Positions 1-64,000 of a stretch of 64,000 bases of DNA are shown here, in pieces (position 1 is the stretch's first letter; the number at the start of each line of letters is the position of its first letter). Under the pieces are notes generated by a model that was given only the letters and a program-made list of their open reading frames with translations, made no database searches and had not been told where the DNA came from. The stretch is from Arthrobacter sp. MYb213 (GTDB lineage Bacteria > Actinomycetota > Actinomycetes > Actinomycetales > Micrococcaceae), in contig NZ_PCQA01000006.1 in the NCBI RefSeq assembly GCF_002979915.1, positions 186,001 to 250,000 on the forward strand, written 5' to 3'. The translations under genes were made by a program, and so were the position numbers.

Positions 1-201
1 GTCTTCTACCGACACCCACCAGCATCTATCACTTGCACCGAAGCTCACAGATGAAGCTGATTACATTCCCATGTGGTCAGACCAAAGAAGTCAATAAACC
101 AAGGATTTCACCGAAAAATCTACGACCCAACCCAGAGACGAAATCCTGCAAACTTCAGTTTTTCGGAACCAGCCCGAGGCCCACATCGGCAAATTTACGC
201 G
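1..201. other. Intergenic, no feature seen
   Basis: The first 200 bases carry no convincing gene. An open frame on the plus strand from about 33 runs antisense into the DUF4262 gene and has no ribosome binding site or family resemblance. No repeat or hairpin stands out. Confidence 0.5.
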
Positions 202-630
202 CTAATTTTGGTTGGCCTGTAGTGCTCCAAGTGGAAAATCATCACCAGCAAAAAGAATCTCTAATACGCGCACCGATTCGCCGTAACGCCTGTACGCAAA
301 GGGCACCTGCAACCGAATCCCTGTAGATATGCCGGAGAAAACCAGAAGTCGCCCGTCCTTCCAGCAAGAGGTATGCGCGTGAGCAAAATGTTCATGATTC
401 TCAAGTACGGATGCTGAAAATCCGTTCAACATCTGCAAACTGTCTTCCACATCTAAACCGCGGACGAGAAACTCCGGGTGCCCAATTTTGCTCAAACCGA
501 CGGTGTAGGCATAGGGCTCGTAGCATTCGTCGCCCTCGACATAAATAATCTCCCTGCCGTAATCTCGAATGCGTTGAGCCGTCTGGGCTTCTACCTGTTT
601 ACGAGTCATTCCATTGCACATATCGCACAT
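202..630 (-). CDS. DUF4262 domain protein (copy 1)
   Basis: The 142-residue product matches the DUF4262 family: a Cys-rich N-terminus (MCDMCNGMT), a YVEGDE...YAYTVGLSKIGHPEFLV core and a C-terminal beta-rich part. The family's biochemical role is unknown. The ATG at 630 is preceded by a strong AAGGAGAG ribosome site, which fixes the start. It lies 66 bp downstream of a second DUF4262 gene on the same strand, so the two are probably one transcript of duplicated genes. No signal peptide or membrane segment is seen, so it should be cytosolic. Confidence 0.8.
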   Translation of the reverse strand: MCDMCNGMTRKQVEAQTAQRIRDYGREIIYVEGDECYEPYAYTVGLSKIGHPEFLVRGLDVEDSLQMLNGFSASVLENHEHFAHAHTSCWKDGRLLVFSGISTGIRLQVPFAYRRYGESVRVLEILFAGDDFPLGALQANQN

Positions 631-696
631 GATGTCTCTCCTTAGGGAACGTGCGGTTTCCAGATCTTATTTATTTCCCCTTCTTGGCCTGATTTA

Positions 697-1146
697 TCAA
701 CCACGTCCTGCGTAAGGCTCTTCTTCAAGGCTGATAAAACTCAATGGTTCGTCGCACTGTAGCCACGTGGGAATTTCATCACCACAGATCTCGCTGACGA
801 TATCCAAATCGTGTAGCCCACACGGTGCCTCTCGAAAAAACAAGTCGCTAAACACCGAAGTGCACTGGGAGCCAACATCGAAGCTCTGTCCGTGCCTTGT
901 AACTTGTTCGGCGAGGTGCGTGAGTAACGCAAAAACTTCGTCATCGGTTCCGCCGACGGTCATCACTTCACTGTGGCCAAGACTGGACAACCCGAGAGTG
1001 AAGCCAAGAACTCGTGGGCTCCTTTCGCCTCTGCACAGCAAGATGGCAAAACCCGTCGCGGCAATTTCGGCATTGGTCAGCAGCGCCAGTCCCTTTACTG
1101 GCAAACTGCAACGGACGCATATCGTAGCTTCTGAATAATCTTCCAT
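697..1146 (-). CDS. DUF4262-like protein (copy 2)
   Basis: The 149-residue protein is a diverged relative of its downstream neighbour. It has the same order of elements: an N-terminal CVRC pair, then GFTLGLSSLGHSEVMTVGG, where copy 1 has YTVGLSKIGHPEFLV. The start at 1146 has a GAGGAAG ribosome site. Function is unknown for the family. The pair is likely co-transcribed. Divergence between the copies is high, so the duplication is old or the copies were acquired separately. Confidence 0.72.
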   Translation of the reverse strand: MEDYSEATICVRCSLPVKGLALLTNAEIAATGFAILLCRGERSPRVLGFTLGLSSLGHSEVMTVGGTDDEVFALLTHLAEQVTRHGQSFDVGSQCTSVFSDLFFREAPCGLHDLDIVSEICGDEIPTWLQCDEPLSFISLEEEPYAGRG

Positions 1147-1539
1147 GTCTCTTCCTCACAAGGTGGGTTCAGGTACCTGCAAGTGTTGCGAGAATCAGGG
1201 TCACGTGGATACAAGAATTCTCAATTGTGGATAACTTGGCTGGCCCGGTTCGGTAGCGGGTTAGCGTCACCATCGCGGAACTGAAGGAAAAGATGGCGTT
1301 CGGGCAAGGACGACAACCGCCCTCAGCATTCATCGCTCCAATGTCTAGCTTCGTTTCAGGACTAGGGAAGTCTTCTCTGGTCATAAACCCAGGTCCCAAC
1401 CTGGTAACAAAAGCCTCATTGCGTCATGCAGCTACATGCCAAGACTTCTTCATTCTTAAGGCTCGACCGTCCGAACGAACGCTGAAAGTATCGCATAAAG
1501 GGAGCTAGCCGCTACTGCCAAAAGACCGGGAGAACAACC
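1147..1539. other. Intergenic region between divergent genes
   Basis: About 390 bp separate the DUF4262 gene (leftward) from the flavin monooxygenase (rightward). It must hold both promoters, but I could not pick convincing -35/-10 pairs. Two overlapping short open frames here lack ribosome sites and are not supported. No riboswitch fold was recognised. Confidence 0.4.
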
Positions 1540-2955
1540 ATGGGAAAACCACTTCATTTCAACGCCTTCGTCATGAACACCACCAGCCATATCCAGCACG
1601 GTCAGTGGCGCCGCCCAGATGCCGGGCAAACTGAATTCAACGACGTTAATACCTGGATCAATCTCGCCAAGATTTTGGAGGAGGCAAAGTTCGACGCGAT
1701 GTTCTTCGCCGATGTCTCCGGACTTTACGGAGATACGGAAGCCGACTATGACGTGTATGTCCATGAAGGTCTGCAGATCCCGTCAAATGACCCCACCGTG
1801 TTGCTCGGTGCTTTGGCAGTGCACACCACGCAGATAGGTTTGGCCACCACCTCAAACATCGTGCAGAACCACCCGTTTAACTTTGCCCGACAGATCTCCA
1901 CCCTGGACCACATTTCTAATGGGCGCATCGCCTGGAATGTTGTCACCGGCATCAACGAAAACGCCTCGCGCAACTTCGGTCTGCCAGCGTTGACAGACCA
2001 TACCGAACGTTATGTCTGGGCCGACGAGTACATCGACGTCACCTACAAACTTTGGGAAGGCTCGTGGGATGAAGGCGCCTTGCTCAAGGACAAGGAAAAT
2101 GGGCGGTACGCGGATCCAGCAAAGATCAACAAGATCTACCACCAGTCAAAGCGCTACCGAGTCGAAGGACCTCACCTGCCTTCGCCATCCAAGCAGCGCA
2201 CACCGGTACTTTTCCAAGCTGGGTCTTCCGCATCGGGCCGGGATTTTGCAGCGCGCAATGCCGAGGCGACGTTCATTATTGCTCCGACACCTGCCGTCGC
2301 CAAAGAACTGATCGACGAAACCCGCCGCTTGGCTGTTTCCCATGGGCGCCGGGCCGAGGACATCAAGTTCTTCCAGGGACTATCTTTCGTTATTGGCGAC
2401 ACCGAGGAAGAAGCACTAGAAAAGTCCAAGTACTACGATGAGTTCATTAGCGTCGACGGCTACTTGGCGCACATGGCGATCCTCGACAGGACCGGGCGGG
2501 TATACCCGAAGGAAACCAAGCTCAAGGACCTTGATACCAATACCTCCAAGGGAATGGCCGAATGGGCCGGGAAGCACATTACAGATCGCGAACCGACTCT
2601 TGAGGATGTGGCAACGCTTCAGTCCCACAGCACCCGCTTGGTTGGTACGCCCGAGCAGATCGCAGATCAGCTCGAAACTTGGCAGGCCGCTGGAATTGAT
2701 GGCATCAACGTCATCAATTGGGTGATCCCAGGTTCCTTCCAAGAATTTGCGGACAAGGTGCTGCCGGTCCTCCGCGCGCGTGGTTTGGCACAGTCCGAGT
2801 ACTCCGAAGGCACCTTGCGTCAGAAGCTTTTCGGCGACGGAGACTTGCTCAATGAGCGTCATCCGGCCGCCCGCTACCGTGGAGCGTTTACCCAGGGCCC
2901 AAGTAATTGGGAAGAAGCCGATGCACTACGGGCCAAGGCGCCCGCCACCGTCTAA
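1540..2955 (+). CDS. NtaA/SnaA/DszA-family FMN-dependent monooxygenase
   Basis: The 471-residue protein is a bacterial luciferase-like (LLM class) flavin monooxygenase of the nitrilotriacetate/desulfurisation branch. It shows the characteristic N-terminus (HFNAFVMNTTSHIQHGQWR), a WINLAKILEEAKFDAMFFAD strand-helix, the NPFNFARQISTLDHISNGRIAWNVVTG block and the late RLVGTPEQIADQLETW motif. Such enzymes use FMNH2 supplied by a separate reductase to oxidise C-N or C-S bonds in organosulfur, chelator or pesticide-like substrates; the substrate here cannot be read. The ATG at 1540 follows GGGAG. No reductase or transporter gene is adjacent, so it is probably monocistronic. Confidence 0.9.
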   Translation: MGKPLHFNAFVMNTTSHIQHGQWRRPDAGQTEFNDVNTWINLAKILEEAKFDAMFFADVSGLYGDTEADYDVYVHEGLQIPSNDPTVLLGALAVHTTQIGLATTSNIVQNHPFNFARQISTLDHISNGRIAWNVVTGINENASRNFGLPALTDHTERYVWADEYIDVTYKLWEGSWDEGALLKDKENGRYADPAKINKIYHQSKRYRVEGPHLPSPSKQRTPVLFQAGSSASGRDFAARNAEATFIIAPTPAVAKELIDETRRLAVSHGRRAEDIKFFQGLSFVIGDTEEEALEKSKYYDEFISVDGYLAHMAILDRTGRVYPKETKLKDLDTNTSKGMAEWAGKHITDREPTLEDVATLQSHSTRLVGTPEQIADQLETWQAAGIDGINVINWVIPGSFQEFADKVLPVLRARGLAQSEYSEGTLRQKLFGDGDLLNERHPAARYRGAFTQGPSNWEEADALRAKAPATV

Positions 2956-2973
2956 TTCGATCTGTGCTTAAAC

Positions 2974-3017
2974 AGGTGAGCGTCCGAGAATCATCACTGA
3001 TTCTCGGACGCTCACCT
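2974..3017. terminator. Bidirectional terminator hairpin
   Basis: A perfect 20-bp inverted repeat (2974-2993 paired with 2998-3017, loop TCAC) lies between the convergent monooxygenase and malic enzyme genes. It can stop transcription from both sides, although no long T-run follows on the plus strand. Confidence 0.85.
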
Positions 3018-3073
3018 TGGTCTGGCAACGATTACTGTTGCGACCTATTCAGCATGTTTCCTCTGTGGAGGAA

Positions 3074-4249
3074 TTATTTAGCTTCTTCGGCCAGCGCGCC
3101 CACTGCGGCGGCAACCGCTGGCATCACACGATCATCGATGGCAGAAGGAATGATGTAATCGGCGGACAAATCATCGCCGACGAGGTCAGCAATGGCGTGT
3201 GCCGCGGCAACCTTCATCGCTTCGGTGATCTTCTTGGCACCCGAGTCCAAGGCTCCACGGAAGATGCCTGGGAATGCGAGTACGTTGTTGATCTGGTTAG
3301 GGAAGTCACTGCGTCCGGTGGCTACTACTGCCGCATACTTCTTAGCAACGTCCGGCATGATTTCCGGGGTTGGGTTAGACAGCGCGAAGATGATCGCGTC
3401 CTTGTTCATCTTGGCTATTGCTGCCTCGTCAAACTGCGAAGAGGACAAGCCAACAACAACATCGGCGCCTTCCAACGCTTCGGCAAGACCACCCATGACG
3501 TCCTCACGATTGGTACGCCCGGCAAGTTCTGCCTTGACCGCGTTGAGATCATTTCGTTCACGGTGAATGGTTCCGCGTGAATCGAGAACGATCACGTCAT
3601 CGACACCAGCTTGCAGTAGCAGGTTTGTCACGGCAACGCCGGCAGAGCCGGCGCCGGAGATGACAACCTTCAGCGAGCTGATTTCGCGTTTGGTGTGGCG
3701 GGCCGCGCCAATCAACGCTGCCAGCACCACTACGGCGGTGCCGTGCTGGTCATCATGCATCACCGGGCAGTCCAAGGCTTCGATCAAACGCTTTTCAATT
3801 TCAAAGCAGCGCGGTGCCGAGATGTCTTCGAGGTTGACCGCACCAAAGCTTGGGCGGAGACGAATCACGGTTTCAACGATTTCATCCACGTCGGTGGTGT
3901 TCAGTACCAGTGGGATTGAATCCAGGCCGCCGAATTCTTTGAATAGCGCGCTCTTGCCTTCCATGACCGGCAGGGATGCGGCAGCACCAATGTTGCCAAG
4001 TCCAAGGACTGCGGTTCCGTCAGAGATGACCGCGACCAGGCGTGAGGCCCAGGTGTGGGTAGCGTGCTTTGCTGGATCATCTGCAATTGCTTGGGATACC
4101 TTGGCGACACCGGGGGTGTAAGCAATGGAGAGGTCACGCTTGGAATTCAGGGGCATCTTCGATTCAACGGAGAGCTTGCCGCCAAGATGGGCGTTGAAGA
4201 TCTCTTCGTCGGTGATGGTGGTCAGGTCTGAGGTAGTTTCAATAGACAT
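3074..4249 (-). CDS. Malic enzyme, NAD(P)-dependent, short form
   Basis: The 391-residue protein oxidatively decarboxylates malate to pyruvate with reduction of NAD(P). It has the SIAYTPGVAKVSQAI motif of the malic N-domain, VMHDDQHGTAVVVLAAL at the metal site, and a Rossmann domain with ISGAGSAGVAVTNLLL. The length fits the short prokaryotic form without a phosphotransacetylase tail. It is a single gene ending against a strong shared hairpin. The ATG at 4249 has only a weak upstream purine run. Physiologically it would feed C4 acids, including those made from aspartate by the operon at 58-61 kb, into pyruvate. Confidence 0.93.
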   Translation of the reverse strand: MSIETTSDLTTITDEEIFNAHLGGKLSVESKMPLNSKRDLSIAYTPGVAKVSQAIADDPAKHATHTWASRLVAVISDGTAVLGLGNIGAAASLPVMEGKSALFKEFGGLDSIPLVLNTTDVDEIVETVIRLRPSFGAVNLEDISAPRCFEIEKRLIEALDCPVMHDDQHGTAVVVLAALIGAARHTKREISSLKVVISGAGSAGVAVTNLLLQAGVDDVIVLDSRGTIHRERNDLNAVKAELAGRTNREDVMGGLAEALEGADVVVGLSSSQFDEAAIAKMNKDAIIFALSNPTPEIMPDVAKKYAAVVATGRSDFPNQINNVLAFPGIFRGALDSGAKKITEAMKVAAAHAIADLVGDDLSADYIIPSAIDDRVMPAVAAAVGALAEEAK

Positions 4250-4628
4250 TAAAAGTATCTGCTTTCAAGAAAGTTCTGATTCACGAAAACGCAGTACCCA
4301 CGAAACTTGTGGCATAGCGTAGGAACGCGCATGACCATTCATCCGACCGCAAAGGAACCCGAACCAACGCATTTAAGGTGGACATCAGGCTTCCCTATAC
4401 ACAATCCCACTCCGTCGTTGCCAGGTAAGGCGAAACGCTCCGTCGTGGTGTGCCGGAAGATGGCTGGTCAGTACTTTCTTTAGACCTACAATTTCCACCA
4501 TACGGGAACCGTTGATCGTTTTACAACCCCCGTTCGTCGCATTGGGGTAATAATCGATAAATACATCAGTAAGTTTCCTGACGACCAAATTCTATGCATT
4601 CTGCTCTTTTCTCAGGCAAGATGAACAC
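4250..4628. other. Intergenic region upstream of malic enzyme and HTH gene
   Basis: About 380 bp between two divergent genes. A minus-strand 67-codon open frame at 4385-4588 has no ribosome site or recognisable family and is not called. Promoters for both flanking genes should lie here. Confidence 0.4.
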
Positions 4629-5042
4629 ATGGCATCACCTACTTCCGCACTTGGCCGGGTCCGTACCTTTGAAGCACTAGACGCGAAAACTACGCAGCGA
4701 TTACAACGCGCTTTAGCCGAGTCGGAGGACACCACGGTGTTCGTCAACGGCACCGCGTTACAACTACCTAAAGACGCACATGACGCCTTGCTTGAGGTGC
4801 TCAATCGCTTCGCAGCTGGCGAGTCGGTCAGTATCGGGACTACCGAGTTGCTACTCAATACCTCTCAGGCGGCGCAGATGGCTGGAATTTCAAATTCATA
4901 TCTGCGCAAGCTGGCCGATGCGGGCATCATTCCCGTGGAATACCGCGGAACTCACCGGCGCATACGTCCGAGCGCTATTCAGGCTTGGCTTGATCAACGC
5001 CCGACGACAGAATCAGAAGCTAAAGACGTACCTACCGAATAA
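4629..5042 (+). CDS. Excisionase-family (MerR-like) helix-turn-helix DNA-binding protein
   Basis: The 137-residue protein has an N-terminal part of about 75 residues that resembles antitoxin linker domains (VNGTALQLPKDAHDALLEVLNRFAAGESV). A C-terminal excisionase-type winged helix follows: LLNTSQAAQMAGISNSYLRKLADAGIIPVEYRGTHRRI, with QAWLDQ after it. In actinobacteria this architecture is often the DNA-binding antitoxin next to a PIN-domain toxin. No PIN gene follows here: the next gene is an aminotransferase. It is therefore either an orphan antitoxin or a stand-alone repressor, and a perfect palindrome 34 bp downstream is a candidate site. Confidence 0.8.
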   Translation: MASPTSALGRVRTFEALDAKTTQRLQRALAESEDTTVFVNGTALQLPKDAHDALLEVLNRFAAGESVSIGTTELLLNTSQAAQMAGISNSYLRKLADAGIIPVEYRGTHRRIRPSAIQAWLDQRPTTESEAKDVPTE

Positions 5043-5075
5043 TTTTGATTCCTTGCCATCTGGTAAATTTACTGC

Positions 5076-5095
5076 TGGAATACTAAAGTATTCCA
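5076..5095. promoter_or_regulatory. Perfect 9-2-9 palindrome, putative operator
   Basis: TGGAATACT (5076-5084) and AGTATTCCA (5087-5095) form a perfect inverted repeat around AA. It sits between the HTH gene and the aminotransferase start at 5177, where a repressor would block the aminotransferase promoter. The 2-nt loop is too small for an efficient RNA hairpin and no T-run follows, so a protein-binding site is more likely than a terminator. Confidence 0.6.
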
Positions 5096-5176
5096 ATAGA
5101 AAACTTCGCTTGGGCACCACCAAAGGCGATGCCACACTTCCTGCAACGAGCGGGTAGCTGCCGGTCGAGGAGGACC

Positions 5177-6424
5177 ATGTCAACGAACCAGCCAGTCGAC
5201 GCCTTGTTAACAACTCACGAAGCGCTGTTCTCCGAACGCGCGGCCGGGATCAAGCAATCCGCAGTTCGCGACGTCTTCGAATTGTCATTGGACCCCTCCC
5301 TTGTTTCGCTAGCTGGCGGCAATCCATACCTACAGGTACTCCCCCTGGAAAAAATTGGTGACATCGCCAAGCGCATCATCACCGAACAGGGCCCGGTGGC
5401 TTTGCAATACGGTTCAGGCCTAGGCACTCCTGAACTGCGCGAACAAATCCTTGAAGTGATGGCTGCCGAAGGTATCACCAATATCTCGGTTGACGATGTT
5501 GTTGTGACCAACGGTTCCCAGTCCGCGCAGGATATGGCCTGCAAGGTTTTCTGCAATCCCGGCGACACCGTACTCTGCGAAGACCCAACCTATGTCGGTG
5601 CGCTAAATACCTTCGAGGCTTACCAGGTGAAAGCCGCTCCGGTACTCACCGACGAGCACGGACTGGTTCCAGAAGCGCTACGTTTAAAGATTCACGAATT
5701 ACGCGCCGCGGGCGAAACTATCAAGTTCCTCTACACGATTCCGAACTTCAATAACCCGTCAGGCATCACCCTGGCTGCCGAACGACGTCCGAAAATCGTG
5801 CAGATCTGCCGCGAAGAAGGCGTGCTGATCCTTGAAGATAACCCATACGGCATGCTGCGTTATGAGGGTGAAGCAGCCCCAACGTTGCGTAGCTTGGATG
5901 AAACGAATGTCATCTACATGGGTTCGTTCTCCAAGATTTTCTCCCCCGGCCTACGTATTGGCTGGGCTGCACTGCCAACTCATTTGTTCCGCCGCTTTTA
6001 CCTTGCCGGCGAGGCGGTGGCACTATGCCCACCAACTTTGAATCAGATGATCATCAGCTCTTACCTCACCGAGCATGACTGGCGTGGACAGATCCAGACC
6101 TACAATGATCTCTACCGGTCCCGACGCGACGCGATGCTCGAAGCGCTGGCCGCCCATCTACCAGCCGGAATTACCCATACACATCCCGAGGGTGGATTCT
6201 TCATCTGGTTAACCTTGCCAGCAGGAATTGATACCTACGAACTTCTGCAAAAAGGCGTGGAAGCCGGTGTTATTTTCATTCCTGGTGCAGCTTTTAGCTC
6301 CTCCGAATCGGCACACCACAAACTTCGTCTGGCCTTCTGCGCCGTGGATGAAGCAACTATCACCGAAGGCGTCCGTCGTCTTTCTGCACTGTTGGAAACG
6401 GAAATCTCCAAGCTCGCTAGCTAG
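5177..6424 (+). CDS. PLP-dependent aminotransferase, class I/II (2-aminoadipate/MocR-type fold)
   Basis: The 415-residue enzyme is an aspartate-fold type I aminotransferase. It has SLAGGNPYLQVLPLEKI near the N-terminus, the LQYGSGLGTPELREQI block, the IPNFNNPSG cofactor motif, and SFSKIFSPGLRIGW with the Schiff-base Lys at about residue 253. This subgroup includes 2-aminoadipate and aromatic/branched amino-acid transaminases; it lacks the GntR winged helix of true MocR regulators. I place the start at the ATG at 5177, which follows GAGGAGGA, rather than the earlier in-frame codon at 5129. It is followed convergently by a LysR gene. Confidence 0.9.
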   Translation: MSTNQPVDALLTTHEALFSERAAGIKQSAVRDVFELSLDPSLVSLAGGNPYLQVLPLEKIGDIAKRIITEQGPVALQYGSGLGTPELREQILEVMAAEGITNISVDDVVVTNGSQSAQDMACKVFCNPGDTVLCEDPTYVGALNTFEAYQVKAAPVLTDEHGLVPEALRLKIHELRAAGETIKFLYTIPNFNNPSGITLAAERRPKIVQICREEGVLILEDNPYGMLRYEGEAAPTLRSLDETNVIYMGSFSKIFSPGLRIGWAALPTHLFRRFYLAGEAVALCPPTLNQMIISSYLTEHDWRGQIQTYNDLYRSRRDAMLEALAAHLPAGITHTHPEGGFFIWLTLPAGIDTYELLQKGVEAGVIFIPGAAFSSSESAHHKLRLAFCAVDEATITEGVRRLSALLETEISKLAS

Positions 6425-6439
6425 GTGCGTGGCCGGGCA

Positions 6440-7369
6440 CTAGTCTGCCCGGCCTGCAAGGCTCGCTATCTCAAGCATCTTTTGTTCGGTCGCGCTCAAG
6501 GTGTGGTTCCGTGACCAAATGGCACGGAATTCGCGCAATAGACTTGGTCCTTCAAACTCAACTTCCACAAGTTTGCCTTGCTCAAGCGATCCAGCAACGG
6601 CTAACTGGCTGAGCACTGCCGGTCCCATTCCAGCAGCTACACACTGGCAAATTGTCGAATTACTATTAAATTCTGCAATCGGCTCGGGCCGTTCGGCATG
6701 GGAAATATAGTCCAGGAATGCGCGCGTTCCTGAACCGTCCTCACGCTCAATGAGCGCGGTACTTTGAAGCTCATGCACGCTGAGCGGAGAGTTTCGCTGT
6801 GCCCAAGGATGAGAAGGATCTACGACCACCGCCATGGCGTCATCCCAGACCTTTTGATAGCGCAGCGATTGAGGAATCTGCGGGGTCTCCACAAATCCGA
6901 ACGTTAGTTCACCATTTTGTACCGCGGCGATCACATCTTGGGAATTCATGATGCGCATGCGCGGTTTCACCTGTGGCAGGTTTCGGTGAAGCGTACCGAT
7001 CCATGACGGTGCCAGGTATTCGGCCACGGTCATGCTGGCTGCGAAGACCAGTTCGGTTCCGCCTTCACTTGCTAGGGTGCGCGCCCCGGCAGCCAAATTA
7101 TCAAGGGAAGCCAGAACCTCTCGGGCCCATTGCACGGTGAGTACACCTTCGGCGGTCAGTGTGGATCCAGTGGTTTTTCGGATGACTAGTGGGTAGCCCA
7201 ACCGTCGTTCTAGCGTCTTCAATGCGCGGGTAGCATTGGGCTGCGCAACGCCGACGGCTCGCGCCCCTGCACTCAGGCTCCCATGGTCCGCGATTCCTAC
7301 TAGCAGTGTCAGCGATGAAACCTGAATCCATTGGGCAATATCTTGTAAGTCATTGGGAGGCCGATCCAT
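6440..7369 (-). CDS. LysR-family transcriptional regulator
   Basis: The 310-residue protein has an N-terminal winged helix (GARAVGVAQPNATRALKTLERRLGYPLVIRKTTGSTLTAEG) and a periplasmic-binding-like effector domain. The start is taken at the ATG at 7369 (MDRPPNDLQDIAQ); 45 further upstream codons are open but carry non-typical sequence. It is divergent from the YeiH-type transporter gene with 71 bp between them, the usual arrangement in which the LysR protein controls the exporter. A loose TATCA-N14-TGATA repeat (7369-7392) lies at the gene's start. Confidence 0.9.
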   Translation of the reverse strand: MDRPPNDLQDIAQWIQVSSLTLLVGIADHGSLSAGARAVGVAQPNATRALKTLERRLGYPLVIRKTTGSTLTAEGVLTVQWAREVLASLDNLAAGARTLASEGGTELVFAASMTVAEYLAPSWIGTLHRNLPQVKPRMRIMNSQDVIAAVQNGELTFGFVETPQIPQSLRYQKVWDDAMAVVVDPSHPWAQRNSPLSVHELQSTALIEREDGSGTRAFLDYISHAERPEPIAEFNSNSTICQCVAAGMGPAVLSQLAVAGSLEQGKLVEVEFEGPSLLREFRAIWSRNHTLSATEQKMLEIASLAGRAD

Positions 7370-7440
7370 ATCATGATCATATGCCCGTGATAGCAGATCA
7401 AGGAATACCGAACCAGAGACAACCGTGAGAAGTTGAATAT

Positions 7441-8502
7441 ATGCAGAACAAGAGCCAGTCCCCAGACACAGATGATCCGCAACGTGAACCGTTGCCAGCG
7501 ACACGGCTATCGACCTACGCCAGCATAAAATCTGTGGCCCCCGGGCTCGCCGTTTGTCTCGTCACCGGCCTGTTGTGCATTTTCGCAAGTCGATTCCTCA
7601 GTGGATTCAGTGCTCTCCTGTTAGCTATCCTGCTCGGTGCGCTCTGGCGCAATCTGGCCCCGGTACCCCAGGTCCTGAACCCCGGCATCGCGATCGCGTC
7701 AAAGAAGTTACTTCGCTTAGGCATCGTGTTCCTCGGCCTGCAACTATCCTTAGGTACCATCATTGGACTCGGCCCCGGGGTACTTTTGGTGGTGCTACTT
7801 TCAGTCGGCGTGACATTTGCAGCCACCTTGTGGATCGGTGGGAAAATGGGCATCGAGCTTCCCCAGCGACTTTTGATCGCCACCGGGTTTTCAATTTGTG
7901 GCGCAGCCGCAGTGGCGGGAACCGAGGGCGTCACCCGAGCCAAACAAGATCAGGTGGCCACTGCTATCGGACTGGTGGTACTTTTCGGCACGCTCATGAT
8001 TCCGGCAATGCCGTTGTTGGGCGCCTTATTGGGCTTTGATGACCGCAGCACCGGGATGTTAATTGGTGCTTCAACCCATGAGGTCGCGCAAGTGGTGGCG
8101 GCCGGTGGATCGGTCAGTGCCGCAGCCTTGGCCGTCGCGGTGACAGTCAAGCTGGCCCGAGTGGTGCTACTAGCGCCAATCATTGCTGGTCTTGGACTTT
8201 ATATGCGGCGCAAGCACTCGGTAGAAGGTGGGAAAAATCCGCCCCTGATCCCACTGTTCGTTCTAGGATTCATCGTGGCAATGCTGCTGCGCACCACCGG
8301 ACTATTACCCGAGTCGTTGCTTTCGGTCATGCAGAACCTGCAGACACTCTTACTGGCGGCCGCGATGTTCGCATTGGGCCTAGGCGTGCATCTGCGCAGC
8401 ATCGTGAAGTCCGGTGGTAAGGCGCTGGTGCTGGGTCTATGCGGCACCTTGGTGATCATCGTTGTGGCTACCGCCGGCACCATGCTTTTCCCTCCCGCAT
8501 AG
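7441..8502 (+). CDS. yeiH: YeiH-family putative sulfate/anion exporter
   Basis: The 353-residue integral membrane protein belongs to the Cons_hypoth698/YeiH family. About ten hydrophobic helices are visible, along with family blocks LLAILLGALWRN, LNPGIAIASKKLLRLGIVFLGLQLS, ATGFSICGAAAVAGTEGV and GASTHEVAQVVAAGG. Members are proposed to export sulfate or sulfonate-related anions, and a divergent LysR regulator is typical. The N-terminal 25 residues are hydrophilic and cytoplasmic. The substrate is not proven for this family. Confidence 0.9.
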   Translation: MQNKSQSPDTDDPQREPLPATRLSTYASIKSVAPGLAVCLVTGLLCIFASRFLSGFSALLLAILLGALWRNLAPVPQVLNPGIAIASKKLLRLGIVFLGLQLSLGTIIGLGPGVLLVVLLSVGVTFAATLWIGGKMGIELPQRLLIATGFSICGAAAVAGTEGVTRAKQDQVATAIGLVVLFGTLMIPAMPLLGALLGFDDRSTGMLIGASTHEVAQVVAAGGSVSAAALAVAVTVKLARVVLLAPIIAGLGLYMRRKHSVEGGKNPPLIPLFVLGFIVAMLLRTTGLLPESLLSVMQNLQTLLLAAAMFALGLGVHLRSIVKSGGKALVLGLCGTLVIIVVATAGTMLFPPA

Positions 8503-8525
8503 GACCGACTATAAGGTCTGCGCCA

Positions 8526-9311
8526 CTATTCGATTCGGCCGCCAAAATCGGCAGCAATCTCTAAGGCCGTCCGTTGCAGGGCAGGGAGTATGTTTTCTGA
8601 AATAGTGGTGCTATTTGCACGGCCTGATTGCACCGATACATTTAGCGCCCCAAGCAGCTGACTACCACGGTAAACAGGCACGGCCACCCCGCGCAGCCCT
8701 TCGTCAAGTTCTTGGTTCACCAACGACCAACCTTGGGTGGCCACCCGATCCAGCTCCAAGTTCAACTCTTCGAGACCGGTGACAGTGTGTTCCGTGTAGC
8801 GACGCAGCTTAATTCCCTTCAAGAATTCAGCACGTTCAACGGCGCCTAGATTTGCGATGAGCACACGTCCCATGGAAGTCACCCAGGCAGGAAGACGATT
8901 TCCAATGGACACGTTCATCTGATGCAGACGCGGTGCAGACACTCTCTCTACATACAGGACGTCTTGGCCTTCGAGCACACACAATGAGGTGGTTTCGTCT
9001 AATTCCCGCGCCAACCGTTGCAGGTGTGAAATAGCAGCCCGAGGCAGCGTGAGTCCCGAAAGGTAGGCAGCACCTACATCGAGCACCCGTGGGGTTTGCC
9101 GGTAGGTATTTCCTTCAGCTGCCAGGTATCCAAGATCCACAAGCGTGAGCAGAAAACGCCGAGCCGATGCACGAGTCTGTTCGGTGGCCGTTGCTACCTG
9201 CGAAACCGTGAGCGCCGAATCTTCTCCCCTAAAGGCGAGCAATACCGCCAAGGTCTTCTCCGCTGATTTCACGTAATAGTCGGGCTGCTCTGCCACGATT
9301 TCGGTCCCCAT
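8526..9311 (-). CDS. IclR-family regulator (PcaR/PobR-like), shikimate/protocatechuate locus
   Basis: The protein has an N-terminal IclR winged helix (LTVSQVATATEQTRASARRFLLTLVDLGYL) and the C-terminal effector domain with SLCVLEGQDVLYVERVS and LPAWVTSMGRVLIANL, typical of the aromatic-acid branch (PcaR, PobR, CatR). I use the ATG at 9311, preceded by AGGTG, rather than the GTG two codons earlier. It is the last gene of the aroE-quiC-iclR transcript, 30 bp after the dehydratase gene. It is the obvious regulator of that operon and of the divergent transporter. Confidence 0.88.
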   Translation of the reverse strand: MGTEIVAEQPDYYVKSAEKTLAVLLAFRGEDSALTVSQVATATEQTRASARRFLLTLVDLGYLAAEGNTYRQTPRVLDVGAAYLSGLTLPRAAISHLQRLARELDETTSLCVLEGQDVLYVERVSAPRLHQMNVSIGNRLPAWVTSMGRVLIANLGAVERAEFLKGIKLRRYTEHTVTGLEELNLELDRVATQGWSLVNQELDEGLRGVAVPVYRGSQLLGALNVSVQSGRANSTTISENILPALQRTALEIAADFGGRIE

Positions 9312-9341
9312 TTTCACCTAGATGTACAGCCAACAGGCCAG

Positions 9342-11192
9342 TTACGAGCGGCTAAATCGATTGTGCTCAAACTGCGCCGCGAGACGAATTGGGGCGTTGG
9401 GTGCCCCGTATCCATCGTAGCCGTCGCGACGTTCAAGCACTTCAAAGAACATATTGCCAACGGTAGCGGTATAGAAGTGTAAGAACACTCCATTCTCGTC
9501 GCTATCGTAGAGCAGATTTAGTTCCTTCAAAGTCGCCAAGGACTTTTCGTCAATGTTAAAACGAGCGGCAAGATCTTCATAGTAGTTCGCCGGAACCTGC
9601 AAGAACTCCATACCGGCGGCTACTGCCCGGCGAGCCAACGCCACGACATCATCGGTACGCAAGGCTACATGCTCCGGATATTCGTGATTGCGGTCGATAG
9701 TTGCTTCCAATCCTTGCGGCACAATATTCAGAGCCAATCGCACCCCGCCATCGCTGGTGCGTAGCACCTGTGAGCGTACCAACCCCATTGGACTTGGCAC
9801 TTCTGTTCCGGGACGCGCTTCTAAGTTCAGCACGCTGGTGTAAAAGAGCACCGATTCGTCAAATGCCTGCCACGGCTGAGCTAGATTAATGTGGTCAATT
9901 GACTCGATTCTTCCGGGTTCGGTGGGCTCCGTGAATCCCGGCAACACCCCGAATTCGGCCTCCCATGCCGTAGTTAACTCGGCGGAACCGAAGAAAACTT
10001 CGGTGGCATCGGGTGCGCGGAAACCCGCAAGTTCCTGTTCATCCTTGGTGTGATGGCGCGACACCGGTTTCGCCAGAAGATCCGTGGCACGCGCGCTGCC
10101 CGCGCTTGGGTCAGGGACCTGAATGCCAAGCCCGCTCACGCTCGCGGTAACCGCGCGGCTGCGCTGCGAGTTTACGATGATTCGTGCTTTCCCTGCCCGC
10201 CAAAGCTGCACAGGTTTGCGGCGATGCTGCCCGAGGAAGGAGAACCCTAGCTGGGTGAGCATTCCGGCTATTAGTTCAGGATCTTCTGTGCGAATTTCGG
10301 CGAAATCAAAGCCGTTGGCTTCTTGCACCTCGGGAAGAGCAACTAGGTTGAGGTTGTCGCGGACTTCTTCGCCCTGCAATACTGCGGCTGTCTGAGATTG
10401 CAGCCAAATCAGCGACCGTAGCCCGTCGATAGCGGTGAGTTCAACATTTGATTGACGGAAGACGTCGTTAAAAATCTCCAGTGAAATGATTCCGGAATAT
10501 CCCGAACGGACCAGATAGCCGAGAAATACATCGAGCTCAAAGCCCCCCTCGCCAGGAAAAACCCTGTAGTGCCGCGACCAAGACAGGATGTCCAAGGACA
10601 ACACTGGCGCATCAGCAAGCTGCACAAAGAAGATTTTTTCTCCGGGAATTTCGGCGATCTGCGCCGGATCATCCCCCCTCGAAAGAATATGGAAACTATC
10701 AATGCACAACCCCACATTGTCCCGATCCACCAGCTTCACGATCTCCCATGAGTGCTGGTAGGTATCCACATATTTGCCCCAGGCCAATGCTTCATAAGCA
10801 ATTCGCACACCATACTGTGCCGCGAGATCGGCTAGTTGGCGAATCTGATCAACGAAGAGTTGATCATCGTTAATCGTTGCGGTCCCCACGTTGGAGCACA
10901 ATAGAATGAGGTCCATGCCGAGGCGTTGCATCAGTTGGAATTTTGCTTCGGCCCGGCGCAAATTCTCTTCAAGAACTTTTTCGTCAACCCCTTCAAAATC
11001 TCGGAAGGGCTGGAAGAGATCTAGACTCAGTCCGAGCCTGGCGGCGAAGGCTTTGACCTCTTCAGGAGACATTGGACTGACAGTGAGGTCTTGCTCGAAG
11101 ATTTCAATGCCGTCAAAACCCGCCTTCGCGCAGGCCAGCATTTTTTCTTCAAGGGTGCCTGAGAGGCAGACAGTGGCGATGGAAGTGCGCAT
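9342..11192 (-). CDS. quiC: 3-dehydroshikimate dehydratase, two-domain (AP-endonuclease-fold + HPPD-like)
   Basis: This 616-residue fusion converts 3-dehydroshikimate to protocatechuate. Residues 1 to about 280 are a xylose-isomerase-like TIM barrel (MRTSIATVCLSGTLEEKMLA, GFDGIEIFEQDL, HILSRGDDP). The rest is a vicinal-oxygen-chelate domain like 4-hydroxyphenylpyruvate dioxygenase, keeping IDHINLA, EHVALRTDDV and FFEVLERRDGY, so its metal ligands His, His and Glu look intact. The length matches the known bacterial two-domain QuiC form. Its start overlaps the shikimate dehydrogenase stop (ATGA), indicating translational coupling. Confidence 0.92.
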   Translation of the reverse strand: MRTSIATVCLSGTLEEKMLACAKAGFDGIEIFEQDLTVSPMSPEEVKAFAARLGLSLDLFQPFRDFEGVDEKVLEENLRRAEAKFQLMQRLGMDLILLCSNVGTATINDDQLFVDQIRQLADLAAQYGVRIAYEALAWGKYVDTYQHSWEIVKLVDRDNVGLCIDSFHILSRGDDPAQIAEIPGEKIFFVQLADAPVLSLDILSWSRHYRVFPGEGGFELDVFLGYLVRSGYSGIISLEIFNDVFRQSNVELTAIDGLRSLIWLQSQTAAVLQGEEVRDNLNLVALPEVQEANGFDFAEIRTEDPELIAGMLTQLGFSFLGQHRRKPVQLWRAGKARIIVNSQRSRAVTASVSGLGIQVPDPSAGSARATDLLAKPVSRHHTKDEQELAGFRAPDATEVFFGSAELTTAWEAEFGVLPGFTEPTEPGRIESIDHINLAQPWQAFDESVLFYTSVLNLEARPGTEVPSPMGLVRSQVLRTSDGGVRLALNIVPQGLEATIDRNHEYPEHVALRTDDVVALARRAVAAGMEFLQVPANYYEDLAARFNIDEKSLATLKELNLLYDSDENGVFLHFYTATVGNMFFEVLERRDGYDGYGAPNAPIRLAAQFEHNRFSRS

Positions 11193-12064
11193 CAGAAACC
11201 TGCCTCCAGCATTTCCAATAGGTGGGCGTGCATTCGGCCAGCATTCGGAGTCAGTCCGGTGATGATGCCAAACGCATCAAGAGCCTGACCCACGGCCATG
11301 TTCCCACCGTCCAACACCTGGCAGCCCAGCTCGCGGGCGGCTGTGATCAGCGCAGTATCCACCGGCCGATAAACGCAGTCTGCTACCCAGTGCTCGGCGG
11401 TGAGATTTGAAATGTCAATCGGCAATCCCGGATGGTGGTGCATTCCGATGGGGCTTGCATTGAGCAGACCATCAGCCTCGGCCAATGCGGCCGACGCATC
11501 TTCCGGGCGGATTGCCGTAATAGCTGCTTGCGGGAAATGAGCCTTCAGTTCAGTTACTCGCTCGGAGGCTCGCACGGCTTCCGGGTCTGAGATAATGAGT
11601 TCTTTTACTCCGTCAGCTAGTAGCGCGAAGGCCACCGCGGCCCCGGCGCCACCGGCACCGAGCTGTAGCACCCTATCTAGTTTTGCGTTCGGCAGCCCAC
11701 CAGCCAAAGCCCAACCGAAACCCGATGCATCGGTGTTATATCCGTAGAATTTTCCGTCTTTGATAATCACGGTATTCACCGCGCCGATGGCGGTGGCGTT
11801 GTCACTTACTTCATCAAGGAAGTCAAGAACTACTTGCTTGCACGGGTGGGTAATGTTAAAAGCATTGAACCCTAGATCGGCACCTGATTGAAGGAGTTCG
11901 CCCACCGCCTGCGCGTCACGCCGCAAGGCAGTGAGGTCGATAGGCCGGTAAAGGTAGCGCAGCGCCTGCGCGTCCGCTTCGCGTTCATGCATGGGTGGGG
12001 TTAAGGACGGCAGGACACCGTCACCGATGAGTCCGACCAGATAGGACTGAGTAAGAGTACTCAT
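11192..12064 (-). CDS. Shikimate dehydrogenase family protein (catabolic AroE/QuiB-like)
   Basis: The 290-residue enzyme has the substrate motif FNITHPCK with the catalytic Lys, the NTDASGFGWAL loop with the catalytic Asp, and the Rossmann loop QLGAGGAGAAVAFAL. The AroE family interconverts shikimate and 3-dehydroshikimate. Its place before a dehydroshikimate dehydratase and opposite a shikimate transporter points to a catabolic, shikimate-oxidising role rather than biosynthesis. The ATG at 12064 (MSTLTQS) is used; the 12 upstream open codons start close to the operator region. Confidence 0.9.
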   Translation of the reverse strand: MSTLTQSYLVGLIGDGVLPSLTPPMHEREADAQALRYLYRPIDLTALRRDAQAVGELLQSGADLGFNAFNITHPCKQVVLDFLDEVSDNATAIGAVNTVIIKDGKFYGYNTDASGFGWALAGGLPNAKLDRVLQLGAGGAGAAVAFALLADGVKELIISDPEAVRASERVTELKAHFPQAAITAIRPEDASAALAEADGLLNASPIGMHHHPGLPIDISNLTAEHWVADCVYRPVDTALITAARELGCQVLDGGNMAVGQALDAFGIITGLTPNAGRMHAHLLEMLEAGF

Positions 12065-12137
12065 GGTGTTGCCCAACTTTCCGTAATGCTTAACGCACAT
12101 ATTGCCATGCCTGTGATTTACATCTACTCTATATCAA

Positions 12138-12162
12138 CGTACGTACTCCGTACAACTGTACG
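12138..12162. promoter_or_regulatory. Putative operator with repeated CGTAC/GTACG elements
   Basis: In the divergent gap between the shikimate dehydrogenase and transporter genes, CGTAC (12149-12153) and GTACG (12158-12162) form an inverted repeat with a 4-nt spacer. A further CGTACGTAC lies at 12138-12146. The placement suits binding by the IclR protein encoded in the same operon, but this is inference. Confidence 0.45.
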
Positions 12163-12224
12163 CATAGCGCACAGATTTTTTCTTGTTCATCAATTTATCT
12201 ACGATCTTTCAAAGGAGTTTTCCG

Positions 12225-13565
12225 ATGCCCTCCACACACGAACCGTCGGCTTCCCCCGTGCCTGGCACCGGGAAACGCACCCCGGTAAAGGCAGCCCTCG
12301 CCAGCTTCATGGGAAGCGCCGTCGAATACTACGACTTCTTCATCTTCGGCTCCGCAGCAGCGTTAATCTTCCCGCATATCTTCTTCCCGGACGCTGACGC
12401 CAACGCCTCGATCATGTCCCTGGCGACCTTCGGTTTTGCCTACATTGCCCGACCTATCGGCGCGGTAATCCTCGGGCACTTCGGGGATCGTATTGGACGG
12501 CAAAAAGTTCTAATGTTCACCTTGGTGCTCATGGGCGCCTCAACCTTCGCCATCGGTTGTTTGCCAACATTTGATCAGGTCGGCTGGCTTGCTCCGATTC
12601 TGCTCGTGTTCGCCCGGCTGTGCCAAGGGCTCTCGGCAGCCGGCGAGCAAGCGGGCGCCTCATCGATGACGTTGGAACACGCGCCAGATAATCGTCGCAG
12701 CTTCTTCACATCCTGGACATTGACTGGCACCCAAGGTGGCCAGATTCTCGCAGCGCTAATTTTCATCCCAGTGGTGGCACTGCCCGACGAGATCAAATAC
12801 GGGATCGGCTGGCGTATTCCCTTCTGGCTTTCTGCAGTCGTAGTGCTCGTGACTTTCTTCATCCGCCGTTCACTGCACGAAACCCCAGAATTCGAAGAAG
12901 CAAAGAAAACGAACAACATCGCAAAGTTGCCGTTGGCGGTTCTGCTGAAGTTCCACTGGAAAGACGTGTTGCGTGTAGTTTTTTGTGCGTTTATTGCGGC
13001 AGTCTCCACGGTCTATGGAACGCTTGCCATCTCATATGGCAAGAACATTGGAAATATGGACGAATCCATCACCCTGTGGCTTGTAGTTGCAGGCAACATC
13101 GGGGCTCTCTTCACGCAACCGCTCTTCGGCAAACTGGCCGATAGCATCGGCCGCAAGCCGGTCTTCATCTACGGCGCAATTGCCTCCGCCGCGATCATGC
13201 CGTTCTACCTACGCAGTATGGAAACGGACAATGCGCTGTTGCAGTTCACCTTGTCTATTGCTGTCTTCTCCTGCGCCTATGCAGCAGCCAATGCCGTGTG
13301 GCCAAGCTTCTACGCCGAAATGTTCTCCTCTAAGGTACGTTTCTCCGGGCTGGCAATTGGCACTCAGCTAGGATTCCTTATGGCCGGCTTCGCCCCATCC
13401 ATCGTTGCCGCTATCGGTGGTTTGGAACCAGGTGGCTGGGTTAAAATCAGCCTGTTCACTGCTGGAATTTCACTCATTGCAGTGTTCTCCGCACTGACCG
13501 CACGTGAAACCTACCGGGTGCCCACCTCCCAGCTAGGCAGCACCCCCGAGTTGGTAAATAAGTAA
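12225..13565 (+). CDS. shiA: ShiA-like MFS transporter (metabolite:H+ symporter, shikimate/dehydroshikimate)
   Basis: The 446-residue membrane protein is of the MHS branch of the major facilitator superfamily. Features are FMGSAVEYYDFFIFGSAAAL in helix 1, the motif-A loops GHFGDRIGRQKVL and GKLADSIGRKPVF, and about twelve hydrophobic helices. The ATG at 12225 follows AAAGGAG. It is divergent from the shikimate dehydrogenase-dehydratase operon, so uptake of shikimate or a related alicyclic acid is the likely job. Other MHS substrates (alpha-ketoglutarate, proline) are less consistent with the context. Confidence 0.9.
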   Translation: MPSTHEPSASPVPGTGKRTPVKAALASFMGSAVEYYDFFIFGSAAALIFPHIFFPDADANASIMSLATFGFAYIARPIGAVILGHFGDRIGRQKVLMFTLVLMGASTFAIGCLPTFDQVGWLAPILLVFARLCQGLSAAGEQAGASSMTLEHAPDNRRSFFTSWTLTGTQGGQILAALIFIPVVALPDEIKYGIGWRIPFWLSAVVVLVTFFIRRSLHETPEFEEAKKTNNIAKLPLAVLLKFHWKDVLRVVFCAFIAAVSTVYGTLAISYGKNIGNMDESITLWLVVAGNIGALFTQPLFGKLADSIGRKPVFIYGAIASAAIMPFYLRSMETDNALLQFTLSIAVFSCAYAAANAVWPSFYAEMFSSKVRFSGLAIGTQLGFLMAGFAPSIVAAIGGLEPGGWVKISLFTAGISLIAVFSALTARETYRVPTSQLGSTPELVNK

Positions 13566-13582
13566 AGACTTCTTCACAGGAC

Positions 13583-13628
13583 AAGCCCGGCATGAGCCCT
13601 ACAAAAAGGTGGCGCTCATGCCGGGCTT
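13583..13628. terminator. Bidirectional terminator hairpin
   Basis: A perfect 15-bp stem (13583-13597 with 13614-13628) is followed by TGTTGTG. It lies between the convergent transporter and hydrolase genes. Confidence 0.85.
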
Positions 13629-13649
13629 TGTTGTGCCAAAGGTATGCAG

Positions 13650-14555
13650 CTAAACAGACTTAACTTCCCGCCCAAGCATCCTCTGGATATGTCTGGCCAC
13701 TACATCTCGTCCGGGTCTATCCATCACTATCGTGTAATGGTTAGTATCTGGCACTTCTTCGATCTGCAGCCCGCGCAATTTCTGCCCCCACGACTGCACA
13801 TATTCTTTGGTATACAGCCCTGGTTCGGCACCCATCAGCCCCTTCGGCGAGCGCAAGAAGGTCACTGGATGGCGCAATTCTTCCAAAGCTTTAAACAGTG
13901 AGGCTCCCCGGTGTAGTTCTGCCGTGTCCTCGGCCAATGCCTGATATTTCGTCGCTGGGCGCAGTTGTGGGGCGACTCCGTCGAGGTCGTATTTGATATA
14001 TTCATCGACCAACTCGTTCCAGTTTTCGCTGAAGGCCGGGTGGGGTTTCCAAAATTCCCGGTAGGCGGCCACCGATTCGAAAGTCATCGACAAGCGTTGC
14101 GCTGCTGGGCCCAATACTGCTTCGATAATTTGTTCGTCATCCAAGCCCTCGGGCACCTGCAGTGGCAGTCCCCCATCAACAAGCAACAGCGAGGAAACGA
14201 GCTGTGGATACATATCCGCGAATACTAGGGAAACAAAAGCACCCATCGAGTGTCCAATCACCGGGATAGGGCCACTGGCAAAGTGTTCCACTACCTGTGC
14301 AAGGTCAGCCGCGTGTACCGGCATCCCGTAGGGTCCAGGTAACTGGTTGCTTCGTCCCCGGCCACGCAAGTCCGGTGCAATGACCCGCACCCCGGGCAGG
14401 GCCTGGGCCACCATGGCCCAGGCGATATGTGAGGCGGTCACTCCGTGGATGAGCAATACCGTCGGCGCCTGCGGATCTTCGGGTCCCCACAATCCCACCT
14501 GCAAGGGGCCACCTGTAACGTTTACCGTCTCGGTGCGGTAGTTGGTCGCAATCAT
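13650..14555 (-). CDS. Alpha/beta hydrolase
   Basis: The protein of about 301 residues has the alpha/beta-hydrolase layout: TVLLIHGVTASHIAWAMV with the oxyanion region, DLRGRGRSNQ, the nucleophile elbow GHSMGAF, and a late His in DTNHYTIVM. The start at 14555 overlaps the dehydrogenase stop by four bases (ATGA), so it is translationally coupled as the last gene of the long operon. Next to a 3-hydroxybutyrate dehydrogenase and an acyl-CoA ligase it may hydrolyse an ester, lactone or 3-hydroxyacid oligomer to release the acid. The substrate is unproven. Confidence 0.87.
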   Translation of the reverse strand: MIATNYRTETVNVTGGPLQVGLWGPEDPQAPTVLLIHGVTASHIAWAMVAQALPGVRVIAPDLRGRGRSNQLPGPYGMPVHAADLAQVVEHFASGPIPVIGHSMGAFVSLVFADMYPQLVSSLLLVDGGLPLQVPEGLDDEQIIEAVLGPAAQRLSMTFESVAAYREFWKPHPAFSENWNELVDEYIKYDLDGVAPQLRPATKYQALAEDTAELHRGASLFKALEELRHPVTFLRSPKGLMGAEPGLYTKEYVQSWGQKLRGLQIEEVPDTNHYTIVMDRPGRDVVARHIQRMLGREVKSV

Positions 14556-15331
14556 CGGGCGCTCCACCCACCATCCATGGTGTAGGAAGCGCCGGTGACC
14601 ATTCCCGCTTCGTCTTGAGCCAACCATGCCACCAAGGAAGCAACCTCTTCGGGCTCTACCAAGCGTTTGACCGCAGCCTCGGTAAGCATAATCTTCTCCA
14701 CCACCTCGGAAGGGGCAATGCCGTGCATCTTCGCCTGATCTTGAATCTGCTTCTCCACCAACGCGGTGCGAACATATCCGGGATTCACGCAGTTACTTGT
14801 CACCCCATGCTCTGCACCTTCCAGCGCGGTGACTTTCGATAGGCCTTCCAGACCGTGCTTGGCCGAGACGTACGCGCTTTTGAAGGCGCTGGCTCGCAAA
14901 CCATGCACGCTAGAAAGGTTGATGATCCGCCCGAAACCACGTTCGTACATCCCGGGAAGGGCCGCACGGATGAGCAGGAAGGGAGATTCAAGCATCAGCC
15001 GGTGAATGAGTCGCCACGCTTCGGGATCAAACTCATGAATCGGTGCTACGCGTTGCACCCCGGCGTTATTGATCAGAATGTCGGTATTAATACTTAGCTC
15101 TTCCAAAGCTTTAGTGTCTGCCAGATCTACCGCCCAGGATTTACCGCCCAGATCTTTAGCCACCTGATCAGCGGCGGCCGCATTCAAATCGGCCACAGTG
15201 ACAATTGCCCCCTGCGCGCTGAGCCTCTTCGCGCAGGCCAACCCGATACCTGAGGCACCGCCGGTGATCAGCGCGGTACGTCCGGCCAACGAGCCCGAGG
15301 TAGAGCCAAGTATTGTTTTAGTTTCAGTCAT
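14552..15331 (-). CDS. 3-hydroxybutyrate dehydrogenase (SDR family)
   Basis: The 259-residue short-chain dehydrogenase has the NAD motif TGGASGIG, NNAG, and the catalytic Ser and YxxxK in SSVHGLRASAFKSAYVSAKHG. It carries the NPGYVRTALVEKQI signature that I associate with D-3-hydroxybutyrate dehydrogenases. It would oxidise 3-hydroxybutyrate to acetoacetate with NAD+. I prefer the ATG at 15331 with AAAGG nine bases upstream over a TTG at 15340 that overlaps the TetR stop. The CoA transferase and thiolase at 42-45 kb could finish the route to acetyl-CoA. Confidence 0.85.
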   Translation of the reverse strand: MTETKTILGSTSGSLAGRTALITGGASGIGLACAKRLSAQGAIVTVADLNAAAADQVAKDLGGKSWAVDLADTKALEELSINTDILINNAGVQRVAPIHEFDPEAWRLIHRLMLESPFLLIRAALPGMYERGFGRIINLSSVHGLRASAFKSAYVSAKHGLEGLSKVTALEGAEHGVTSNCVNPGYVRTALVEKQIQDQAKMHGIAPSEVVEKIMLTEAAVKRLVEPEEVASLVAWLAQDEAGMVTGASYTMDGGWSAR

Positions 15332-15336
15332 CAGGC

Positions 15337-15975
15337 TCAACCTTTCACAGGCAGTTGTGCACCATCGGGCGCCAACGCACGATCAATAAAGTTCATCATT
15401 TCTTCAAATACTTCCTCGGGCACCTGGGGTCGATGCCCCTCAGCGTCCTCGGTTCCTTCCCAAAGCACCCAGCGCATACCCACTAATTCGCCAATACCCA
15501 TCAGCGCCCAGGCAGCCACTTCAGGGTTCATCACCCGAATTTCACCGGTGCGCTGTGAAGCCTCAAGGCCTTGGATGTAGCCCTCCACGATTTTGCTGTA
15601 GTGGTTACGTAATGCTCCGGGTGACACAAACTCGGCCTGCCGAATGATCCGGTAAAGGGCTGGATGTTGCGCAGTGAAATGGAAGAAGGCCTTGAACCCT
15701 GCCCGCTCGGCGGCAAACCTATTTTCTGTAGCAGCGGATGCTTCGGTCATTGCCATGCGCACGCGTCGGTTCAGATCTTCCACTACCTCATCAAAGATCT
15801 CCTGCTTGCCCGCAAAATACAGGTAGAAGGTACCCAGCCCCACTCCGGCGCATTCGGTGATCTTCACAATCGACGCGTCGTGGTAGCCAGAAGTGGCAAA
15901 GACCTTTTCTGCCGCCGCCAGAATCTTGCTACGGGTCCGAGTCCCGCGTTGTGTCCGAGGTGTCACTGTACTCAT
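15337..15975 (-). CDS. TetR-family transcriptional regulator
   Basis: The 212-residue protein has an N-terminal TetR helix-turn-helix (SKILAAAEKVFATSGYHDASIVKITECAGVGLGTFYLYFAGKQEIFDEVV) and an all-helical ligand domain (ALYRIIRQAEFVSPGALRNHY). A very strong GGGAGGAGGAG ribosome site precedes the ATG at 15975. It lies inside the transport/catabolism operon, so autoregulation of the whole transcript by an acid or acyl-CoA is likely. A candidate operator lies at 22445-22466 ahead of the first gene. Confidence 0.9.
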   Translation of the reverse strand: MSTVTPRTQRGTRTRSKILAAAEKVFATSGYHDASIVKITECAGVGLGTFYLYFAGKQEIFDEVVEDLNRRVRMAMTEASAATENRFAAERAGFKAFFHFTAQHPALYRIIRQAEFVSPGALRNHYSKIVEGYIQGLEASQRTGEIRVMNPEVAAWALMGIGELVGMRWVLWEGTEDAEGHRPQVPEEVFEEMMNFIDRALAPDGAQLPVKG

Positions 15976-15977
15976 GG

Positions 15978-17534
15978 CTACTCCTCCTCCCGTAGTGAAA
16001 GTTGTGCTGCCCGGCTCTGGTTACGTAGTTGCTGGCGAGAAACCTTTTCAATTCCGACTCGTGGCAGCGTCGTGGTGAATTTGAAGGTGTCCGGAATCTT
16101 AAAGCGTGCGAGTTTGCCGGCGCAATGAGCCGCCAGTTCCGTGGCATCAGCATGAGCATGCGTTTGTAAAACCACCCACGCTTGCCCCACCTCTCCCCAC
16201 CGATCATCAGGAACTCCAATCACCGCAACTTCAGCCACTGCCGGATGAGTCAACAGCACTTGTTCAACTTCGGTAGGTGAGATATTTTCACCCCCGGAGA
16301 TGTAAAGATCCTTGATCCGGTCAATGATCTTCAGATATCCCTCGGTGTCCCGGTGAACCAAATCTCCGGTATGTAACCACCCATCAACAAACGCCTGAGC
16401 GCTGGCAGAACTATCACGGAAATAACCCGGCGATACGCTCGGGCCACTGACCAGCAATTCCCCGTCCCCGGCCCCACGAATTTCTTCGCCGGTCACCACA
16501 TCAACGAGCTTCACATTCACATGCGGGTAGGGCTTACCGGCAAACCCAATTTTGCTCATCGCTTCTTCGCTTGCCAGACATAGAACATTCGGTCCGGCTT
16601 CGCTCAGCCCATAACCCTGGACCAGCGCCACACCGCGCCCATGCCAGCATCGCAACAAGCTCGGCGCCATCGGGGCCCCACCGACCACTGCCAGCTTCAA
16701 GGCAGCCAAATCGGTGGAGTCAAAGTCTGGATGGGTAGCTAACATTCGGTAGTGCGCTGGAACGCCCATCATCTTGGTAACCTTGCGGTCTTCCAATAAT
16801 TGCAGGGCGCGTCCAGCGTCAAAGGTCCGCTCCAGCACTACCGTGGCACCAACCCACCAGGCTAACAGTGGCTGAATATTCCAGCCGCCCAAGTGGTACT
16901 GCGGAAGCACCGCCAGGATGGTGTCCGCGCTGGTCAGATCCACGGTGCGCGAAAGTGCCAAATTATTCCAGAAACAGTTGGCGTGAGTCAGCACCACCGC
17001 CTTAGGTTTGCCCTCAGAGCCCGAGGTGAACACCATCAGTAACGGATCGTCATCGGTCGGAGTCAGTCCATGTAGTTCGGTGTCTAACCGAATGACTCGC
17101 TCAATACTTGCCTCGACGCCTACCGGCCCCATAACAACCGTGGGCACTGGAGCGATCAGCTGTGCGTTGCTTTGTTCGGCAAGCGTCTGAAACTCATCTT
17201 CAACGACCCAAAGCATCGGGTCGGCTTTCGATAATTGCTCCCCCAACTCCGCAGGGGTCAGCCGCCAAGAAAGAGGCACCAACACCAGTCCGGCCTTGGC
17301 ACAGGCGAAAAACAACACCACCTGATCGGCACTGTTTCCCGAAAGCGTAGCGATCCTATCCCCCACACCAAAACCCGCAGTGACGAATTTCTGGGCTAAG
17401 CAAACCGCGCGTCGCTCCAGCTCTCGGTAAGTGGTCCGCACTCCACGATCATCGATGGCAATACGTTCCGGGGTGCTCAGCGACCGGTCCGTGGTCCAGC
17501 GCCCGAGTGTGTGCAGCCCAAGATCTCTTGTCAT
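15978..17534 (-). CDS. Class I adenylate-forming acyl-CoA synthetase
   Basis: The 518-residue protein activates a carboxylic acid to its CoA thioester through an acyl-AMP. Seen in order: VFTSGSEGKPKAVVLTH (P-loop), GYGLSEAGP, GDLVHRDTEGYLKIIDRIKDLYISGGENISPTEVE (hinge), and a C-terminal LPRVGIEKVSRQQL with the catalytic Lys. The length is that of medium/long-chain or aromatic acid-CoA ligases. It begins nine bases after the ABC permease gene, and TetR follows after two bases. The acid imported by the transporter is its likely substrate. Confidence 0.9.
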   Translation of the reverse strand: MTRDLGLHTLGRWTTDRSLSTPERIAIDDRGVRTTYRELERRAVCLAQKFVTAGFGVGDRIATLSGNSADQVVLFFACAKAGLVLVPLSWRLTPAELGEQLSKADPMLWVVEDEFQTLAEQSNAQLIAPVPTVVMGPVGVEASIERVIRLDTELHGLTPTDDDPLLMVFTSGSEGKPKAVVLTHANCFWNNLALSRTVDLTSADTILAVLPQYHLGGWNIQPLLAWWVGATVVLERTFDAGRALQLLEDRKVTKMMGVPAHYRMLATHPDFDSTDLAALKLAVVGGAPMAPSLLRCWHGRGVALVQGYGLSEAGPNVLCLASEEAMSKIGFAGKPYPHVNVKLVDVVTGEEIRGAGDGELLVSGPSVSPGYFRDSSASAQAFVDGWLHTGDLVHRDTEGYLKIIDRIKDLYISGGENISPTEVEQVLLTHPAVAEVAVIGVPDDRWGEVGQAWVVLQTHAHADATELAAHCAGKLARFKIPDTFKFTTTLPRVGIEKVSRQQLRNQSRAAQLSLREEE

Positions 17535-17543
17535 AGTCGTGTC

Positions 17544-18728
17544 CTAATTCCGCTTGGCTACTGAATTAGCTGATAAACGCTCACGTAACCGGCGCACCGC
17601 ACCGGTGAGACCGCCAGGCATGAAGAGCACCACCAACACAAACAGTGCGCCCAGGATAAACAGTGGTTCGGACAGTGGCACATGCAAGATGGCTGGCAGC
17701 GACTCGACGGCGCTGGAGTTCGCGAAGGCACTCAATCGCTGATCCAGTAGCGTGTACAGCACTCCACCAATCACCGCACCCCACTTCGACCCAACCCCGC
17801 CGAGTACCACCATCACCAACAAGGTGATCGTGAAGTCAGCAGAAACTTGCCGAGGCACGGTTCCGGACTGCAAGAGCACAAACACCATGCCCACCGCTGC
17901 GGCCAGTACACCGGCCACCACAAAGATCAACAGTTTCGCCCAATAAGGCTGCAATCCCAGCACCCGGACCCGCAACTCGTTCTCGCGTACGGCGGCCGCC
18001 ACATGCCCGGCACGTGAAGACTGCACCCAAGTAACCACCACAATCACTATCAACAAGGTCAGCAACGAGAGCCAATAAAGGTTGCGGGTATTGGCCACAC
18101 CAATCAAAAAGTCTGGAATACCCGCGGTATCGGGGCTCACCCCCTCCTCACCACCGGTAGCTCCGCCCGGGTTACGACGAACCAGCACGCTGCCGGCCTG
18201 GGCAAAAGCCAGGCTCACCATGGCAAAAGGAATACCCGTCACCCGCAACGCGACCATGCCGGTGAATGTGGAAAGCACCAACGCCACCACCAGGGTCAAC
18301 CCCATAGCCGGCAACAATGGCAAACCGAAGTTATTCAAAATAATCGCCAACCCATAGGACCCTGCACCAAAGTACAGCGCGTGCCCGAAGGACAATAGCC
18401 CGGCCACCCCAATGAGTAGGTGATAACTCAGCGCCGCGGCAGCCATCAACATGCACATCGCCAAAAGCTGCAAGGACCCCGGCTGATAAGTAGGGGTAGG
18501 CAAGATGCCTGGAATTGAGAGGTTCAGCAGCGGCAACGCCGCCATAAGCAGCAAGCCGGCCAGACCCAGCGTCCAGGCTTCAACCTTTGAACGCGGGTTT
18601 TTTGCCCCGCGTGCCGGTTGGACGCGAACCCGACGGGCTACCTTATCCACGGCAGTGACCGCAGAGGTGTTGTTGCGCTCGCCGGTAGATTCTTCCGAAG
18701 GCAAAGTATTCGTAGGTTCAGGGCTCAT
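17544..18728 (-). CDS. Branched-chain amino acid-type ABC transporter permease (LivM family)
   Basis: The 394-residue membrane protein has an unusually long hydrophilic N-terminus (about 50 residues) and then about ten hydrophobic helices. It shows LivM blocks ALSYHLLIGVAGLLSFGHALYFGAGSYG, GIPFAMVSLAFAQ and LLVMVVLGGVGSKWGAVIGG. It pairs with the LivH-type permease to form the channel of an importer for amino acids or small organic acids. Its start overlaps the LivH stop by four bases. Confidence 0.92.
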   Translation of the reverse strand: MSPEPTNTLPSEESTGERNNTSAVTAVDKVARRVRVQPARGAKNPRSKVEAWTLGLAGLLLMAALPLLNLSIPGILPTPTYQPGSLQLLAMCMLMAAAALSYHLLIGVAGLLSFGHALYFGAGSYGLAIILNNFGLPLLPAMGLTLVVALVLSTFTGMVALRVTGIPFAMVSLAFAQAGSVLVRRNPGGATGGEEGVSPDTAGIPDFLIGVANTRNLYWLSLLTLLIVIVVVTWVQSSRAGHVAAAVRENELRVRVLGLQPYWAKLLIFVVAGVLAAAVGMVFVLLQSGTVPRQVSADFTITLLVMVVLGGVGSKWGAVIGGVLYTLLDQRLSAFANSSAVESLPAILHVPLSEPLFILGALFVLVVLFMPGGLTGAVRRLRERLSANSVAKRN

Positions 18729-19597
18729 GCTGTCTTCCCCATCAATCCGGTGGGCTTGGTCAACAGGACGACCGCCAACAACACGATCACCACGAAGTCA
18801 CCCATGCCCCAGTAGAAGTTTGTAATCTGTTGCAGCACCCCGACCACCACGGAAGCTATGGCGGCTCCCGCCAATGAACCAAGCCCGCCGATCACGGTGA
18901 CGATAAACGCGAAGATCAGCAACGATCCGCCCAGAGCCGGGGACACATATCCGAAGTAGTGGCTTGCCAATACCCCGCCAATGCCGGCCGCGGCACCACC
19001 AATGGTGAACACCAAGGTGAAGGCCTTGCGTACATCGATGCCGAGCGCGGTCACCATAGAACGGTTCTCCACACCGGCGCGGATGATCATTCCGTAGCGG
19101 GTCTTCTTCAAAAACAGCACCACACCTAACAACACCAGCGCTGCCACGATAATGGTGACAAATCGGTCGTTGGGCACCTGGGCGCCAAGTACGTCGGTGG
19201 TTCGGGTGAACCACTCGGGTCCCTTGGTGTACTGCGAGTCGGTTCCCCACACACCTTCAAAGATTGCTACTGCCGCCAGCGACAAACCAACGGTCACCAG
19301 CACCTGTTCAATATGCCGGTTGTACAGCGGACGAATCAGCGCAAATTCGGTCAGGGCCGCAAATACTCCGCCGACCGCGGCGCCGATGACCAGCGTGATA
19401 ATAAAGGTCAACCAGGTACCCTCACCAATGCGTCGGGACATCTCCCAAGAAACAAAGGCTCCCAGCGTCAAGAAGGCACCATGGGCAAAGTTCAGCACGC
19501 CCATCAGTCCGTATATCAGTGACAGCCCGGAGGCCACCAAGAAGTACAGGGCTCCAAGCCCAACACCGGTAATCAAAAGGAGTATCAGGGTGCTCAT
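18725..19597 (-). CDS. Branched-chain amino acid-type ABC transporter permease (LivH family)
   Basis: The 290-residue inner-membrane protein has LivH blocks GLSLIYGLMGVLNFAHGAFLTLGAFVSW, GMIIRAGVENRSMVTALGID and FIVTVIGGLGSLAGAAIASVVVG. It forms a heterodimeric channel with the next gene's LivM-type product. Both ends overlap neighbouring genes by four bases, so the importer subunits are made in step. Confidence 0.92.
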   Translation of the reverse strand: MSTLILLLITGVGLGALYFLVASGLSLIYGLMGVLNFAHGAFLTLGAFVSWEMSRRIGEGTWLTFIITLVIGAAVGGVFAALTEFALIRPLYNRHIEQVLVTVGLSLAAVAIFEGVWGTDSQYTKGPEWFTRTTDVLGAQVPNDRFVTIIVAALVLLGVVLFLKKTRYGMIIRAGVENRSMVTALGIDVRKAFTLVFTIGGAAAGIGGVLASHYFGYVSPALGGSLLIFAFIVTVIGGLGSLAGAAIASVVVGVLQQITNFYWGMGDFVVIVLLAVVLLTKPTGLMGKTA

Positions 19598-20358
19598 AGC
19601 ATCCCTCCGCTAGTTGTGTCGGCGGATTGCTCCACCGCGCCTTCGCTTTGCACACCCAAGAACCGCTGGGTCAGTGCCTCATCATTGAGGAAATCGGTGG
19701 CAGATTCGGTACGGTGCACTACCTTTCCTCCGGAGAGGATGATCGCGCCAGCGGCCAGTTGGCGGACCACCGCGAGGTTCTGCTCCACCAGCAGGATCGG
19801 CACACTTTGAGCTGCCACGGCGAGCGCCTGCGCAACCTCCTGCACGATTTTTGGCGCCAGGCCCTTGGTTGGCTCATCGACCAACAGCAACTTGTTGTCG
19901 TTTAATAATGCACGGGCCAGCGACACCATCTGTTGCTGGCCGCCCGAGAGCGAACCGGCCGCCTGGTGCGCACGCTTGACCAGATCGGGGAAGAGCTCGT
20001 CAACTAATTGGCGGTTGGGGTGTTCGTCGCGTTCTGCAAGTTTCAGGTTTTCGGCCACGCTCAGCGCGGAGAATACCTCCCGGTCTTCGGGTACATAGCC
20101 CACACCCCGTTGGATGATCTTGTGCGTCGGAACCTTTTCGATTCGCTCTCCGGCCAACTCGATGGTTCCACCGGTACGCGTAATCAGGCCGATGATTGAC
20201 TTGATGGTGCTGGTCTTACCCACACCATTGCGGCCAAGCAGCGCGGTAATGCCGGTGGCAGGTACTTCAAAATCGACCCCGTCCACCACTTGGGAGCCAT
20301 CGATGGCGGCACGCAGACCCTGGACCCGGAGGATTGGTTCAATATTTTCCGGGATCAT
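19594..20358 (-). CDS. ABC transporter ATP-binding protein (LivF family)
   Basis: The 254-residue ATPase has Walker A GRNGVGKTS, the Q-loop region IIGLITRTGG, signature LSGGQQQMVSLARAL, Walker B LLLVDEPTKGLAP and a switch region ILLVEQNLAVV, which in LivF proteins carries Gln where others have His. It is one of two ATPases energising the LivH/M channel. Confidence 0.93.
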   Translation of the reverse strand: MIPENIEPILRVQGLRAAIDGSQVVDGVDFEVPATGITALLGRNGVGKTSTIKSIIGLITRTGGTIELAGERIEKVPTHKIIQRGVGYVPEDREVFSALSVAENLKLAERDEHPNRQLVDELFPDLVKRAHQAAGSLSGGQQQMVSLARALLNDNKLLLVDEPTKGLAPKIVQEVAQALAVAAQSVPILLVEQNLAVVRQLAAGAIILSGGKVVHRTESATDFLNDEALTQRFLGVQSEGAVEQSADTTSGGML

Positions 20359-21123
20359 CTAAGCTGCTCCCTGTCCGAGATAGGCACTTTGTACCGTCTC
20401 ATTAGCGATAATCGCATCCGGTTCATCGATGGCCAATAGGCTGCCGTTATGCATCACAGCAACTCGGTCGGCAAGCCCGAGCACCACGTCCATGTGGTGT
20501 TCGACCATCATCAGCGTGCGCCCTGATTCGCGGTGCATGCGGCGGATGATTTCCACCAGGCCGGGGACATCACCGGAGCCGACTCCCGCCATTGGTTCAT
20601 CAAGCAAGATCACCGCTGGGTCGGATGCGAGCAACATGGCAATCTCAACCTTGCGCTTATCACCGTGGGAAAGATCTGCAGCGCGGGCGTGCGCCTTAGC
20701 TTCGAGCCCCACTTGCCTGATGCAATCCTCGGCAATCTCGCCAGCTTTATCCCCGCTGCGCGGGAAGCTAAGCAAAGACAGCGACTTTCCGAGCTTGGAT
20801 TGGGCGGCCAACCGGATATTTTCGGTGACGTCCAATCCTGGGAATAGTGAAGAGGTTTGAAAGGTGCGCCCCAGCCCGGCGGCTGCACGAGCGTGAATCG
20901 GTAGCTTGTCCATGGTTCGTCCGGACATCGCGATGGTACCGCTGGTTGCCTTGAGCACCCCGGAGATGAGGTTGAACAAGGTGGTTTTTCCGGCGCCGTT
21001 GGGACCGATCACGCCGATCATTTCGCCGGGCTGCACGGTGAAGCTGACATCTTCAAGGATGCGAGCTCCACCGATCTGCAGTCCCACGCCTTGAAGTTCC
21101 AAGGCTGGTGTTGTCTTCTGCAT
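20359..21123 (-). CDS. ABC transporter ATP-binding protein (LivG family)
   Basis: The 254-residue ATPase has Walker A GPNGAGKTTLFNLISG, the LivG-specific AGLGRTFQTSSLFPGLDVTENI block, signature LSHGDKRKVEIAMLLASDP, Walker B VILLDEPMAGV and switch His in MMVEHHMDVV. The ATG at 21123 has AAAGG upstream. It directly abuts the LivF gene. Confidence 0.93.
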   Translation of the reverse strand: MQKTTPALELQGVGLQIGGARILEDVSFTVQPGEMIGVIGPNGAGKTTLFNLISGVLKATSGTIAMSGRTMDKLPIHARAAAGLGRTFQTSSLFPGLDVTENIRLAAQSKLGKSLSLLSFPRSGDKAGEIAEDCIRQVGLEAKAHARAADLSHGDKRKVEIAMLLASDPAVILLDEPMAGVGSGDVPGLVEIIRRMHRESGRTLMMVEHHMDVVLGLADRVAVMHNGSLLAIDEPDAIIANETVQSAYLGQGAA

Positions 21124-21166
21124 GGGGGTTTACCTTTGTGAGTTTCTGGTGCGTGAGGCGAGAAGA

Positions 21167-22366
21167 TTAGTTAACAACCTCTGGAGGTGCGACTTCTTCG
21201 CCCGGCACGGTCTCCACAAGTTCTGGAATCCACTTCTCGCCGTCCTTGGACAAGGACACCTGGTACATGTTCTGGATCAGTGCGTGATCCGAGGCGCGTA
21301 CGGTTGTTTCTCCCTTAGGACCTTCAAAACTCCAGCCTTCGAGCGAGGTGACCATTTTTTCGACGTCGTCCCCACCCTCGGAGACCGCCTGGGCAATCAT
21401 TTGTCCGGCGACAAATCCATCAGGAGAGAACAGATCAACTTCCTTGCCTGCTTCTTCAATGGAAGAGATCATAGACTTTTCAACCTCGGTGCCGGCAGCA
21501 CCCGGGAAGTAATGGTTGAGGAAGGAGATCTTTTCCCCGGCGTCACCGAAAGCACCGTAGGTAGCCACGTCGCCCAAACCGGTGACGATTGGCGCAACGT
21601 CGAAGGCCCCTTGCTGATCAAGTGCCTGCCACATGGAACCGGAGGTTGCCCCAGCCCAGGCTGCGAAGACCAGGTCTGGTTTAGCATCTACCAGCTGGCG
21701 TGCGAAGGGGGTGAACTCGGTGACATCCTCGGGCACGAGGATGGAGCTGACCTTGGCGCCCTCCATGCCAAGGATCGCGTCAACGGCGGCCAAATTGCCT
21801 TGCCCAAACGCGTTGTCCTGAGCAAAAACCGTGACCTTCTTGTCCTTCAGATCATCAACGAAGGTACCTGCGGTAGCCACATCCTGCATGGACTGGCGCC
21901 CCGAGCGGAAGGTGTATTTGTTCGCACCGGTGACGGCATCAGTTGCTGCGGGACCGGAAATGTAAAGCACCTTGTTCTGCGCTGCCTGCTCCACAAGCTT
22001 CAGCGCGATACCAGATGAGGCGGTACCGGCGAGGATCTTATAGTCCTTGCCGATCAGCTCTTTGGCGACGGTCACTGCCTTATCCGGATCTCCGCCATCA
22101 TCGTGATAGGTGATGTTCAGTTCGGTATCGCCGACCTTGTTGGTGCCGTCGGTAGCGTAGTCGAGGCCTGCTTGTAGCCCTTCGTAGTAAGCATCCCCGT
22201 AAGCGGCCAGAGGGCCGGTCTTCGAGTAAACAATGCCAACGTTGACAGTCTTCGCGCCGTCGCCGCCTTCTGTGCTGGTTCCGGTCTCGGCGGTGGGTGC
22301 GCAGGCGGTTAATGCCAACCCGGCGCTAAGTGTCAGTGCCGTTACGACCTTGCTGCTTCGCTTCAC
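21167..22366 (-). CDS. ABC transporter substrate-binding lipoprotein (LivK/Leu-Ile-Val type)
   Basis: The 399-residue secreted lipoprotein has signal peptide MKRSSKVVTALTLSAGLALTAC, with Cys 22 as the lipidated residue. A type I periplasmic-binding fold follows (VNVGIVYSKTGPLAAYGDAYYEGLQAGLDYA). The GTG at 22366 has GGAAAGG upstream. It is first in the operon and sets specificity. Family ligands range from branched amino acids to amides and aromatic or hydroxy acids. The catabolic genes behind it argue for an organic acid rather than leucine. Confidence 0.9.
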   Translation of the reverse strand: MKRSSKVVTALTLSAGLALTACAPTAETGTSTEGGDGAKTVNVGIVYSKTGPLAAYGDAYYEGLQAGLDYATDGTNKVGDTELNITYHDDGGDPDKAVTVAKELIGKDYKILAGTASSGIALKLVEQAAQNKVLYISGPAATDAVTGANKYTFRSGRQSMQDVATAGTFVDDLKDKKVTVFAQDNAFGQGNLAAVDAILGMEGAKVSSILVPEDVTEFTPFARQLVDAKPDLVFAAWAGATSGSMWQALDQQGAFDVAPIVTGLGDVATYGAFGDAGEKISFLNHYFPGAAGTEVEKSMISSIEEAGKEVDLFSPDGFVAGQMIAQAVSEGGDDVEKMVTSLEGWSFEGPKGETTVRASDHALIQNMYQVSLSKDGEKWIPELVETVPGEEVAPPEVVN

Positions 22367-22444
22367 GTGTCTAGCCTTTCCTCGCGGGGCGTCCCATGCT
22401 TGGAACAGGTCCCGAAGTGAAATTGTGCGGAGTGTGATTCCCCA

Positions 22445-22466
22445 AACCTGAAAGGTGATTCAGGTT
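22445..22466. promoter_or_regulatory. Inverted repeat upstream of the transport operon, putative TetR operator
   Basis: AACCTGAA (22445-22452) and TTCAGGTT (22459-22466) form a perfect 8-6-8 inverted repeat about 80 bp before the first gene's GTG. TetR proteins bind repeats of this size, and a TetR gene lies in this operon. The rest of the gap to the DapA-like gene at 22744 (22467-22743) holds nothing else I can support. Confidence 0.45.
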
Positions 22467-22743
22467 ACACATTAAAGCTATGGTGACCATTCAGGGCAGT
22501 CAATGGATTTTGCGCACAGAATACTTGAAAGCTCGTGCATTTTCGCAAAGCCATCGTGCGCTCTTGGCCCCTCCAGGGCCGAAGCAGGCCGTTTTAAGCC
22601 GCCCAAGTCAGAGATTTTGGGCCTGCAGAACACCATTATGGTCGCCTCGATGCCCTTGGTAGAGCACCGTGCTAACGTACGAATTGGCGCGCTCGAAACG
22701 CGTTCTGTTCTCCATCGACTCGGCAACCGCGAAAGACTCGATC

Positions 22744-23634
22744 ATGTTTACCGGCCTCAGCGCATTCCCACTTACCCCGCTGGTCAACGACCAATTAGAT
22801 GAACCCGCTTTCTGCGCTCTCATCGAACGCCTGCACCACGCAAGGGTAGATTCCATTACCGCGCTTGGCTCCACCGGTTCCTACGCTTATCTCTCAGCGC
22901 AAGAACGCGCCCGGGTTGCTCAGCTAGCGGTTGAGCATGCCGGGGACACACCGGTCTTTGTCGGAGTTGGTGCGCTGCGCACCTCACAGGTTCTAGCCCA
23001 TGCCACGGCCGCACAACGCGCTGGAGCCTCAGGACTACTGCTAGCACCCATGAGCTATCAGCCGCTGACCGAGGCAGATGTCTTCGAGCTGTTTCGCACG
23101 CTTACCGAACACAGCGACCTGCCGGTGATCGTCTATGACAATCCCGGGACCACGCATTTCTCTTTTAGCCTCGACCTCTACCGGCGCCTGGCCGAGCTAC
23201 CCGGTATTGCCTCAATCAAAATTCCGGCAGTTCCACCCGAAGCGACGAAAGCCCAGGAACACGTAGCTCAAATTCGCGAAGTCATTCCCGAACATGTGAG
23301 CATCGGGGTATCCGGTGACGCGTCGGCTGCCCAAGGCTTATCCGCAGGCTGCGACGCGTGGTATTCGGTTATCGGTGGCACCTTGCCCGAACTGGCATTA
23401 CGGATCACCCGCGCAGCCCAAGCAGAAAACTCTACCGAGGCACTGGCCGAATCGGCACGACTAACCCCACTCTGGGAGCTATTTACCGAGTGTGGCGGAA
23501 GCCTGCGCGTAGTCGCAGCCATCGCCGAACAGCTGGGCCTGGCTCAGCGATCGTGCCTTCCACTGCCGATTTTAGGACTGGATAATAGCGACCGGGCACG
23601 CGTAGGCGCATGCCTGGCGCAACTAGGCCTCTAG
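22744..23634 (+). CDS. DapA-family aldolase/dehydratase (dihydrodipicolinate synthase-like)
   Basis: The 296-residue TIM-barrel protein has a serine-rich loop LGSTGSYAYLS, the catalytic Tyr in VIVYDNPGTTHFS and the Schiff-base Lys in GIASIKIPA. The family covers lysine biosynthesis DapA, N-acetylneuraminate lyase and keto-sugar-acid dehydratases. It stands alone rather than with dapB, and its loops differ from DapA, so a catabolic aldolase is as likely. The ATG at 22744 starts the conserved FTGLSAFPLTPL segment; the 25 earlier open codons look non-coding. Confidence 0.82.
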   Translation: MFTGLSAFPLTPLVNDQLDEPAFCALIERLHHARVDSITALGSTGSYAYLSAQERARVAQLAVEHAGDTPVFVGVGALRTSQVLAHATAAQRAGASGLLLAPMSYQPLTEADVFELFRTLTEHSDLPVIVYDNPGTTHFSFSLDLYRRLAELPGIASIKIPAVPPEATKAQEHVAQIREVIPEHVSIGVSGDASAAQGLSAGCDAWYSVIGGTLPELALRITRAAQAENSTEALAESARLTPLWELFTECGGSLRVVAAIAEQLGLAQRSCLPLPILGLDNSDRARVGACLAQLGL

Positions 23635-23646
23635 ATTTGCCAGCGC

Positions 23647-24783
23647 TTAGGACTCGATCAGTCCGCGCCCCACGATCAACTGCATGATCTCGTTGGTACC
23701 TTCCAGAATCTGATGTACTCGCAGATCACGAACGATCTTTTCTAGCCCATATTCGCTGAGGTATCCGTATCCACCATGTAGTTGGATCGCGGTGTTGGCA
23801 GCGTTAAAACCTGCGTCGGTGGCCACTCGTTTGGCCATCGCGCAAAGTCGTACGGCGTCTGGAGCCTTCGCATCCAGGGCCGCAGCGGCCCTGCGCAACA
23901 GGCTGCGCGCGGCTTCTAATTCCATATCCATGTCGGCAAGTTTGAACACCAAAGCTTCTTGTCTGGTCAGCGGACCACCAAAAGCTTCGCGTTCTTTAAG
24001 GTACGCCACCGACTTTTCCAGAGCGAGCTGCCCGCCACCGATGGAGCAAGCACCGATATTCAACCGACCACCGTTGAGGCCACTCATTGCAATCGAGAAA
24101 CCCTGCCCTTCGGCGCCCAAGAGGTTGCTTGCAGGGATACGCACATCCTGCATGAAGACCTGCCGTGTGGGTTGGGCATTCCAGCCCATCTTCTTTTCCT
24201 TTGGGCCAAATGATAGCCCTGGAGTATCTGCGGGAACGAGGAATGCGCTGATCCCTTTCGCACCGGTATTGGCGGTCCGTGCCATCACTAGATACAGCGC
24301 GGAAGAGCCAGCCCCGGAAATGAACTGTTTGGCGCCATTGAGGACGTATTCATCTCCGTCCAAGACTGCACTGGTACTTAGCGCCGCTGCGTCCGAGCCG
24401 ACACCTGGTTCGGTCAAGCAATAAGATCCAAGATCCGACATGGCTGCCATCATCGGGATCCAAGTGGAACGCTGTTCGTTGGTTCCATAACTATCGATCA
24501 TCCACACCACCATGTTATGGATGGAAATGTAGGCGGCGATGGTAGGGCAGGCTTTCGATAATTCTTCGAAAATCAAGACAGCGTCGCTACGTGTGAGTCC
24601 GGAACCACCATGCTCTTCGCTGACGTAGATGCCACCGACGCCTAGTTCGCCAGCCTCGGCCAACACATCAACGGGGAAATGTTCCTTCTCATCCCATTCC
24701 AAAGCATGAGGGGCAATTTTCTCTGCGGCAAAATCTCGAACCGCTTCAACCAGCTCACGTTGTTCCTCGTTGAGCTCAAACAT
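23647..24783 (-). CDS. Acyl-CoA dehydrogenase (isobutyryl/short-branched-chain type)
   Basis: The 378-residue flavoenzyme shows CLTEPGVGSDAAAL, GAKQFISGAGSSALYLVMART, the FAD/ETF region GGRLNIGACSIGGGQLALEKSVAYLKEREAFGG and a C-terminal QLHGGYGYLSEYGLEKIVRDLRVHQILEGTNEIMQLIVGR. The EGTNE Glu is at the usual catalytic-base position. It would introduce a 2,3 double bond into a short acyl-CoA; the pattern resembles isobutyryl-CoA dehydrogenases. The ATG at 24783 follows AGGAAGGG. Confidence 0.92.
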   Translation of the reverse strand: MFELNEEQRELVEAVRDFAAEKIAPHALEWDEKEHFPVDVLAEAGELGVGGIYVSEEHGGSGLTRSDAVLIFEELSKACPTIAAYISIHNMVVWMIDSYGTNEQRSTWIPMMAAMSDLGSYCLTEPGVGSDAAALSTSAVLDGDEYVLNGAKQFISGAGSSALYLVMARTANTGAKGISAFLVPADTPGLSFGPKEKKMGWNAQPTRQVFMQDVRIPASNLLGAEGQGFSIAMSGLNGGRLNIGACSIGGGQLALEKSVAYLKEREAFGGPLTRQEALVFKLADMDMELEAARSLLRRAAAALDAKAPDAVRLCAMAKRVATDAGFNAANTAIQLHGGYGYLSEYGLEKIVRDLRVHQILEGTNEIMQLIVGRGLIES

Positions 24784-24924
24784 GACAAACCCTTCCTGAC
24801 CACCACTCGTTGTGATCCACACTACATCGATTGTGTTGTCATTAAATCCGCAGGACAACTAAGGATCAATGAAACTCGGTCTCACCTAAACACTTCGTGC
24901 AGCTTGGGCAATGAGTTCCCCCGG

Positions 24925-24948
24925 CTGCGCCTGCGCCTGCGCCTGCGC
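24925..24948. repeat. Hexanucleotide microsatellite (CTGCGC)x4
   Basis: Four perfect copies of CTGCGC lie in the divergent intergenic region between the acyl-CoA dehydrogenase and NUDIX genes. The copy number is low, so slippage is possible but not shown. Confidence 0.8.
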
Positions 24949-24994
24949 GTCATAGTGCTCCCTGCTCCAGAACATCTCGGCCATACTAGGAATC

Positions 24995-25684
24995 ATGGAC
25001 CCCAGCTCAACTGCACCGACAAACCAGCCAGTGATACCCCGACGTGCCGCCAGCGTCCTGATGATTCGGGAAGGCGCTCAGGGGTTAGAAGTTTTCATCC
25101 AGCATCGCGTGTCCACGATGGACTTCGCCGCCGGAATGGTTGTTTACCCTGGCGGTCGGGTTGATGCCCAAGACGTGGCCGAGGCTCAATCGGAGGCAAT
25201 TCCGCATGCGTTAGCCGTGGAGCACGCAGAGTTGTGGAAAGACTCATCGATCTGGGAGAAGGACGAACAACAAGCTGTGCTGGACGCCGGAACCTTACTG
25301 GCAGCTGCGCGACGTGAAATCTTTGAAGAAACCGGCGCACAATTAGATGTCACTCAGCTGCGCCCGTGGGCCAACTGGATTACTCCCCCAGATAATTCCA
25401 AACGCTTCGACACCTTTTTCTACGTAGCCCAGGTTCAGCCAGGCCAAGAACCGACGCACCAGACCACAGAGGCTGACAATTCGGAATGGATCAGGCCAGC
25501 AGAGCTATTTGCCCGGTTCGAGCGTGGCGAAGTGGGACTCATGCGCCCAACCCGAACCACATTGGAAGACCTTGCGGCGTTGGGCACCGTGGCAGCCGCG
25601 ATGAGCGTAGCAACGCCTATCGTGACGGTTCGTCCTCAGCGCATGCCGCCGGCAACGGATTCTAAGAAGGAAATGACCAGCTAA
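24995..25684 (+). CDS. NUDIX hydrolase
   Basis: The 229-residue protein has a NUDIX box ending in AAARREIFEETGAQL, preceded by an early glycine-rich VVYPGGRVDAQD. A Ser/Pro-rich tail follows. The long insert between PGGR and the REIFEETG helix resembles the CoA-diphosphatase-like NUDT7/NUDT19 subgroup, which would suit its acyl-CoA-metabolising neighbour, but the substrate cannot be assigned. The ATG at 24995 has TAGGA upstream. Confidence 0.87.
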   Translation: MDPSSTAPTNQPVIPRRAASVLMIREGAQGLEVFIQHRVSTMDFAAGMVVYPGGRVDAQDVAEAQSEAIPHALAVEHAELWKDSSIWEKDEQQAVLDAGTLLAAARREIFEETGAQLDVTQLRPWANWITPPDNSKRFDTFFYVAQVQPGQEPTHQTTEADNSEWIRPAELFARFERGEVGLMRPTRTTLEDLAALGTVAAAMSVATPIVTVRPQRMPPATDSKKEMTS

Positions 25685-25711
25685 TCGCAGACGCCGGTTG
25701 GCTCAACAACG

Positions 25712-25748
25712 AACAACCCCGAAATGCTTTGCGCATTTCGGGGTTGTT
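25712..25748. terminator. Bidirectional terminator hairpin
   Basis: A perfect 16-bp stem (25712-25727 with 25733-25748) with a short loop lies between the convergent NUDIX and aldehyde dehydrogenase genes. One strand ends in GGGGTTGTTT. Confidence 0.88.
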
Positions 25749-25776
25749 TATGTGCTCTAAGAACTCTTACCGCGGG

Positions 25777-27270
25777 CTAAAACGGGTACTGCTTATCGGT
25801 GGTTTGCACACCGATCCAATGGTCGGTGGTGAATTCCTCGATGGCCCATTCGCCGTTGAAGCGGCCCAGTCCGGAGTTCTTTTCTCCACCGAACATCACA
25901 TGTGGTTCATCGTTGACGGTGATGTCATTAATATGGGTCATCCCTGCCTTGATTCCCCGGGCAAAGCGCACACCCTTCTCAATGTCGGTGGTGAAGACCG
26001 CGCTGGATAATCCGAACTCGGTATCGTTAGCTAACGCAAGCGCGTGCTCCTCGTTATCGGCCTTAACGATGCCAACTACCGGACCGAAGATCTCTTCACG
26101 GAACAACTCCATCTCGCTGGTGACATCGGCAAACACATGAGGCGGAATCACCCGGCCAACAATCTCTCCAGCCACTACCTCGCGGGCGCCTTCACTTCGC
26201 GCTTGTTCGATCTTGCCGCGCACGCTGGCCACCTGCGAGTCGTTGATGATTGGTCCGACAACGTTTTCCGGGTTGGCCACATCGCCATATTTGATGGTGG
26301 CCACGTGGGCCGCGAACTGCTCGACAAATTGGTCGTACACCGGAGCTTCGACAATAATTCGGTTAATCGCCATGCAGATCTGACCCTGGTGCAAGAACTT
26401 ACCCATCGCCGCGGCGCGAACCGCTTGCTCCATATTTGCGTCGGCAAGCACCACGAACGGCGCGTTTCCGCCTAGCTCCAGCGCCACCCGCTTCATATGT
26501 TTGCCCGAGACGGCAAGTTTTCCCACATTCTGCCCCACCGGGGTGGACCCGGTGAAGGAAATGAAGGACGGAGCCTTATGAGCTACGAAGTGATCACCAA
26601 TCTCGGCGCCCGAACCAATGACCACGCTGAAAACACCGGCAGGTATTCCAGCAGCTTCAAAGGCCTTAGCCAATACCAGCGCACCGACCAGAGGTGTGTC
26701 ACTGGCTGGCTTGAGCACCACCGCATTGCCTAACGCTAAGGCGGGAGCTACCGAACGCTGGGAGAGCAACATCGGGAAGTTCCACGGGCTAATCACCCCG
26801 ACTACGCCTACCGGTTCGCGGTACACCCTGTTTTCCTTGCCGGCACTGTTGGAAGGCAGGATTTGGCCGTGCACGCGCGTTGGGTAGGTTCCGGCTTCAC
26901 GGGTTGCGGCGATAGTTCCAGAAACTTCCACATTGGCCTTGAGTACCGAGGAACCAGACTCAGCCACAAGTAGCTCAACGAGGCCATCATAATTAGCTTG
27001 CAGGTAGTCAGCGGCCTTGTTCAGCACGGCTGCGCGTTTGGCAGGAATGAGCGCCGCCCAGCCGCGTTGTGCTTCGGCGGCCTTCTCATAGGCTTCGTCG
27101 ACGTCGTCGGTGGACGCCTGACTAATTTCAGCAAGTACCGAATCGTCAAATGGATTGCGGGTGACCAGCGTTGCGGCGCTACGTCCTTCGCGCCATTGCC
27201 CGGCAATAAAAAGCTGTGCCGGTAGTTGATCTAGGAACGCCGGTCGGTTGGATACTACTTGATCGGTCAT
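25777..27270 (-). CDS. Aldehyde dehydrogenase family protein (benzaldehyde/vanillin dehydrogenase-like)
   Basis: The 497-residue NAD(P)+-dependent enzyme has [20 protein letters not shown], the cofactor loop [13 protein letters not shown], catalytic Glu in [11 protein letters not shown] and catalytic Cys in [14 protein letters not shown]. It ends with the [21 protein letters not shown] block. The MAINRI context and overall pattern fit the aromatic-aldehyde branch, oxidising benzaldehyde- or vanillin-type substrates to acids. No ring-cleavage genes are adjacent, so the specificity is inferred. It stops against a strong hairpin. Confidence 0.88.
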
Positions 27271-27397
27271 GGACTATCCCTTCCCACGGTGAGGCGCTAA
27301 CCTCACATCGAATCGAGCTCTTAGCCTCATTCTTCGCGGGAAGCGAGCGATCTTCAAGACTCTTATCGCACAGCGCAATTACTAGCCGGAGGTGAGC

Positions 27398-27763
27398 TTA
27401 CTTTTCGTCAAAAACTTCTCTCGCGGTGAGCACTTTGTCCGCATGCTTTTCGGCCCAGATGCGGATCGCGTCCATGGGTTCGAGCAGGCTACGACCTAAA
27501 TCGGTCAGTTCATAATCCACCCGGATTGGAACCTGTGCGGTGACCTGACGATCCACCAGGCCGTCACGTTCCAAGGTCCGTAGCGTGCTGGTGAGCACCT
27601 TCGGGGTCACCGCTCCGATCTGTTGACGTAACCCGGAGAAACGAAGCGGCCCGTCAGCTAGGGTAAGCATCACTAAAGGGGTCCATTTATCTCCCAAACG
27701 TTGCATAATTTCACGTGAGGGGCAGTCCTGAATGAGTACATTAAATGTCGGGGCACTATCCAT
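27398..27763 (-). CDS. HxlR-family transcriptional regulator
   Basis: The 121-residue winged-helix protein has the HxlR layout: CPSREIMQRLGDKWTPLVMLTLADGPLRFSGLRQQIGAVTPKVLTSTLRTLERDGLV, then YELTDLGRSLLEPM. The early Cys of DCPSREI is the family's potential redox sensor. It is divergent from a NAD(P)-binding protein gene, the standard arrangement for quinone- or aldehyde-stress repressors, and a palindrome lies between them. Confidence 0.92.
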   Translation of the reverse strand: MDSAPTFNVLIQDCPSREIMQRLGDKWTPLVMLTLADGPLRFSGLRQQIGAVTPKVLTSTLRTLERDGLVDRQVTAQVPIRVDYELTDLGRSLLEPMDAIRIWAEKHADKVLTAREVFDEK

Positions 27764-27791
27764 CAGGTAACCTAGTTTCGTTGAAGTAGTC

Positions 27792-27808
27792 AGTATCCAA
27801 AGGATACT
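27792..27808. promoter_or_regulatory. Perfect 7-3-7 palindrome, putative HxlR operator
   Basis: AGTATCC (27792-27798) and GGATACT (27802-27808) flank AAA in the divergent promoter region, 29 bp from the HxlR start and 36 bp from the oxidoreductase start. Position and symmetry suit a dimeric HxlR repressor controlling both genes. Confidence 0.7.
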
Positions 27809-27844
27809 ATAAATGTGGACGATACATCTAGCGAGAGGACCATC

Positions 27845-28453
27845 ATGAAGATTGCAGTTTACGGAGCCACCGGAATGGTAGGCAGCCAGATCACCGCCGA
27901 GGCACTAAACCGAGGACACGAAGTTACCGCCGTGAGCAGCACCGGCAAAACCGTCGAAGGCACCACCACGGTCACCGCACAGCTGAACGACACCGCTGCC
28001 TACCGCGATCTGGGTAAAAACCACGACGTCGTGGTGATCTCCGTACCACCATCGCGCACCGGTGGCGATCATCAGGAATACGTTGATGCCTTCGAGGAAA
28101 TCACCGAAACCCTCATCCCTGCGCGTCTACTCGTCATTGGTGGTGCCGGAGCCACCGAGGTTGACGGTGTACGCCTCTACGACACCCCCGGATTCCCTGA
28201 AGCCTACCTAGCCGAGGCAGTCACCAGCGGCAAGGTTTATGACATGCTCACCTCGGTCTCCGGGATTACCTGGACCATGGCCGCCCCGGCGCCGGTCATT
28301 GAGCCGGCCACCCGCACCGGCAACTACACTCTCGGCGCAAATTCACCTGCCGGCGACTTCGTATCTTCTCAGGACTTCGCCGTAGCTATCGTTGATGAGA
28401 TCGAAACCCCGGTTCACGAGAACCGTCGGTTCACCGTCGCCAGCGAAAAGTAA
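27845..28453 (+). CDS. NAD(P)-binding SDR-type protein (NmrA/YwnB-like)
   Basis: The 202-residue protein is a single Rossmann domain of the atypical SDR class: MKIAVYGATGMVGSQITAEALNRGHEVTAVSS, then HDVVVISVPPSRTGG and LLVIGGAGATEVDG. The family includes anti-sigma-like or quinone/NADPH-sensing proteins and flavin reductases. The ATG at 27845 follows GAGAGG. Divergence from HxlR with a shared palindrome suggests a stress-inducible role. Confidence 0.88.
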   Translation: MKIAVYGATGMVGSQITAEALNRGHEVTAVSSTGKTVEGTTTVTAQLNDTAAYRDLGKNHDVVVISVPPSRTGGDHQEYVDAFEEITETLIPARLLVIGGAGATEVDGVRLYDTPGFPEAYLAEAVTSGKVYDMLTSVSGITWTMAAPAPVIEPATRTGNYTLGANSPAGDFVSSQDFAVAIVDEIETPVHENRRFTVASEK

Positions 28454-28466
28454 GCGACTGACAGCC

Positions 28467-28543
28467 AGTCAACCAAGTCCCGAGTCAACTTCTGAATTCC
28501 GCGCTCTACGGCAAGGAATCGGGACTTTGGGTCTTGGTTGACT
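28467..28543. repeat. Large nested inverted repeat upstream of the peptide importer
   Basis: AGTCAACCAAG (28467-28477) pairs with CTTGGTTGACT (28533-28543), and inside it AGTCCCGA (28476-28483) pairs with TCGGGACT (28519-28526). Together they make one long stem with a 6-7-nt bulge and a loop of about 35 nt. No T-run follows, so it is not a classic terminator. It may be an attenuator, an operator or a remnant element end. Confidence 0.6.
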
Positions 28544-28591
28544 AAGGTTGTCTACGACATCACTCACTCGCTCAAAGGTATATCTGCGTTC

Positions 28592-30250
28592 ATGCGACGA
28601 AATCAGCGCACCACCCGCCTGCTCACCGGGGCACTAGCCCTTCCGTTGGCTGCTGCCCTCATTGCTGGCTGCTCCACCACCAACGACCCAGCCGCTTCCA
28701 AGGACGCGGAACCCGTTGCCGGCGGGACCTTGGTTTACGCCTCGGGCGATGCCGAGCCAAGCTGCCTAGACCCACACGTGGGCGGCAACTACCCGCAGGC
28801 ATTGGTCGCATCCCAGTTCATGGAATCGCTGTTCACCAAGGACGCAGAGGGGAAGATCATCCCCTGGCTGGCAGAAAAAACCGAGGTCTCCACCGATGGC
28901 CTGACCCGCACCATTACACTGCGCGACGGGATCACCTTCCACGACGGAACCAAGCTCACCTCAGAGGCCATTAAAGCCAATATCGAGCACTTGCAGGATC
29001 CAAATACCGCTTCGTCCACCGGCTATCTAGCCGTGGGCAAGGTTGATCAGATCAAACTCGTCGACGAGCTCACCGCAGAACTCAAGCTTTCCGCTCCAGA
29101 TAACGCATTGCTCGAATCGCTTTCCATGCCTTGGACCGCAATCCAATCCCCTAAGGGACTGAAGCGTGACCAGGCAGCAAACTGCGCCGCCCCTGCAGGC
29201 ACCGGCCCATTCAAGGTTGAATCTTGGGATCGTCAGCAAGCGGTCAATCTGGTGCGTTACGAAGATTATGTCTCCCCGGCTGCCACTCCAGAACGAGCTA
29301 GCACCGCCTCCTACCTAGAGGGCATCACCTGGCGCTTCATCCCTGAAGCCGCCAGCCGTTATGCAGCGCTACAGTCCGGCGAAGTTGACGTCATTGACAA
29401 CCCGCAGCCAGATACCATCTCCACCGCCGCCGATAACGGGCTGGGCCACCTAGATGCGCCTCGCCCGGGCGCTTCGAATCGTCTCGAGCTGAACAGCTCC
29501 AAGGCACCATTTGATGATGTGCGCGTGCGCGAAGCGTTCATGCACGCTGTCGATGTGAATTCCGGAATTAACTCGCTGTACTTCAACACCGCAAAGCGCA
29601 GCTACTCATTGCTCTCCAGCGTTGAACCACTGGGCATCTCGGATGAATCAAAGTTCACCACCGATGCCACGAAAGCCAACGAGCTACTCGACGCTGCCGG
29701 CTGGACTCAGCGCGATTCCGAAGGTTACCGGGTCAAGGACGGCAAACGACTGACGCTGAAGTTCCCGGTTTCCACCAACCAGTCTGTTCCTGCCGAGCAG
29801 TCCTTGTTCGAACAGATGCAGGCCGCCGCTAAGCCGGTTGGTTTTGAGGTCAAGATCGAGTTGCTGGACCTGTCCAGCTGGTACGGCGCACTGGCAAAGC
29901 ACGAATATGACCTTGTTTCCGCTCCGTACACCAAGGTCGGCCCGAGCGTGCTGCGCATCTTGTTCCACTCCGATTCAACGGTTCCCGCACCTAGCGGTTA
30001 CTTCGCCAATAATGCTCAGGTGAAGGATCCTAAGCTCGATCAACTGCTAGTTGACGCGGAGCAGACCAATGACGAAGCTGAGCGCGCCGAACTCTACAAG
30101 CAGGCTCAGCAGATCGTGCTGGACGGCTACTACGTCATGCCACTCTACGATCAGCAGAACCACTTCCTATACTCGAAGAACGTTCACGGTATGGACGAGA
30201 CCACCGCGGTCTCCTCCCCGATCTACTACAACGTATTCCTTGATAAATAA
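28592..30250 (+). CDS. ABC transporter substrate-binding lipoprotein (peptide/nickel/opine type, SBP_bac_5)
   Basis: The 552-residue lipoprotein has signal peptide MRRNQRTTRLL... ending in the lipobox LIAGC, then GGTLVYASGDAEPSCLDPH typical of cluster-C binding proteins. Further family blocks are TITLRDGITFHDGTKLTSEAI and VREAFMHAVDVN. It captures a peptide, metal complex or similar ligand outside the cell for the two permeases that follow. I use the ATG at 28592; an upstream in-frame codon at 28538 lies inside the inverted repeat and is less likely. Confidence 0.9.
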   Translation: MRRNQRTTRLLTGALALPLAAALIAGCSTTNDPAASKDAEPVAGGTLVYASGDAEPSCLDPHVGGNYPQALVASQFMESLFTKDAEGKIIPWLAEKTEVSTDGLTRTITLRDGITFHDGTKLTSEAIKANIEHLQDPNTASSTGYLAVGKVDQIKLVDELTAELKLSAPDNALLESLSMPWTAIQSPKGLKRDQAANCAAPAGTGPFKVESWDRQQAVNLVRYEDYVSPAATPERASTASYLEGITWRFIPEAASRYAALQSGEVDVIDNPQPDTISTAADNGLGHLDAPRPGASNRLELNSSKAPFDDVRVREAFMHAVDVNSGINSLYFNTAKRSYSLLSSVEPLGISDESKFTTDATKANELLDAAGWTQRDSEGYRVKDGKRLTLKFPVSTNQSVPAEQSLFEQMQAAAKPVGFEVKIELLDLSSWYGALAKHEYDLVSAPYTKVGPSVLRILFHSDSTVPAPSGYFANNAQVKDPKLDQLLVDAEQTNDEAERAELYKQAQQIVLDGYYVMPLYDQQNHFLYSKNVHGMDETTAVSSPIYYNVFLDK

Positions 30251-30267
30251 GCGGTAAACACCTCATC

Positions 30268-31200
30268 ATGAAACTGCTCGCTTGGTTGGGTCGCAAGGTT
30301 GGCGGCGCGCTGGTGGTGCTGTGGCTGGTTGCCACCGCCATCTTTATCGGCGTACGCCTCATCCCCGGCGACCCAGCCGAAGCGATCATGGGTGGTCCAG
30401 GGTCACAGGCTTCGGCCGAGGCTCTTGCCAACGCCCGCTCCGAATATGGTCTTGATCTGCCGATCATCAGCCAATATTTTTTGTTCCTCGCCAAACTCAT
30501 CCGCTTGGACTTCGGGACCTCTTACTCCTTCAAAGACCCGGTCCTGCAGATCATGGGCGAGGTCCTGCCACCAACCATCAATCTGGCGCTAATGGCGCTG
30601 GTGGTGGCTTGGCTACTGGCCTTACTTTTTGCATTGCTCGCAATGCGCGCCAATAAAGTCGGCCAGCTGTTGGGTAACGCGGTAGAGATTGTGGCAGCCG
30701 CGGTCCCGCACTTTTGGCTCGGCGCGGTACTGATCATGTTGTTCTCCTCGATGCTCGGTTGGCTTCCCGCCGTCGCCAATGGAACTCCGGCCGGACTGGT
30801 CTTACCGGTACTCACCTTGGCGCTTCCGCTGGCCGGGTTCCTCACTCAACTGATGCGCGATTCGCTGAATACCGCGATGGGTAGCCAGTTTGCGCTGGCC
30901 GCTCGCGCCCGCGGCGAAAGCCGGCTGACCGTGTTCCGCCGTCACGGATTGCGCCATGCGGCGTTGCCGGCGCTGGGACTGACCGGTTGGGCTTTTTCTT
31001 CACTACTTTCCGGCGCCGTGGTCGTCGAGGCAATCTTCGCCCGACCAGGGTTGGGTCGGTCCTTGCTTTCCGCGGTACTTGCCCGTGACATCCCCATGGT
31101 CACCGGCATCGCATTGTTCTCTGCACTTGTTTATATCGTGGTGATGGCATTGACCGAGGCCATCGAGCGACTCATCGATCCGGCGGGGGCAGAATCATGA
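30268..31200 (+). CDS. ABC transporter permease (DppB family)
   Basis: The 310-residue permease has an N-terminal TM helix and five more hydrophobic segments. Family landmarks are VRLIPGDPAEAIMG, the YGLDLPIISQYFLFLAKLIRLDFGTSYSF region, and the EAA loop with LAARARGESRLTVFRRHGLRHAALPAL. It lies 17 bp after the binding protein gene and overlaps the next permease by four bases. Confidence 0.92.
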   Translation: MKLLAWLGRKVGGALVVLWLVATAIFIGVRLIPGDPAEAIMGGPGSQASAEALANARSEYGLDLPIISQYFLFLAKLIRLDFGTSYSFKDPVLQIMGEVLPPTINLALMALVVAWLLALLFALLAMRANKVGQLLGNAVEIVAAAVPHFWLGAVLIMLFSSMLGWLPAVANGTPAGLVLPVLTLALPLAGFLTQLMRDSLNTAMGSQFALAARARGESRLTVFRRHGLRHAALPALGLTGWAFSSLLSGAVVVEAIFARPGLGRSLLSAVLARDIPMVTGIALFSALVYIVVMALTEAIERLIDPAGAES

Positions 31201-31994
31201 GCCGTACCGCAAAAATTCTCAGCTCACTTTTCATTCTCTTCTGGGTGCTCACCGCGTTTGTCCCCGCTCTTATCGCTCCGGCGGATCCGCTGGCGATCAA
31301 TCCCTCCCAAGCTTTTCAAGCACCCAGTGGCGCGCACATTTTTGGCACCGACGAGTCCGGCCGTGACGTATTCACCCGGGTGATCCACGGTGCCGGAGAC
31401 TCGCTCTACATTGGTTTGGCCGCCACCGCACTGGGCATGGGTTTGGCTTTAGTCTTAGGAACCGCGGCCGCTTTGGCCCCGCGCTGGCTCGACGAGGTGA
31501 TCTTGCGGGTGCTTGAAGCGCTCTACTCGGTTCCTTCCTTACTTATGGCGTTACTGATCATCGCCTTTACCGGCCCCGGAGTGGGCCCGGCGATTGTCGC
31601 GGTGGGCTTATCCACGGCCCCAGGGTACGCACGGCTGGTACGTAGCCAAATCCGCACCTTGAAAAACTCGGAAATGTTAGAGGCCGCCACCGTACTTGGC
31701 CGCGGCACCTGGCTCAAGGTCCGCAATCACCTCGTGCCGAACGCGTTGCAACCGCTGCTCGCGCTGGTCACCTTGGGTATCGGCCAAGCGGTGATCTGGG
31801 CGGCCGCACTGTCATTCCTTGGTCTAGGTACTCCCCCGCCGGCACCCGAATGGGGTGCGATGCTCTCGGCAGGACGCACCTACCTACACCTTGCGTGGTG
31901 GCTCAGCTTCTTCCCGGGACTTGCCATCGTTGTTGTTGCCGCCGGTGCCACGCTGATTGGGCGTGCCCTGGGCGGGAAGGTGAAAGCCCTATGA
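31197..31994 (+). CDS. ABC transporter permease (DppC family)
   Basis: The 265-residue permease has the DppC signature GAHIFGTDESGRDVFTRVIHGAGDSLYIG and the EAA loop EAATVLGRGTWLKVRNHLVPNALQPL. It forms the channel with the DppB-type subunit. Four-base overlaps at both ends show translational coupling. Confidence 0.92.
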   Translation: MSRTAKILSSLFILFWVLTAFVPALIAPADPLAINPSQAFQAPSGAHIFGTDESGRDVFTRVIHGAGDSLYIGLAATALGMGLALVLGTAAALAPRWLDEVILRVLEALYSVPSLLMALLIIAFTGPGVGPAIVAVGLSTAPGYARLVRSQIRTLKNSEMLEAATVLGRGTWLKVRNHLVPNALQPLLALVTLGIGQAVIWAAALSFLGLGTPPPAPEWGAMLSAGRTYLHLAWWLSFFPGLAIVVVAAGATLIGRALGGKVKAL

Positions 31995-33583
31995 ATCCAT
32001 TACTCGCAGTCGACAATCTCTGCGTCAGCTTTGCCGGCCAACAAGCCGTAAACGACGTATCCTTTGAGCTCAACGCGGGCGAATGCCTCGCGTTGGTGGG
32101 CGAATCGGGTTCTGGAAAGTCGGTCACCGCGCGCAGCCTCTTGGGGCTAAGCGGCGGAACCGTTAGCGCCGAGAAACTCATGGTCTGCCAAGAAGATGCG
32201 CTGACGCTGACCGAACCGGCTTGGCAAAAAATCCGTGGCAGTTCGGTGGTCATGATTCTGCAAGATGCGCTGATGGCCTTAGACCCCTTGCGCCCGGTGG
32301 GACGTGAAATCGAAGATGTCCTGAAAGAACACGGCACGCTGAACAGCAAAGCCCGCCGCGTCCAGGTGATCGAGGCTCTAGCCTCCGTGGATCTGCCGGA
32401 TCCCGAGCGTCGCATGAAACAGCGCAGCACCCAGCTTTCCGGTGGGATGCGTCAGCGCGTACTGATCGCTCAAGCACTGATTGGCGACCCACAAATTGTC
32501 ATCGCCGACGAGGCCACTACCGCACTGGATTCTCGCCTCGCAGCCCTAGTACTTAAGCAGTTGGCAGCGCTCAAAAATGAGGGCCGTGCTGTATTGATGA
32601 TCAGCCACGATCTGGCTCAAGTGGCCCAACTGGCAGATCGCATCGCGGTGATGCGAGCCGGAAAAATCGTCGAGTCCGGGACCACGGAACAGATCTTGAA
32701 CCACCCGCAACATGAATACACGCGCACTTTGTTGCGGGCCATCCCTTCGGGGGTGCCACGCTTTGCTCCCTTGAGCATCAAGGCCACAGCAAGTGAACCC
32801 CGCCAGTTGCCGCCGACCGAACCGGACACCACTCCCGCCTTGGTCGTAGAAAACCTGTCTAAGTCCTTCGCAAAGCACCCCGCCGTGATCGAGGCGGGCT
32901 TTGTGCTTCCCCGAGGTTCGACGCTAGGCCTGGTGGGAGAATCTGGTTCAGGAAAAACCACTACTGCACGGATGATTCTTGGCTTAGAACGCCCGGATGC
33001 CGGCAGCGTCACCCTGCTCGGTGAGCGTTTCGTCCCGCACAGCGAAGCAGCCCGGCGTAGCTTGCGAGAGAATATTGGCGCTATTTATCAGAACCCATTG
33101 GGCTCTTTTGATCCGCGCTACTCGGTGGGCCAGATCCTCACCGATGCGTTATCTGCAGGTCGCAGCAAGCGCGCCTCAGGATACAAAGACCAGGTTGCCC
33201 GGCTACTGGAACAAGTGGAGTTGGATCCCGCATTAAGCGGGCGTAATCCTCGTGAACTCTCCGGTGGACAACGCCAACGCCTGGCGATTGCCCGCGCGCT
33301 GGCACCGGAACCCCAGGTACTTGTACTCGACGAACCAGTCTCCGCCTTGGACGTTTCGATTCAGGCAACCATTTTGGATCTGCTGGACCGATTACAACAA
33401 GAGACCGGAACCAGTTATCTGTTTATCAGCCATGATCTGTCGGTCATCGAGCATATGAGCGATTTGGTAGCCGTGATGTATCAGGGCCGAATCGTCGAGC
33501 AGGGTAGCACTGCGGAAGTCTTCGGCGACCCTCAGCATGAATACACCCGGTCTCTACTGACAGCAATGCCGCGGCTGCGTTAG
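31991..33583 (+). CDS. Fused double ATPase of peptide/nickel ABC transporter (DppD-DppF type)
   Basis: The 530-residue protein carries both ATPase domains of the importer. The first has Walker A GESGSGKSVTARSLLG, signature LSGGMRQRVLIAQAL and Walker B VIADEATTALD. The second has GESGSGKTTTARMILG, LSGGQRQRLAIARALAPEP and VLVLDEPVSALD. Each ends with the oligopeptide-type extension (HPQHEYTRTLLRAIP and DPQHEYTRSLLTAMP). The ATG at 31991 overlaps the DppC stop. The last 27 bases of the gene recur as a direct repeat at 34924, beyond a toxin-antitoxin islet. Confidence 0.93.
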   Translation: MNPLLAVDNLCVSFAGQQAVNDVSFELNAGECLALVGESGSGKSVTARSLLGLSGGTVSAEKLMVCQEDALTLTEPAWQKIRGSSVVMILQDALMALDPLRPVGREIEDVLKEHGTLNSKARRVQVIEALASVDLPDPERRMKQRSTQLSGGMRQRVLIAQALIGDPQIVIADEATTALDSRLAALVLKQLAALKNEGRAVLMISHDLAQVAQLADRIAVMRAGKIVESGTTEQILNHPQHEYTRTLLRAIPSGVPRFAPLSIKATASEPRQLPPTEPDTTPALVVENLSKSFAKHPAVIEAGFVLPRGSTLGLVGESGSGKTTTARMILGLERPDAGSVTLLGERFVPHSEAARRSLRENIGAIYQNPLGSFDPRYSVGQILTDALSAGRSKRASGYKDQVARLLEQVELDPALSGRNPRELSGGQRQRLAIARALAPEPQVLVLDEPVSALDVSIQATILDLLDRLQQETGTSYLFISHDLSVIEHMSDLVAVMYQGRIVEQGSTAEVFGDPQHEYTRSLLTAMPRLR

Positions 33584-33584
33584 C
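33557..33584 (+). repeat. 28-bp direct repeat, left copy (3' end of ATPase gene)
   Basis: These 28 bases, which encode the last eight residues and stop of the ATPase, are identical to 34924-34951. The two copies bracket about 1.34 kb holding a toxin-antitoxin pair. Confidence 0.85.
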
Positions 33585-33897
33585 GCCGTAGCTGGTCCGC
33601 TCGATCGCTCAATAAGTTGCCAGCGATTTCAATTTTCTCTGGTCGCAAGAATTTTTATCGCTTCGAGCAAGTTCTTATCATCAGATTGCAGAGCAGATGG
33701 TGCGACATCGTCGTTGTGCGGGCTTACAAGGCCGTCATTTTCGCATTCAAATATCTCCTATATCAGCAGATCGTCACGGTGCCGAGAACGAAAAATGATC
33801 TCATCAGAGAGATCTTTTCCGCTCCAAGCTCTGACCATCCATAGGTATTGAGACACTTCCTATTCTAAATCTAGGTAGAAATCTATATAGTTTTTAT
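33585..33897. other. Intergenic left flank of the toxin-antitoxin islet
   Basis: About 310 bp, visibly AT-richer than its surroundings. A 75-codon open frame at 33617-33844 has no ribosome site or recognisable domain. Just before the antitoxin ATG, the palindrome CTATATAG (33883-33890) and TA-rich sequence could be promoter and autoregulatory operator. Confidence 0.45.
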
Positions 33898-34206
33898 ATG
33901 ACCGCTCTCAGTATCACCGAAGCATCCAAGGCAGGGATTTCAGCGCTCATCGCTACGGCAGAAGCTGGCCACGACGTTCCCTTGTCACGGCATGGAAAAG
34001 TCGTGGCTGAAGTAGTCTCTGCCAAAGAAATCGCTGAATTACGCCACAATAGGGAGCTGCTACGAGAGGCTGCGCTAGTCATGGCCCGCTTTGCCACTGA
34101 TAGTGGTGTGCGCACTAGTTTGGATCAAGCTATGGAATTATTTGGCTTAAGCCGTTCAGAACTTGAAGCAGAAAACGCTCAAGAGACCGCGTCTAAAAGT
34201 TCGTGA
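33898..34206 (+). CDS. Type II antitoxin, Phd/YefM family
   Basis: The 102-residue protein has a Phd-like N-terminal DNA-binding domain (SITEASKAGISALIATAEAGHDVPLSRHGKVVAEVV) and a charged C-terminal half likely to wrap the toxin. The family neutralises the partner toxin and represses its own promoter. The stop overlaps the toxin GTG start (GTGA), the usual coupling. Base composition differs from the flanking transporter and ligase genes. Confidence 0.87.
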   Translation: MTALSITEASKAGISALIATAEAGHDVPLSRHGKVVAEVVSAKEIAELRHNRELLREAALVMARFATDSGVRTSLDQAMELFGLSRSELEAENAQETASKSS

Positions 34207-34769
34207 AGCAACCGCAAAAACGGTTGTGTATCGTCCGACTAACCGAAGACGCAGTAGCTGACCTGTACCGGCTACACAAAAAAGACCCGAGCATTCTTCG
34301 TGCCGTATTTAAGACCATGCTACTGCTAGAGCATTCGCCTACTGCTGGCGAGCCTCTCCTTGGCGCCCTGGTTGGATTTCGAAAATTAGTTGTCGGCGAT
34401 CGGGACTGGAGAATCGTTTGGCGCATCACTGTAGATGCCACAGGGACCCCCATACTCGATATATCTGAAGTGTGGGCCGTCGGGGCACGTTCAGACGGTG
34501 CTATCTATGACGAGCTGACTTCCCGCGTTGCGCGTATGGGCGATGATCCCAAGATTCAGCCACTCAAAGATGTCATCATCCAAATGGGTAGACTCTATGA
34601 ATCGGTCGAAGCGACTGCCGAACCCTCTAGGACACCAAGCATTCCAGGATGGATGGAGACTGCGCTGAAAGATCAGCTGCACCTGTCGGCGCAAGACATC
34701 TCGATACTTACAGAGCCACAAGCCCAAAAACTGCTCATGGAACATTGGTCCCAAAATCCTCGTCATTAA
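34203..34769 (+). CDS. RelE/ParE-superfamily toxin with long C-terminal extension
   Basis: The 188-residue protein has a RelE-like first half: IVRLTEDAVADLYRLHKKDPSILRAVFKTMLLLEHSP, then LGALVGFRKLVVGDRDWRIVWRI. RelE toxins are mRNA interferases at the ribosome; ParE relatives attack gyrase. The usual length is 85-100 residues, so about 85 C-terminal residues (from about ARMGDDPKIQPLK) are an extra region of unknown function. The GTG start overlaps the antitoxin stop. Confidence 0.85.
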   Translation: MKQPQKRLCIVRLTEDAVADLYRLHKKDPSILRAVFKTMLLLEHSPTAGEPLLGALVGFRKLVVGDRDWRIVWRITVDATGTPILDISEVWAVGARSDGAIYDELTSRVARMGDDPKIQPLKDVIIQMGRLYESVEATAEPSRTPSIPGWMETALKDQLHLSAQDISILTEPQAQKLLMEHWSQNPRH

Positions 34770-34923
34770 AACACTAGGTATCGCTAGAGACATTGAGCAT
34801 CCGGGCGGAGCCGGTTCCTATCAGGGTCAAGTGGAAGGAACCGTGGAAACCTTATAAATCACACCCTAAACGTATGCCGAAATCAATGGCAGATTGGGGT
34901 GCAGGTAGTGTCCTTCCACCCTG

Positions 34924-34951
34924 CTGACAGCAATGCCGCGGCTGCGTTAGC
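34924..34951 (+). repeat. 28-bp direct repeat, right copy
   Basis: Identical to 33557-33584. Just upstream the similarity continues as a synonymous Leu codon (CTG here, CTA in the left copy), so it looks like the C-terminal tail of a second ATPase allele. The sequence from 34934 to 34961 also forms an 8-bp stem (TGCCGCGG with CCGCGGCA) that could end transcription. Confidence 0.85.
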
Positions 34952-34981
34952 AACCGCGGCACCATCAGCCGTAAATTCGAT

Positions 34982-36670
34982 TTAGACTTTGTCGCTGAAC
35001 TCTTCACGGACCTGCTTGCGCAAGATCTTGCCCAGCATGGAGCGTGGCATCTCTTCGATAGCGACGATGCGCTTAGGCACCTTATAAGCGGCCAATTGAC
35101 CGCGGCAGTGCTCGCGCAGTGCCGCCTCATCCAAGGTTGCCCCCTCGTCGAGTTGAACCGCTGCCACCACCATTTCACCCCCGCGTTCCAGCGCCTTGCC
35201 GAAGACCGCAGCGTCCGCAACATCTGCGTGTTGACGCAGTGCGTTTTCAACTTCAGTCGGTGACACGTTAAACCCGCCGGTGATAATCAGTTCCTTGGCC
35301 CGGTCCACAATCTGCGTGAAGCCATCTTCGTCCACGGTGACCACGTCTCCGGTGTGCAGCCAGCCGTCTTCGGTCAGAGTTTTTGCGGTCTCTTCCGGGT
35401 TGTTCCAGTAGCCCGCAAATACCTGTGGTCCCTTGATCAGTAATTCGCCTGGTTCACCCTGAGCTACTTCTCGGCTCGGATCATCCACGTCGACTACCTT
35501 CATCAGGGTCGAGGGGAAAGGTACTCCAATGGTCCCGTTACGCCGCGAAGGATGAAATGGGTTACCCAAGGCCACCGGCGAGGACTCGGTCATCCCGTAG
35601 CCTTCCACCAATAAGCCGCCGGACATCGATTCCCACAGTTCCACCACGTGATCTGGCAGGTTCATCGCCCCAGAGATGCAGTACTTCGCCGAGCGCAACG
35701 AGATACCCTGCTCTTTGGCTGCCATCGCGGTGCGTTCATAAATGGGCGGAACCGCGCAGTACACGGTGGCCGGAGACTTCTTCCAGGCATCCAAGATTAG
35801 CTGCGGATCAAACTTCGGGAAGAGCACCAATAGTCCTTGCTTCTTGATCCCGAAAGTCAGATACAAGGTCATACCAAAAGCGTGGAACATCGGCAGGATT
35901 GCGTAGAGAATTTCCTTGCCCTGCTGCGCACCTTCCATCCATGCTTCACCCTGCAATGCGTTGGAATACAAGTTGAAGTGCGTGAGCATCGCACCCTTGG
36001 GGCGTCCAGTGGTGCCCGAGGTGTACTGGATAACCGCAAGGTCGTCCACGGTTGGGAATGGATGCTCGGAGCCCAAGCTTCCGGAGGCCAACAGCTGCTT
36101 CCAGGCCATGGTGCCGGCGGTGGGGGCGGTCAACGATTTTTTGGTTTCACGCAGTTTTTTCAGTGGAAGATTCAAGGCCATACGCTTGACCGCAGGGAAG
36201 GCTTCAAGCAGGTTCACCGCGATGATCGTATCGATCTGCACGTCGCCGGGAAACTTCTGCACGCTGGAGACTACCTTGTCCCAGGCGATGACCACGCGTG
36301 CCTGGTGGTCTTCAAACTGGTGGCGAAGTTCGCGAGAGGTGTACAGCGGATTGTGCTCCACCACGACCGCGCCCAAACGCAGCACCGCATAAAAGGCGAC
36401 CACGTGCTGTGGGCAATTCGGCAAGATGAGAGCCACTCGGTCTCCGGCTTTCACACCGAGTTTGCGCAATCCTTCGGCTGCTTGCAAAACTTGTTCGCCA
36501 AGGTCCGCGTAGCTGACCTGGCGACCGAAGAATTCGGTGGCCGGACTCTGACCGGCTTCGCGCACGGACCGCTCGAACATATGGCTCAACGATTCGGTGG
36601 GAAGCTCAATCTGTGCAGGAACGCCTGGCTGATAGTTAGCTACCCAGGCCGGTGCGGCAGTATTATCCAT
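34982..36670 (-). CDS. fadD: Long-chain fatty-acid-CoA ligase
   Basis: The protein of about 562 residues activates fatty acids to CoA esters. It has the P-loop IQYTSGTTGRPKGAMLTHFN, GYGMTESSPVALGNP, GDVVTVDEDGFTQIVDRAKELIITGGFNVSPTEVE and the C-terminal MPRSMLGKILRKQVREEF with the catalytic Lys. Its length and motifs fit FadD-type ligases. The start is chosen at the ATG at 36670 (MDNTAAPAW); another ATG lies four codons upstream. It is monocistronic on the minus strand. Confidence 0.92.
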   Translation of the reverse strand: MDNTAAPAWVANYQPGVPAQIELPTESLSHMFERSVREAGQSPATEFFGRQVSYADLGEQVLQAAEGLRKLGVKAGDRVALILPNCPQHVVAFYAVLRLGAVVVEHNPLYTSRELRHQFEDHQARVVIAWDKVVSSVQKFPGDVQIDTIIAVNLLEAFPAVKRMALNLPLKKLRETKKSLTAPTAGTMAWKQLLASGSLGSEHPFPTVDDLAVIQYTSGTTGRPKGAMLTHFNLYSNALQGEAWMEGAQQGKEILYAILPMFHAFGMTLYLTFGIKKQGLLVLFPKFDPQLILDAWKKSPATVYCAVPPIYERTAMAAKEQGISLRSAKYCISGAMNLPDHVVELWESMSGGLLVEGYGMTESSPVALGNPFHPSRRNGTIGVPFPSTLMKVVDVDDPSREVAQGEPGELLIKGPQVFAGYWNNPEETAKTLTEDGWLHTGDVVTVDEDGFTQIVDRAKELIITGGFNVSPTEVENALRQHADVADAAVFGKALERGGEMVVAAVQLDEGATLDEAALREHCRGQLAAYKVPKRIVAIEEMPRSMLGKILRKQVREEFSDKV

Positions 36671-36776
36671 GACTCTAATCATGCCCGATACCGATGGTTT
36701 CGGGTTAAACGTCGAGGCTGAATCTCGCAAAATTTCTATTCAACTGACTGCCGGGAAAGCCGGGCCCTGCCGGGAT

Positions 36777-37703
36777 TTAGTGGGGTTGCGAATGATCTTC
36801 GGCGACCGGGGCCAGCGAAATTACGGCAGGTGAATCAATACTTTTCGGCACACGCTGGCCGGTGCGAGTGGCACCGATTCCTGCCAAAATTACCAGCGCA
36901 ATGCCCACTATCGCGGCGGGACGTGGCACCTGGTGCAAGATCAGTAGTCCAACGGTCATCGCGATGGCCGGTTCCAGGCACATCAGCGTGCCGAAGGCCG
37001 CGGTGGTTAGCCGGCGCAATGCGAAGATTTCCAAACTAAACGGGATCACCGGCAATAACAATGCCAGTCCCACACCGATAACCAGGGTCTGCATGTCAAT
37101 GGCAGCAAGCACGCCCGGACCTACCATGAACGTTGCAGCGATGGCGGCCACTGGCATTGATACCGCCAAGGCGCCGACACCCTCGACCGCGTCCCCGGCT
37201 CGTTGGGTCAGCAGCACATACACCGCCCAGCAGACAGCTCCACCCAAGGCATAGAGCACGCCGGTCAGATCTACCGCACCATGCCACGGTTCGGTCAATC
37301 CAAGTACGCCTAGCGCGGCGATCACAGCCCACCACCGGGCGGAGCCACGGCCTTGAATAATTGCCACCGCTAGCGGACCCATAAATTCAAGTGCGCTGGC
37401 GGTGCCCAGTGCAATGGTCTCCACTGACTTCATGAAGCTCACCGTCATACCTGCGGTAGCCAGACCCAAAAGCGCGCAGATCATCAACGTGTTTCGAGTG
37501 AATTTGAGCTTCCAAGGTCGGGCAATAACAACCAGAATGACCGCGGCCCAGGCTAGGCGCAACCAGGCAACGGCCTCGGAACCAATGTTCTCAGCCAAGA
37601 CGATAGAGGCGGCCAGTCCCAATTGGACACAACTCATCGCGCCGAAGGCCATCATTGAGCCCATCGAGGCGGAGCTGGGTGCGGGTACTGACCGGAAGTT
37701 CAT
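36777..37703 (-). CDS. EamA-family transporter (RhtA-like threonine/homoserine exporter)
   Basis: The 308-residue membrane protein has about ten hydrophobic segments in two EamA repeats. RhtA-like blocks are AMSCVQLGLAASIVLAENIGSEAVAWLRLAWA, IALGTASALEFMGPLAVAI and FGTLMCLEPAIAMTVGLLILHQ. RhtA exports threonine, homoserine and related compounds. The LysR gene lies 69 bp away in the opposite direction and probably controls it. Confidence 0.9.
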   Translation of the reverse strand: MNFRSVPAPSSASMGSMMAFGAMSCVQLGLAASIVLAENIGSEAVAWLRLAWAAVILVVIARPWKLKFTRNTLMICALLGLATAGMTVSFMKSVETIALGTASALEFMGPLAVAIIQGRGSARWWAVIAALGVLGLTEPWHGAVDLTGVLYALGGAVCWAVYVLLTQRAGDAVEGVGALAVSMPVAAIAATFMVGPGVLAAIDMQTLVIGVGLALLLPVIPFSLEIFALRRLTTAAFGTLMCLEPAIAMTVGLLILHQVPRPAAIVGIALVILAGIGATRTGQRVPKSIDSPAVISLAPVAEDHSQPH

Positions 37704-37772
37704 AATTACCAGTAGAACTCACGCCGGCTATTCGCGTCCACGCGAGAATCTCGAACACACCATTCGGTAATC

Positions 37773-38687
37773 ATGGACAATGACTTTATGGAAACCCGCC
37801 GTTTACAGTACCTCTACGAACTATCACGCATGGGCTCGATGCGCGCAGTGGCAGACATCCTGGGTGCCACCACCTCCACGGTCTCCCAACAAATCGCGCA
37901 GCTTTCCCGAGATGTAGGCGTCACTCTCATCGAATCGGAAGGTCGTGGGGTGCGGCTAACTCCGGCCGGTCTGCGGCTTGCCGAACATGCCCGCAGTATT
38001 TTGGCTGCCGTCGATTCGGCACGCCTGAGTCTTGATTCCGAAGCTGAGCCTGCCGGAACGGTGCGCGTGGCCGGATTTGCGACAGCGATTCGCCGGTCCT
38101 TGATGCCGATTATTGAGGATTTGGCCGTGCACCATCCGCGGGTAGATATTGTGGTGCTCGAACATGAACCCGCCGAGGCGCTGAACCAGTTAGCCGTCGA
38201 TGGCATAGATCTGGCGCTGACCTATGACTACAACTTGTCCCCGGAGCAGGTGGCCCCGGGAGTGGAAACGCTCGCCTTGTGGAGTAACGAGTGGGGTTTG
38301 GGCGTTCCTTCGGCGCTGGCAACGCCGTTCACCTCGCACCCCCTCGCTGCGGACGCCGCAACCGTCTTTGCCGCCTTCGCGCAGCATGACTGGATTGGCA
38401 ATTCACGCAATATCGCCGACGAGAAGGTGTTGCGACTGATCTCCTCAATGTCCGGCTTCGAGCCGACGATGCGTCACCAGTCCGACAGCCTCGATCTGGT
38501 GGAAGACCTTATCTTGGCAAATCTTGGTGTGGGCCTGCTTCCGCGTGATCGTCCACCGCGCCAGGGGCTGACCATTTTGCAGTTAGCCAATCCGAACCTC
38601 GAGCTGCGCGCCTACGCCCGCACCCGTCAAGGACGAAGCACCTGGCCGGCCTTGGCTCTAGTTCTCCAGCGACTGCGCGGAGAATAG
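37773..38687 (+). CDS. LysR-family transcriptional regulator
   Basis: The 304-residue protein has an N-terminal helix-turn-helix (RMGSMRAVADILGATTSTVSQQIAQLSRDVGVTLIESEGRGVRLTPAGLRLAEHA) and a C-terminal effector domain. Either the ATG at 37773 or that at 37788 could be the start. Divergence from the EamA exporter gene suggests control of amino-acid or drug efflux. Confidence 0.9.
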   Translation: MDNDFMETRRLQYLYELSRMGSMRAVADILGATTSTVSQQIAQLSRDVGVTLIESEGRGVRLTPAGLRLAEHARSILAAVDSARLSLDSEAEPAGTVRVAGFATAIRRSLMPIIEDLAVHHPRVDIVVLEHEPAEALNQLAVDGIDLALTYDYNLSPEQVAPGVETLALWSNEWGLGVPSALATPFTSHPLAADAATVFAAFAQHDWIGNSRNIADEKVLRLISSMSGFEPTMRHQSDSLDLVEDLILANLGVGLLPRDRPPRQGLTILQLANPNLELRAYARTRQGRSTWPALALVLQRLRGE

Positions 38688-38778
38688 GAATTATGTCCGG
38701 GACCTACCGCAGGAGCCACGAAAATGTAGTGCCCGCCACATAGACTTCGACCAAGCGCATCTTATTCGAGGGGGATCG

Positions 38779-40455
38779 ATGGTCCACTGCATTCCGCAGG
38801 AGCCAGAATTTTCAGATGGCCAGTCGGCTGAAAAGGCGGTGTGGGAACAGCTGCGTCTTTCTTTGCCCGATGACGCGGTCCTTGCCCATTCGGTATCGGT
38901 GCGCCACGGCGCCGTGGAGCACGAGATTGACCTGCTCATCTTGTGGCCCGGGGTCGGTCTTGCCGCCATCGAGGTCAAGGGCGGGTTAGTCGGTGTGGAA
39001 AATGGCGCCTGGTATCAGTCAGATGCCAAGGGCCGGCACCCGATGAAAGACCCGATGGCCCAGGTGCAAAGCGCCTCCCATGCGTTTAAGAAGTGGATAG
39101 CTGAGCAGACCGGCACCCCGTTGAACAGCCGTTTTGCCCATATAGTCTGTCTTCCCTACACAGAAGTTCCAGCGGACTGGGCGAAGGCAGATCTTCCGCG
39201 TGATCTATTAATGGATCAAAAAGATCTCCTGCACAGCGCCAATTCCGTGCGCCGTGCGATCCAAGAACAAGGTGGCGGTTATTCCGCCCTGGCGCCAGCC
39301 TTTGCGGACCGCATCTGCCGGCACCTCGCTGCCGACTTTGCACCCGAGCATTTACAGGCCTCCGAGGCGTTGGAAAATGAGGATCTTCAAGAGCATCTCA
39401 CCGCACGCCAAGCTATTTTGCTAAGCGCCACACGTTCGCTTCCCCGAGTGAGATTTATTGGTGGCGCCGGGAGCGGTAAAACCTGGATGGCAGTTGAAAA
39501 GGCCAAGCAGTTGGCCAAGGATAACGAGCGGGTGGGACTCTTTTGCTACAACAAGGGTCTTGGCCACTACCTGAAAAAGCAGGTCGGCTCTTGGCGCCAG
39601 AATAAGCCCGTACATGTGGGAGAGTTCCACGAGTATGCGCGCAGCCTCGGGGTGCCCGATGGCACCGGACAAGACTATTTTGATGTGCAAATGCCCCGGC
39701 TATTGCGCGAGCTGGCGCTGAAACTTCCCGAAGCGCAGAAACTCGACGCGATCATCGTCGATGAGGCTCAAGACTTTGCCCCCGAATGGTGGGAAGCGCT
39801 ACTGGCCTGTACCAAAGACCCGTTACAGGGCAAAATTTATGCCTTCATGGATGTGCGGCAAAACGTGTATCGGCGCTGGAACGGTGAGGACCTGGGAGCA
39901 AGCTTTGGCCCCGCGGCCGCGCTGGTTCCAATTCATGTTGATGACAACCTGCGCAACACCCGACGCATTGCGCAAACCTTCAAGAATCTTGCTGGAGATC
40001 AGGTCAAGCCCCGCGGCGGTCAGGGCATGCCGGTACGGTTCGTTTCCTGCGCCACCGAGGACGCGGTAGAACTGGCCTCGGACTGTGTTGATCCACTGAT
40101 CGAAGAGGGATGGGCGAACAACCAGATTGCGCTGCTCACCACCAACCGACGCCACCCTATCCATCAGGAACACTACGATCTAAACACCATAGATTCGGCA
40201 TATTGGCCGGCCTTCCATGCGAATGAGGAAGAATTCTACGGGCACGTGCTCGGCTTCAAAGGCCTAGAACGGTCGGTAGTGGTGCTGTGCGTTAATGGGT
40301 TTAAAGATATGTCGCGTGCGGTCGAGCAACTCTATGTGGGGCTCTCGCGCGCCCGAAGTTTGCTGGTGGTCGTCGGTGACAAGGAACTAATTGATGAAGC
40401 CTGCGGCACCGAACTTCATGCAGCCCTCACCTCGGCAACACCTTGGTCTCCCTAG
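38779..40455 (+). CDS. NERD-domain nuclease/UvrD-like helicase fusion
   Basis: The 558-residue protein starts with a nuclease-related domain (EHEIDLLILWPGVGLAAIEVKGG, the D...ExK core). It continues into a superfamily-1 ATPase: Walker A GGAGSGKTWMAVEKA, Walker B IIVDEAQDFAPEWW, and the late helicase block LYVGLSRARSLLVVVGD. Such proteins are thought to act in DNA repair or defence. The start at 38779 follows GAGGGGG. Its stop overlaps the convergent neighbour's stop by four bases. It stands alone without other recognisable defence genes. Confidence 0.88.
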   Translation: MVHCIPQEPEFSDGQSAEKAVWEQLRLSLPDDAVLAHSVSVRHGAVEHEIDLLILWPGVGLAAIEVKGGLVGVENGAWYQSDAKGRHPMKDPMAQVQSASHAFKKWIAEQTGTPLNSRFAHIVCLPYTEVPADWAKADLPRDLLMDQKDLLHSANSVRRAIQEQGGGYSALAPAFADRICRHLAADFAPEHLQASEALENEDLQEHLTARQAILLSATRSLPRVRFIGGAGSGKTWMAVEKAKQLAKDNERVGLFCYNKGLGHYLKKQVGSWRQNKPVHVGEFHEYARSLGVPDGTGQDYFDVQMPRLLRELALKLPEAQKLDAIIVDEAQDFAPEWWEALLACTKDPLQGKIYAFMDVRQNVYRRWNGEDLGASFGPAAALVPIHVDDNLRNTRRIAQTFKNLAGDQVKPRGGQGMPVRFVSCATEDAVELASDCVDPLIEEGWANNQIALLTTNRRHPIHQEHYDLNTIDSAYWPAFHANEEEFYGHVLGFKGLERSVVVLCVNGFKDMSRAVEQLYVGLSRARSLLVVVGDKELIDEACGTELHAALTSATPWSP

Positions 40456-41552
40456 AAGTTCAACCCGCGGGCCGCCACATCCCATTCTTCGACCACTTCG
40501 CCATCTCGCACCACTAAGACCTGATCGACCAGATTCACTGTCACGCACACATGGTTTGGAATGACCCGTAGCTGCTCCCCATGCTCCGGAAGTCGCTGCC
40601 CCTCGGGCCAGATTATGGTTGCGTGATGTTCAGAGATAGCGCTGATCCGTGCCTCCGGATTTTCAAGAATCCGACCAAAACCGGACGCCCAACCAGGCCT
40701 GTCCGAGCCAAGAATTTTACTTCCCGCATCCACAACGATTCTGCGCGGATTCTGCTCATCACCCTCATGGCGGCTGATCACCGTGGAGGCTACGCTGAGC
40801 GCAAGGTCTTCCCAACGGCAACGTCCCAACTCAAACTGTTGCGCATCACCAAAAACATACACTCCGGGACGCACTTCGGTGAGCAGATCATTATTCGCTA
40901 ATTCCGCGGTGGGAGTTGATCCCCCACTGATACGTTTGAGCTCGAAACCGTCCGCACGCAGCAACGCGGCCGCTTCACCGAGCGCATACTGCTCTTGGTC
41001 TGTGACTTCTTGGGGCTTTCCCAGGGCGTAACTATGGCCCGGAAAGGTGAAGATTCCGATGACGTTCAGGCCAGCTTCACGAGCGGCCCGAGCAACGTCG
41101 AGCGCTTCACCTGGCAGCACACCACTGCGATGATGTCCGCTGTCGATCTCGATCATCAGCCCAAGTTTGTCTTTTTTATCAGCGAGCTGACGGGCAAGCT
41201 GTTGAACCGCGGCAATTGAATCGGTACCGAGGGAAAGTTTGACGTAGCTCAGTAGTTCGCGGATCCGCTTGGCTTGCGCATCGGAAACCCACAGTGGGTA
41301 GGCCACAAACAGATCACCCACGCCATGCAATGCAAAAGTTAGCGCCTCACCAATGGTGGCAACGGTTAGCCCCACGGCTCCGGCCTCCAGCTGACGCCCG
41401 GCAATCTCATGCATCTTATGTGTCTTGGCGTGTGGGCGTAGCGCTAACCCCTTGGCGGCGACATTCTTGGCTACCCGATCGATATTCCGGTCTAAAATAT
41501 CAAGATCTATCAAGATCTGCGGAGTTAACAATCCCTGCGGGAGCCCAGTCAT
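40452..41552 (-). CDS. D-threonine aldolase/D-serine dehydratase-like PLP enzyme (fold III)
   Basis: The 366-residue enzyme has an alanine-racemase-type N-terminal barrel with LRPHAKTHKMHEIA (Schiff-base Lys about 43) and GLTVATIGEAL. A C-terminal PNHVCVTVNLVDQ carries the His/Cys metal site typical of D-threonine aldolases and eukaryote-type D-serine dehydratases. It would cleave D-3-hydroxy amino acids. The start is placed at the ATG at 41552 with GAGAAAG upstream; a GTG at 41573 is an alternative. An IclR regulator gene lies immediately upstream on the same strand. Confidence 0.88.
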   Translation of the reverse strand: MTGLPQGLLTPQILIDLDILDRNIDRVAKNVAAKGLALRPHAKTHKMHEIAGRQLEAGAVGLTVATIGEALTFALHGVGDLFVAYPLWVSDAQAKRIRELLSYVKLSLGTDSIAAVQQLARQLADKKDKLGLMIEIDSGHHRSGVLPGEALDVARAAREAGLNVIGIFTFPGHSYALGKPQEVTDQEQYALGEAAALLRADGFELKRISGGSTPTAELANNDLLTEVRPGVYVFGDAQQFELGRCRWEDLALSVASTVISRHEGDEQNPRRIVVDAGSKILGSDRPGWASGFGRILENPEARISAISEHHATIIWPEGQRLPEHGEQLRVIPNHVCVTVNLVDQVLVVRDGEVVEEWDVAARGLNF

Positions 41553-41621
41553 AAACGCCAACTTTCTCAACACCTACCGATGATCCATCTTGTACGTTAC
41601 CTGCCTCAAGCCCATCGCAAG

Positions 41622-42410
41622 TTATCGTTGCCCCGAAAGCGCGGTGCCACGTAACTTCATCGAAAGTTCGTGGGCATGATGCAGTAGTAATTTCCCTAAG
41701 GCTTCTTGGCGGGAGGGTTCGAAGCGTGACTCGATCCCGGTTAAACTCAATGCCCAGGCAGGCTGCCCGGAGGCATCAAAAACCGCGGCGCCAATGCCCC
41801 AGCTGCCTTCCACGATCAACCCTGGGTTCAACGAATACCCCAACGTACGAGTTTGATCAATCTTGCTTCGCACCTGCTCGGCACCGTGCGCCTGACCATA
41901 TTCGGCCACCAAATTGCTGGATTCGAGGTAGCGCTCCATCGCCTCTTCGGGCAGGAATGCCAAGATGGCGATGCCCGCCGAGGCTACCCCTAACGGGAAT
42001 CTTCGTCCTTCATAGAGCACAAATGAACGGATCGGGAAGGCACCATCTTGACGCAATAGGCAGACTGTTTCGTCGCCACGGCGGGCGGACAGAAATGCGC
42101 TCTCCCCAGTTTCTTCGGCGAGCGCCGCGACGTGTACGCGAGCCAACTCGCTGATGTCGTAGCGTTCTGCGGCTACCGCGCCCATCAAATATAGTTCTGG
42201 CCCCAGCAGCCAGCGTCCAGCTTGGTGGTCGTGGTCGCAGAATCCTTCGGCGGTCAGCGCCGAGAGTAGTCGGTGCACGGTAGGTCTAGCTAATCCGGTA
42301 TGCCGGGCGACCTCAGTGGTGGTGATCCCTTGGGGCATCGAGGTACTGACCGTTCGCAATACCGCAGCCAAGCGTCCGACTACTTGGGCACCGGCAGGAG
42401 TTTTACTCAT
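41622..42410 (-). CDS. IclR-family transcriptional regulator
   Basis: The protein of about 262 residues has the IclR winged helix (GITTTEVARHTGLARPTVHRLLSALTAEGF) and an effector domain (ETGESAFLSARRGDETVCLLRQDG). It is divergent from the CoA transferase/thiolase operon and is its likely regulator. The ATG at 42410 has no obvious ribosome site and directly abuts a repeat element, so the mRNA may be leaderless and autoregulated; a GTG at 42416 is an alternative start. Confidence 0.9.
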   Translation of the reverse strand: MSKTPAGAQVVGRLAAVLRTVSTSMPQGITTTEVARHTGLARPTVHRLLSALTAEGFCDHDHQAGRWLLGPELYLMGAVAAERYDISELARVHVAALAEETGESAFLSARRGDETVCLLRQDGAFPIRSFVLYEGRRFPLGVASAGIAILAFLPEEAMERYLESSNLVAEYGQAHGAEQVRSKIDQTRTLGYSLNPGLIVEGSWGIGAAVFDASGQPAWALSLTGIESRFEPSRQEALGKLLLHHAHELSMKLRGTALSGQR

Positions 42411-42429
42411 ATCCACATTATGAACGATT
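42411..42429. promoter_or_regulatory. Putative IclR operator, copy 1 (regulator side)
   Basis: ATCCACATTATGAACGATT matches the element at 42531-42549 at about 14 of 19 positions and touches the regulator's start codon, as expected for autoregulation. Confidence 0.5.
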
Positions 42430-42530
42430 TACGGATAGATCATCACCTATCGAGCAATATTGAGCAGTTCACGCAGAACTATTGAGCTATCTACTTGGAG
42501 TTACTACGGTCTAAGTTAAGCAACACTCAA

Positions 42531-42549
42531 ATCCATATTGTGGACGGAT
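42531..42549. promoter_or_regulatory. Putative IclR operator, copy 2 (operon side)
   Basis: ATCCATATTGTGGACGGAT contains a TCCA-N5-TGGA palindrome like known IclR boxes and lies just before the CoA transferase start. It repeats the element beside the regulator gene. Confidence 0.55.
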
Positions 42550-42560
42550 AGGGTATGAAG

Positions 42561-43265
42561 ATGTCAACGAAGTATCGTGAGGACGCCGCGAGGGAACTTG
42601 CCGCGGTGGTCAAAGATGGAATGATCATTGCCGTGGGCGGCTTTGGGCTCAGCGGCATTCCCAACCGGCTGATCACCGCGTTACGCGACTCCGGCGCCAA
42701 AAACCTGACCATTGTTTCCAACAATATGGGCGTCGACGGCAAGGGCTTAGGCGTCCTGTTGGAAAACAAACAGGTGGCCAAGGTACTCGCCTCATATGTT
42801 GGGGAAAACAAACTTTTCGCCCAACAGTTCCTCAACGGTGACTTAGAGGTCGAATTTGTACCGCAGGGCACGCTGGCCGAACGCCTCCGTGCAGGCGGCG
42901 TGGGCGTACCGGCCTTCTACACTCCCACGGGGGTGGGCACCCCCATCGCCGAGGGCAAAGAGGTGATGGATTTCGACGGGAAACCTGCCATCTTAGAGCG
43001 CGGCATCGTCGCAGACATCGCCCTGGTACGTGCGCACCAAGCCGATAGCGAAGGTAACCTGCGTTACCGAATGACCTCGAAGAACTTCAACCCGATGGTC
43101 GCCATGTCCGGTAAGCACACCTTCGCCGAGGCAGAGGAAATCGTTGACGGTTACCTCGACCCATCATTAGTGGAAACCCCCGGAATTTTCGTCCAGACCC
43201 TCGTCGACACCGACGACGTTAAGGACATCGAACAGCGCACCGTCCGCCCCAAGCAGGAGGCCTAA
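42561..43265 (+). CDS. scoA: 3-oxoacid CoA-transferase, subunit A
   Basis: The protein of about 234 residues has family I CoA-transferase alpha motifs: [22 protein letters not shown] near the N-terminus, [11 protein letters not shown], and [29 protein letters not shown]. With subunit B it moves CoA from succinyl-CoA to acetoacetate (or 3-oxoadipate). I choose the ATG at 42561, seven bases after AGGG; an ATG at 42555 is the alternative. It is the first gene of a three-gene operon ending in a thiolase. Confidence 0.9.
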
Positions 43266-43267
43266 TC

Positions 43268-43918
43268 ATGTGGACCAGAGATCAAATGGCTGCCCTGGCC
43301 GCCAGTGAACTAACCGATGGGCAATATGTAAACCTCGGCATCGGTATCCCCACCTTGGTAGCGAACAACCTGCCCGAAGGTGTCTCGGTGAAGCTGCAAA
43401 GTGAAAACGGGCTGCTGGGTATGGGCCCTTTCCCCTTCGAAGGCGAAGAGGACGCTGACCTGATCAACGCGGGCAAGCAGACCGTCACCATCCTGCCCGG
43501 TGGCAGCTTCTTCGACTCGGCCACCTCTTTTGGCATGATCCGCGGCGGGCATGTGCAAACCGCGATTTTGGGTGCCTTACAGGTCGCAGCTAACGGCGAC
43601 CTGGCCAACTGGACCATCCCGGGCAAACTGGTCAAGGGCATGGGCGGAGCCATGGATCTGGTCGCCGGTACCCCGCGAGTCATTGTGCTCACCGACCACG
43701 TCGCCAAGGATGGCACCTCCAAGATCGTCGAGTCCTGCGATCTTCCACTGACCGGTGTGGGCGTAGTGAATCGAATCATCACCGACCGCGCGGTTTTTGA
43801 CATCATTAATGCCAAACTGGTGTTGCGTCAGGTAGCACCGGGGGAAACCCCGGACAGCATCAAGGACATCACCTCAGCGAAATTCACCGTAGAACTCCAG
43901 GAGGACCTCACAGCATGA
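43268..43918 (+). CDS. scoB: 3-oxoacid CoA-transferase, subunit B
   Basis: The 216-residue subunit has the catalytic Glu in [14 protein letters not shown] (about Glu46) and [24 protein letters not shown]. It completes the CoA transferase with the gene two bases upstream. The thiolase ATG overlaps its stop. Confidence 0.92.
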
Positions 43919-45084
43919 GCGTCAAAATTGTAGGTTACGCACGCACCCCTTTCATGAAATTTAACGGTGCACTCGCGGCCATCCCGGCCACCGAGCTAGG
44001 CGCCCACGCCGCCAAGGCAGCATTGGAACGTGCCGGAGTTGATCCGAGCGAAGTGCAACGCGTTTTTGCCGGTCAGGTGTTGCAAGCCGGCGCCGGACAG
44101 AACCCTGCACGGCAGACCTCCATCGGTGCAGGCATTGGGCTCGATGTCCCGGCAATCACGCTCAACGCGGTCTGCCTTTCCGGCGCCGAGGCGGTAGTGG
44201 CCGGAGAGCGTTTGATCAACAGCGGCGAGGTAGATGTGGTCTTGGCCGTCGGCCAGGAGTCGATGTCTTTGGCCCCGCATGTGCAGCGCGCCCGCGCCGG
44301 CACCAAGTACGGCGCCATCGAAATGATCGACACCTTGGAATACGACGGACTCACCGACGCCCACGAGAAACGCTCTATGGGCGTATCCACCGAGGAACAC
44401 AACACCACCTTGAAGCTGGACCGTGCATCTCAGGACACCGTCGCGGCGCACTCGCACCAGCGTGCTGCCGCGTCAGAAGAATTTTTCGCCGGCGAAATCG
44501 CACCGTTCACCATCACCACCCGCAAGGGCGAGACCGTGCACAGTAACGATGATGGAATCCGCCCGCAGACCACCGTTGAGTCCCTCGGCGGCTTGCGTGC
44601 CGCCTTCGCCAAGGATGGCACCGTCACCGCGGGTAACTCCTCGCAGATCACCGACGGCGCGGCAGCTGTAGTGCTCGCTTCAGATGCGGCAATCAAACGC
44701 CTAGGACTAACTCCTATGGCCGAGATCTTGTCTCACGCATTTGTTGCAGGACCGGACCGCACCCTGCATGATCAGCCCTCCAACGCAATCAACACCGCGC
44801 TGGCCAAGGCCGACGCAAAAGCCGCGGACCTGCAGGTTGTCGAGATCAATGAGGCTTTCGCGGCCGTGGCCGTGCAGTCCACCGCAACTTTGGGGATCAA
44901 CCCCGAGATCGTGAACCCACACGGTGGAGCCATCGCATTGGGCCACCCCATCGGTGCTTCCGGTGCACGTATTATCGGCACGCTAGCCCGTCAGCTTCAG
45001 GAGCTCGGTTCCGGGTCCCTAGGTGCGGTAGGCATCTGTGGTGGCGGCGGTCAGGGCACCGCGGTAGTGCTGCGTTCGCTCTAA
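43915..45084 (+). CDS. Acetyl-CoA C-acyltransferase (thiolase)
   Basis: The 389-residue thiolase has the acyl-accepting Cys in [11 protein letters not shown] (about Cys87), the NEAFA block, [19 protein letters not shown] with the catalytic His, and [14 protein letters not shown] with the second Cys. It would split acetoacetyl-CoA into two acetyl-CoA. If the operon instead serves protocatechuate breakdown it would act on 3-oxoadipyl-CoA. No other pca genes are nearby, so the ketone-body role is favoured. Confidence 0.9.
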
Positions 45085-45111
45085 TCACCGGCGACTCGTC
45101 GCGTTGACGCA

Positions 45112-45146
45112 CAAAACCCCACGTTGAAGTTCAACGTGGGGTTTTG
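45112..45146. terminator. Bidirectional terminator hairpin
   Basis: A perfect 16-bp stem (45112-45127 with 45131-45146) with loop AGT and GGGGTTTTG at one end lies between the convergent thiolase and phosphatase genes. Confidence 0.9.
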
Positions 45147-45159
45147 ACCGTTTATTGCC

Positions 45160-45720
45160 CTAGTGCCACAGCGGCTCGCGAGCCACATGATCTGTCAGTA
45201 GCTGAGCTTCCACGCGCAGTACCTGACCATTAGGCACCCACTCATGTCGAGTTCCATGCAGTGCGCTGAGCACCGAACGGATCAGCGAGCCGTGACTGAC
45301 CACCACCACACGCTGGCCCGGATGTTGCACACTGATTTTGAACAACACATTAATGGCGCGTTCCACCAGATGTTCTTCGCTCTCCCCTAGGTCCATGAGG
45401 CGTCGCACGTTTTCCTCGCTCAACCCGGTGACGACGGTGCCCTCCGCGTCGCCGTAATCGCGCTCCATCAGTTCCGGAAACTCTTGCACACGCGGAGCTC
45501 CGAGCAGATCCGCGATGATCTGCGCGGATTGCCGGGCACGGAATAACGGGGACGATACCACCACATCCCAGGGACCGGTTCCGGCAAGTTCCAGCGCCGC
45601 GCCGGTTGCCTGGCGTCGTCCGGTTTCATTCATCGGTAGGTCGCTGCGTCCTTGCAAGCGTCCTGCCCGGTTGGATTCGGTTTCTCCGTGCCTCACGAAG
45701 ACGATCTCTGCTGCATTCAT
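45160..45720 (-). CDS. Histidine phosphatase family protein (phosphoglycerate mutase-like)
   Basis: The 186-residue protein has the RHG motif FVRHGETESNRAGRLQGRSDLPM and the second catalytic His in VVVSHGSLIRSVL. Such enzymes hydrolyse phosphate esters through a phosphohistidine; the substrate is unknown. Its start overlaps the metallophosphoesterase stop (ATGA), and it is the last gene of a coupled three-phosphatase operon. Confidence 0.9.
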   Translation of the reverse strand: MNAAEIVFVRHGETESNRAGRLQGRSDLPMNETGRRQATGAALELAGTGPWDVVVSSPLFRARQSAQIIADLLGAPRVQEFPELMERDYGDAEGTVVTGLSEENVRRLMDLGESEEHLVERAINVLFKISVQHPGQRVVVVSHGSLIRSVLSALHGTRHEWVPNGQVLRVEAQLLTDHVAREPLWH

Positions 45721-46577
45721 GGTGTTCTACCTTTCGAATGCGCCGGAATTCTGGCGCGTGTTGCGTTTTTAGTGGTGCTTGCCTGCTGGTTTTTAGGTTT
45801 ACGTGATCCGTGGCGTACCGGGATCGGGGTGCTGCTCATCGAGTGCGAATCGATCTGGAGCAGCGAGAACCACGAGCCTTCGGGCCCGCTAAGGAACTGC
45901 TGGGGCGCGTACACGTCGGTGTTATACGAGGTCGCCGGCGCCATGTAAACGTTGGTGCCCTTGAGCTGTCCCACGCCAGCCTGGTGAAAATGTCCGCACA
46001 GGATACCGCGCACGTCACTGCCGCTCAGTACCAGCGCAAGATCCTGGGGATTCGCTAGTCCGCGTCCGATCATTCGCTCATTCATCGAATCCACCGGCGG
46101 GTGGTGCAAAGCAATGAGCGAACCACGCGGCGCCGGGACCCGCAACAGGCCCGAGAGCCACTGCAGCTGATCCAGATCCAGCCACCCCTGAGATTCGCGA
46201 TAGCCGCCGCTATCTAACCCGATGATGCGTAGCCCGTTGATCTCGTGGACGGTGTTTGCGATGCGCGGTCCGGTTGAGAGCCGGTAAACGTTAAACGCCT
46301 CGTTGATTGAATCTTGCGGGTCGTGGTTGCCAGGCACGGTAATGATCGGGCAGCCAAGCTTGTCTTGGAACTTGGCGAAAAGTTTGGCCGCCCGGCCGTG
46401 GATCGGTGCCCCGCGGTCAGCAATATCCCCGGTCACCACCACCACGTCGGGATTAAAATGTTTGGCCGAATGCAATGCCGCGCGCAAACGTGCCCAGGCG
46501 TCGATGGTGCCGTGCAGTAGTTTTCCCTCGGCACACAGGTGCGGGTCACTGAGCTGCACCACATTGAGCCTTTTCAT
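45717..46577 (-). CDS. Metallophosphoesterase (CpdA-like cyclic-nucleotide phosphodiesterase family)
   Basis: The protein of about 286 residues has all calcineurin-like metal motifs: QLSDPHLC, VVTGDIADRG, PGNHDPQD, IALHHPP and GILCGHFHQAG. The order and spacing resemble CpdA 3',5'-cAMP phosphodiesterases. The ATG at 46577 overlaps the upstream phosphatase stop. The C-terminal 30 residues are basic and rich in Lys/Arg. Confidence 0.9.
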   Translation of the reverse strand: MKRLNVVQLSDPHLCAEGKLLHGTIDAWARLRAALHSAKHFNPDVVVVTGDIADRGAPIHGRAAKLFAKFQDKLGCPIITVPGNHDPQDSINEAFNVYRLSTGPRIANTVHEINGLRIIGLDSGGYRESQGWLDLDQLQWLSGLLRVPAPRGSLIALHHPPVDSMNERMIGRGLANPQDLALVLSGSDVRGILCGHFHQAGVGQLKGTNVYMAPATSYNTDVYAPQQFLSGPEGSWFSLLQIDSHSMSSTPIPVRHGSRKPKNQQASTTKNATRARIPAHSKGRTP

Positions 46578-47236
46578 GAGCTGGCCGCCAGCGGCCACAC
46601 GGTGCTTGCTGGTGCATCGGTGCCTAGCTCCAGCAGTCGATGAAGTTCGGCCCCGGCCAACCCCTTGCTCAGCAGGTAGCCGGTCACCGACCCATAACTT
46701 TCAACCAGCCAATCCAGGGTGTCATTTATGGTCGCCGCGACTTCTCCGGGCAGACCATAACCCGGTTCACGAACCGCAGACGCATAGTCCGCGATGATCA
46801 ATTCGCGCGCAACTCCCATCGCTTCGAGCAGTAACGCGATCACCAGCCCGGTGCGTTTTCCACCGCTGCGGCAGATCACCGCGGTGTTTCCCTGCGCCGG
46901 CTGCGCGATCACTCTTAGGGCCGCAATCAGGCGTGCCCCACGGCCATCGAGCAAGATCCGCTGGTTCTGACTCAGTGTTCGATCGTTAGGATTTTGCCCA
47001 CAATAGAGCGGGATCCCGCGGTAGCGTAGCCCGGGGATGTCCACCAGTGGTTCGCGTGAAATTTCGCTTGGTTCACGCAGATCAATCAGCGTGGTTATTC
47101 CGCGCTCGCTCAGTTGCCCGGCGTATGCGGCGTCCGTGGCTTGTGGTGCCACACCGCGGTAAATGGTTTTTGTTCCGAACCCCGGAACCGGGCGCAGGCT
47201 CGTGAGTTCGGCAGTTGCGACCTGTAGTGGTGACAT
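46574..47236 (-). CDS. Tyrosine-protein phosphatase family protein (Y_phosphatase3 type)
   Basis: The 220-residue protein has an N-terminal YRGVAPQATDAAYAGQLSERGITTLIDLREPSE block, and the CX5R loop is present as CRSGGKRTG. Members dephosphorylate phosphotyrosine/serine or inositol lipids, for example MptpB-like secreted effectors, though no signal peptide is present here. It is first of the coupled phosphatase trio. Confidence 0.88.
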   Translation of the reverse strand: MSPLQVATAELTSLRPVPGFGTKTIYRGVAPQATDAAYAGQLSERGITTLIDLREPSEISREPLVDIPGLRYRGIPLYCGQNPNDRTLSQNQRILLDGRGARLIAALRVIAQPAQGNTAVICRSGGKRTGLVIALLLEAMGVARELIIADYASAVREPGYGLPGEVAATINDTLDWLVESYGSVTGYLLSKGLAGAELHRLLELGTDAPASTVWPLAASS

Positions 47237-47488
47237 CGTGCTCCCCTTGCCTCAATTCCTTGTGCAATGCTTCCCACCATTGCACCGCAGTGGGTTGGCC
47301 GGCAGATGAACGATGAGCCACCGCGTCATGAACCTACCGAGAAAAACGGTTAATCTGGCCGGTTTTGCGGGCGTTGAGCCGGTTTTTGCCATATTGGCCC
47401 GGCGCTCGAGTCCGTTGTGAACGGCAAGTAGGCTCTAAAACGACTAACCTTGAGAGCAAGAGTGTTCATTTCCCAAGGAGTTAAACTC

Positions 47489-48439
47489 ATGACCGGCAGC
47501 AAAGTCGTAGCCTTTGGCCATTTCCAGCCTGAGCGCATCGTACCCAACACCGAGTTGGAAACGCTGGTCGAGACCAGCGACGAGTGGATTACCCGCCGCG
47601 TAGGGATTCAAGAGCGTCGCTGGGGAACCGGCGTCGAGACCGTTGATTCGATGGCGATCAAGGCTGCAAAGATGGCTTTGGACAATGCCCCGGACATCAA
47701 CGCCGAAGACATCGACCTGATCATCGTCGCCACCTGCACCGCGACGGATCGCACCCCGCATATGGCCGCCCGCGTAGCCCTAGGTCTTGGCATGGATCAG
47801 GGTCCGGCCACCATGGATCTGAACGCCGCCTGCTCCGGGTTCGCTCACGCGGTAGGCATGGCACAGGGTGCCATCGCCGCCGGCAGTGCCACCAAGACAC
47901 TTGTGATCGGCTCGGAAATGCTCACCGATTACACCGATTTCACCGATCGCAGCACCTGCGTGTTGACCGCGGACGGCGCCGGGGCATTCATCATTACCGC
48001 CTCGGACACCGCAGAAATTTCGCCCGTGGTCTGGGGTTCGGTTCCTTCGCTGTCCGACGCGGTACGCATCGAGGCGGACAACGACATGAAGTTCGCGCAG
48101 AATGGGCAGAGCGTTTACCGCTGGACCGTCACCCAGCTGCCAAAGATCGCTTCGAAGATCATCGACCGTGCGGGCATGAAGCCCGAAGACCTGGATGCGA
48201 TCATCCTGCACCAGGCTAACCTGCGCATCATCGAGCCGCTGGCCGAGAAGATCGGTGCACCGAACGCTCGCGTGGCCACCGACGTGGTCTACTCCGGCAA
48301 CACCTCGGCCGCCTCAATGCCGCTGGCGCTGTCCAAGCTGATGGCTTCCGATGAGCCTCTGGCCTCGGGCGACAAGGCTTTGCTCTTCGCCTTTGGTGGC
48401 GGCCTGTCCTACGCCGGACAGATCATCACCATTCCTTAA
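47489..48439 (+). CDS. 3-oxoacyl-ACP synthase III-family protein (FabH-like)
   Basis: The 316-residue condensing enzyme has the triad Cys115 (NAACSGFAHA), His241 (LHQANLRIIEP) and Asn271 (YSGNTSAASMP), plus TADGAGAFII. It starts fatty-acid or polyketide-like chains by condensing acyl-CoA with malonyl-ACP. It is monocistronic, away from fabD/acpP/fabF, so it may be an accessory FabH. The ATG at 47489 follows AAGGAG. Confidence 0.92.
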   Translation: MTGSKVVAFGHFQPERIVPNTELETLVETSDEWITRRVGIQERRWGTGVETVDSMAIKAAKMALDNAPDINAEDIDLIIVATCTATDRTPHMAARVALGLGMDQGPATMDLNAACSGFAHAVGMAQGAIAAGSATKTLVIGSEMLTDYTDFTDRSTCVLTADGAGAFIITASDTAEISPVVWGSVPSLSDAVRIEADNDMKFAQNGQSVYRWTVTQLPKIASKIIDRAGMKPEDLDAIILHQANLRIIEPLAEKIGAPNARVATDVVYSGNTSAASMPLALSKLMASDEPLASGDKALLFAFGGGLSYAGQIITIP

Positions 48440-48460
48440 GCGCAATTTACCGCAGAGGGT

Positions 48461-48484
48461 ATGCACGGGCTTGAGCCTGTGCAT
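48461..48484. terminator. Stem-loop after the FabH-like gene
   Basis: An 11-bp stem with one G:T pair (ATGCACGGGCT with AGCCTGTGCAT) lies 20 bp after the stop. A T-run is lacking, so termination is likely but weaker than at other hairpins here. Confidence 0.5.
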
Positions 48485-49722
48485 GCCCATCGCTTTGAGC
48501 TCTCCATGCATCTTCAGCGCTATTTCAAGCGTCCTACGCTCCTTGTTGGTGTTTAGTTCTCCTCCACGGCATCAAAACCGCCACACTAAGGTATTTAATT
48601 CAGCGGTCTGGTTCCATCGAACGCGCGGCGATGTTAGCCCCTGAATTCTTCTATCTCCGTTAATCCGCGATCGCACAGTACTGAAACTTTTCTGCGGTAG
48701 TTGAGCTACGCCACGGTTGCAAGAGCAAAGGGCCGCTTCCCGCGCAGGACCCAGCTCAAGTCCTGGTAGTCCGTCGAGTAAAGTCTGCGCGGATTCGAAT
48801 CCAGTCATTTTCTTCCCCCTGGACGATGTCTTCTCCGCAGGGCATCGACGATAACCTGAATCATGCCAAGAGTGACGAAGGTCGGCCTCCGTTCAGTCAA
48901 TAGATTGAGCATTTAGGAGTCCTCTTCAAGCGACCTCCGAAGCACCTCGGAACCGGGTACTACCTGCAAACCACCAGGGCACCACACTATGACCAAGCCT
49001 CATGGGGCAAGAGCCTTGACCATGAAACAGTCAATCCAATTTGTTAGCATGCCATTCAGGATGACCAATGAAATAAATCCCCATCGACACTGCGGTCTTA
49101 GCGCACTGACCTAGGCATTATCCGAGCCTGAACCTAGTCCATTTGGGGATTCTGAGTCCAGGGTTTCTCCCAGCCTGATACCAGTCGATATATCCACGAT
49201 GAACAGCAAATCTGCGGTTTAGCATTCAACAGCTGGACCATCAAGGATTCCCTGGCCCTCGAAGCTTCGGAATTACCCTAAGTCAAGATTCATCGCCGGT
49301 AAGCACTTTCTCAAGAGAGACTCAAGAGCGCCCAGATCCTCTATAAAAGTGTGGAGTTAATTAGCTGGGCTAAATAATTTCGCACCCCTGGTTACATGTT
49401 CCGTTTGACCCTATAGTTCATCCATTTTTAGGGTTCAAGGGTCATGAATCTTTGTCGTCTGGGTCTTTGCACAAAAGAGTAAGAACTGTCCGCAAGTATT
49501 CGTTTCTCGCGTTTTGAGACTTTGAAATATTCCTCGACAAGAACTTCTTCGAATCGAGGAACAGCGCACATAGTTCCTCTGATTTATCAGTCCATCGCAG
49601 AATAGAATCTAAAAGATGTGCTTGACGTCACATGTAAACAATGGAAGTGTGGCTCTTGTACAAATGCTGTTGCGAATAAGGACTAGTCGAACCAGCATTC
49701 ATCCAGAGAAAGCGTGCGCACC
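48485..49722. other. Long gene-free, AT-richer stretch before the peptide cluster
   Basis: More than 1.2 kb carry no supportable gene, unusual in this dense window. A minus-strand 78-codon frame (48572-48808) has a GGGGGAAG ribosome site but no family resemblance. AT-rich parts (49340-49380, 49600-49700) and TTGACG at 49622, inside the palindrome TGACGTCA (49623-49630), could belong to the cluster promoter. No -10 box with good spacing was found. The stretch may be decayed DNA left by insertion of the cluster. Confidence 0.5.
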
Positions 49723-49845
49723 ATGAGTAACACTTCTGACACCGCTACGACGATTGAGCAGTCTATCGAGATCGAAGATCTAATCATTACTGATGAAGAC
49801 CTGATGGATGTACAGCTTCGGGCTCGAATGGATGTCGGTCACTAA
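49723..49845 (+). CDS. Putative RiPP precursor peptide (40 aa)
   Basis: This short gene encodes 40 residues. The first 30 are Ser/Thr-rich and then strongly acidic (IEQSIEIEDLIITDEDLMDV); the last ten are QLRARMDVGH, with two Arg and one His. An acidic, hydrophobic leader followed by a short core of different character is the typical shape of ribosomal-peptide precursors. A GAGAAAG ribosome site lies about ten bases upstream. It is followed by a perfect hairpin and then by an operon of three JmjC oxygenases, an arginase-family enzyme and an exporter, whose known chemistries act on Arg, His or Asp. The maturation site is unknown. Confidence 0.7.
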   Translation: MSNTSDTATTIEQSIEIEDLIITDEDLMDVQLRARMDVGH

Positions 49846-49856
49846 GCCAGTTTCAT

Positions 49857-49894
49857 CAATCCAGCCTCGGTCGCAGAATACTGAGGCTGGATTG
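49857..49894 (+). terminator. Attenuator-like hairpin between precursor and enzyme genes
   Basis: A perfect 12-bp stem (CAATCCAGCCTC 49857-49868 with GAGGCTGGATTG 49883-49894) sits between the peptide gene and the first oxygenase. Without a long T-run it probably terminates only part of the transcripts or stabilises the peptide mRNA, giving more precursor than enzyme. Confidence 0.7.
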
Positions 49895-49911
49895 GTTCGA
49901 GAAAGTACAGG

Positions 49912-51072
49912 ATGACTACGATTAAAAACGATGCTTGGTCGCGATTTGCACAAGAGCATGGGCCGGACTTTGCAACGGTGAAGTATATTCCCTCGCTTGT
50001 CACTGAACCCGAAGCAGTAGCCTCCGCGATCGGTCATTCTTTAAAGAATGCGACCGATCCCCACGTGCATGAAGCTACAGGACTCCCTCGGATCAGGGTT
50101 TTCGGTCCTTCTCAGCTAGATTATGAGGCCTCAGAAGCAGTAGTACATTCCAAATACGATGGCTCCAATCTGGTCGATTGGCTACAAGTAGTTACGGGCC
50201 GCAAAGATGTGTGCGCCGCGTTCAATGGGGTGGAGACCTGGTCGTCAAAAACCCGTTCCATCATCTATCGAAGTATTGTCGAGCCGATGGTCACGGCTTG
50301 TGGTGTTCCACCACGAGGATTAGACTTTTATTCTTTTATTGCGATGTCCGGGTTCACTCCCTTCGGCATACATTCGGATCCCGAGCCGTCATTTATTTTC
50401 CATCTGGGGCCAAACACGAAAACTGTGTGGGTTTGGGAAAAAGACACGTTACCGAAATTGCCGGATAATCGCGAGATCAGCCTCCATACGGACAAATATC
50501 TGAAGTCTGCCGATCATGAGTTCACGCTCGGCCCTGGAGATTTCTTATGCATACCCGCAGGTCGTTTTCATCTATTCCGAAACAATGGACCGGCTGTCTT
50601 TCTAGGAATGTCCTACTATCGGGAGAATAACCACGACGAATTGCTTCAAGCAATTTCAGCGCTGGTCCGCCGGTCAGGAGATCAACACGACCCCGTGAAC
50701 ACAGCTCTGGCTGCGGCTGCTAATGGTGAAATCCGTCGTGAACTGGATCGCCGTCAATCTCAACGTTTAAGCAGGGGCCATCTGGGGCCTTATCGAATAT
50801 TGCCAGTTGAACTCTTTAACGTCGACCTCCCCGCTGAATGCCTAGATGTCCCTTTCACTGTCAACAACAACCAAATTTCGGTCATGGGCCAGAGTCTTTC
50901 GATACCAGAGAATATCTCAAATGAAGATATCTCTCGCTTTTTCCAACCGGGAAAAGTACTCCGGGCTGTCGACCTTCAAAAACTAACGGATGATTCTTCC
51001 GCGGGGAACGCTCTCTTTATTGCATTACTACGTGTGGGTGCAACCTTCCAGACTGCTGAGGTAGGTTCATGA
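49912..51072 (+). CDS. JmjC/cupin-like 2-oxoglutarate oxygenase 1 of the peptide cluster
   Basis: The 386-residue protein shows an iron facial triad His154-x-Asp156 (FGIHSDPEPSFIFHLG) and His220 (PGDFLCIPAGRFHLFRN) in a double-stranded beta-helix. About 160 further C-terminal residues are helical or winged-helix-like. Fe(II)/2-oxoglutarate oxygenases of this type hydroxylate amino-acid side chains. Its HSD site is clearly different from the other two oxygenases in the operon, so each may modify a different residue. Its ATG follows ACAGG; its stop overlaps the next gene (ATGA). Confidence 0.8.
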   Translation: MTTIKNDAWSRFAQEHGPDFATVKYIPSLVTEPEAVASAIGHSLKNATDPHVHEATGLPRIRVFGPSQLDYEASEAVVHSKYDGSNLVDWLQVVTGRKDVCAAFNGVETWSSKTRSIIYRSIVEPMVTACGVPPRGLDFYSFIAMSGFTPFGIHSDPEPSFIFHLGPNTKTVWVWEKDTLPKLPDNREISLHTDKYLKSADHEFTLGPGDFLCIPAGRFHLFRNNGPAVFLGMSYYRENNHDELLQAISALVRRSGDQHDPVNTALAAAANGEIRRELDRRQSQRLSRGHLGPYRILPVELFNVDLPAECLDVPFTVNNNQISVMGQSLSIPENISNEDISRFFQPGKVLRAVDLQKLTDDSSAGNALFIALLRVGATFQTAEVGS

Positions 51073-52106
51073 GTACCTGGGAAGCAGTTCAAGCAGCACT
51101 AGGTGTGGAATTATTTCCCTTCGGCGAATTTAGGTCAGGTCATGTAGATCCTTCGACTCTGACGGCTTTGGGCTGGCCCTCTGTCAACCGCATAATCAAG
51201 TACTCGAATTTCGAACCGGGAACCATCAAAGTAGTTCCGGAGACGGATCTGGACCCCGGACTCTACATTGAAGCGAAAATGGGTGGCGGAACGATTATTG
51301 AACGTCAGCCAAGAACTAGGCCCTTCACTGAACTACTCCGGGAAGGGGCAACCCTTGTACTCAACAAAGCAGATCGGGCCTTACCTGAGCTTTCTGACTT
51401 CGTAGAACGGTTGATGTATACACAAAATGAAGCGGCCTGGGCCAACGGATATGCGTGCTGGTCCAAGAATTCGGCTTTTGGGCGGCATGCCGATTCCCAC
51501 GACACCATAATTGTGCAAACGGAAGGTCGAAAGCATTGGCGCGTATACCGCGGCAATGGATCTGACGCCGAGCTAGTCTTCGACGATATTCTTGAAATCG
51601 GTGACTTTATACATGTTCCTGTCGGCTGGGATCACGAAGTAACAGGTGTCGGATGCGAAAGTCTTCATTGGACTTTCGGCGTTGCTCATACCTCGCGCAC
51701 CGAAACGATAAAAGAACTCATTAATTTCGGATGGAGTCTTGGCCAAATCGATCGTTTGACTGAGGAATCCCTACGCGGTCGTCTTTTACACTTGCGCGGA
51801 GAACTTAGCACAGAACACCGAAAAGGACTCTCACTCCCGTGGCGCGTACATGACTCCTCATTAAGTGGCGCAGTCATCCGCTGGGCTGGACGCTTCAAGC
51901 CCAGCTTAGAAATTAAAGAAGAACAGTTCCATATCAGAGGGTTAGGGAAACTGGTAAAACTCCCATTGACCATGCGACCTGTTCTCGAAGTGCTCATTTC
52001 TGGTGAGGGCTTGCACTTTGATAGCTTGCCTAACTCCGCGCAGGAAGTCGTACTTTCCATGTTTATCGCCGAGCTATTGATTGCGGAGCATGCAGACCAA
52101 AAATAA
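51069..52106 (+). CDS. JmjC oxygenase 2, ribosomal-oxygenase (YcfD/ROX)-like
   Basis: The 345-residue protein has the ROX-type core FGRHADSHDTIIVQTEGRKHWRVY with His140 and Asp142, then DFIHVPVGWDHEV with His189, and a C-terminal winged-helix-like segment. Known relatives (YcfD, MINA53, NO66) hydroxylate Arg or His on ribosomal proteins. Here the likely substrate is the short Arg/His-containing peptide encoded upstream. It overlaps its upstream neighbour by four bases and the arginase gene by about 17 bases. Confidence 0.85.
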   Translation: MSTWEAVQAALGVELFPFGEFRSGHVDPSTLTALGWPSVNRIIKYSNFEPGTIKVVPETDLDPGLYIEAKMGGGTIIERQPRTRPFTELLREGATLVLNKADRALPELSDFVERLMYTQNEAAWANGYACWSKNSAFGRHADSHDTIIVQTEGRKHWRVYRGNGSDAELVFDDILEIGDFIHVPVGWDHEVTGVGCESLHWTFGVAHTSRTETIKELINFGWSLGQIDRLTEESLRGRLLHLRGELSTEHRKGLSLPWRVHDSSLSGAVIRWAGRFKPSLEIKEEQFHIRGLGKLVKLPLTMRPVLEVLISGEGLHFDSLPNSAQEVVLSMFIAELLIAEHADQK

Positions 52107-53247
52107 TGCAACTAACGACGTTGAGTGGGTGTGGCATCCCGCATTGCTCGAACAAGACTCAAAACTCTTTAATCCAGCCGAGGGTTCTTCTCTGGAATTA
52201 AACGAGGCAGTGTTAAAACTTCGTGCCCGCTCTTCTGTCGCGCGTTCAGAACTAAACCCTGAAGTTTTCGACAAACTTAGTCGCTGTCGTTTCCTTATCC
52301 CCAAAGAATGTGCGCTCGTTGCAACGCATGGACTCCTAAAATCAGCCAAACCCGTCGTCGAAGTCGAATGCGCTCAACATTCGACACCTTGGGGCCTGAT
52401 TGGTGCGGGTGTTTGGCAAAACCCCGACCCAGATCTCGCAGTTCACGACGTGCTCGCCGGACTCCGCCGCGGACTGCAACGCTCTCTCGCTACCGTCACA
52501 AATGCCAATTCTTGGGACTGGAATGAGATGAGCACTGCGGAAAATCCTCCTTGTAGCGTCGTTGACCATGGAAATCTTATCGTTGATTCGCGCGTTGACA
52601 CGGCACAAGACATCGCAACCAGACTTTTAGCGGCAACGCGCACAGTTGGTGCCCAAGGCCACAACCCAGTTGTCATCGGCGGAGATCATTCTATTGCCTA
52701 TCCCGTTATCACTGCGCAACGAGAACGATGGCAGCAGCTAGTAGTGGTGCACCTAGATGCCCACGCAGATGCTCGTCCAATTCCTCAAGGACAAGAGACT
52801 GCTGATTGTGGAAACTTCGTCACTTGGTGTTTGGCAGACGAGCCGGACTTGCCATGGCTAACTCTTGGAGTGCGCGGTTACGACCCAGAGTTTTCGATGT
52901 CTTCACCTTCAAATGCAAAGCATGTCTCCTTTATCAAAGCATCAGATCTTGGATCTAAACAATGTTTCGATGAAATTGACCGGCATTGCCAGGGACGCCC
53001 AGTGCATCTGAGTATCGATATCGATGTCCTTGATCCGGTCTTCGCACCTGAGGTTGCTTACCCGGCCATTGGAGGGGCGGATCCAGACATTATTAAGGAA
53101 ATTATCAACCGAATAAGTTCAACGGGAACAATCGTAGGAGTCGATTTCACCGAGGTTTGCGGCCCAATGACCCGACGAAATTTGGCTGCAATGCATGCCA
53201 TAGACATGCTCACTCACATTTTAACGCCGAAAAGGACTATTTCTTGA
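52090..53247 (+). CDS. Arginase/ureohydrolase-family protein, candidate peptide arginase
   Basis: The protein of about 385 residues has the full binuclear-manganese site of ureohydrolases: VIGGDHSIAYP, VVHLDAHADARP and SIDIDVLDPVFAP (His200, Asp223, His225, Asp227, Asp310, Asp312). An N-terminal extension of about 90 residues (WVWHPALLEQDSKLFNP..., ELNPEVFDKLSRCRFLIP) is absent from metabolic arginases and could bind the peptide leader. Peptide arginases convert Arg to ornithine in some RiPPs; that role is inferred here from the Arg-bearing precursor. The ATG at 52090 lies inside the previous gene; a TTG at 52081 is possible. Confidence 0.83.
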   Translation: MQTKNNATNDVEWVWHPALLEQDSKLFNPAEGSSLELNEAVLKLRARSSVARSELNPEVFDKLSRCRFLIPKECALVATHGLLKSAKPVVEVECAQHSTPWGLIGAGVWQNPDPDLAVHDVLAGLRRGLQRSLATVTNANSWDWNEMSTAENPPCSVVDHGNLIVDSRVDTAQDIATRLLAATRTVGAQGHNPVVIGGDHSIAYPVITAQRERWQQLVVVHLDAHADARPIPQGQETADCGNFVTWCLADEPDLPWLTLGVRGYDPEFSMSSPSNAKHVSFIKASDLGSKQCFDEIDRHCQGRPVHLSIDIDVLDPVFAPEVAYPAIGGADPDIIKEIINRISSTGTIVGVDFTEVCGPMTRRNLAAMHAIDMLTHILTPKRTIS

Positions 53248-54563
53248 CATCTCAATCCGTTCGAAGTGGAAATCCTTTTCGATTAAGCAGTTTCCGCCTC
53301 TACTACTTGGGCCAGTCGATCTCATTCTTGGGCGATGGAATCGTCCCGATGACCTTTGCGTTCGCGGCCCTCGCCGTGTCTGATTCAGGATGGGGTATGC
53401 CTATCGTGCTTCTGTCGTTGTGGGGAACACGCATGTTGCTCATTGCTCCAGGAGGGAACGTTTCAGACAAGTACAACCGTGTCACCGTCATGGTTGTTGC
53501 TGATCTGGTCCGTCTCTTGGCTCAAATCATTCCGGTCTTTGCTTTCATCACAAATACAGCAACGTTATGGCATCTGGGGATCTCAGCGGCGCTGTACGGT
53601 GTCGGAACTGCTTTCTACATCCCCGCTAGCATTGGCCTGTTGCCACGGATTGTGCCAAAAGAATCGCTGCAAAAAGCGAATTCGTGGATCGATTTAACCC
53701 TAAACACAGGGCTTCTAGCTGGTCCAGCATTAGCAACGATTCTTGTCTCACTAGGCGGAATACCCACTGCATTACTCTTTGATATTGCAACGTTCCTCGT
53801 TTCCATAGCATGTTTGTCATTCCTATTCCGCTTGTCCAAGGGTCAGCTTTTGATCAATGGCTTCGCGGAAAGCGATGACGACAAAACCGCAGAATCCGTA
53901 AATGAGAAAAAAGAAGACGAGATACCCCCAGGTTTCCTCAATGGGTTGCGCCTCTTGCCTCGCTACCCGGGTGTTTTGTGGCTGATGTTACTTTCGTGTC
54001 CCGTGCAGTTGAGTATCGCTTCCATTAGCGTCCTCGGCCCAATAATTGCTAGAGATAGATTGGGCGGTATCGCATTCTGGGCCAGCCTTGCGACCGCACT
54101 TGCCGCCGGAGGGCTTGTTGGTTCTTTCCTTGCCGGATGGGTCAAAGTTAAAAAGCCGGTAGTGCTTGTTCTGGTCGTATTGGCGATTTGCCAGCCTATA
54201 CAGCTGGTTCTCTTTGGCTTAGGACTGAATATTATTGTTCTGGCCGTTTCCTTTGCAGCTACAGCCATCCTTGTAACCGTTGCTGGAATCCTTTTTGACA
54301 CGTATGTCCAAATGACGGTGCCTGATTCGGCATTATCCCGGGTGGGATCAATCGAACAAACGTTGATGTCTGTCATGGTTCCGATTGGGTTCGCAGTCAG
54401 TTTGCCCATGGCTCAGTGGATGGGGTCTTCGCAGTATCTATATTTGTTAGCGGCAGTCATTGCTTGTTGCGCACTGATAGCCATGTTTTTCCTCTTCCCT
54501 CGTCAGTCAAGAATTGATGAGTCCCAAACACGAATGATCCAAAGAGTAGGGAGCCACAAGTGA
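53244..54563 (+). CDS. MFS transporter (DHA3-type), probable product exporter
   Basis: The protein of about 439 residues has twelve predicted membrane segments, an FRLYYLGQSISFLGDGI first helix and the motif-A loop GGNVSDKYNRVTVMVVADLVR. A hydrophilic stretch of about 40 residues (DDDKTAESVNEKKEDE) separates the two halves. I choose the TTG at 53244, which overlaps the arginase stop as TTGA and has AAAGGA upstream. In a peptide biosynthesis operon it is best read as the export and self-protection pump. Confidence 0.85.
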   Translation: MTSQSVRSGNPFRLSSFRLYYLGQSISFLGDGIVPMTFAFAALAVSDSGWGMPIVLLSLWGTRMLLIAPGGNVSDKYNRVTVMVVADLVRLLAQIIPVFAFITNTATLWHLGISAALYGVGTAFYIPASIGLLPRIVPKESLQKANSWIDLTLNTGLLAGPALATILVSLGGIPTALLFDIATFLVSIACLSFLFRLSKGQLLINGFAESDDDKTAESVNEKKEDEIPPGFLNGLRLLPRYPGVLWLMLLSCPVQLSIASISVLGPIIARDRLGGIAFWASLATALAAGGLVGSFLAGWVKVKKPVVLVLVVLAICQPIQLVLFGLGLNIIVLAVSFAATAILVTVAGILFDTYVQMTVPDSALSRVGSIEQTLMSVMVPIGFAVSLPMAQWMGSSQYLYLLAAVIACCALIAMFFLFPRQSRIDESQTRMIQRVGSHK

Positions 54564-55588
54564 CAGAGCTGAGAGATTTGCTAACGCAACTGGGAATGCC
54601 CACTGGAGCGGAGCTAAATTGGACCACCACGGCCGAAGGGCGTCCCGGAAGAATCGTCGCCATGCATGGACGACAAGTAGAAGTCATCGCGGTGAATGGT
54701 GGTGCGCTGGAACATATTGTACTTGACCTTTCGCGCAACCTCGCCACTACCCCGGTGACTGGAGATTGGGTGATTGTCAACGCCGATCGAGTTGTCGCTC
54801 TCGGTGGTCGCACTACCAACCTTTCGAGACCAGACCCAAGCGGTCAAGGAGTTCAAGTTCTTGCCGCCAATATCGATCACGTGATGATTGTCCTCTCGCT
54901 GGAGCGGGGACTGAATCTTAAGTCCTTGGAACGCCTTTCGGTCATGGCCTGGGACAGTGGCGCATTGCCGATTACGGTGCTCACCAAAGCCGATACCGTC
55001 GAGAATCTCACGGAAGCAGTTGCGCAGGCAGCGCTGGCTGCGCCCGGAACTGAGGTTTTATTGACCAGCTCACTGACCGGACGCGGTTTGGAGCGACTGC
55101 GCGAAATTATGGCTGTCGGGACTACGACCACCATGCTTGGCGCTAGTGGGGCAGGCAAAACTTCCTTACTCAATGCGCTAGAAGACAAATCAGAAAAGGT
55201 CCGTGAAGTTAACACTTCTGGCGAAGGGCGTCATGCGACTTCTGCACGCCGCCTCTACCGATTATCAAGCGGAGGGGTATTGCTTGATCTGCCCGGTATT
55301 CGCTCACTTGATTTGCTCGCCACCGATGAAGGAATGGAGGAGACTTTCGTTGAAATTGCAGAATCTGCTCTGCGTTGTCGTTTCCATGACTGCGAGCATG
55401 GCACCGAACCGGGATGCGCCGTCCAGGAAAGTGTCAAAGCAGGGGAAATCCTCCAACGACGTCTCGATAATTGGCACAAAATCCGCAGAGAAATGTCTTA
55501 TCAAGAACGCAAAGGTGACGCAGCGTTAATGGCAAAACAACGAGCGGAGTGGAAAAATATGACTAAGAGCCATAGGTCAAGAAAATGA
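54560..55588 (+). CDS. rsgA: RsgA-type ribosome small-subunit-dependent GTPase
   Basis: The 342-residue protein is a complete circularly permuted GTPase: N-terminal OB-fold, TVLTKADT (G4), SSLTGRGLE (G5), GASGAGKTSLLNAL (G1), LLDLPGIRSLDL (G3) and the zinc site CRFHDCEHGTEPGC. RsgA acts on maturing or stalled 30S subunits. The GTG start overlaps the exporter stop (GTGA) with AGGGAG upstream, so it is made as part of the peptide operon. This placement suggests immunity or a ribosome-linked target rather than housekeeping. Confidence 0.9.
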   Translation: MTELRDLLTQLGMPTGAELNWTTTAEGRPGRIVAMHGRQVEVIAVNGGALEHIVLDLSRNLATTPVTGDWVIVNADRVVALGGRTTNLSRPDPSGQGVQVLAANIDHVMIVLSLERGLNLKSLERLSVMAWDSGALPITVLTKADTVENLTEAVAQAALAAPGTEVLLTSSLTGRGLERLREIMAVGTTTTMLGASGAGKTSLLNALEDKSEKVREVNTSGEGRHATSARRLYRLSSGGVLLDLPGIRSLDLLATDEGMEETFVEIAESALRCRFHDCEHGTEPGCAVQESVKAGEILQRRLDNWHKIRREMSYQERKGDAALMAKQRAEWKNMTKSHRSRK

Positions 55589-56346
55589 TGCCTCAGCGAA
55601 TACCCGTAGTCGAGCAGTGGCCGCTTACTGCATCGGCACTAGATGGGCCGATTTGTGTGAAATCGCAAACAGATGAGTGGCCAATTAATCGGCTCGTGCG
55701 CTCCCAGACGCTCCAAATCGTCTACGCAGAACAAACCGTTAATGTCGAAACTCAGGATGGAACGATCTCCTCAACGGTGGGTGACTACTTTCAATTGCTC
55801 GCAAAAGGAGACGGGCTAGATACTTATTTGAAGGGTTGGACGGTCTCAAACTACCTCTCCGACTTCGCGAAACTACCGTTACCAGCTGTATTTCAGAGCT
55901 GGTTTGGCGACCTTCCCCACGGATCACGACCTGACTGGAATTGGATTTTCGTCGGGCCCAAAGGTAGTAACTCGGCATTGCACATCGATGTGATGTGCAG
56001 TTCTGCATGGAATCTTCTGGTGAGCGGAAGAAAGAAATGGTTATTCCAGTCTCCGGCGCTCGCTGCTGACGCAGGATTGCTGCAAGATTCTCTGGTGGTG
56101 TCTTCTGGAAACGAAGCCCGAATCCAATACACGCATATTCAAGAACCTGGCGATGTAGTCATCGTTCCGGGCGGGTGGGCCCACGCAGTGGAGAACTTGG
56201 ATCTGACAGTTTCGCTCACTGGCAACTGGGTCAATAGTTCTAACGCACAGTTGGTCGAAGCAGATCTCGCGCTCCATGAATCGGACCCTTGGCGCCAAGT
56301 GATGGCTTCGCTACGCGCGCGATATCAAATCGGCTTCAAAATTTGA
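55585..56346 (+). CDS. JmjC/cupin_8-type 2-oxoglutarate oxygenase 3 of the peptide cluster
   Basis: The 253-residue protein has a JmjC core: GPKGSNSALHIDVMCSSAWNLLVSGRKKWLF with His133 and Asp135, then PGDVVIVPGGWAHAVENLDL with His200. It is shorter and lacks the winged-helix tail of the other two. The ATG overlaps the RsgA stop. It is the last gene of the operon, and its last 160 bases are repeated in decayed form just downstream. Confidence 0.85.
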   Translation: MMPQRIPVVEQWPLTASALDGPICVKSQTDEWPINRLVRSQTLQIVYAEQTVNVETQDGTISSTVGDYFQLLAKGDGLDTYLKGWTVSNYLSDFAKLPLPAVFQSWFGDLPHGSRPDWNWIFVGPKGSNSALHIDVMCSSAWNLLVSGRKKWLFQSPALAADAGLLQDSLVVSSGNEARIQYTHIQEPGDVVIVPGGWAHAVENLDLTVSLTGNWVNSSNAQLVEADLALHESDPWRQVMASLRARYQIGFKI

Positions 56347-56366
56347 TTTAGGGTACGTCACACCCG

Positions 56367-56523
56367 TTTCGCTCACTGACAACTGGGTTAATAATTCTCA
56401 CGCACAGTTGGTCGAAGCAGATTTCGCGCTCCAAGGATCAGGCCCTTTGGCGCCAAGTGATGGCTTCACTTGGCGTGCGACATCTATTCGGCTTCAAAAC
56501 TTGACGTTGGGTGCATCACACCC
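56367..56523 (+). pseudogene. Decayed tandem copy of the 3' end of oxygenase 3
   Basis: Bases 56367-56523 closely match 56210-56365 (offset 157-158), beginning TTTCGCTCACT and ending TCACACCC in both. Substitutions, an in-frame loss and the absence of a start make it non-coding. It marks a tandem duplication at the right edge of the cluster. Confidence 0.85.
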
Positions 56524-56537
56524 GCACACTGGTAACC

Positions 56538-57242
56538 ATGAACCTGTCAGACAGCTGGACAGCCGGACAGCAACCGATCGCGCGGACCAACGCTTCCGAG
56601 GCCGTGTTTAACACCCTGCGCACCGCCATCGAGGCCCAAGAGATCCCGCTGGGCGCCAAACTCGGCTCCGAAGCCAGCCTCGCCGCGACCTATGGGGTCA
56701 GCCGCTCGGTGGTACGCGAGGCGCTACGTTCCTGCGCCGCCCTAGGGCTGACCCGCACCGAAACTGGTCGCGGGACCTTTGTCATCGCCCACCGGCCCAC
56801 CCGCGATCTGGTCCTTGGCACGTACTCCTCGGCAGATCTCTACGAGGCCCGCCCGCATATCGAAATACCGGCGGCGCAGTTGGCCGCTACCCGGCGCACC
56901 AGCGAAGATCTGGAACGACTGACCGGGCTCATCGAAGACATGGAAGCAGAGGATGGCTCCGAGGCATGGGTGCAGCTAGACGCTGCCTTCCATGCGGCGG
57001 TAGCCCGAGCCAGCGGCAACTCGGTCTTTGACCGCGTCGTGGGCGATATCCGCGACGCGATGTCGCGCCAGTCAGAAACCGTCAACCTGGTCACCGGCCG
57101 CCGCTCCCCCTCAAATTCCGAACACCGCGCCATCGTTGAGGCCATCCGTGCCGGACAACCGGAGGCCGCCGGACAAGCCATGGCCGACCACCTGAGCGCA
57201 GTGCAACACGCAGTATCCACCATCGTCAGGAGCACCAAGTGA
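56538..57242 (+). CDS. GntR-family regulator (FadR/FCD subfamily) of asparagine/aspartate operon
   Basis: The 234-residue protein has a GntR winged helix (KLGSEASLAATYGVSRSVVREALRSCAALGLTRTETGRGTFV) and an FCD effector domain (AWVQLDAAFHAAVARASGN, SEHRAIVEAIRAGQPEAAGQAMADHL). The ATG at 56538 is chosen over an upstream frame lying in the pseudogene. It is the first gene of the ans-asp operon; its stop overlaps the asparaginase start. From here GC content rises sharply. Confidence 0.9.
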   Translation: MNLSDSWTAGQQPIARTNASEAVFNTLRTAIEAQEIPLGAKLGSEASLAATYGVSRSVVREALRSCAALGLTRTETGRGTFVIAHRPTRDLVLGTYSSADLYEARPHIEIPAAQLAATRRTSEDLERLTGLIEDMEAEDGSEAWVQLDAAFHAAVARASGNSVFDRVVGDIRDAMSRQSETVNLVTGRRSPSNSEHRAIVEAIRAGQPEAAGQAMADHLSAVQHAVSTIVRSTK

Positions 57243-58237
57243 ATCCCTCGCCAGCAACATCTGCGGCGCGCCCCTCCGCGGCAGTGACACTGCCGGCCCA
57301 CATTCCACTGGTCGCAGCCAGCCGCGGAAACGTGGTGGAATCCATCCATTATGGGTCGGCGGTGGTGCTTGACCCGCACGGCCAACCGCTCATGACCCTG
57401 GGCGATCAGCAGGCACGCTTCTACCCGCGCTCGGCACTGAAGCCACTCTTCGCCGTCGCCATCCTTCGCTCCGGTCTCACGCTCAATGACGAGCAGATTG
57501 CCCTGGCCGCCGCCAGCCACTCGGGCTCCCCCCGCCACCAGCAGGTCGCCGAATCCACGCTGCAGACTGCCGGACTTTCCGTCGCGGACCTGGGCAACTC
57601 CACCGACCTGCCCTACGGCGTGGAAGAACGCGCCGCCTGGCTGGCCCAGGGCGGCACCGCCACCCAACTGGCACAGAATTGTTCGGGCAAACATGCGGCG
57701 CTACTGGCCATGTGCAAACATAACGGCTGGGATACCCAAAACTACCTCGCCGCCGATCACCCGCTGGCCGCCACGCTGCGCGGGATTATCGAGGAATTGA
57801 CCGAAGAAAAAATCCTCAGCTCCAGCACCGACGGCTGCGGTACGGAGGTCTACCCGCTGACCTTGGCCGCGTTGGCTCGCGGTTTTGCCAAGCTCTCTAG
57901 CGCCGCCAAAGACACCGCAGAAGGCCGGGTCGTACACGCCATGCGCACCCACCCGGAACTGGTGGCCGGCGAGGGGCGCGATGTCACCGCGCTGATGCGT
58001 GCACTACCCGGCTCCGTGGCCAAGGACGGCTTCGAGGGCATCCAAGCCGTCGGCCTAGCCGACGGATCGTCACTGGCGGTGAAGATTTCCGACGGCGGGG
58101 ATCGGGCTCGCATGCCGATCACCGTCAAGCTGCTCGGCGAGTGCCTCGGCGAGGAAGCACACCGCAAATTACACACGCTCGCCTCCACCGACTTACTTGG
58201 TGGCCCAGATGTCGTCGGCCAGCTCCAAGCGCTCTAA
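57239..58237 (+). CDS. L-asparaginase (AnsA/thermolabile bacterial type)
   Basis: The 332-residue protein matches the PF06089-type asparaginases: SRGNVVESIHYGSAVV, ASHSGSPRHQ, CSGKHAALLAMCKHNGWD and SSTDGCGTEVYPL. It hydrolyses asparagine to aspartate and ammonia, providing substrate for the aspartase next door. The GTG at 57239 overlaps the regulator's stop (GTGA). No signal peptide is seen, so it is cytosolic. Confidence 0.9.
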   Translation: MNPSPATSAARPSAAVTLPAHIPLVAASRGNVVESIHYGSAVVLDPHGQPLMTLGDQQARFYPRSALKPLFAVAILRSGLTLNDEQIALAAASHSGSPRHQQVAESTLQTAGLSVADLGNSTDLPYGVEERAAWLAQGGTATQLAQNCSGKHAALLAMCKHNGWDTQNYLAADHPLAATLRGIIEELTEEKILSSSTDGCGTEVYPLTLAALARGFAKLSSAAKDTAEGRVVHAMRTHPELVAGEGRDVTALMRALPGSVAKDGFEGIQAVGLADGSSLAVKISDGGDRARMPITVKLLGECLGEEAHRKLHTLASTDLLGGPDVVGQLQAL

Positions 58238-58308
58238 ACACACCAAAAATTTAGTTTCATCCAACACCTAGGGTGCGCTCAGTGCGCCCAAAAATCAGGA
58301 GTGAAGAC

Positions 58309-59724
<1,416 letters not shown>

Positions 59725-59739
59725 TAGTTAAGGTTTACG

Positions 59740-61254
59740 ATGGAGCATTCCACCACCCGCGCTACCGCTGCGCACGTCCCAGATGCCGGCCTGACCGCCG
59801 GCGACGGGGACTACCACAAGGGACTTTCCTCCCGCCAAATGCAGATGATCGCCATTGGCGGCGCCATCGGCACTGGCCTGTTCATGGGCGCCGGCGGGCG
59901 TCTGGCGGCCGCCGGCCCAGGCATCGTCATCAGCTACGCGGTCTGCGGATTTTTCGCATTCCTGATCTTGCGCGCCCTGGGCGAGCTGGTCATGCACCGC
60001 CCGTCCTCGGGCTCGTTCGTCTCCTACGCCCGCGAATTTTACGGTGAGAAGGCCGCCTTCGCTACCGGCTGGTTGTACTGGCTGAACTGGGTGATGACCT
60101 CGATCGTGGACATCACCGCGGTGGCGCTCTACATGGCGTTCTTCGGTAAATATGTGGCGTGGATTGGCAGCGTTCCGCAGTGGCTTTGGGCGCTCGCGGC
60201 GCTGGCGTTGGTGCTGGGCATGAACCTGGTCTCGGTTAAGGCCTTCGGCGAGATGGAGTTCTGGTTTGCGCTGATCAAGGTGGTCGCGCTGGTGGGCTTC
60301 TTGATCGTCGGCTGCTACTTTGTCATCTTCGGCACCCCGATCGACGGCCACGAGGTGGGCTTCTCGATCCTGTCCAACAACGGCGGGCTGCTACCCAATG
60401 GGTTGCTTCCGGTGCTGGTACTGATGCAGGGTGTGGTCTTCTCCTACGCGTCGATCGAGCTGATCGGTACCGCTGCAGGCGAGACGGAAAACCCCGAAAA
60501 GGTCATGCCGAAGGCGATCAACACGGTAATCATCCGCATCGCCGTGTTCTACGTCGGCTCGCTGGTTCTGCTCTCACTCTTGCTGCCGTACACCGCGTAC
60601 AAGGCCGGCGAATCCCCGTTCGTGACCTTCTTCGGCTCCATCGGCATTCAAGGCATGGACGTGGTGATGAACCTGGTGGTGCTCACCGCCGCGCTCTCCT
60701 CGCTGAACGCCGGACTGTATTCCACCGGGCGCATTATGCGTTCGATGTCGCTGAACGGCTCGGCCCCACGTTTCGCCGGACGCATGAACAAGTCCGGGGT
60801 GCCCTATGGTGGCATCCTGATTACCGCCGCCGTGGCGGTGCTCGGTGTGGTGCTCAACGCCTTTGTTCCGGCTGCCGCCTTTGAAATCGTGCTGAACTTC
60901 GCGGCCGTGGGCATCATCGCCTCCTGGGGCATGATCGTGCTATGCCAGATGGCGCTGGTGAAGGCCGCACGCCGCGGAACCCTGGCCCGGCCAAGCTTTA
61001 GGATGCCGCTGGCTCCGATCTCCGGCTGGGTGACGCTGGTCTTCCTCGCCGCGGTATTGATCCTGATGGCCTTCGATAATCCGGTAGGCACCTGGACGAT
61101 CGCCTCGCTGGCCATCATCATCCCGCTGCTGATTCTTGGCTGGTACGCCAGCCGGAAGCGGATCAACGAGCTGGCCGATGTGCGCCTCGCAGCGCAGGCG
61201 CAACACACCGATGAATCAGGCAACGATTCGGGCAATGAGAAGGCCTCGGTATAA
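59740..61254 (+). CDS. Amino acid permease (APC family, aspartate/asparagine or GABA type)
   Basis: The 504-residue permease has about twelve helices, [22 protein letters not shown] in helix 1, [25 protein letters not shown], and [28 protein letters not shown]. It follows aspA by 15 bp and probably imports asparagine or aspartate for the operon. The C-terminus is a hydrophilic Ser/Asn/Glu tail. Confidence 0.92.
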
Positions 61255-61276
61255 CAACCGAAAACCTCGCAGGATA

Positions 61277-61311
61277 ATCCGGCGGGAGCTACGGCTCTCG
61301 CCGGATATTTT
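61277..61311 (+). terminator. Rho-independent terminator of the aspartate operon
   Basis: A 13-bp stem with one wobble pair (61277-61289 with 61294-61306, loop TACG) is followed by ATTTTT. Confidence 0.92.
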
Positions 61312-61332
61312 TAACTTCTCACGCCGGCATGG

Positions 61333-62100
61333 TTAGCCGTCCGTCTGGCGCACGCTGAGCAAGATCGCCTCCACGGTTTGGTACTGCTCGCTGGCCAAGA
61401 ACTTGTCCACCCCTGCCCGGGTGGGGTCATCGCCGATCCCCTGATCCTCCATATACTCGTCATCTACCCAGAACATCGGGGCTTGGGAATCACCGATCTT
61501 GAAGTACTCAAGATCGGGCATTTCGCTACGATCGGCAAGCACCTGGTCATCGATCAGCGCCAGCGAGAACCCGGTTTCCTGCTTGCCATCTTCTTGACTT
61601 GTCCCGGTCCAAAATTCGGCCAGCAGGCTGGTTGGAGTCTTCAGCCCTGGCACCGGAACCTGTTTGAGCACCTCGCGTTCGTACAGGTTCGGATCCCCAT
61701 CCGGGGAGGTGGCGGTATTGGGGATCAACGTCAGCACGTGCTCCCCGCGCCGATCCTTCACCTCCCAGTTGTCATACTCGGTACATTCGCCCTGACAGTC
61801 ATCGCCGGCCACGGACCAATCTTCGGGAAGTTTAAATCCGATGCCCATCACCTCTTTGCTCACCGTCAGCTCGGCTGCCATATCCTTCGACGGTTGCGCA
61901 CTAGCAGACGGCTCGGTAGTTGAGGCGGTTGCGCTGGCATCGGTACTCGGTGCCGGTGAGCTGGCCGAGGCTTGCGGGCTCTGCGCTGGCTCGCTGCCAC
62001 CAGAATCCGGTGCTGGATCGGCGGTTGAACACCCAGAAAACAGTAGCGCCGAGGCAGCGGTAAAGCACAGCAGTCGAAGACGGTACGGACGTTGTTTCAT
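61333..62100 (-). CDS. Hypothetical secreted lipoprotein
   Basis: The 255-residue protein has a lipoprotein signal (MKQRPYRLRLLCFTAASALLFSGC). A Ser/Ala/Pro/Thr-rich linker of about 60 residues follows, then a globular domain (GIGFKLPEDWSV, DDCQGECTEYDNWEV with two Cys, LTLIPNTATSPDGDPNLYEREVL). I do not recognise the domain. The ATG at 62100 follows GAGGAGAG. It should be anchored outside the membrane. Confidence 0.82.
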   Translation of the reverse strand: MKQRPYRLRLLCFTAASALLFSGCSTADPAPDSGGSEPAQSPQASASSPAPSTDASATASTTEPSASAQPSKDMAAELTVSKEVMGIGFKLPEDWSVAGDDCQGECTEYDNWEVKDRRGEHVLTLIPNTATSPDGDPNLYEREVLKQVPVPGLKTPTSLLAEFWTGTSQEDGKQETGFSLALIDDQVLADRSEMPDLEYFKIGDSQAPMFWVDDEYMEDQGIGDDPTRAGVDKFLASEQYQTVEAILLSVRQTDG

Positions 62101-62287
62101 TTTTCTCTCCTCAGCGTGAGCCATTGGGTGAGCGTTCTCTAAGCTACGATCCCTCATCACTCGCTCGATTCCAATATCGATAGCATTAAATCTTGGTCGC
62201 AAATTCGGCATTTCGCTTGATAGTGCATTAAAGCTGGGGTGCCCGGCGCACTAGTGCGTGCCGGACATTAGTGGAAAGATGTGAGCT

Positions 62288-64000
62288 ATGACATATGCCA
62301 AGCAACCATTTCACAATCTCGATGAGTACATCGGCCTCCCGCGGGTAGCTGGCCTAGCGCTGTCCCCCGACGGCACCAAACTTGTCACCACGCTGAGCAC
62401 CCTTCGCCCCGATCAAACCAAATATTCCTCCGCGCTGTGGCAGCTGGACCCGCAGGGCAAAACAGCTGCCCGGCGGCTAACCTTCGGAGAAAACGGCGAA
62501 TCACAACCGAGCTTCAGCGCCGACGGCGACCTCTTTTTCCTCGCCAAACGCGGCACCGACGAGGATGCTAAACCCGAGGCTTGGCGTTTACCTGCCGCCG
62601 GCGGAGAAGCCCGATCGATCCTCAGCCATCCGGCGGGAATCGGATCGCTCACCAGCTTCGCCCGGAACAACGACCGCGTGCTGGTCTGCGCTGCGGGTAT
62701 GCCACGCGCCACCGATCTGGAACACGAAGCGAAAATCCTTCAGGAGCGGAAAACTAAAAAGATCTCCGCCATCCTCCACACCGGCTACCCGGTGCGATAT
62801 TGGGACGCGGACCTAGGACCACAAACCCCGCACTTTTATACCGCAGCCCTTGACCCTGAGGCGAATGCCGAATCCGCGACGCTGAAGGATCTGACCCCCA
62901 GCAGCGGCGTGCAGCAAACCGATACCGCCTTCACCGCGGCGGATAACGGCGAATTTTTGATCACCGAATGGCTCGTTCCCGAGGGACGCGGCTCACTTGC
63001 CACCGGCCTCATGCGCTTAGATCTGCACAGCGGGGCGCAAGAAATGCTGCTGCAGCCCGATGAGACCTACGAATACACGGTCGGCAAAATCAGCCCGGAT
63101 TCCAGCAAACTCATCTACGCCCGATGGACCCGCTCCACCCCGCAGCGTGCCGGAGCCATGACCCTATGGCTCATGGAGCTCTCCAGCGGCGAAACGCATC
63201 AGATCGCCGTCGGCTGGGATCGCTGGACTAACGACATCACCTGGTTCCCCAACGGCCACTCGCTGCTATTGACCGCGGATGAGCACGGCCACGGCCCGAT
63301 CTTCCACCTCTCCCTTGATAGCGATAAGATCACCCGGCTCACCGCGGATGGCGCCTATACCAACGTGCTGATCAGCCCGGATTCGCGCACCGCCTACGCG
63401 CTGCGCTCCAGCTACGAGTACCCCACCGAACCGGTGTCCATCGAACTCACCCACCTAGCTGAGCTGGAATCGGGTCAATACGCCGCGTTGACCGGGCTAC
63501 TGTCCCCGGCCGAACAACCTGCACTGCCCGGCACGCTGACCGAGGTAAGCACCACCGCGGAGGATGGCAGCACGATCCGCGCCTGGCTGGCCCTGCCGCA
63601 GGATGCATCCCCCAGCAACAAGGCGCCACTCTTACTCTGGATTCACGGTGGACCACTGGGTTCGTGGAATGCCTGGAGCTGGCGTTGGAGCCCTTGGTTG
63701 GCTGTCGCCCAGGGCTACGCGGTGCTGCTGCCGGACCCGGCACTGTCCACCGGTTATGGTCAAGATTTCATCCAGCGCGGTTGGGGCCGGTGGGGCGAGG
63801 AGCCCTACACCGACCTGCTGGCGATCACCGATGCGGCCGAGGCGCGCGCGGACATCGATCAGAGTCGCACCGCGGCCATGGGCGGATCCTTCGGCGGTTA
63901 TATGGCCAATTGGATCGCCGGACATACCGACCGCTTCAAGGCAATCGTGACTCATGCGAGCCTCTGGGCGCTGGATGGTTTCGACAAGTCCACCGATGCC
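62288..64000 (+). CDS. S9-family prolyl oligopeptidase/acylaminoacyl peptidase (partial, runs off window)
   Basis: The frame is open from the ATG at 62288 to the last base (571 codons). It starts MTYAKQPFHNLDEYIGLPRVAGLALSPDG and has a beta-propeller-like N-terminal region. The catalytic alpha/beta-hydrolase domain follows, with ILPLLWIHGGP-like sequence (LLLWIHGGPLG), LLPDPALSTGYGQDFIQRGWG and the nucleophile elbow GGSFGGYMANW. The catalytic Asp and His lie beyond the window. It cleaves short peptides, probably in the cytosol. Confidence 0.92.
   Translation, partial: MTYAKQPFHNLDEYIGLPRVAGLALSPDGTKLVTTLSTLRPDQTKYSSALWQLDPQGKTAARRLTFGENGESQPSFSADGDLFFLAKRGTDEDAKPEAWRLPAAGGEARSILSHPAGIGSLTSFARNNDRVLVCAAGMPRATDLEHEAKILQERKTKKISAILHTGYPVRYWDADLGPQTPHFYTAALDPEANAESATLKDLTPSSGVQQTDTAFTAADNGEFLITEWLVPEGRGSLATGLMRLDLHSGAQEMLLQPDETYEYTVGKISPDSSKLIYARWTRSTPQRAGAMTLWLMELSSGETHQIAVGWDRWTNDITWFPNGHSLLLTADEHGHGPIFHLSLDSDKITRLTADGAYTNVLISPDSRTAYALRSSYEYPTEPVSIELTHLAELESGQYAALTGLLSPAEQPALPGTLTEVSTTAEDGSTIRAWLALPQDASPSNKAPLLLWIHGGPLGSWNAWSWRWSPWLAVAQGYAVLLPDPALSTGYGQDFIQRGWGRWGEEPYTDLLAITDAAEARADIDQSRTAAMGGSFGGYMANWIAGHTDRFKAIVTHASLWALDGFDKSTDA

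Follow-up and report, generated by a model that had tools for sequence, protein, structure and literature searches.

A candidate RiPP operon of Arthrobacter sp. MYb213 combining a short His-ending peptide, ribosomal-oxygenase-like enzymes and an extra RsgA

What a peptide of 40 residues might have to do with oxygenases, a ureohydrolase, an exporter and a ribosome-associated GTPase is the question raised by one locus in the window, i.e. the whole stretch of 64,000 nucleotides of Arthrobacter sp. MYb213 DNA that was analysed. The reading favoured here, at a probability of roughly 0.6, is that the locus represents an undescribed RiPP family, in which a precursor peptide would be hydroxylated, have Arg converted into Orn and be exported, the producer being protected by RsgA.

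Layout of the operon and conservation of the precursor

In the window the 40-codon gene and a hairpin are followed on the 3' side by six genes, encoding oxygenases A and B, a PF00491 ureohydrolase, an MFS protein, RsgA and a JmjC protein (Table 1). This layout, already proposed in the first-pass annotation, was borne out by the reading frames, the fold energy, the Pfam matches and the junctions, all five of which overlap, one of them by 17 nt and each of the others by 4 nt. None of 200 shuffled sequences was as stable as the hairpin, which is also kept in Glutamicibacter ardleyensis (L027, z -6.08); stems are found at the same place in the Streptomyces loci L028 (z -3.30) and L034 (z -2.39), and that of L024 is non-significant (z -1.67). 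The hairpin is probably an attenuator or an mRNA stabiliser. A duplicate of the tail of P0007 is absent from the G. ardleyensis locus.

Table 1. Features of the operon and their positions in the window
Feature	Position	Strand	Support
Precursor peptide gene, 40 aa, MSNTSDTATTIEQSIEIEDLIITDEDLMDVQLRARMDVGH	49723..49845	+	C-terminus common to related operons; pN/pS 0.056 vs L027
Hairpin without a T-run, in the gap between the precursor gene and that of oxygenase A	49852..49901	+	-30.0 kcal/mol, z -4.48
Oxygenase A (P0002), ribosomal-oxygenase-like JmjC/cupin	49912..51072	+	fold match; HxD...H residues invariant
Oxygenase B (P0003), JmjC_2 (PF08007), NO66/YcfD relatives	51069..52106	+	Pfam E 4.2e-16
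Ureohydrolase (P0004), PF00491	52090..53247	+	Pfam E 3.3e-40
MFS exporter (P0005), TTG start	53244..54563	+	Pfam MFS over cut-off
RsgA extra copy (P0006), ribosome small-subunit GTPase	54560..55588	+	Pfam and TIGR00157
JmjC oxygenase (P0007), closest to JMJD6 among solved structures	55585..56346	+	Pfam JmjC over cut-off

The window peptide consists of an acidic leader and a C-terminal core ending in RARMDVGH. Its last six residues, RMDVGH, are shared with G. ardleyensis, and comparable C-termini were found in all other multi-gene relatives examined, namely PR[QR]DVGH in 13 Streptomyces loci, among which two species occur twice, RRDTGH or RSDTGH in four Pantoea/Klebsiella plasmid loci and PVNHVGH in Pontibacillus, where three identical precursor copies lie in tandem. 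Between the window and G. ardleyensis, the precursor genes differ by 10 synonymous and 2 non-synonymous changes and residues 6-40 are identical, while a pN/pS of 0.29 was obtained for the Streptomyces precursors (n = 14). As judged from these sequence comparisons, the precursor is under purifying selection. Among 38 unselected sources (L018-L054 and the window), 17 contain ORFs ending in DxGH, 18 ORFs in total, all of them at the precursor position. Furthermore, in 20 loci picked for having a [DH]xGH precursor, this ending is found in 24 of 4,204 ORFs that are 20 aa or longer, and 23 of those 24 are no more than 2 kb away from gene A.

A dedicated precursor gene beside modifying enzymes, as expected of a RiPP, is therefore present, and the C-terminus conserved across distant operons lends strong support to the earlier suggestion that the small ORF is the precursor of an undescribed RiPP-type system. 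Whether homologues of the enzymes occur without a conserved small ORF, a point also raised in that annotation, has a divided answer: all multi-gene relatives examined have one, whereas none was found at 10 of 28 loci (L045-L054), which are distant lone relatives of A. These include lone A genes of Bacteroidota (L045-L049), beside which no convincing small ORF was detected, and L050-L054, in which no DxGH ORF was found.

Close relatives of P0002 were found in 1 of 197 genomes of the host family, this being the genome of MYb213 itself, and in 8 of 394 of the host class, where the seven matches besides its own copy are partial (25-34% identity); the stretches around five of these seven were taken, and L018 and L019 among them carry RPD-repeat peptides. 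In the genus Streptomyces, 8 of 392 genomes have relatives at E <= 1e-20 and four at E <= 1e-150, at least two of these four (G586, G587) being already in the locus set. The family of Pontibacillus gave 1 of 9 genomes, Pontibacillus itself, and a megablast search of E. coli genomes with the Klebsiella operon gave no match. Plasmids contributed 31 records, of which 10 were examined; six are of the DxGH type (L023-L026, L055, L056) and four of the RPD-repeat type (L057-L060).

Modifying enzymes and the proposed maturation

Oxygenase A has only sub-cut-off Pfam matches to cupin and JmjC_2 domains, a PDB profile search with its alignment (A2) returned only one chance-level hit and no clear sequence match, and a PHROGs search connected A and B only with families whose function is unknown. 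The structural model of A is closest to the ribosomal Arg/His hydroxylases YcfD and NO66, the best fold match being E. coli YcfD (E 2.3e-12, TM about 0.5). His154, Asp156 and His220 are invariant in the 23 aligned sequences of A2, which omits L040, L042, L048, L050-L054 and all plasmid loci. B has NO66 and YcfD as sequence relatives, with an HAD...H motif read by eye. The double-stranded beta-helix with HxD...H typical of ribosomal oxygenases is found in both proteins. Streptomyces has a 2OG-Fe(II) oxygenase in place of the third JmjC enzyme.

The ureohydrolase P0004 comprises a PF00491 arginase domain preceded by about 100 additional residues at the N-terminus. All six metal ligands of PF00491 ureohydrolases were located by eye (H200, D223, H225, D227, D310 and D312, in GGDHS, DAHAD and SIDIDVLD); the predicted structure is poor (pLDDT 35.8). 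No match to PF12640, the OspR type of peptide arginase, was found in P0004, PF00491 being its only match. Enzymes of the lanthipeptide, lasso, YcaO, sactipeptide and graspetide classes were absent from a Pfam scan that covered the seven proteins of the operon and seven ORFs around it (45.7 to 61.3 kb). By Pfam, none of the seven operon proteins is a leader protease, a host protease being possible, and four terminal stretches of operon proteins gave no over-cut-off match to an RRE. The C-terminus of A is predicted, at low confidence, to form three strands and three helices; a ROX winged helix would look alike.

The occurrence of the enzymes follows that of certain core residues. Gene A, which was the search query and whose relatives are common to the related loci, adjoins every C-terminal-His peptide found here. 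Across five lineages, B was seen only with D[V/T]GH cores and the ureohydrolase only with a core Arg; the Streptomyces loci keep the core Arg and lack the ureohydrolase. Other relatives of A lie beside RPD-repeat peptides without a core His, which weakens the assignment of A to His. Of the three A-type genes in Pontibacillus, two fall with the RPD-repeat-associated ones in the tree of A, from which L018-L024, L030, L032, L034, L036, L040, L042, L048 and L050-L055 are omitted.

The conserved precursor, the operon, the enzyme families with their metal ligands and the extra RsgA copy are supported directly; for the modified residues, leader removal, export, product and target we infer the following course. 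The acidic leader would be recognised by the enzymes, and the His-ending core is probably hydroxylated by the ribosomal-oxygenase-like proteins, A acting on a side chain that is most likely that of the C-terminal His. A second hydroxylation would be introduced by B, probably on the Asp in D[V/T]GH, since B is found only where this Asp exists. In members having the ureohydrolase, core Arg would be converted into Orn, and the third JmjC enzyme, or the 2OG-Fe(II) oxygenase of Streptomyces, may add another hydroxyl. An enzyme encoded outside the operon would then cut off the leader, the MFS protein would export the product and the extra RsgA would shield the 30S subunits of the producer. Hydroxylation of C-terminal Arg, His or Asp together with conversion of Arg to Orn is plausible chemistry for the enzymes predicted.

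RsgA and the rival readings

The first-pass annotation names RsgA but assigns it no role. The RsgA domain of P0006 is well above threshold (Pfam 127.4 bits against 30; TIGR00157 147.3 against 100). RsgA lies within the operon at 13 of 15 actinobacterial DxGH loci, with L034 counted as present although its gene is in two pieces in different frames, and the contigs of the other two end inside the MFS gene. It is also carried by the Pontibacillus locus, and in all eight operon-bearing genomes searched the cluster RsgA is an extra copy. A single clade of all cluster copies was rejected (AU p 0.0018) in a tree with long branches from which the fragmentary rows S587_1 and S587_2 were left out, so RsgA was apparently recruited twice, the second time in Pontibacillus. 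Five Mycobacteroides/Mycobacterium loci hold only A and a small ORF ending in MVASH, without RsgA, which places RsgA outside the minimal unit. Being recurrent, extra and apparently twice recruited, RsgA points to a ribosome-directed product or to self-protection, and it may protect the 30S subunit of the producer; such protection would in turn suggest a ribosome-directed antibiotic. A duplicated core gene inside a cluster is an accepted sign of self-resistance under the ARTS criteria, and the same source lists rsgA among the duplicated core genes of a single strain, where it is not part of a cluster (PMC9290621). No report of RsgA as an in-cluster self-resistance gene turned up among the open-access PubMed Central papers found.

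A RiPP operon in which RsgA is not an immunity gene has a real, if minority, share of the probability; RsgA might be regulatory or act in growth control, or be carried along because synthesis stresses ribosome assembly. The four enterobacterial loci, three of which have a GNAT gene, likewise lack RsgA in the stretches examined, as do those of Mycobacteroides/Mycobacterium, and paralogues of the same subfamily lie outside the operon in Streptomyces and Pontibacillus genomes; however, RsgA is in the operon of every actinobacterial locus whose contig reaches it (13 of 13) and was apparently recruited again in Pontibacillus. It is highly improbable that the system is not a RiPP at all, with the enzymes modifying a cellular protein, for instance a ribosomal one, and the small ORF serving as a regulatory leader peptide. 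Such a function would suit the resemblance of A and B to ribosomal oxygenases, the nature of RsgA as a ribosome factor and the lone Bacteroidota A genes, but the C-terminus of the small ORF is conserved at the protein level, Pontibacillus has its tandem precursors and the operons contain an exporter. In Enterobacterales, moreover, the small ORF lies on the strand opposite to the enzyme genes and thus is not a leader peptide.

The remaining alternatives concern the product. NRPS siderophores contain beta-hydroxy-Asp, beta-hydroxy-His and Orn, and a metal-binding RiPP could use hydroxy-Asp, Orn and the C-terminal His as iron or copper ligands, with the MFS protein exporting a ribosomal metallophore. 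In its favour is a similarity of P0005 to the EntS model, which is below cut-off (61.4 bits against 324) and weaker than to other efflux models. The reading is nevertheless unlikely: with up to 3 mismatches allowed, neither a DtxR-type box in the window nor a Fur-type box in L026 was found, the Streptomyces and enterobacterial loci have no annotated uptake receptor over the stretches examined, and RsgA is left unexplained. Rather unlikely as well is a small molecule built from the C-terminal residues on a peptide carrier and released as a modified amino acid or di- or tripeptide. The leaders are short, the last residue is invariant, and related oxygenases lie beside multi-repeat peptides (LKxGMRPD) that could release several small units; yet about four to six residues are conserved, not one, and by Pfam the window operon has no ligase gene.

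The favoured reading, a hydroxylated and exported RiPP, extends only tentatively to a new family of Actinomycetota, Bacillota and Enterobacterales making short hydroxylated-His peptides, some with Orn, against the 30S subunit, with RsgA protecting the actinobacterial and Bacillota producers. A RiPP family relying on ribosomal-oxygenase-type enzymes would allow such enzymes to be read as natural-product maturases besides ribosome modifiers, and the C-terminal tag [D/H]-[V/T]-G-H offers a simple handle for mining. If RsgA is an immunity gene, the target is indicated ahead of the compound, a scaffold of some six residues for a ribosome-directed antibiotic is suggested, and a direct route opens to the action of RsgA on drug-bound 30S subunits.

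Comparison with known systems

No description of a RiPP family with a DxGH precursor and A was found in the open-access PubMed Central literature. The ribosomal oxygenases YcfD, NO66 and MINA53, which hydroxylate Arg or His, share their fold with A, at only 11-17% identity in fold alignments, and their sequence with B; they act on ribosomal proteins, whereas the substrate proposed for A and B is a dedicated small peptide. Odilorhabdins are made by NRPS. These linear, cationic peptides target the 30S subunit, and their self-resistance locus encodes an acetyltransferase (PMC8749412); their likeness to the product proposed here is speculative.

OspR (PF12640) of the landornamide and selidamide pathways converts Arg to Orn in a peptide, as proposed for P0004, but its arginase family differs and the precursors are of the NHLP/Nif11 type, unlike here. 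In selidamide pathways a GNAT acts on Orn. The GNAT gene beside the ureohydrolase in the Pantoea/Klebsiella relatives is reminiscent of the acylation of Orn in selidamides (PMC12703449). The enteropeptin enzyme KgrD is a peptide arginase of PF00491, the family of P0004, acting on a RiPP precursor; enteropeptins contain thiomorpholine and N-methylated Orn (PMC12703449), and the window operon has no methyltransferase or radical SAM gene.

Parallels are also found in the biphenomycins (bip/pbs). In their clusters an MNIO and a B12 radical SAM enzyme act on an FRF core, whereas the window operon has neither, its enzymes being of other families and its core, RMDVGH, having no Phe; the arginase PbsE belongs to PF12640 (PMC12703449) and P0004 to PF00491. 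Nevertheless, biphenomycins set a precedent for JmjC and arginase enzymes in RiPPs and, with the Orn hydroxylase BipG, for a JmjC protein acting on Orn (PMC12707348). They share with the window operon a peptide arginase (BipC/PbsE), a JmjC hydroxylase (BipG) and an MFS exporter, and likewise have a short precursor with the core at its extreme C-terminus (PMC12707348, PMC12257519).

The window operon and its small ORF

The first-pass annotation had described a short peptide gene, a hairpin and six overlapping genes, and this layout was borne out on re-reading of the window: a 40-codon ORF is followed by a strong hairpin and then by six genes, all five junctions of which overlap. Matches of P0002 (oxygenase A, a ribosomal-oxygenase-like protein) to cupin and JmjC_2 were all below the Pfam cut-off, and the seven flanking ORFs are ordinary by Pfam (two phosphatases, a FabH-like protein, a GntR regulator, an asparaginase, a fumarase-class lyase and an amino-acid permease). 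Downstream of the operon lies a degenerate 139-bp copy of the P0007 3' end, 87% identical; this stretch is single in Glutamicibacter ardleyensis (L027), from which the duplication is absent.

Features of the window operon and related loci
Feature	Source	Coordinates	Pfam
Precursor ORF	window	49723-49845	
P0003 (oxygenase B)	window		JmjC_2
P0004 (ureohydrolase)	window		arginase PF00491
P0005 (exporter)	window		MFS_1
P0006 (extra RsgA)	window		RsgA_GTPase
P0007 (third oxygenase)	window		JmjC
Degenerate copy of P0007 3' end	window	56366-56504	
P0007 3'-end stretch	L027	14298-14435	
25-aa ORF MRDIAVEIVVEDDEIV[S/T/A]ATEMVASH, just upstream of lone gene A (5/5 loci)	L039-L043	7846-7923 or 7830-7907	

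G. ardleyensis carries the same operon with proteins 90-94% identical to those of the window; between the two precursor genes there are 10 synonymous and 2 non-synonymous changes, the latter both in residues 4-5. The small ORF is a genuine gene. A tblastn search of plasmids with P0002 matched 31 records, of which 10 were opened; six (L023-L026, L055 and L056, from Streptomyces, Klebsiella and Pantoea) have the same C-terminal end on a small ORF, and the other four (L057-L060) have RPD-repeat peptides. A profile of A run over 84,980 species genomes yielded 28 loci. In 13 of them (L027-L038, L044) an ORF ends in DVGH or HVGH, in five (Mycobacteroides/Mycobacterium) a conserved 25-aa ORF ends in MVASH, and in the remaining 10 (L045-L054) none was found. 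Those from Bacteroidota (L045-L049) hold lone A relatives, with no small ORF found nearby.

Ends of the type [DH]xGH occur in 24 of 4,204 ORFs (at least 20 aa) of 20 [DH]xGH loci, 23 of them within 2 kb of gene A, a count from loci picked for carrying the motif and to be read beside the unselected one, in which 17 of 38 sources hold 18 DxGH-type ORFs, every one at the precursor position. The 13 Streptomyces loci are partly non-independent, S. goshikiensis and S. zaomyceticus each being counted twice. A role as leader-peptide attenuator is ruled out for Pantoea and Klebsiella by the opposite-strand position of the ORF and for Pontibacillus by its presence in three identical tandem copies. The overall case is strongest in the conservation of the precursor and its association with A; it is weakest on which residues are modified, on leader removal and on the target.

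Oxygenases, enzyme sets and distribution

Residues H154, D156 and H220 of A, the usual iron triad, are kept in an alignment of 23 relatives. The AlphaFold model of A (pLDDT 78.4, with lower values over the C-terminal quarter) best matches the fold of E. coli YcfD (E 2.3e-12, TM about 0.5), followed by other YcfD-like, B. subtilis YxbC, NO66, MINA53 and FIH structures. In sequence, B is nearest to NO66 and P0007 to JMJD6. Relatives of these types hydroxylate side chains of Arg, His, Asn or Lys.

Enzyme sets and peptide ends by lineage
Lineage	Enzymes	Core or ORF end
Glutamicibacter	A, B, ureohydrolase, third JmjC	RMDVGH
Streptomyces	A, B, 2OG-Fe(II) oxygenase	PR[Q/R]DVGH
Pantoea/Klebsiella	ureohydrolase, A, B, GNAT in 3/4	RRDTGH or RSDTGH
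Pontibacillus	three A-type genes, methyltransferase-domain gene	PVNHVGH
Mycobacteroides/Mycobacterium	A alone	MVASH

B was found only with a D[V/T]GH core and the ureohydrolase only alongside a core Arg, in five lineages, too few for a statistical claim; Streptomyces has the core Arg without a ureohydrolase. The GNAT gene lies between the oxygenases and the exporter (L025, L026, L055) and may serve either Orn acylation or self-resistance. The mycobacterial ORF with lone A is possibly a minimal form of the system.

Relatives of A also occur near tandem-repeat peptides (with repeats such as LKxGMRPDATD or LKTGVRPDG) on Streptomyces plasmids (L057, L059, L060), on a Nostoc plasmid (L058) and in L018 and L019. 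The three Streptomyces plasmids further carry amidinotransferase, arginine deiminase, DUF3865, desaturase and tRNA-ligase-like genes, and RPD-repeat peptides with A relatives appear to form a second, different ribosomal-peptide pathway. In the A tree, a weakly supported split (87/77) separates most genes accompanied by C-terminal-His peptides from the RPD-repeat or lone genes; the Pontibacillus branches are long, and two of the three copies fall on the RPD-repeat/lone side.

Relatives of A were present in 1 of 197 host-family genomes and in 8 of 392 Streptomyces genomes at E <= 1e-20 (four of these at E <= 1e-150), and the locus is plasmid-borne in some Streptomyces and in four enterobacterial loci read. 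Because it is so patchy, this spread suggests a horizontally moving accessory pathway.

RsgA in the operon

Of 15 actinobacterial DxGH loci, 13 have RsgA inside the operon, although in one of these, L034, it reads as two pieces; the contigs of the remaining two (L032, L035) stop within the MFS gene. The Pontibacillus locus has RsgA too, on the upstream side of the precursors, and it was not found in the stretches read from enterobacterial and mycobacterial relatives. Elsewhere in each of the eight operon-bearing genomes searched there are one or two additional RsgA genes or fragments; the ninth genome searched, a Mycobacterium with lone A, has a single RsgA in all. A further paralogue that shares its subfamily with the operon copy lies outside the operon in four Streptomyces genomes (G586, G588, G590, G591) and in Pontibacillus (G589).

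The seven actinobacterial cluster copies in the RsgA tree form one clade (100/99), and the Pontibacillus cluster copy groups with another Pontibacillus copy (97/94); a single clade of all eight was rejected (AU p 0.0018), on a tree with a long-branch warning. Cluster RsgA thus appears to have been recruited twice. According to PMC9290621, ARTS takes duplicated core genes in a cluster as a sign of self-resistance. Apparent double recruitment of an extra 30S factor into a peptide pathway would fit target-linked self-protection.

Comparison with known RiPPs

No description of the family was found in searches of one open-access library, on which its standing as undescribed rests, most subscription papers lying outside it. 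As described in PMC12707348, biphenomycin clusters share with the window operon the layout of the precursor as well as an arginase, a JmjC hydroxylase and an MFS protein, but have MNIO and B12 radical SAM enzymes, neither of which is in the window operon. In the window operon the arginase would act first and JmjC after, a sound model by analogy because BipG is reported to be an ornithine gamma-hydroxylase that requires Orn (PMC12707348). PMC12703449 gives KgrD of enteropeptins as a known PF00491 peptide arginase. Given this precedent and the absence of the biphenomycin MNIO and B12 radical SAM enzymes, the window system is called a RiPP, but one outside every RiPP class tested.
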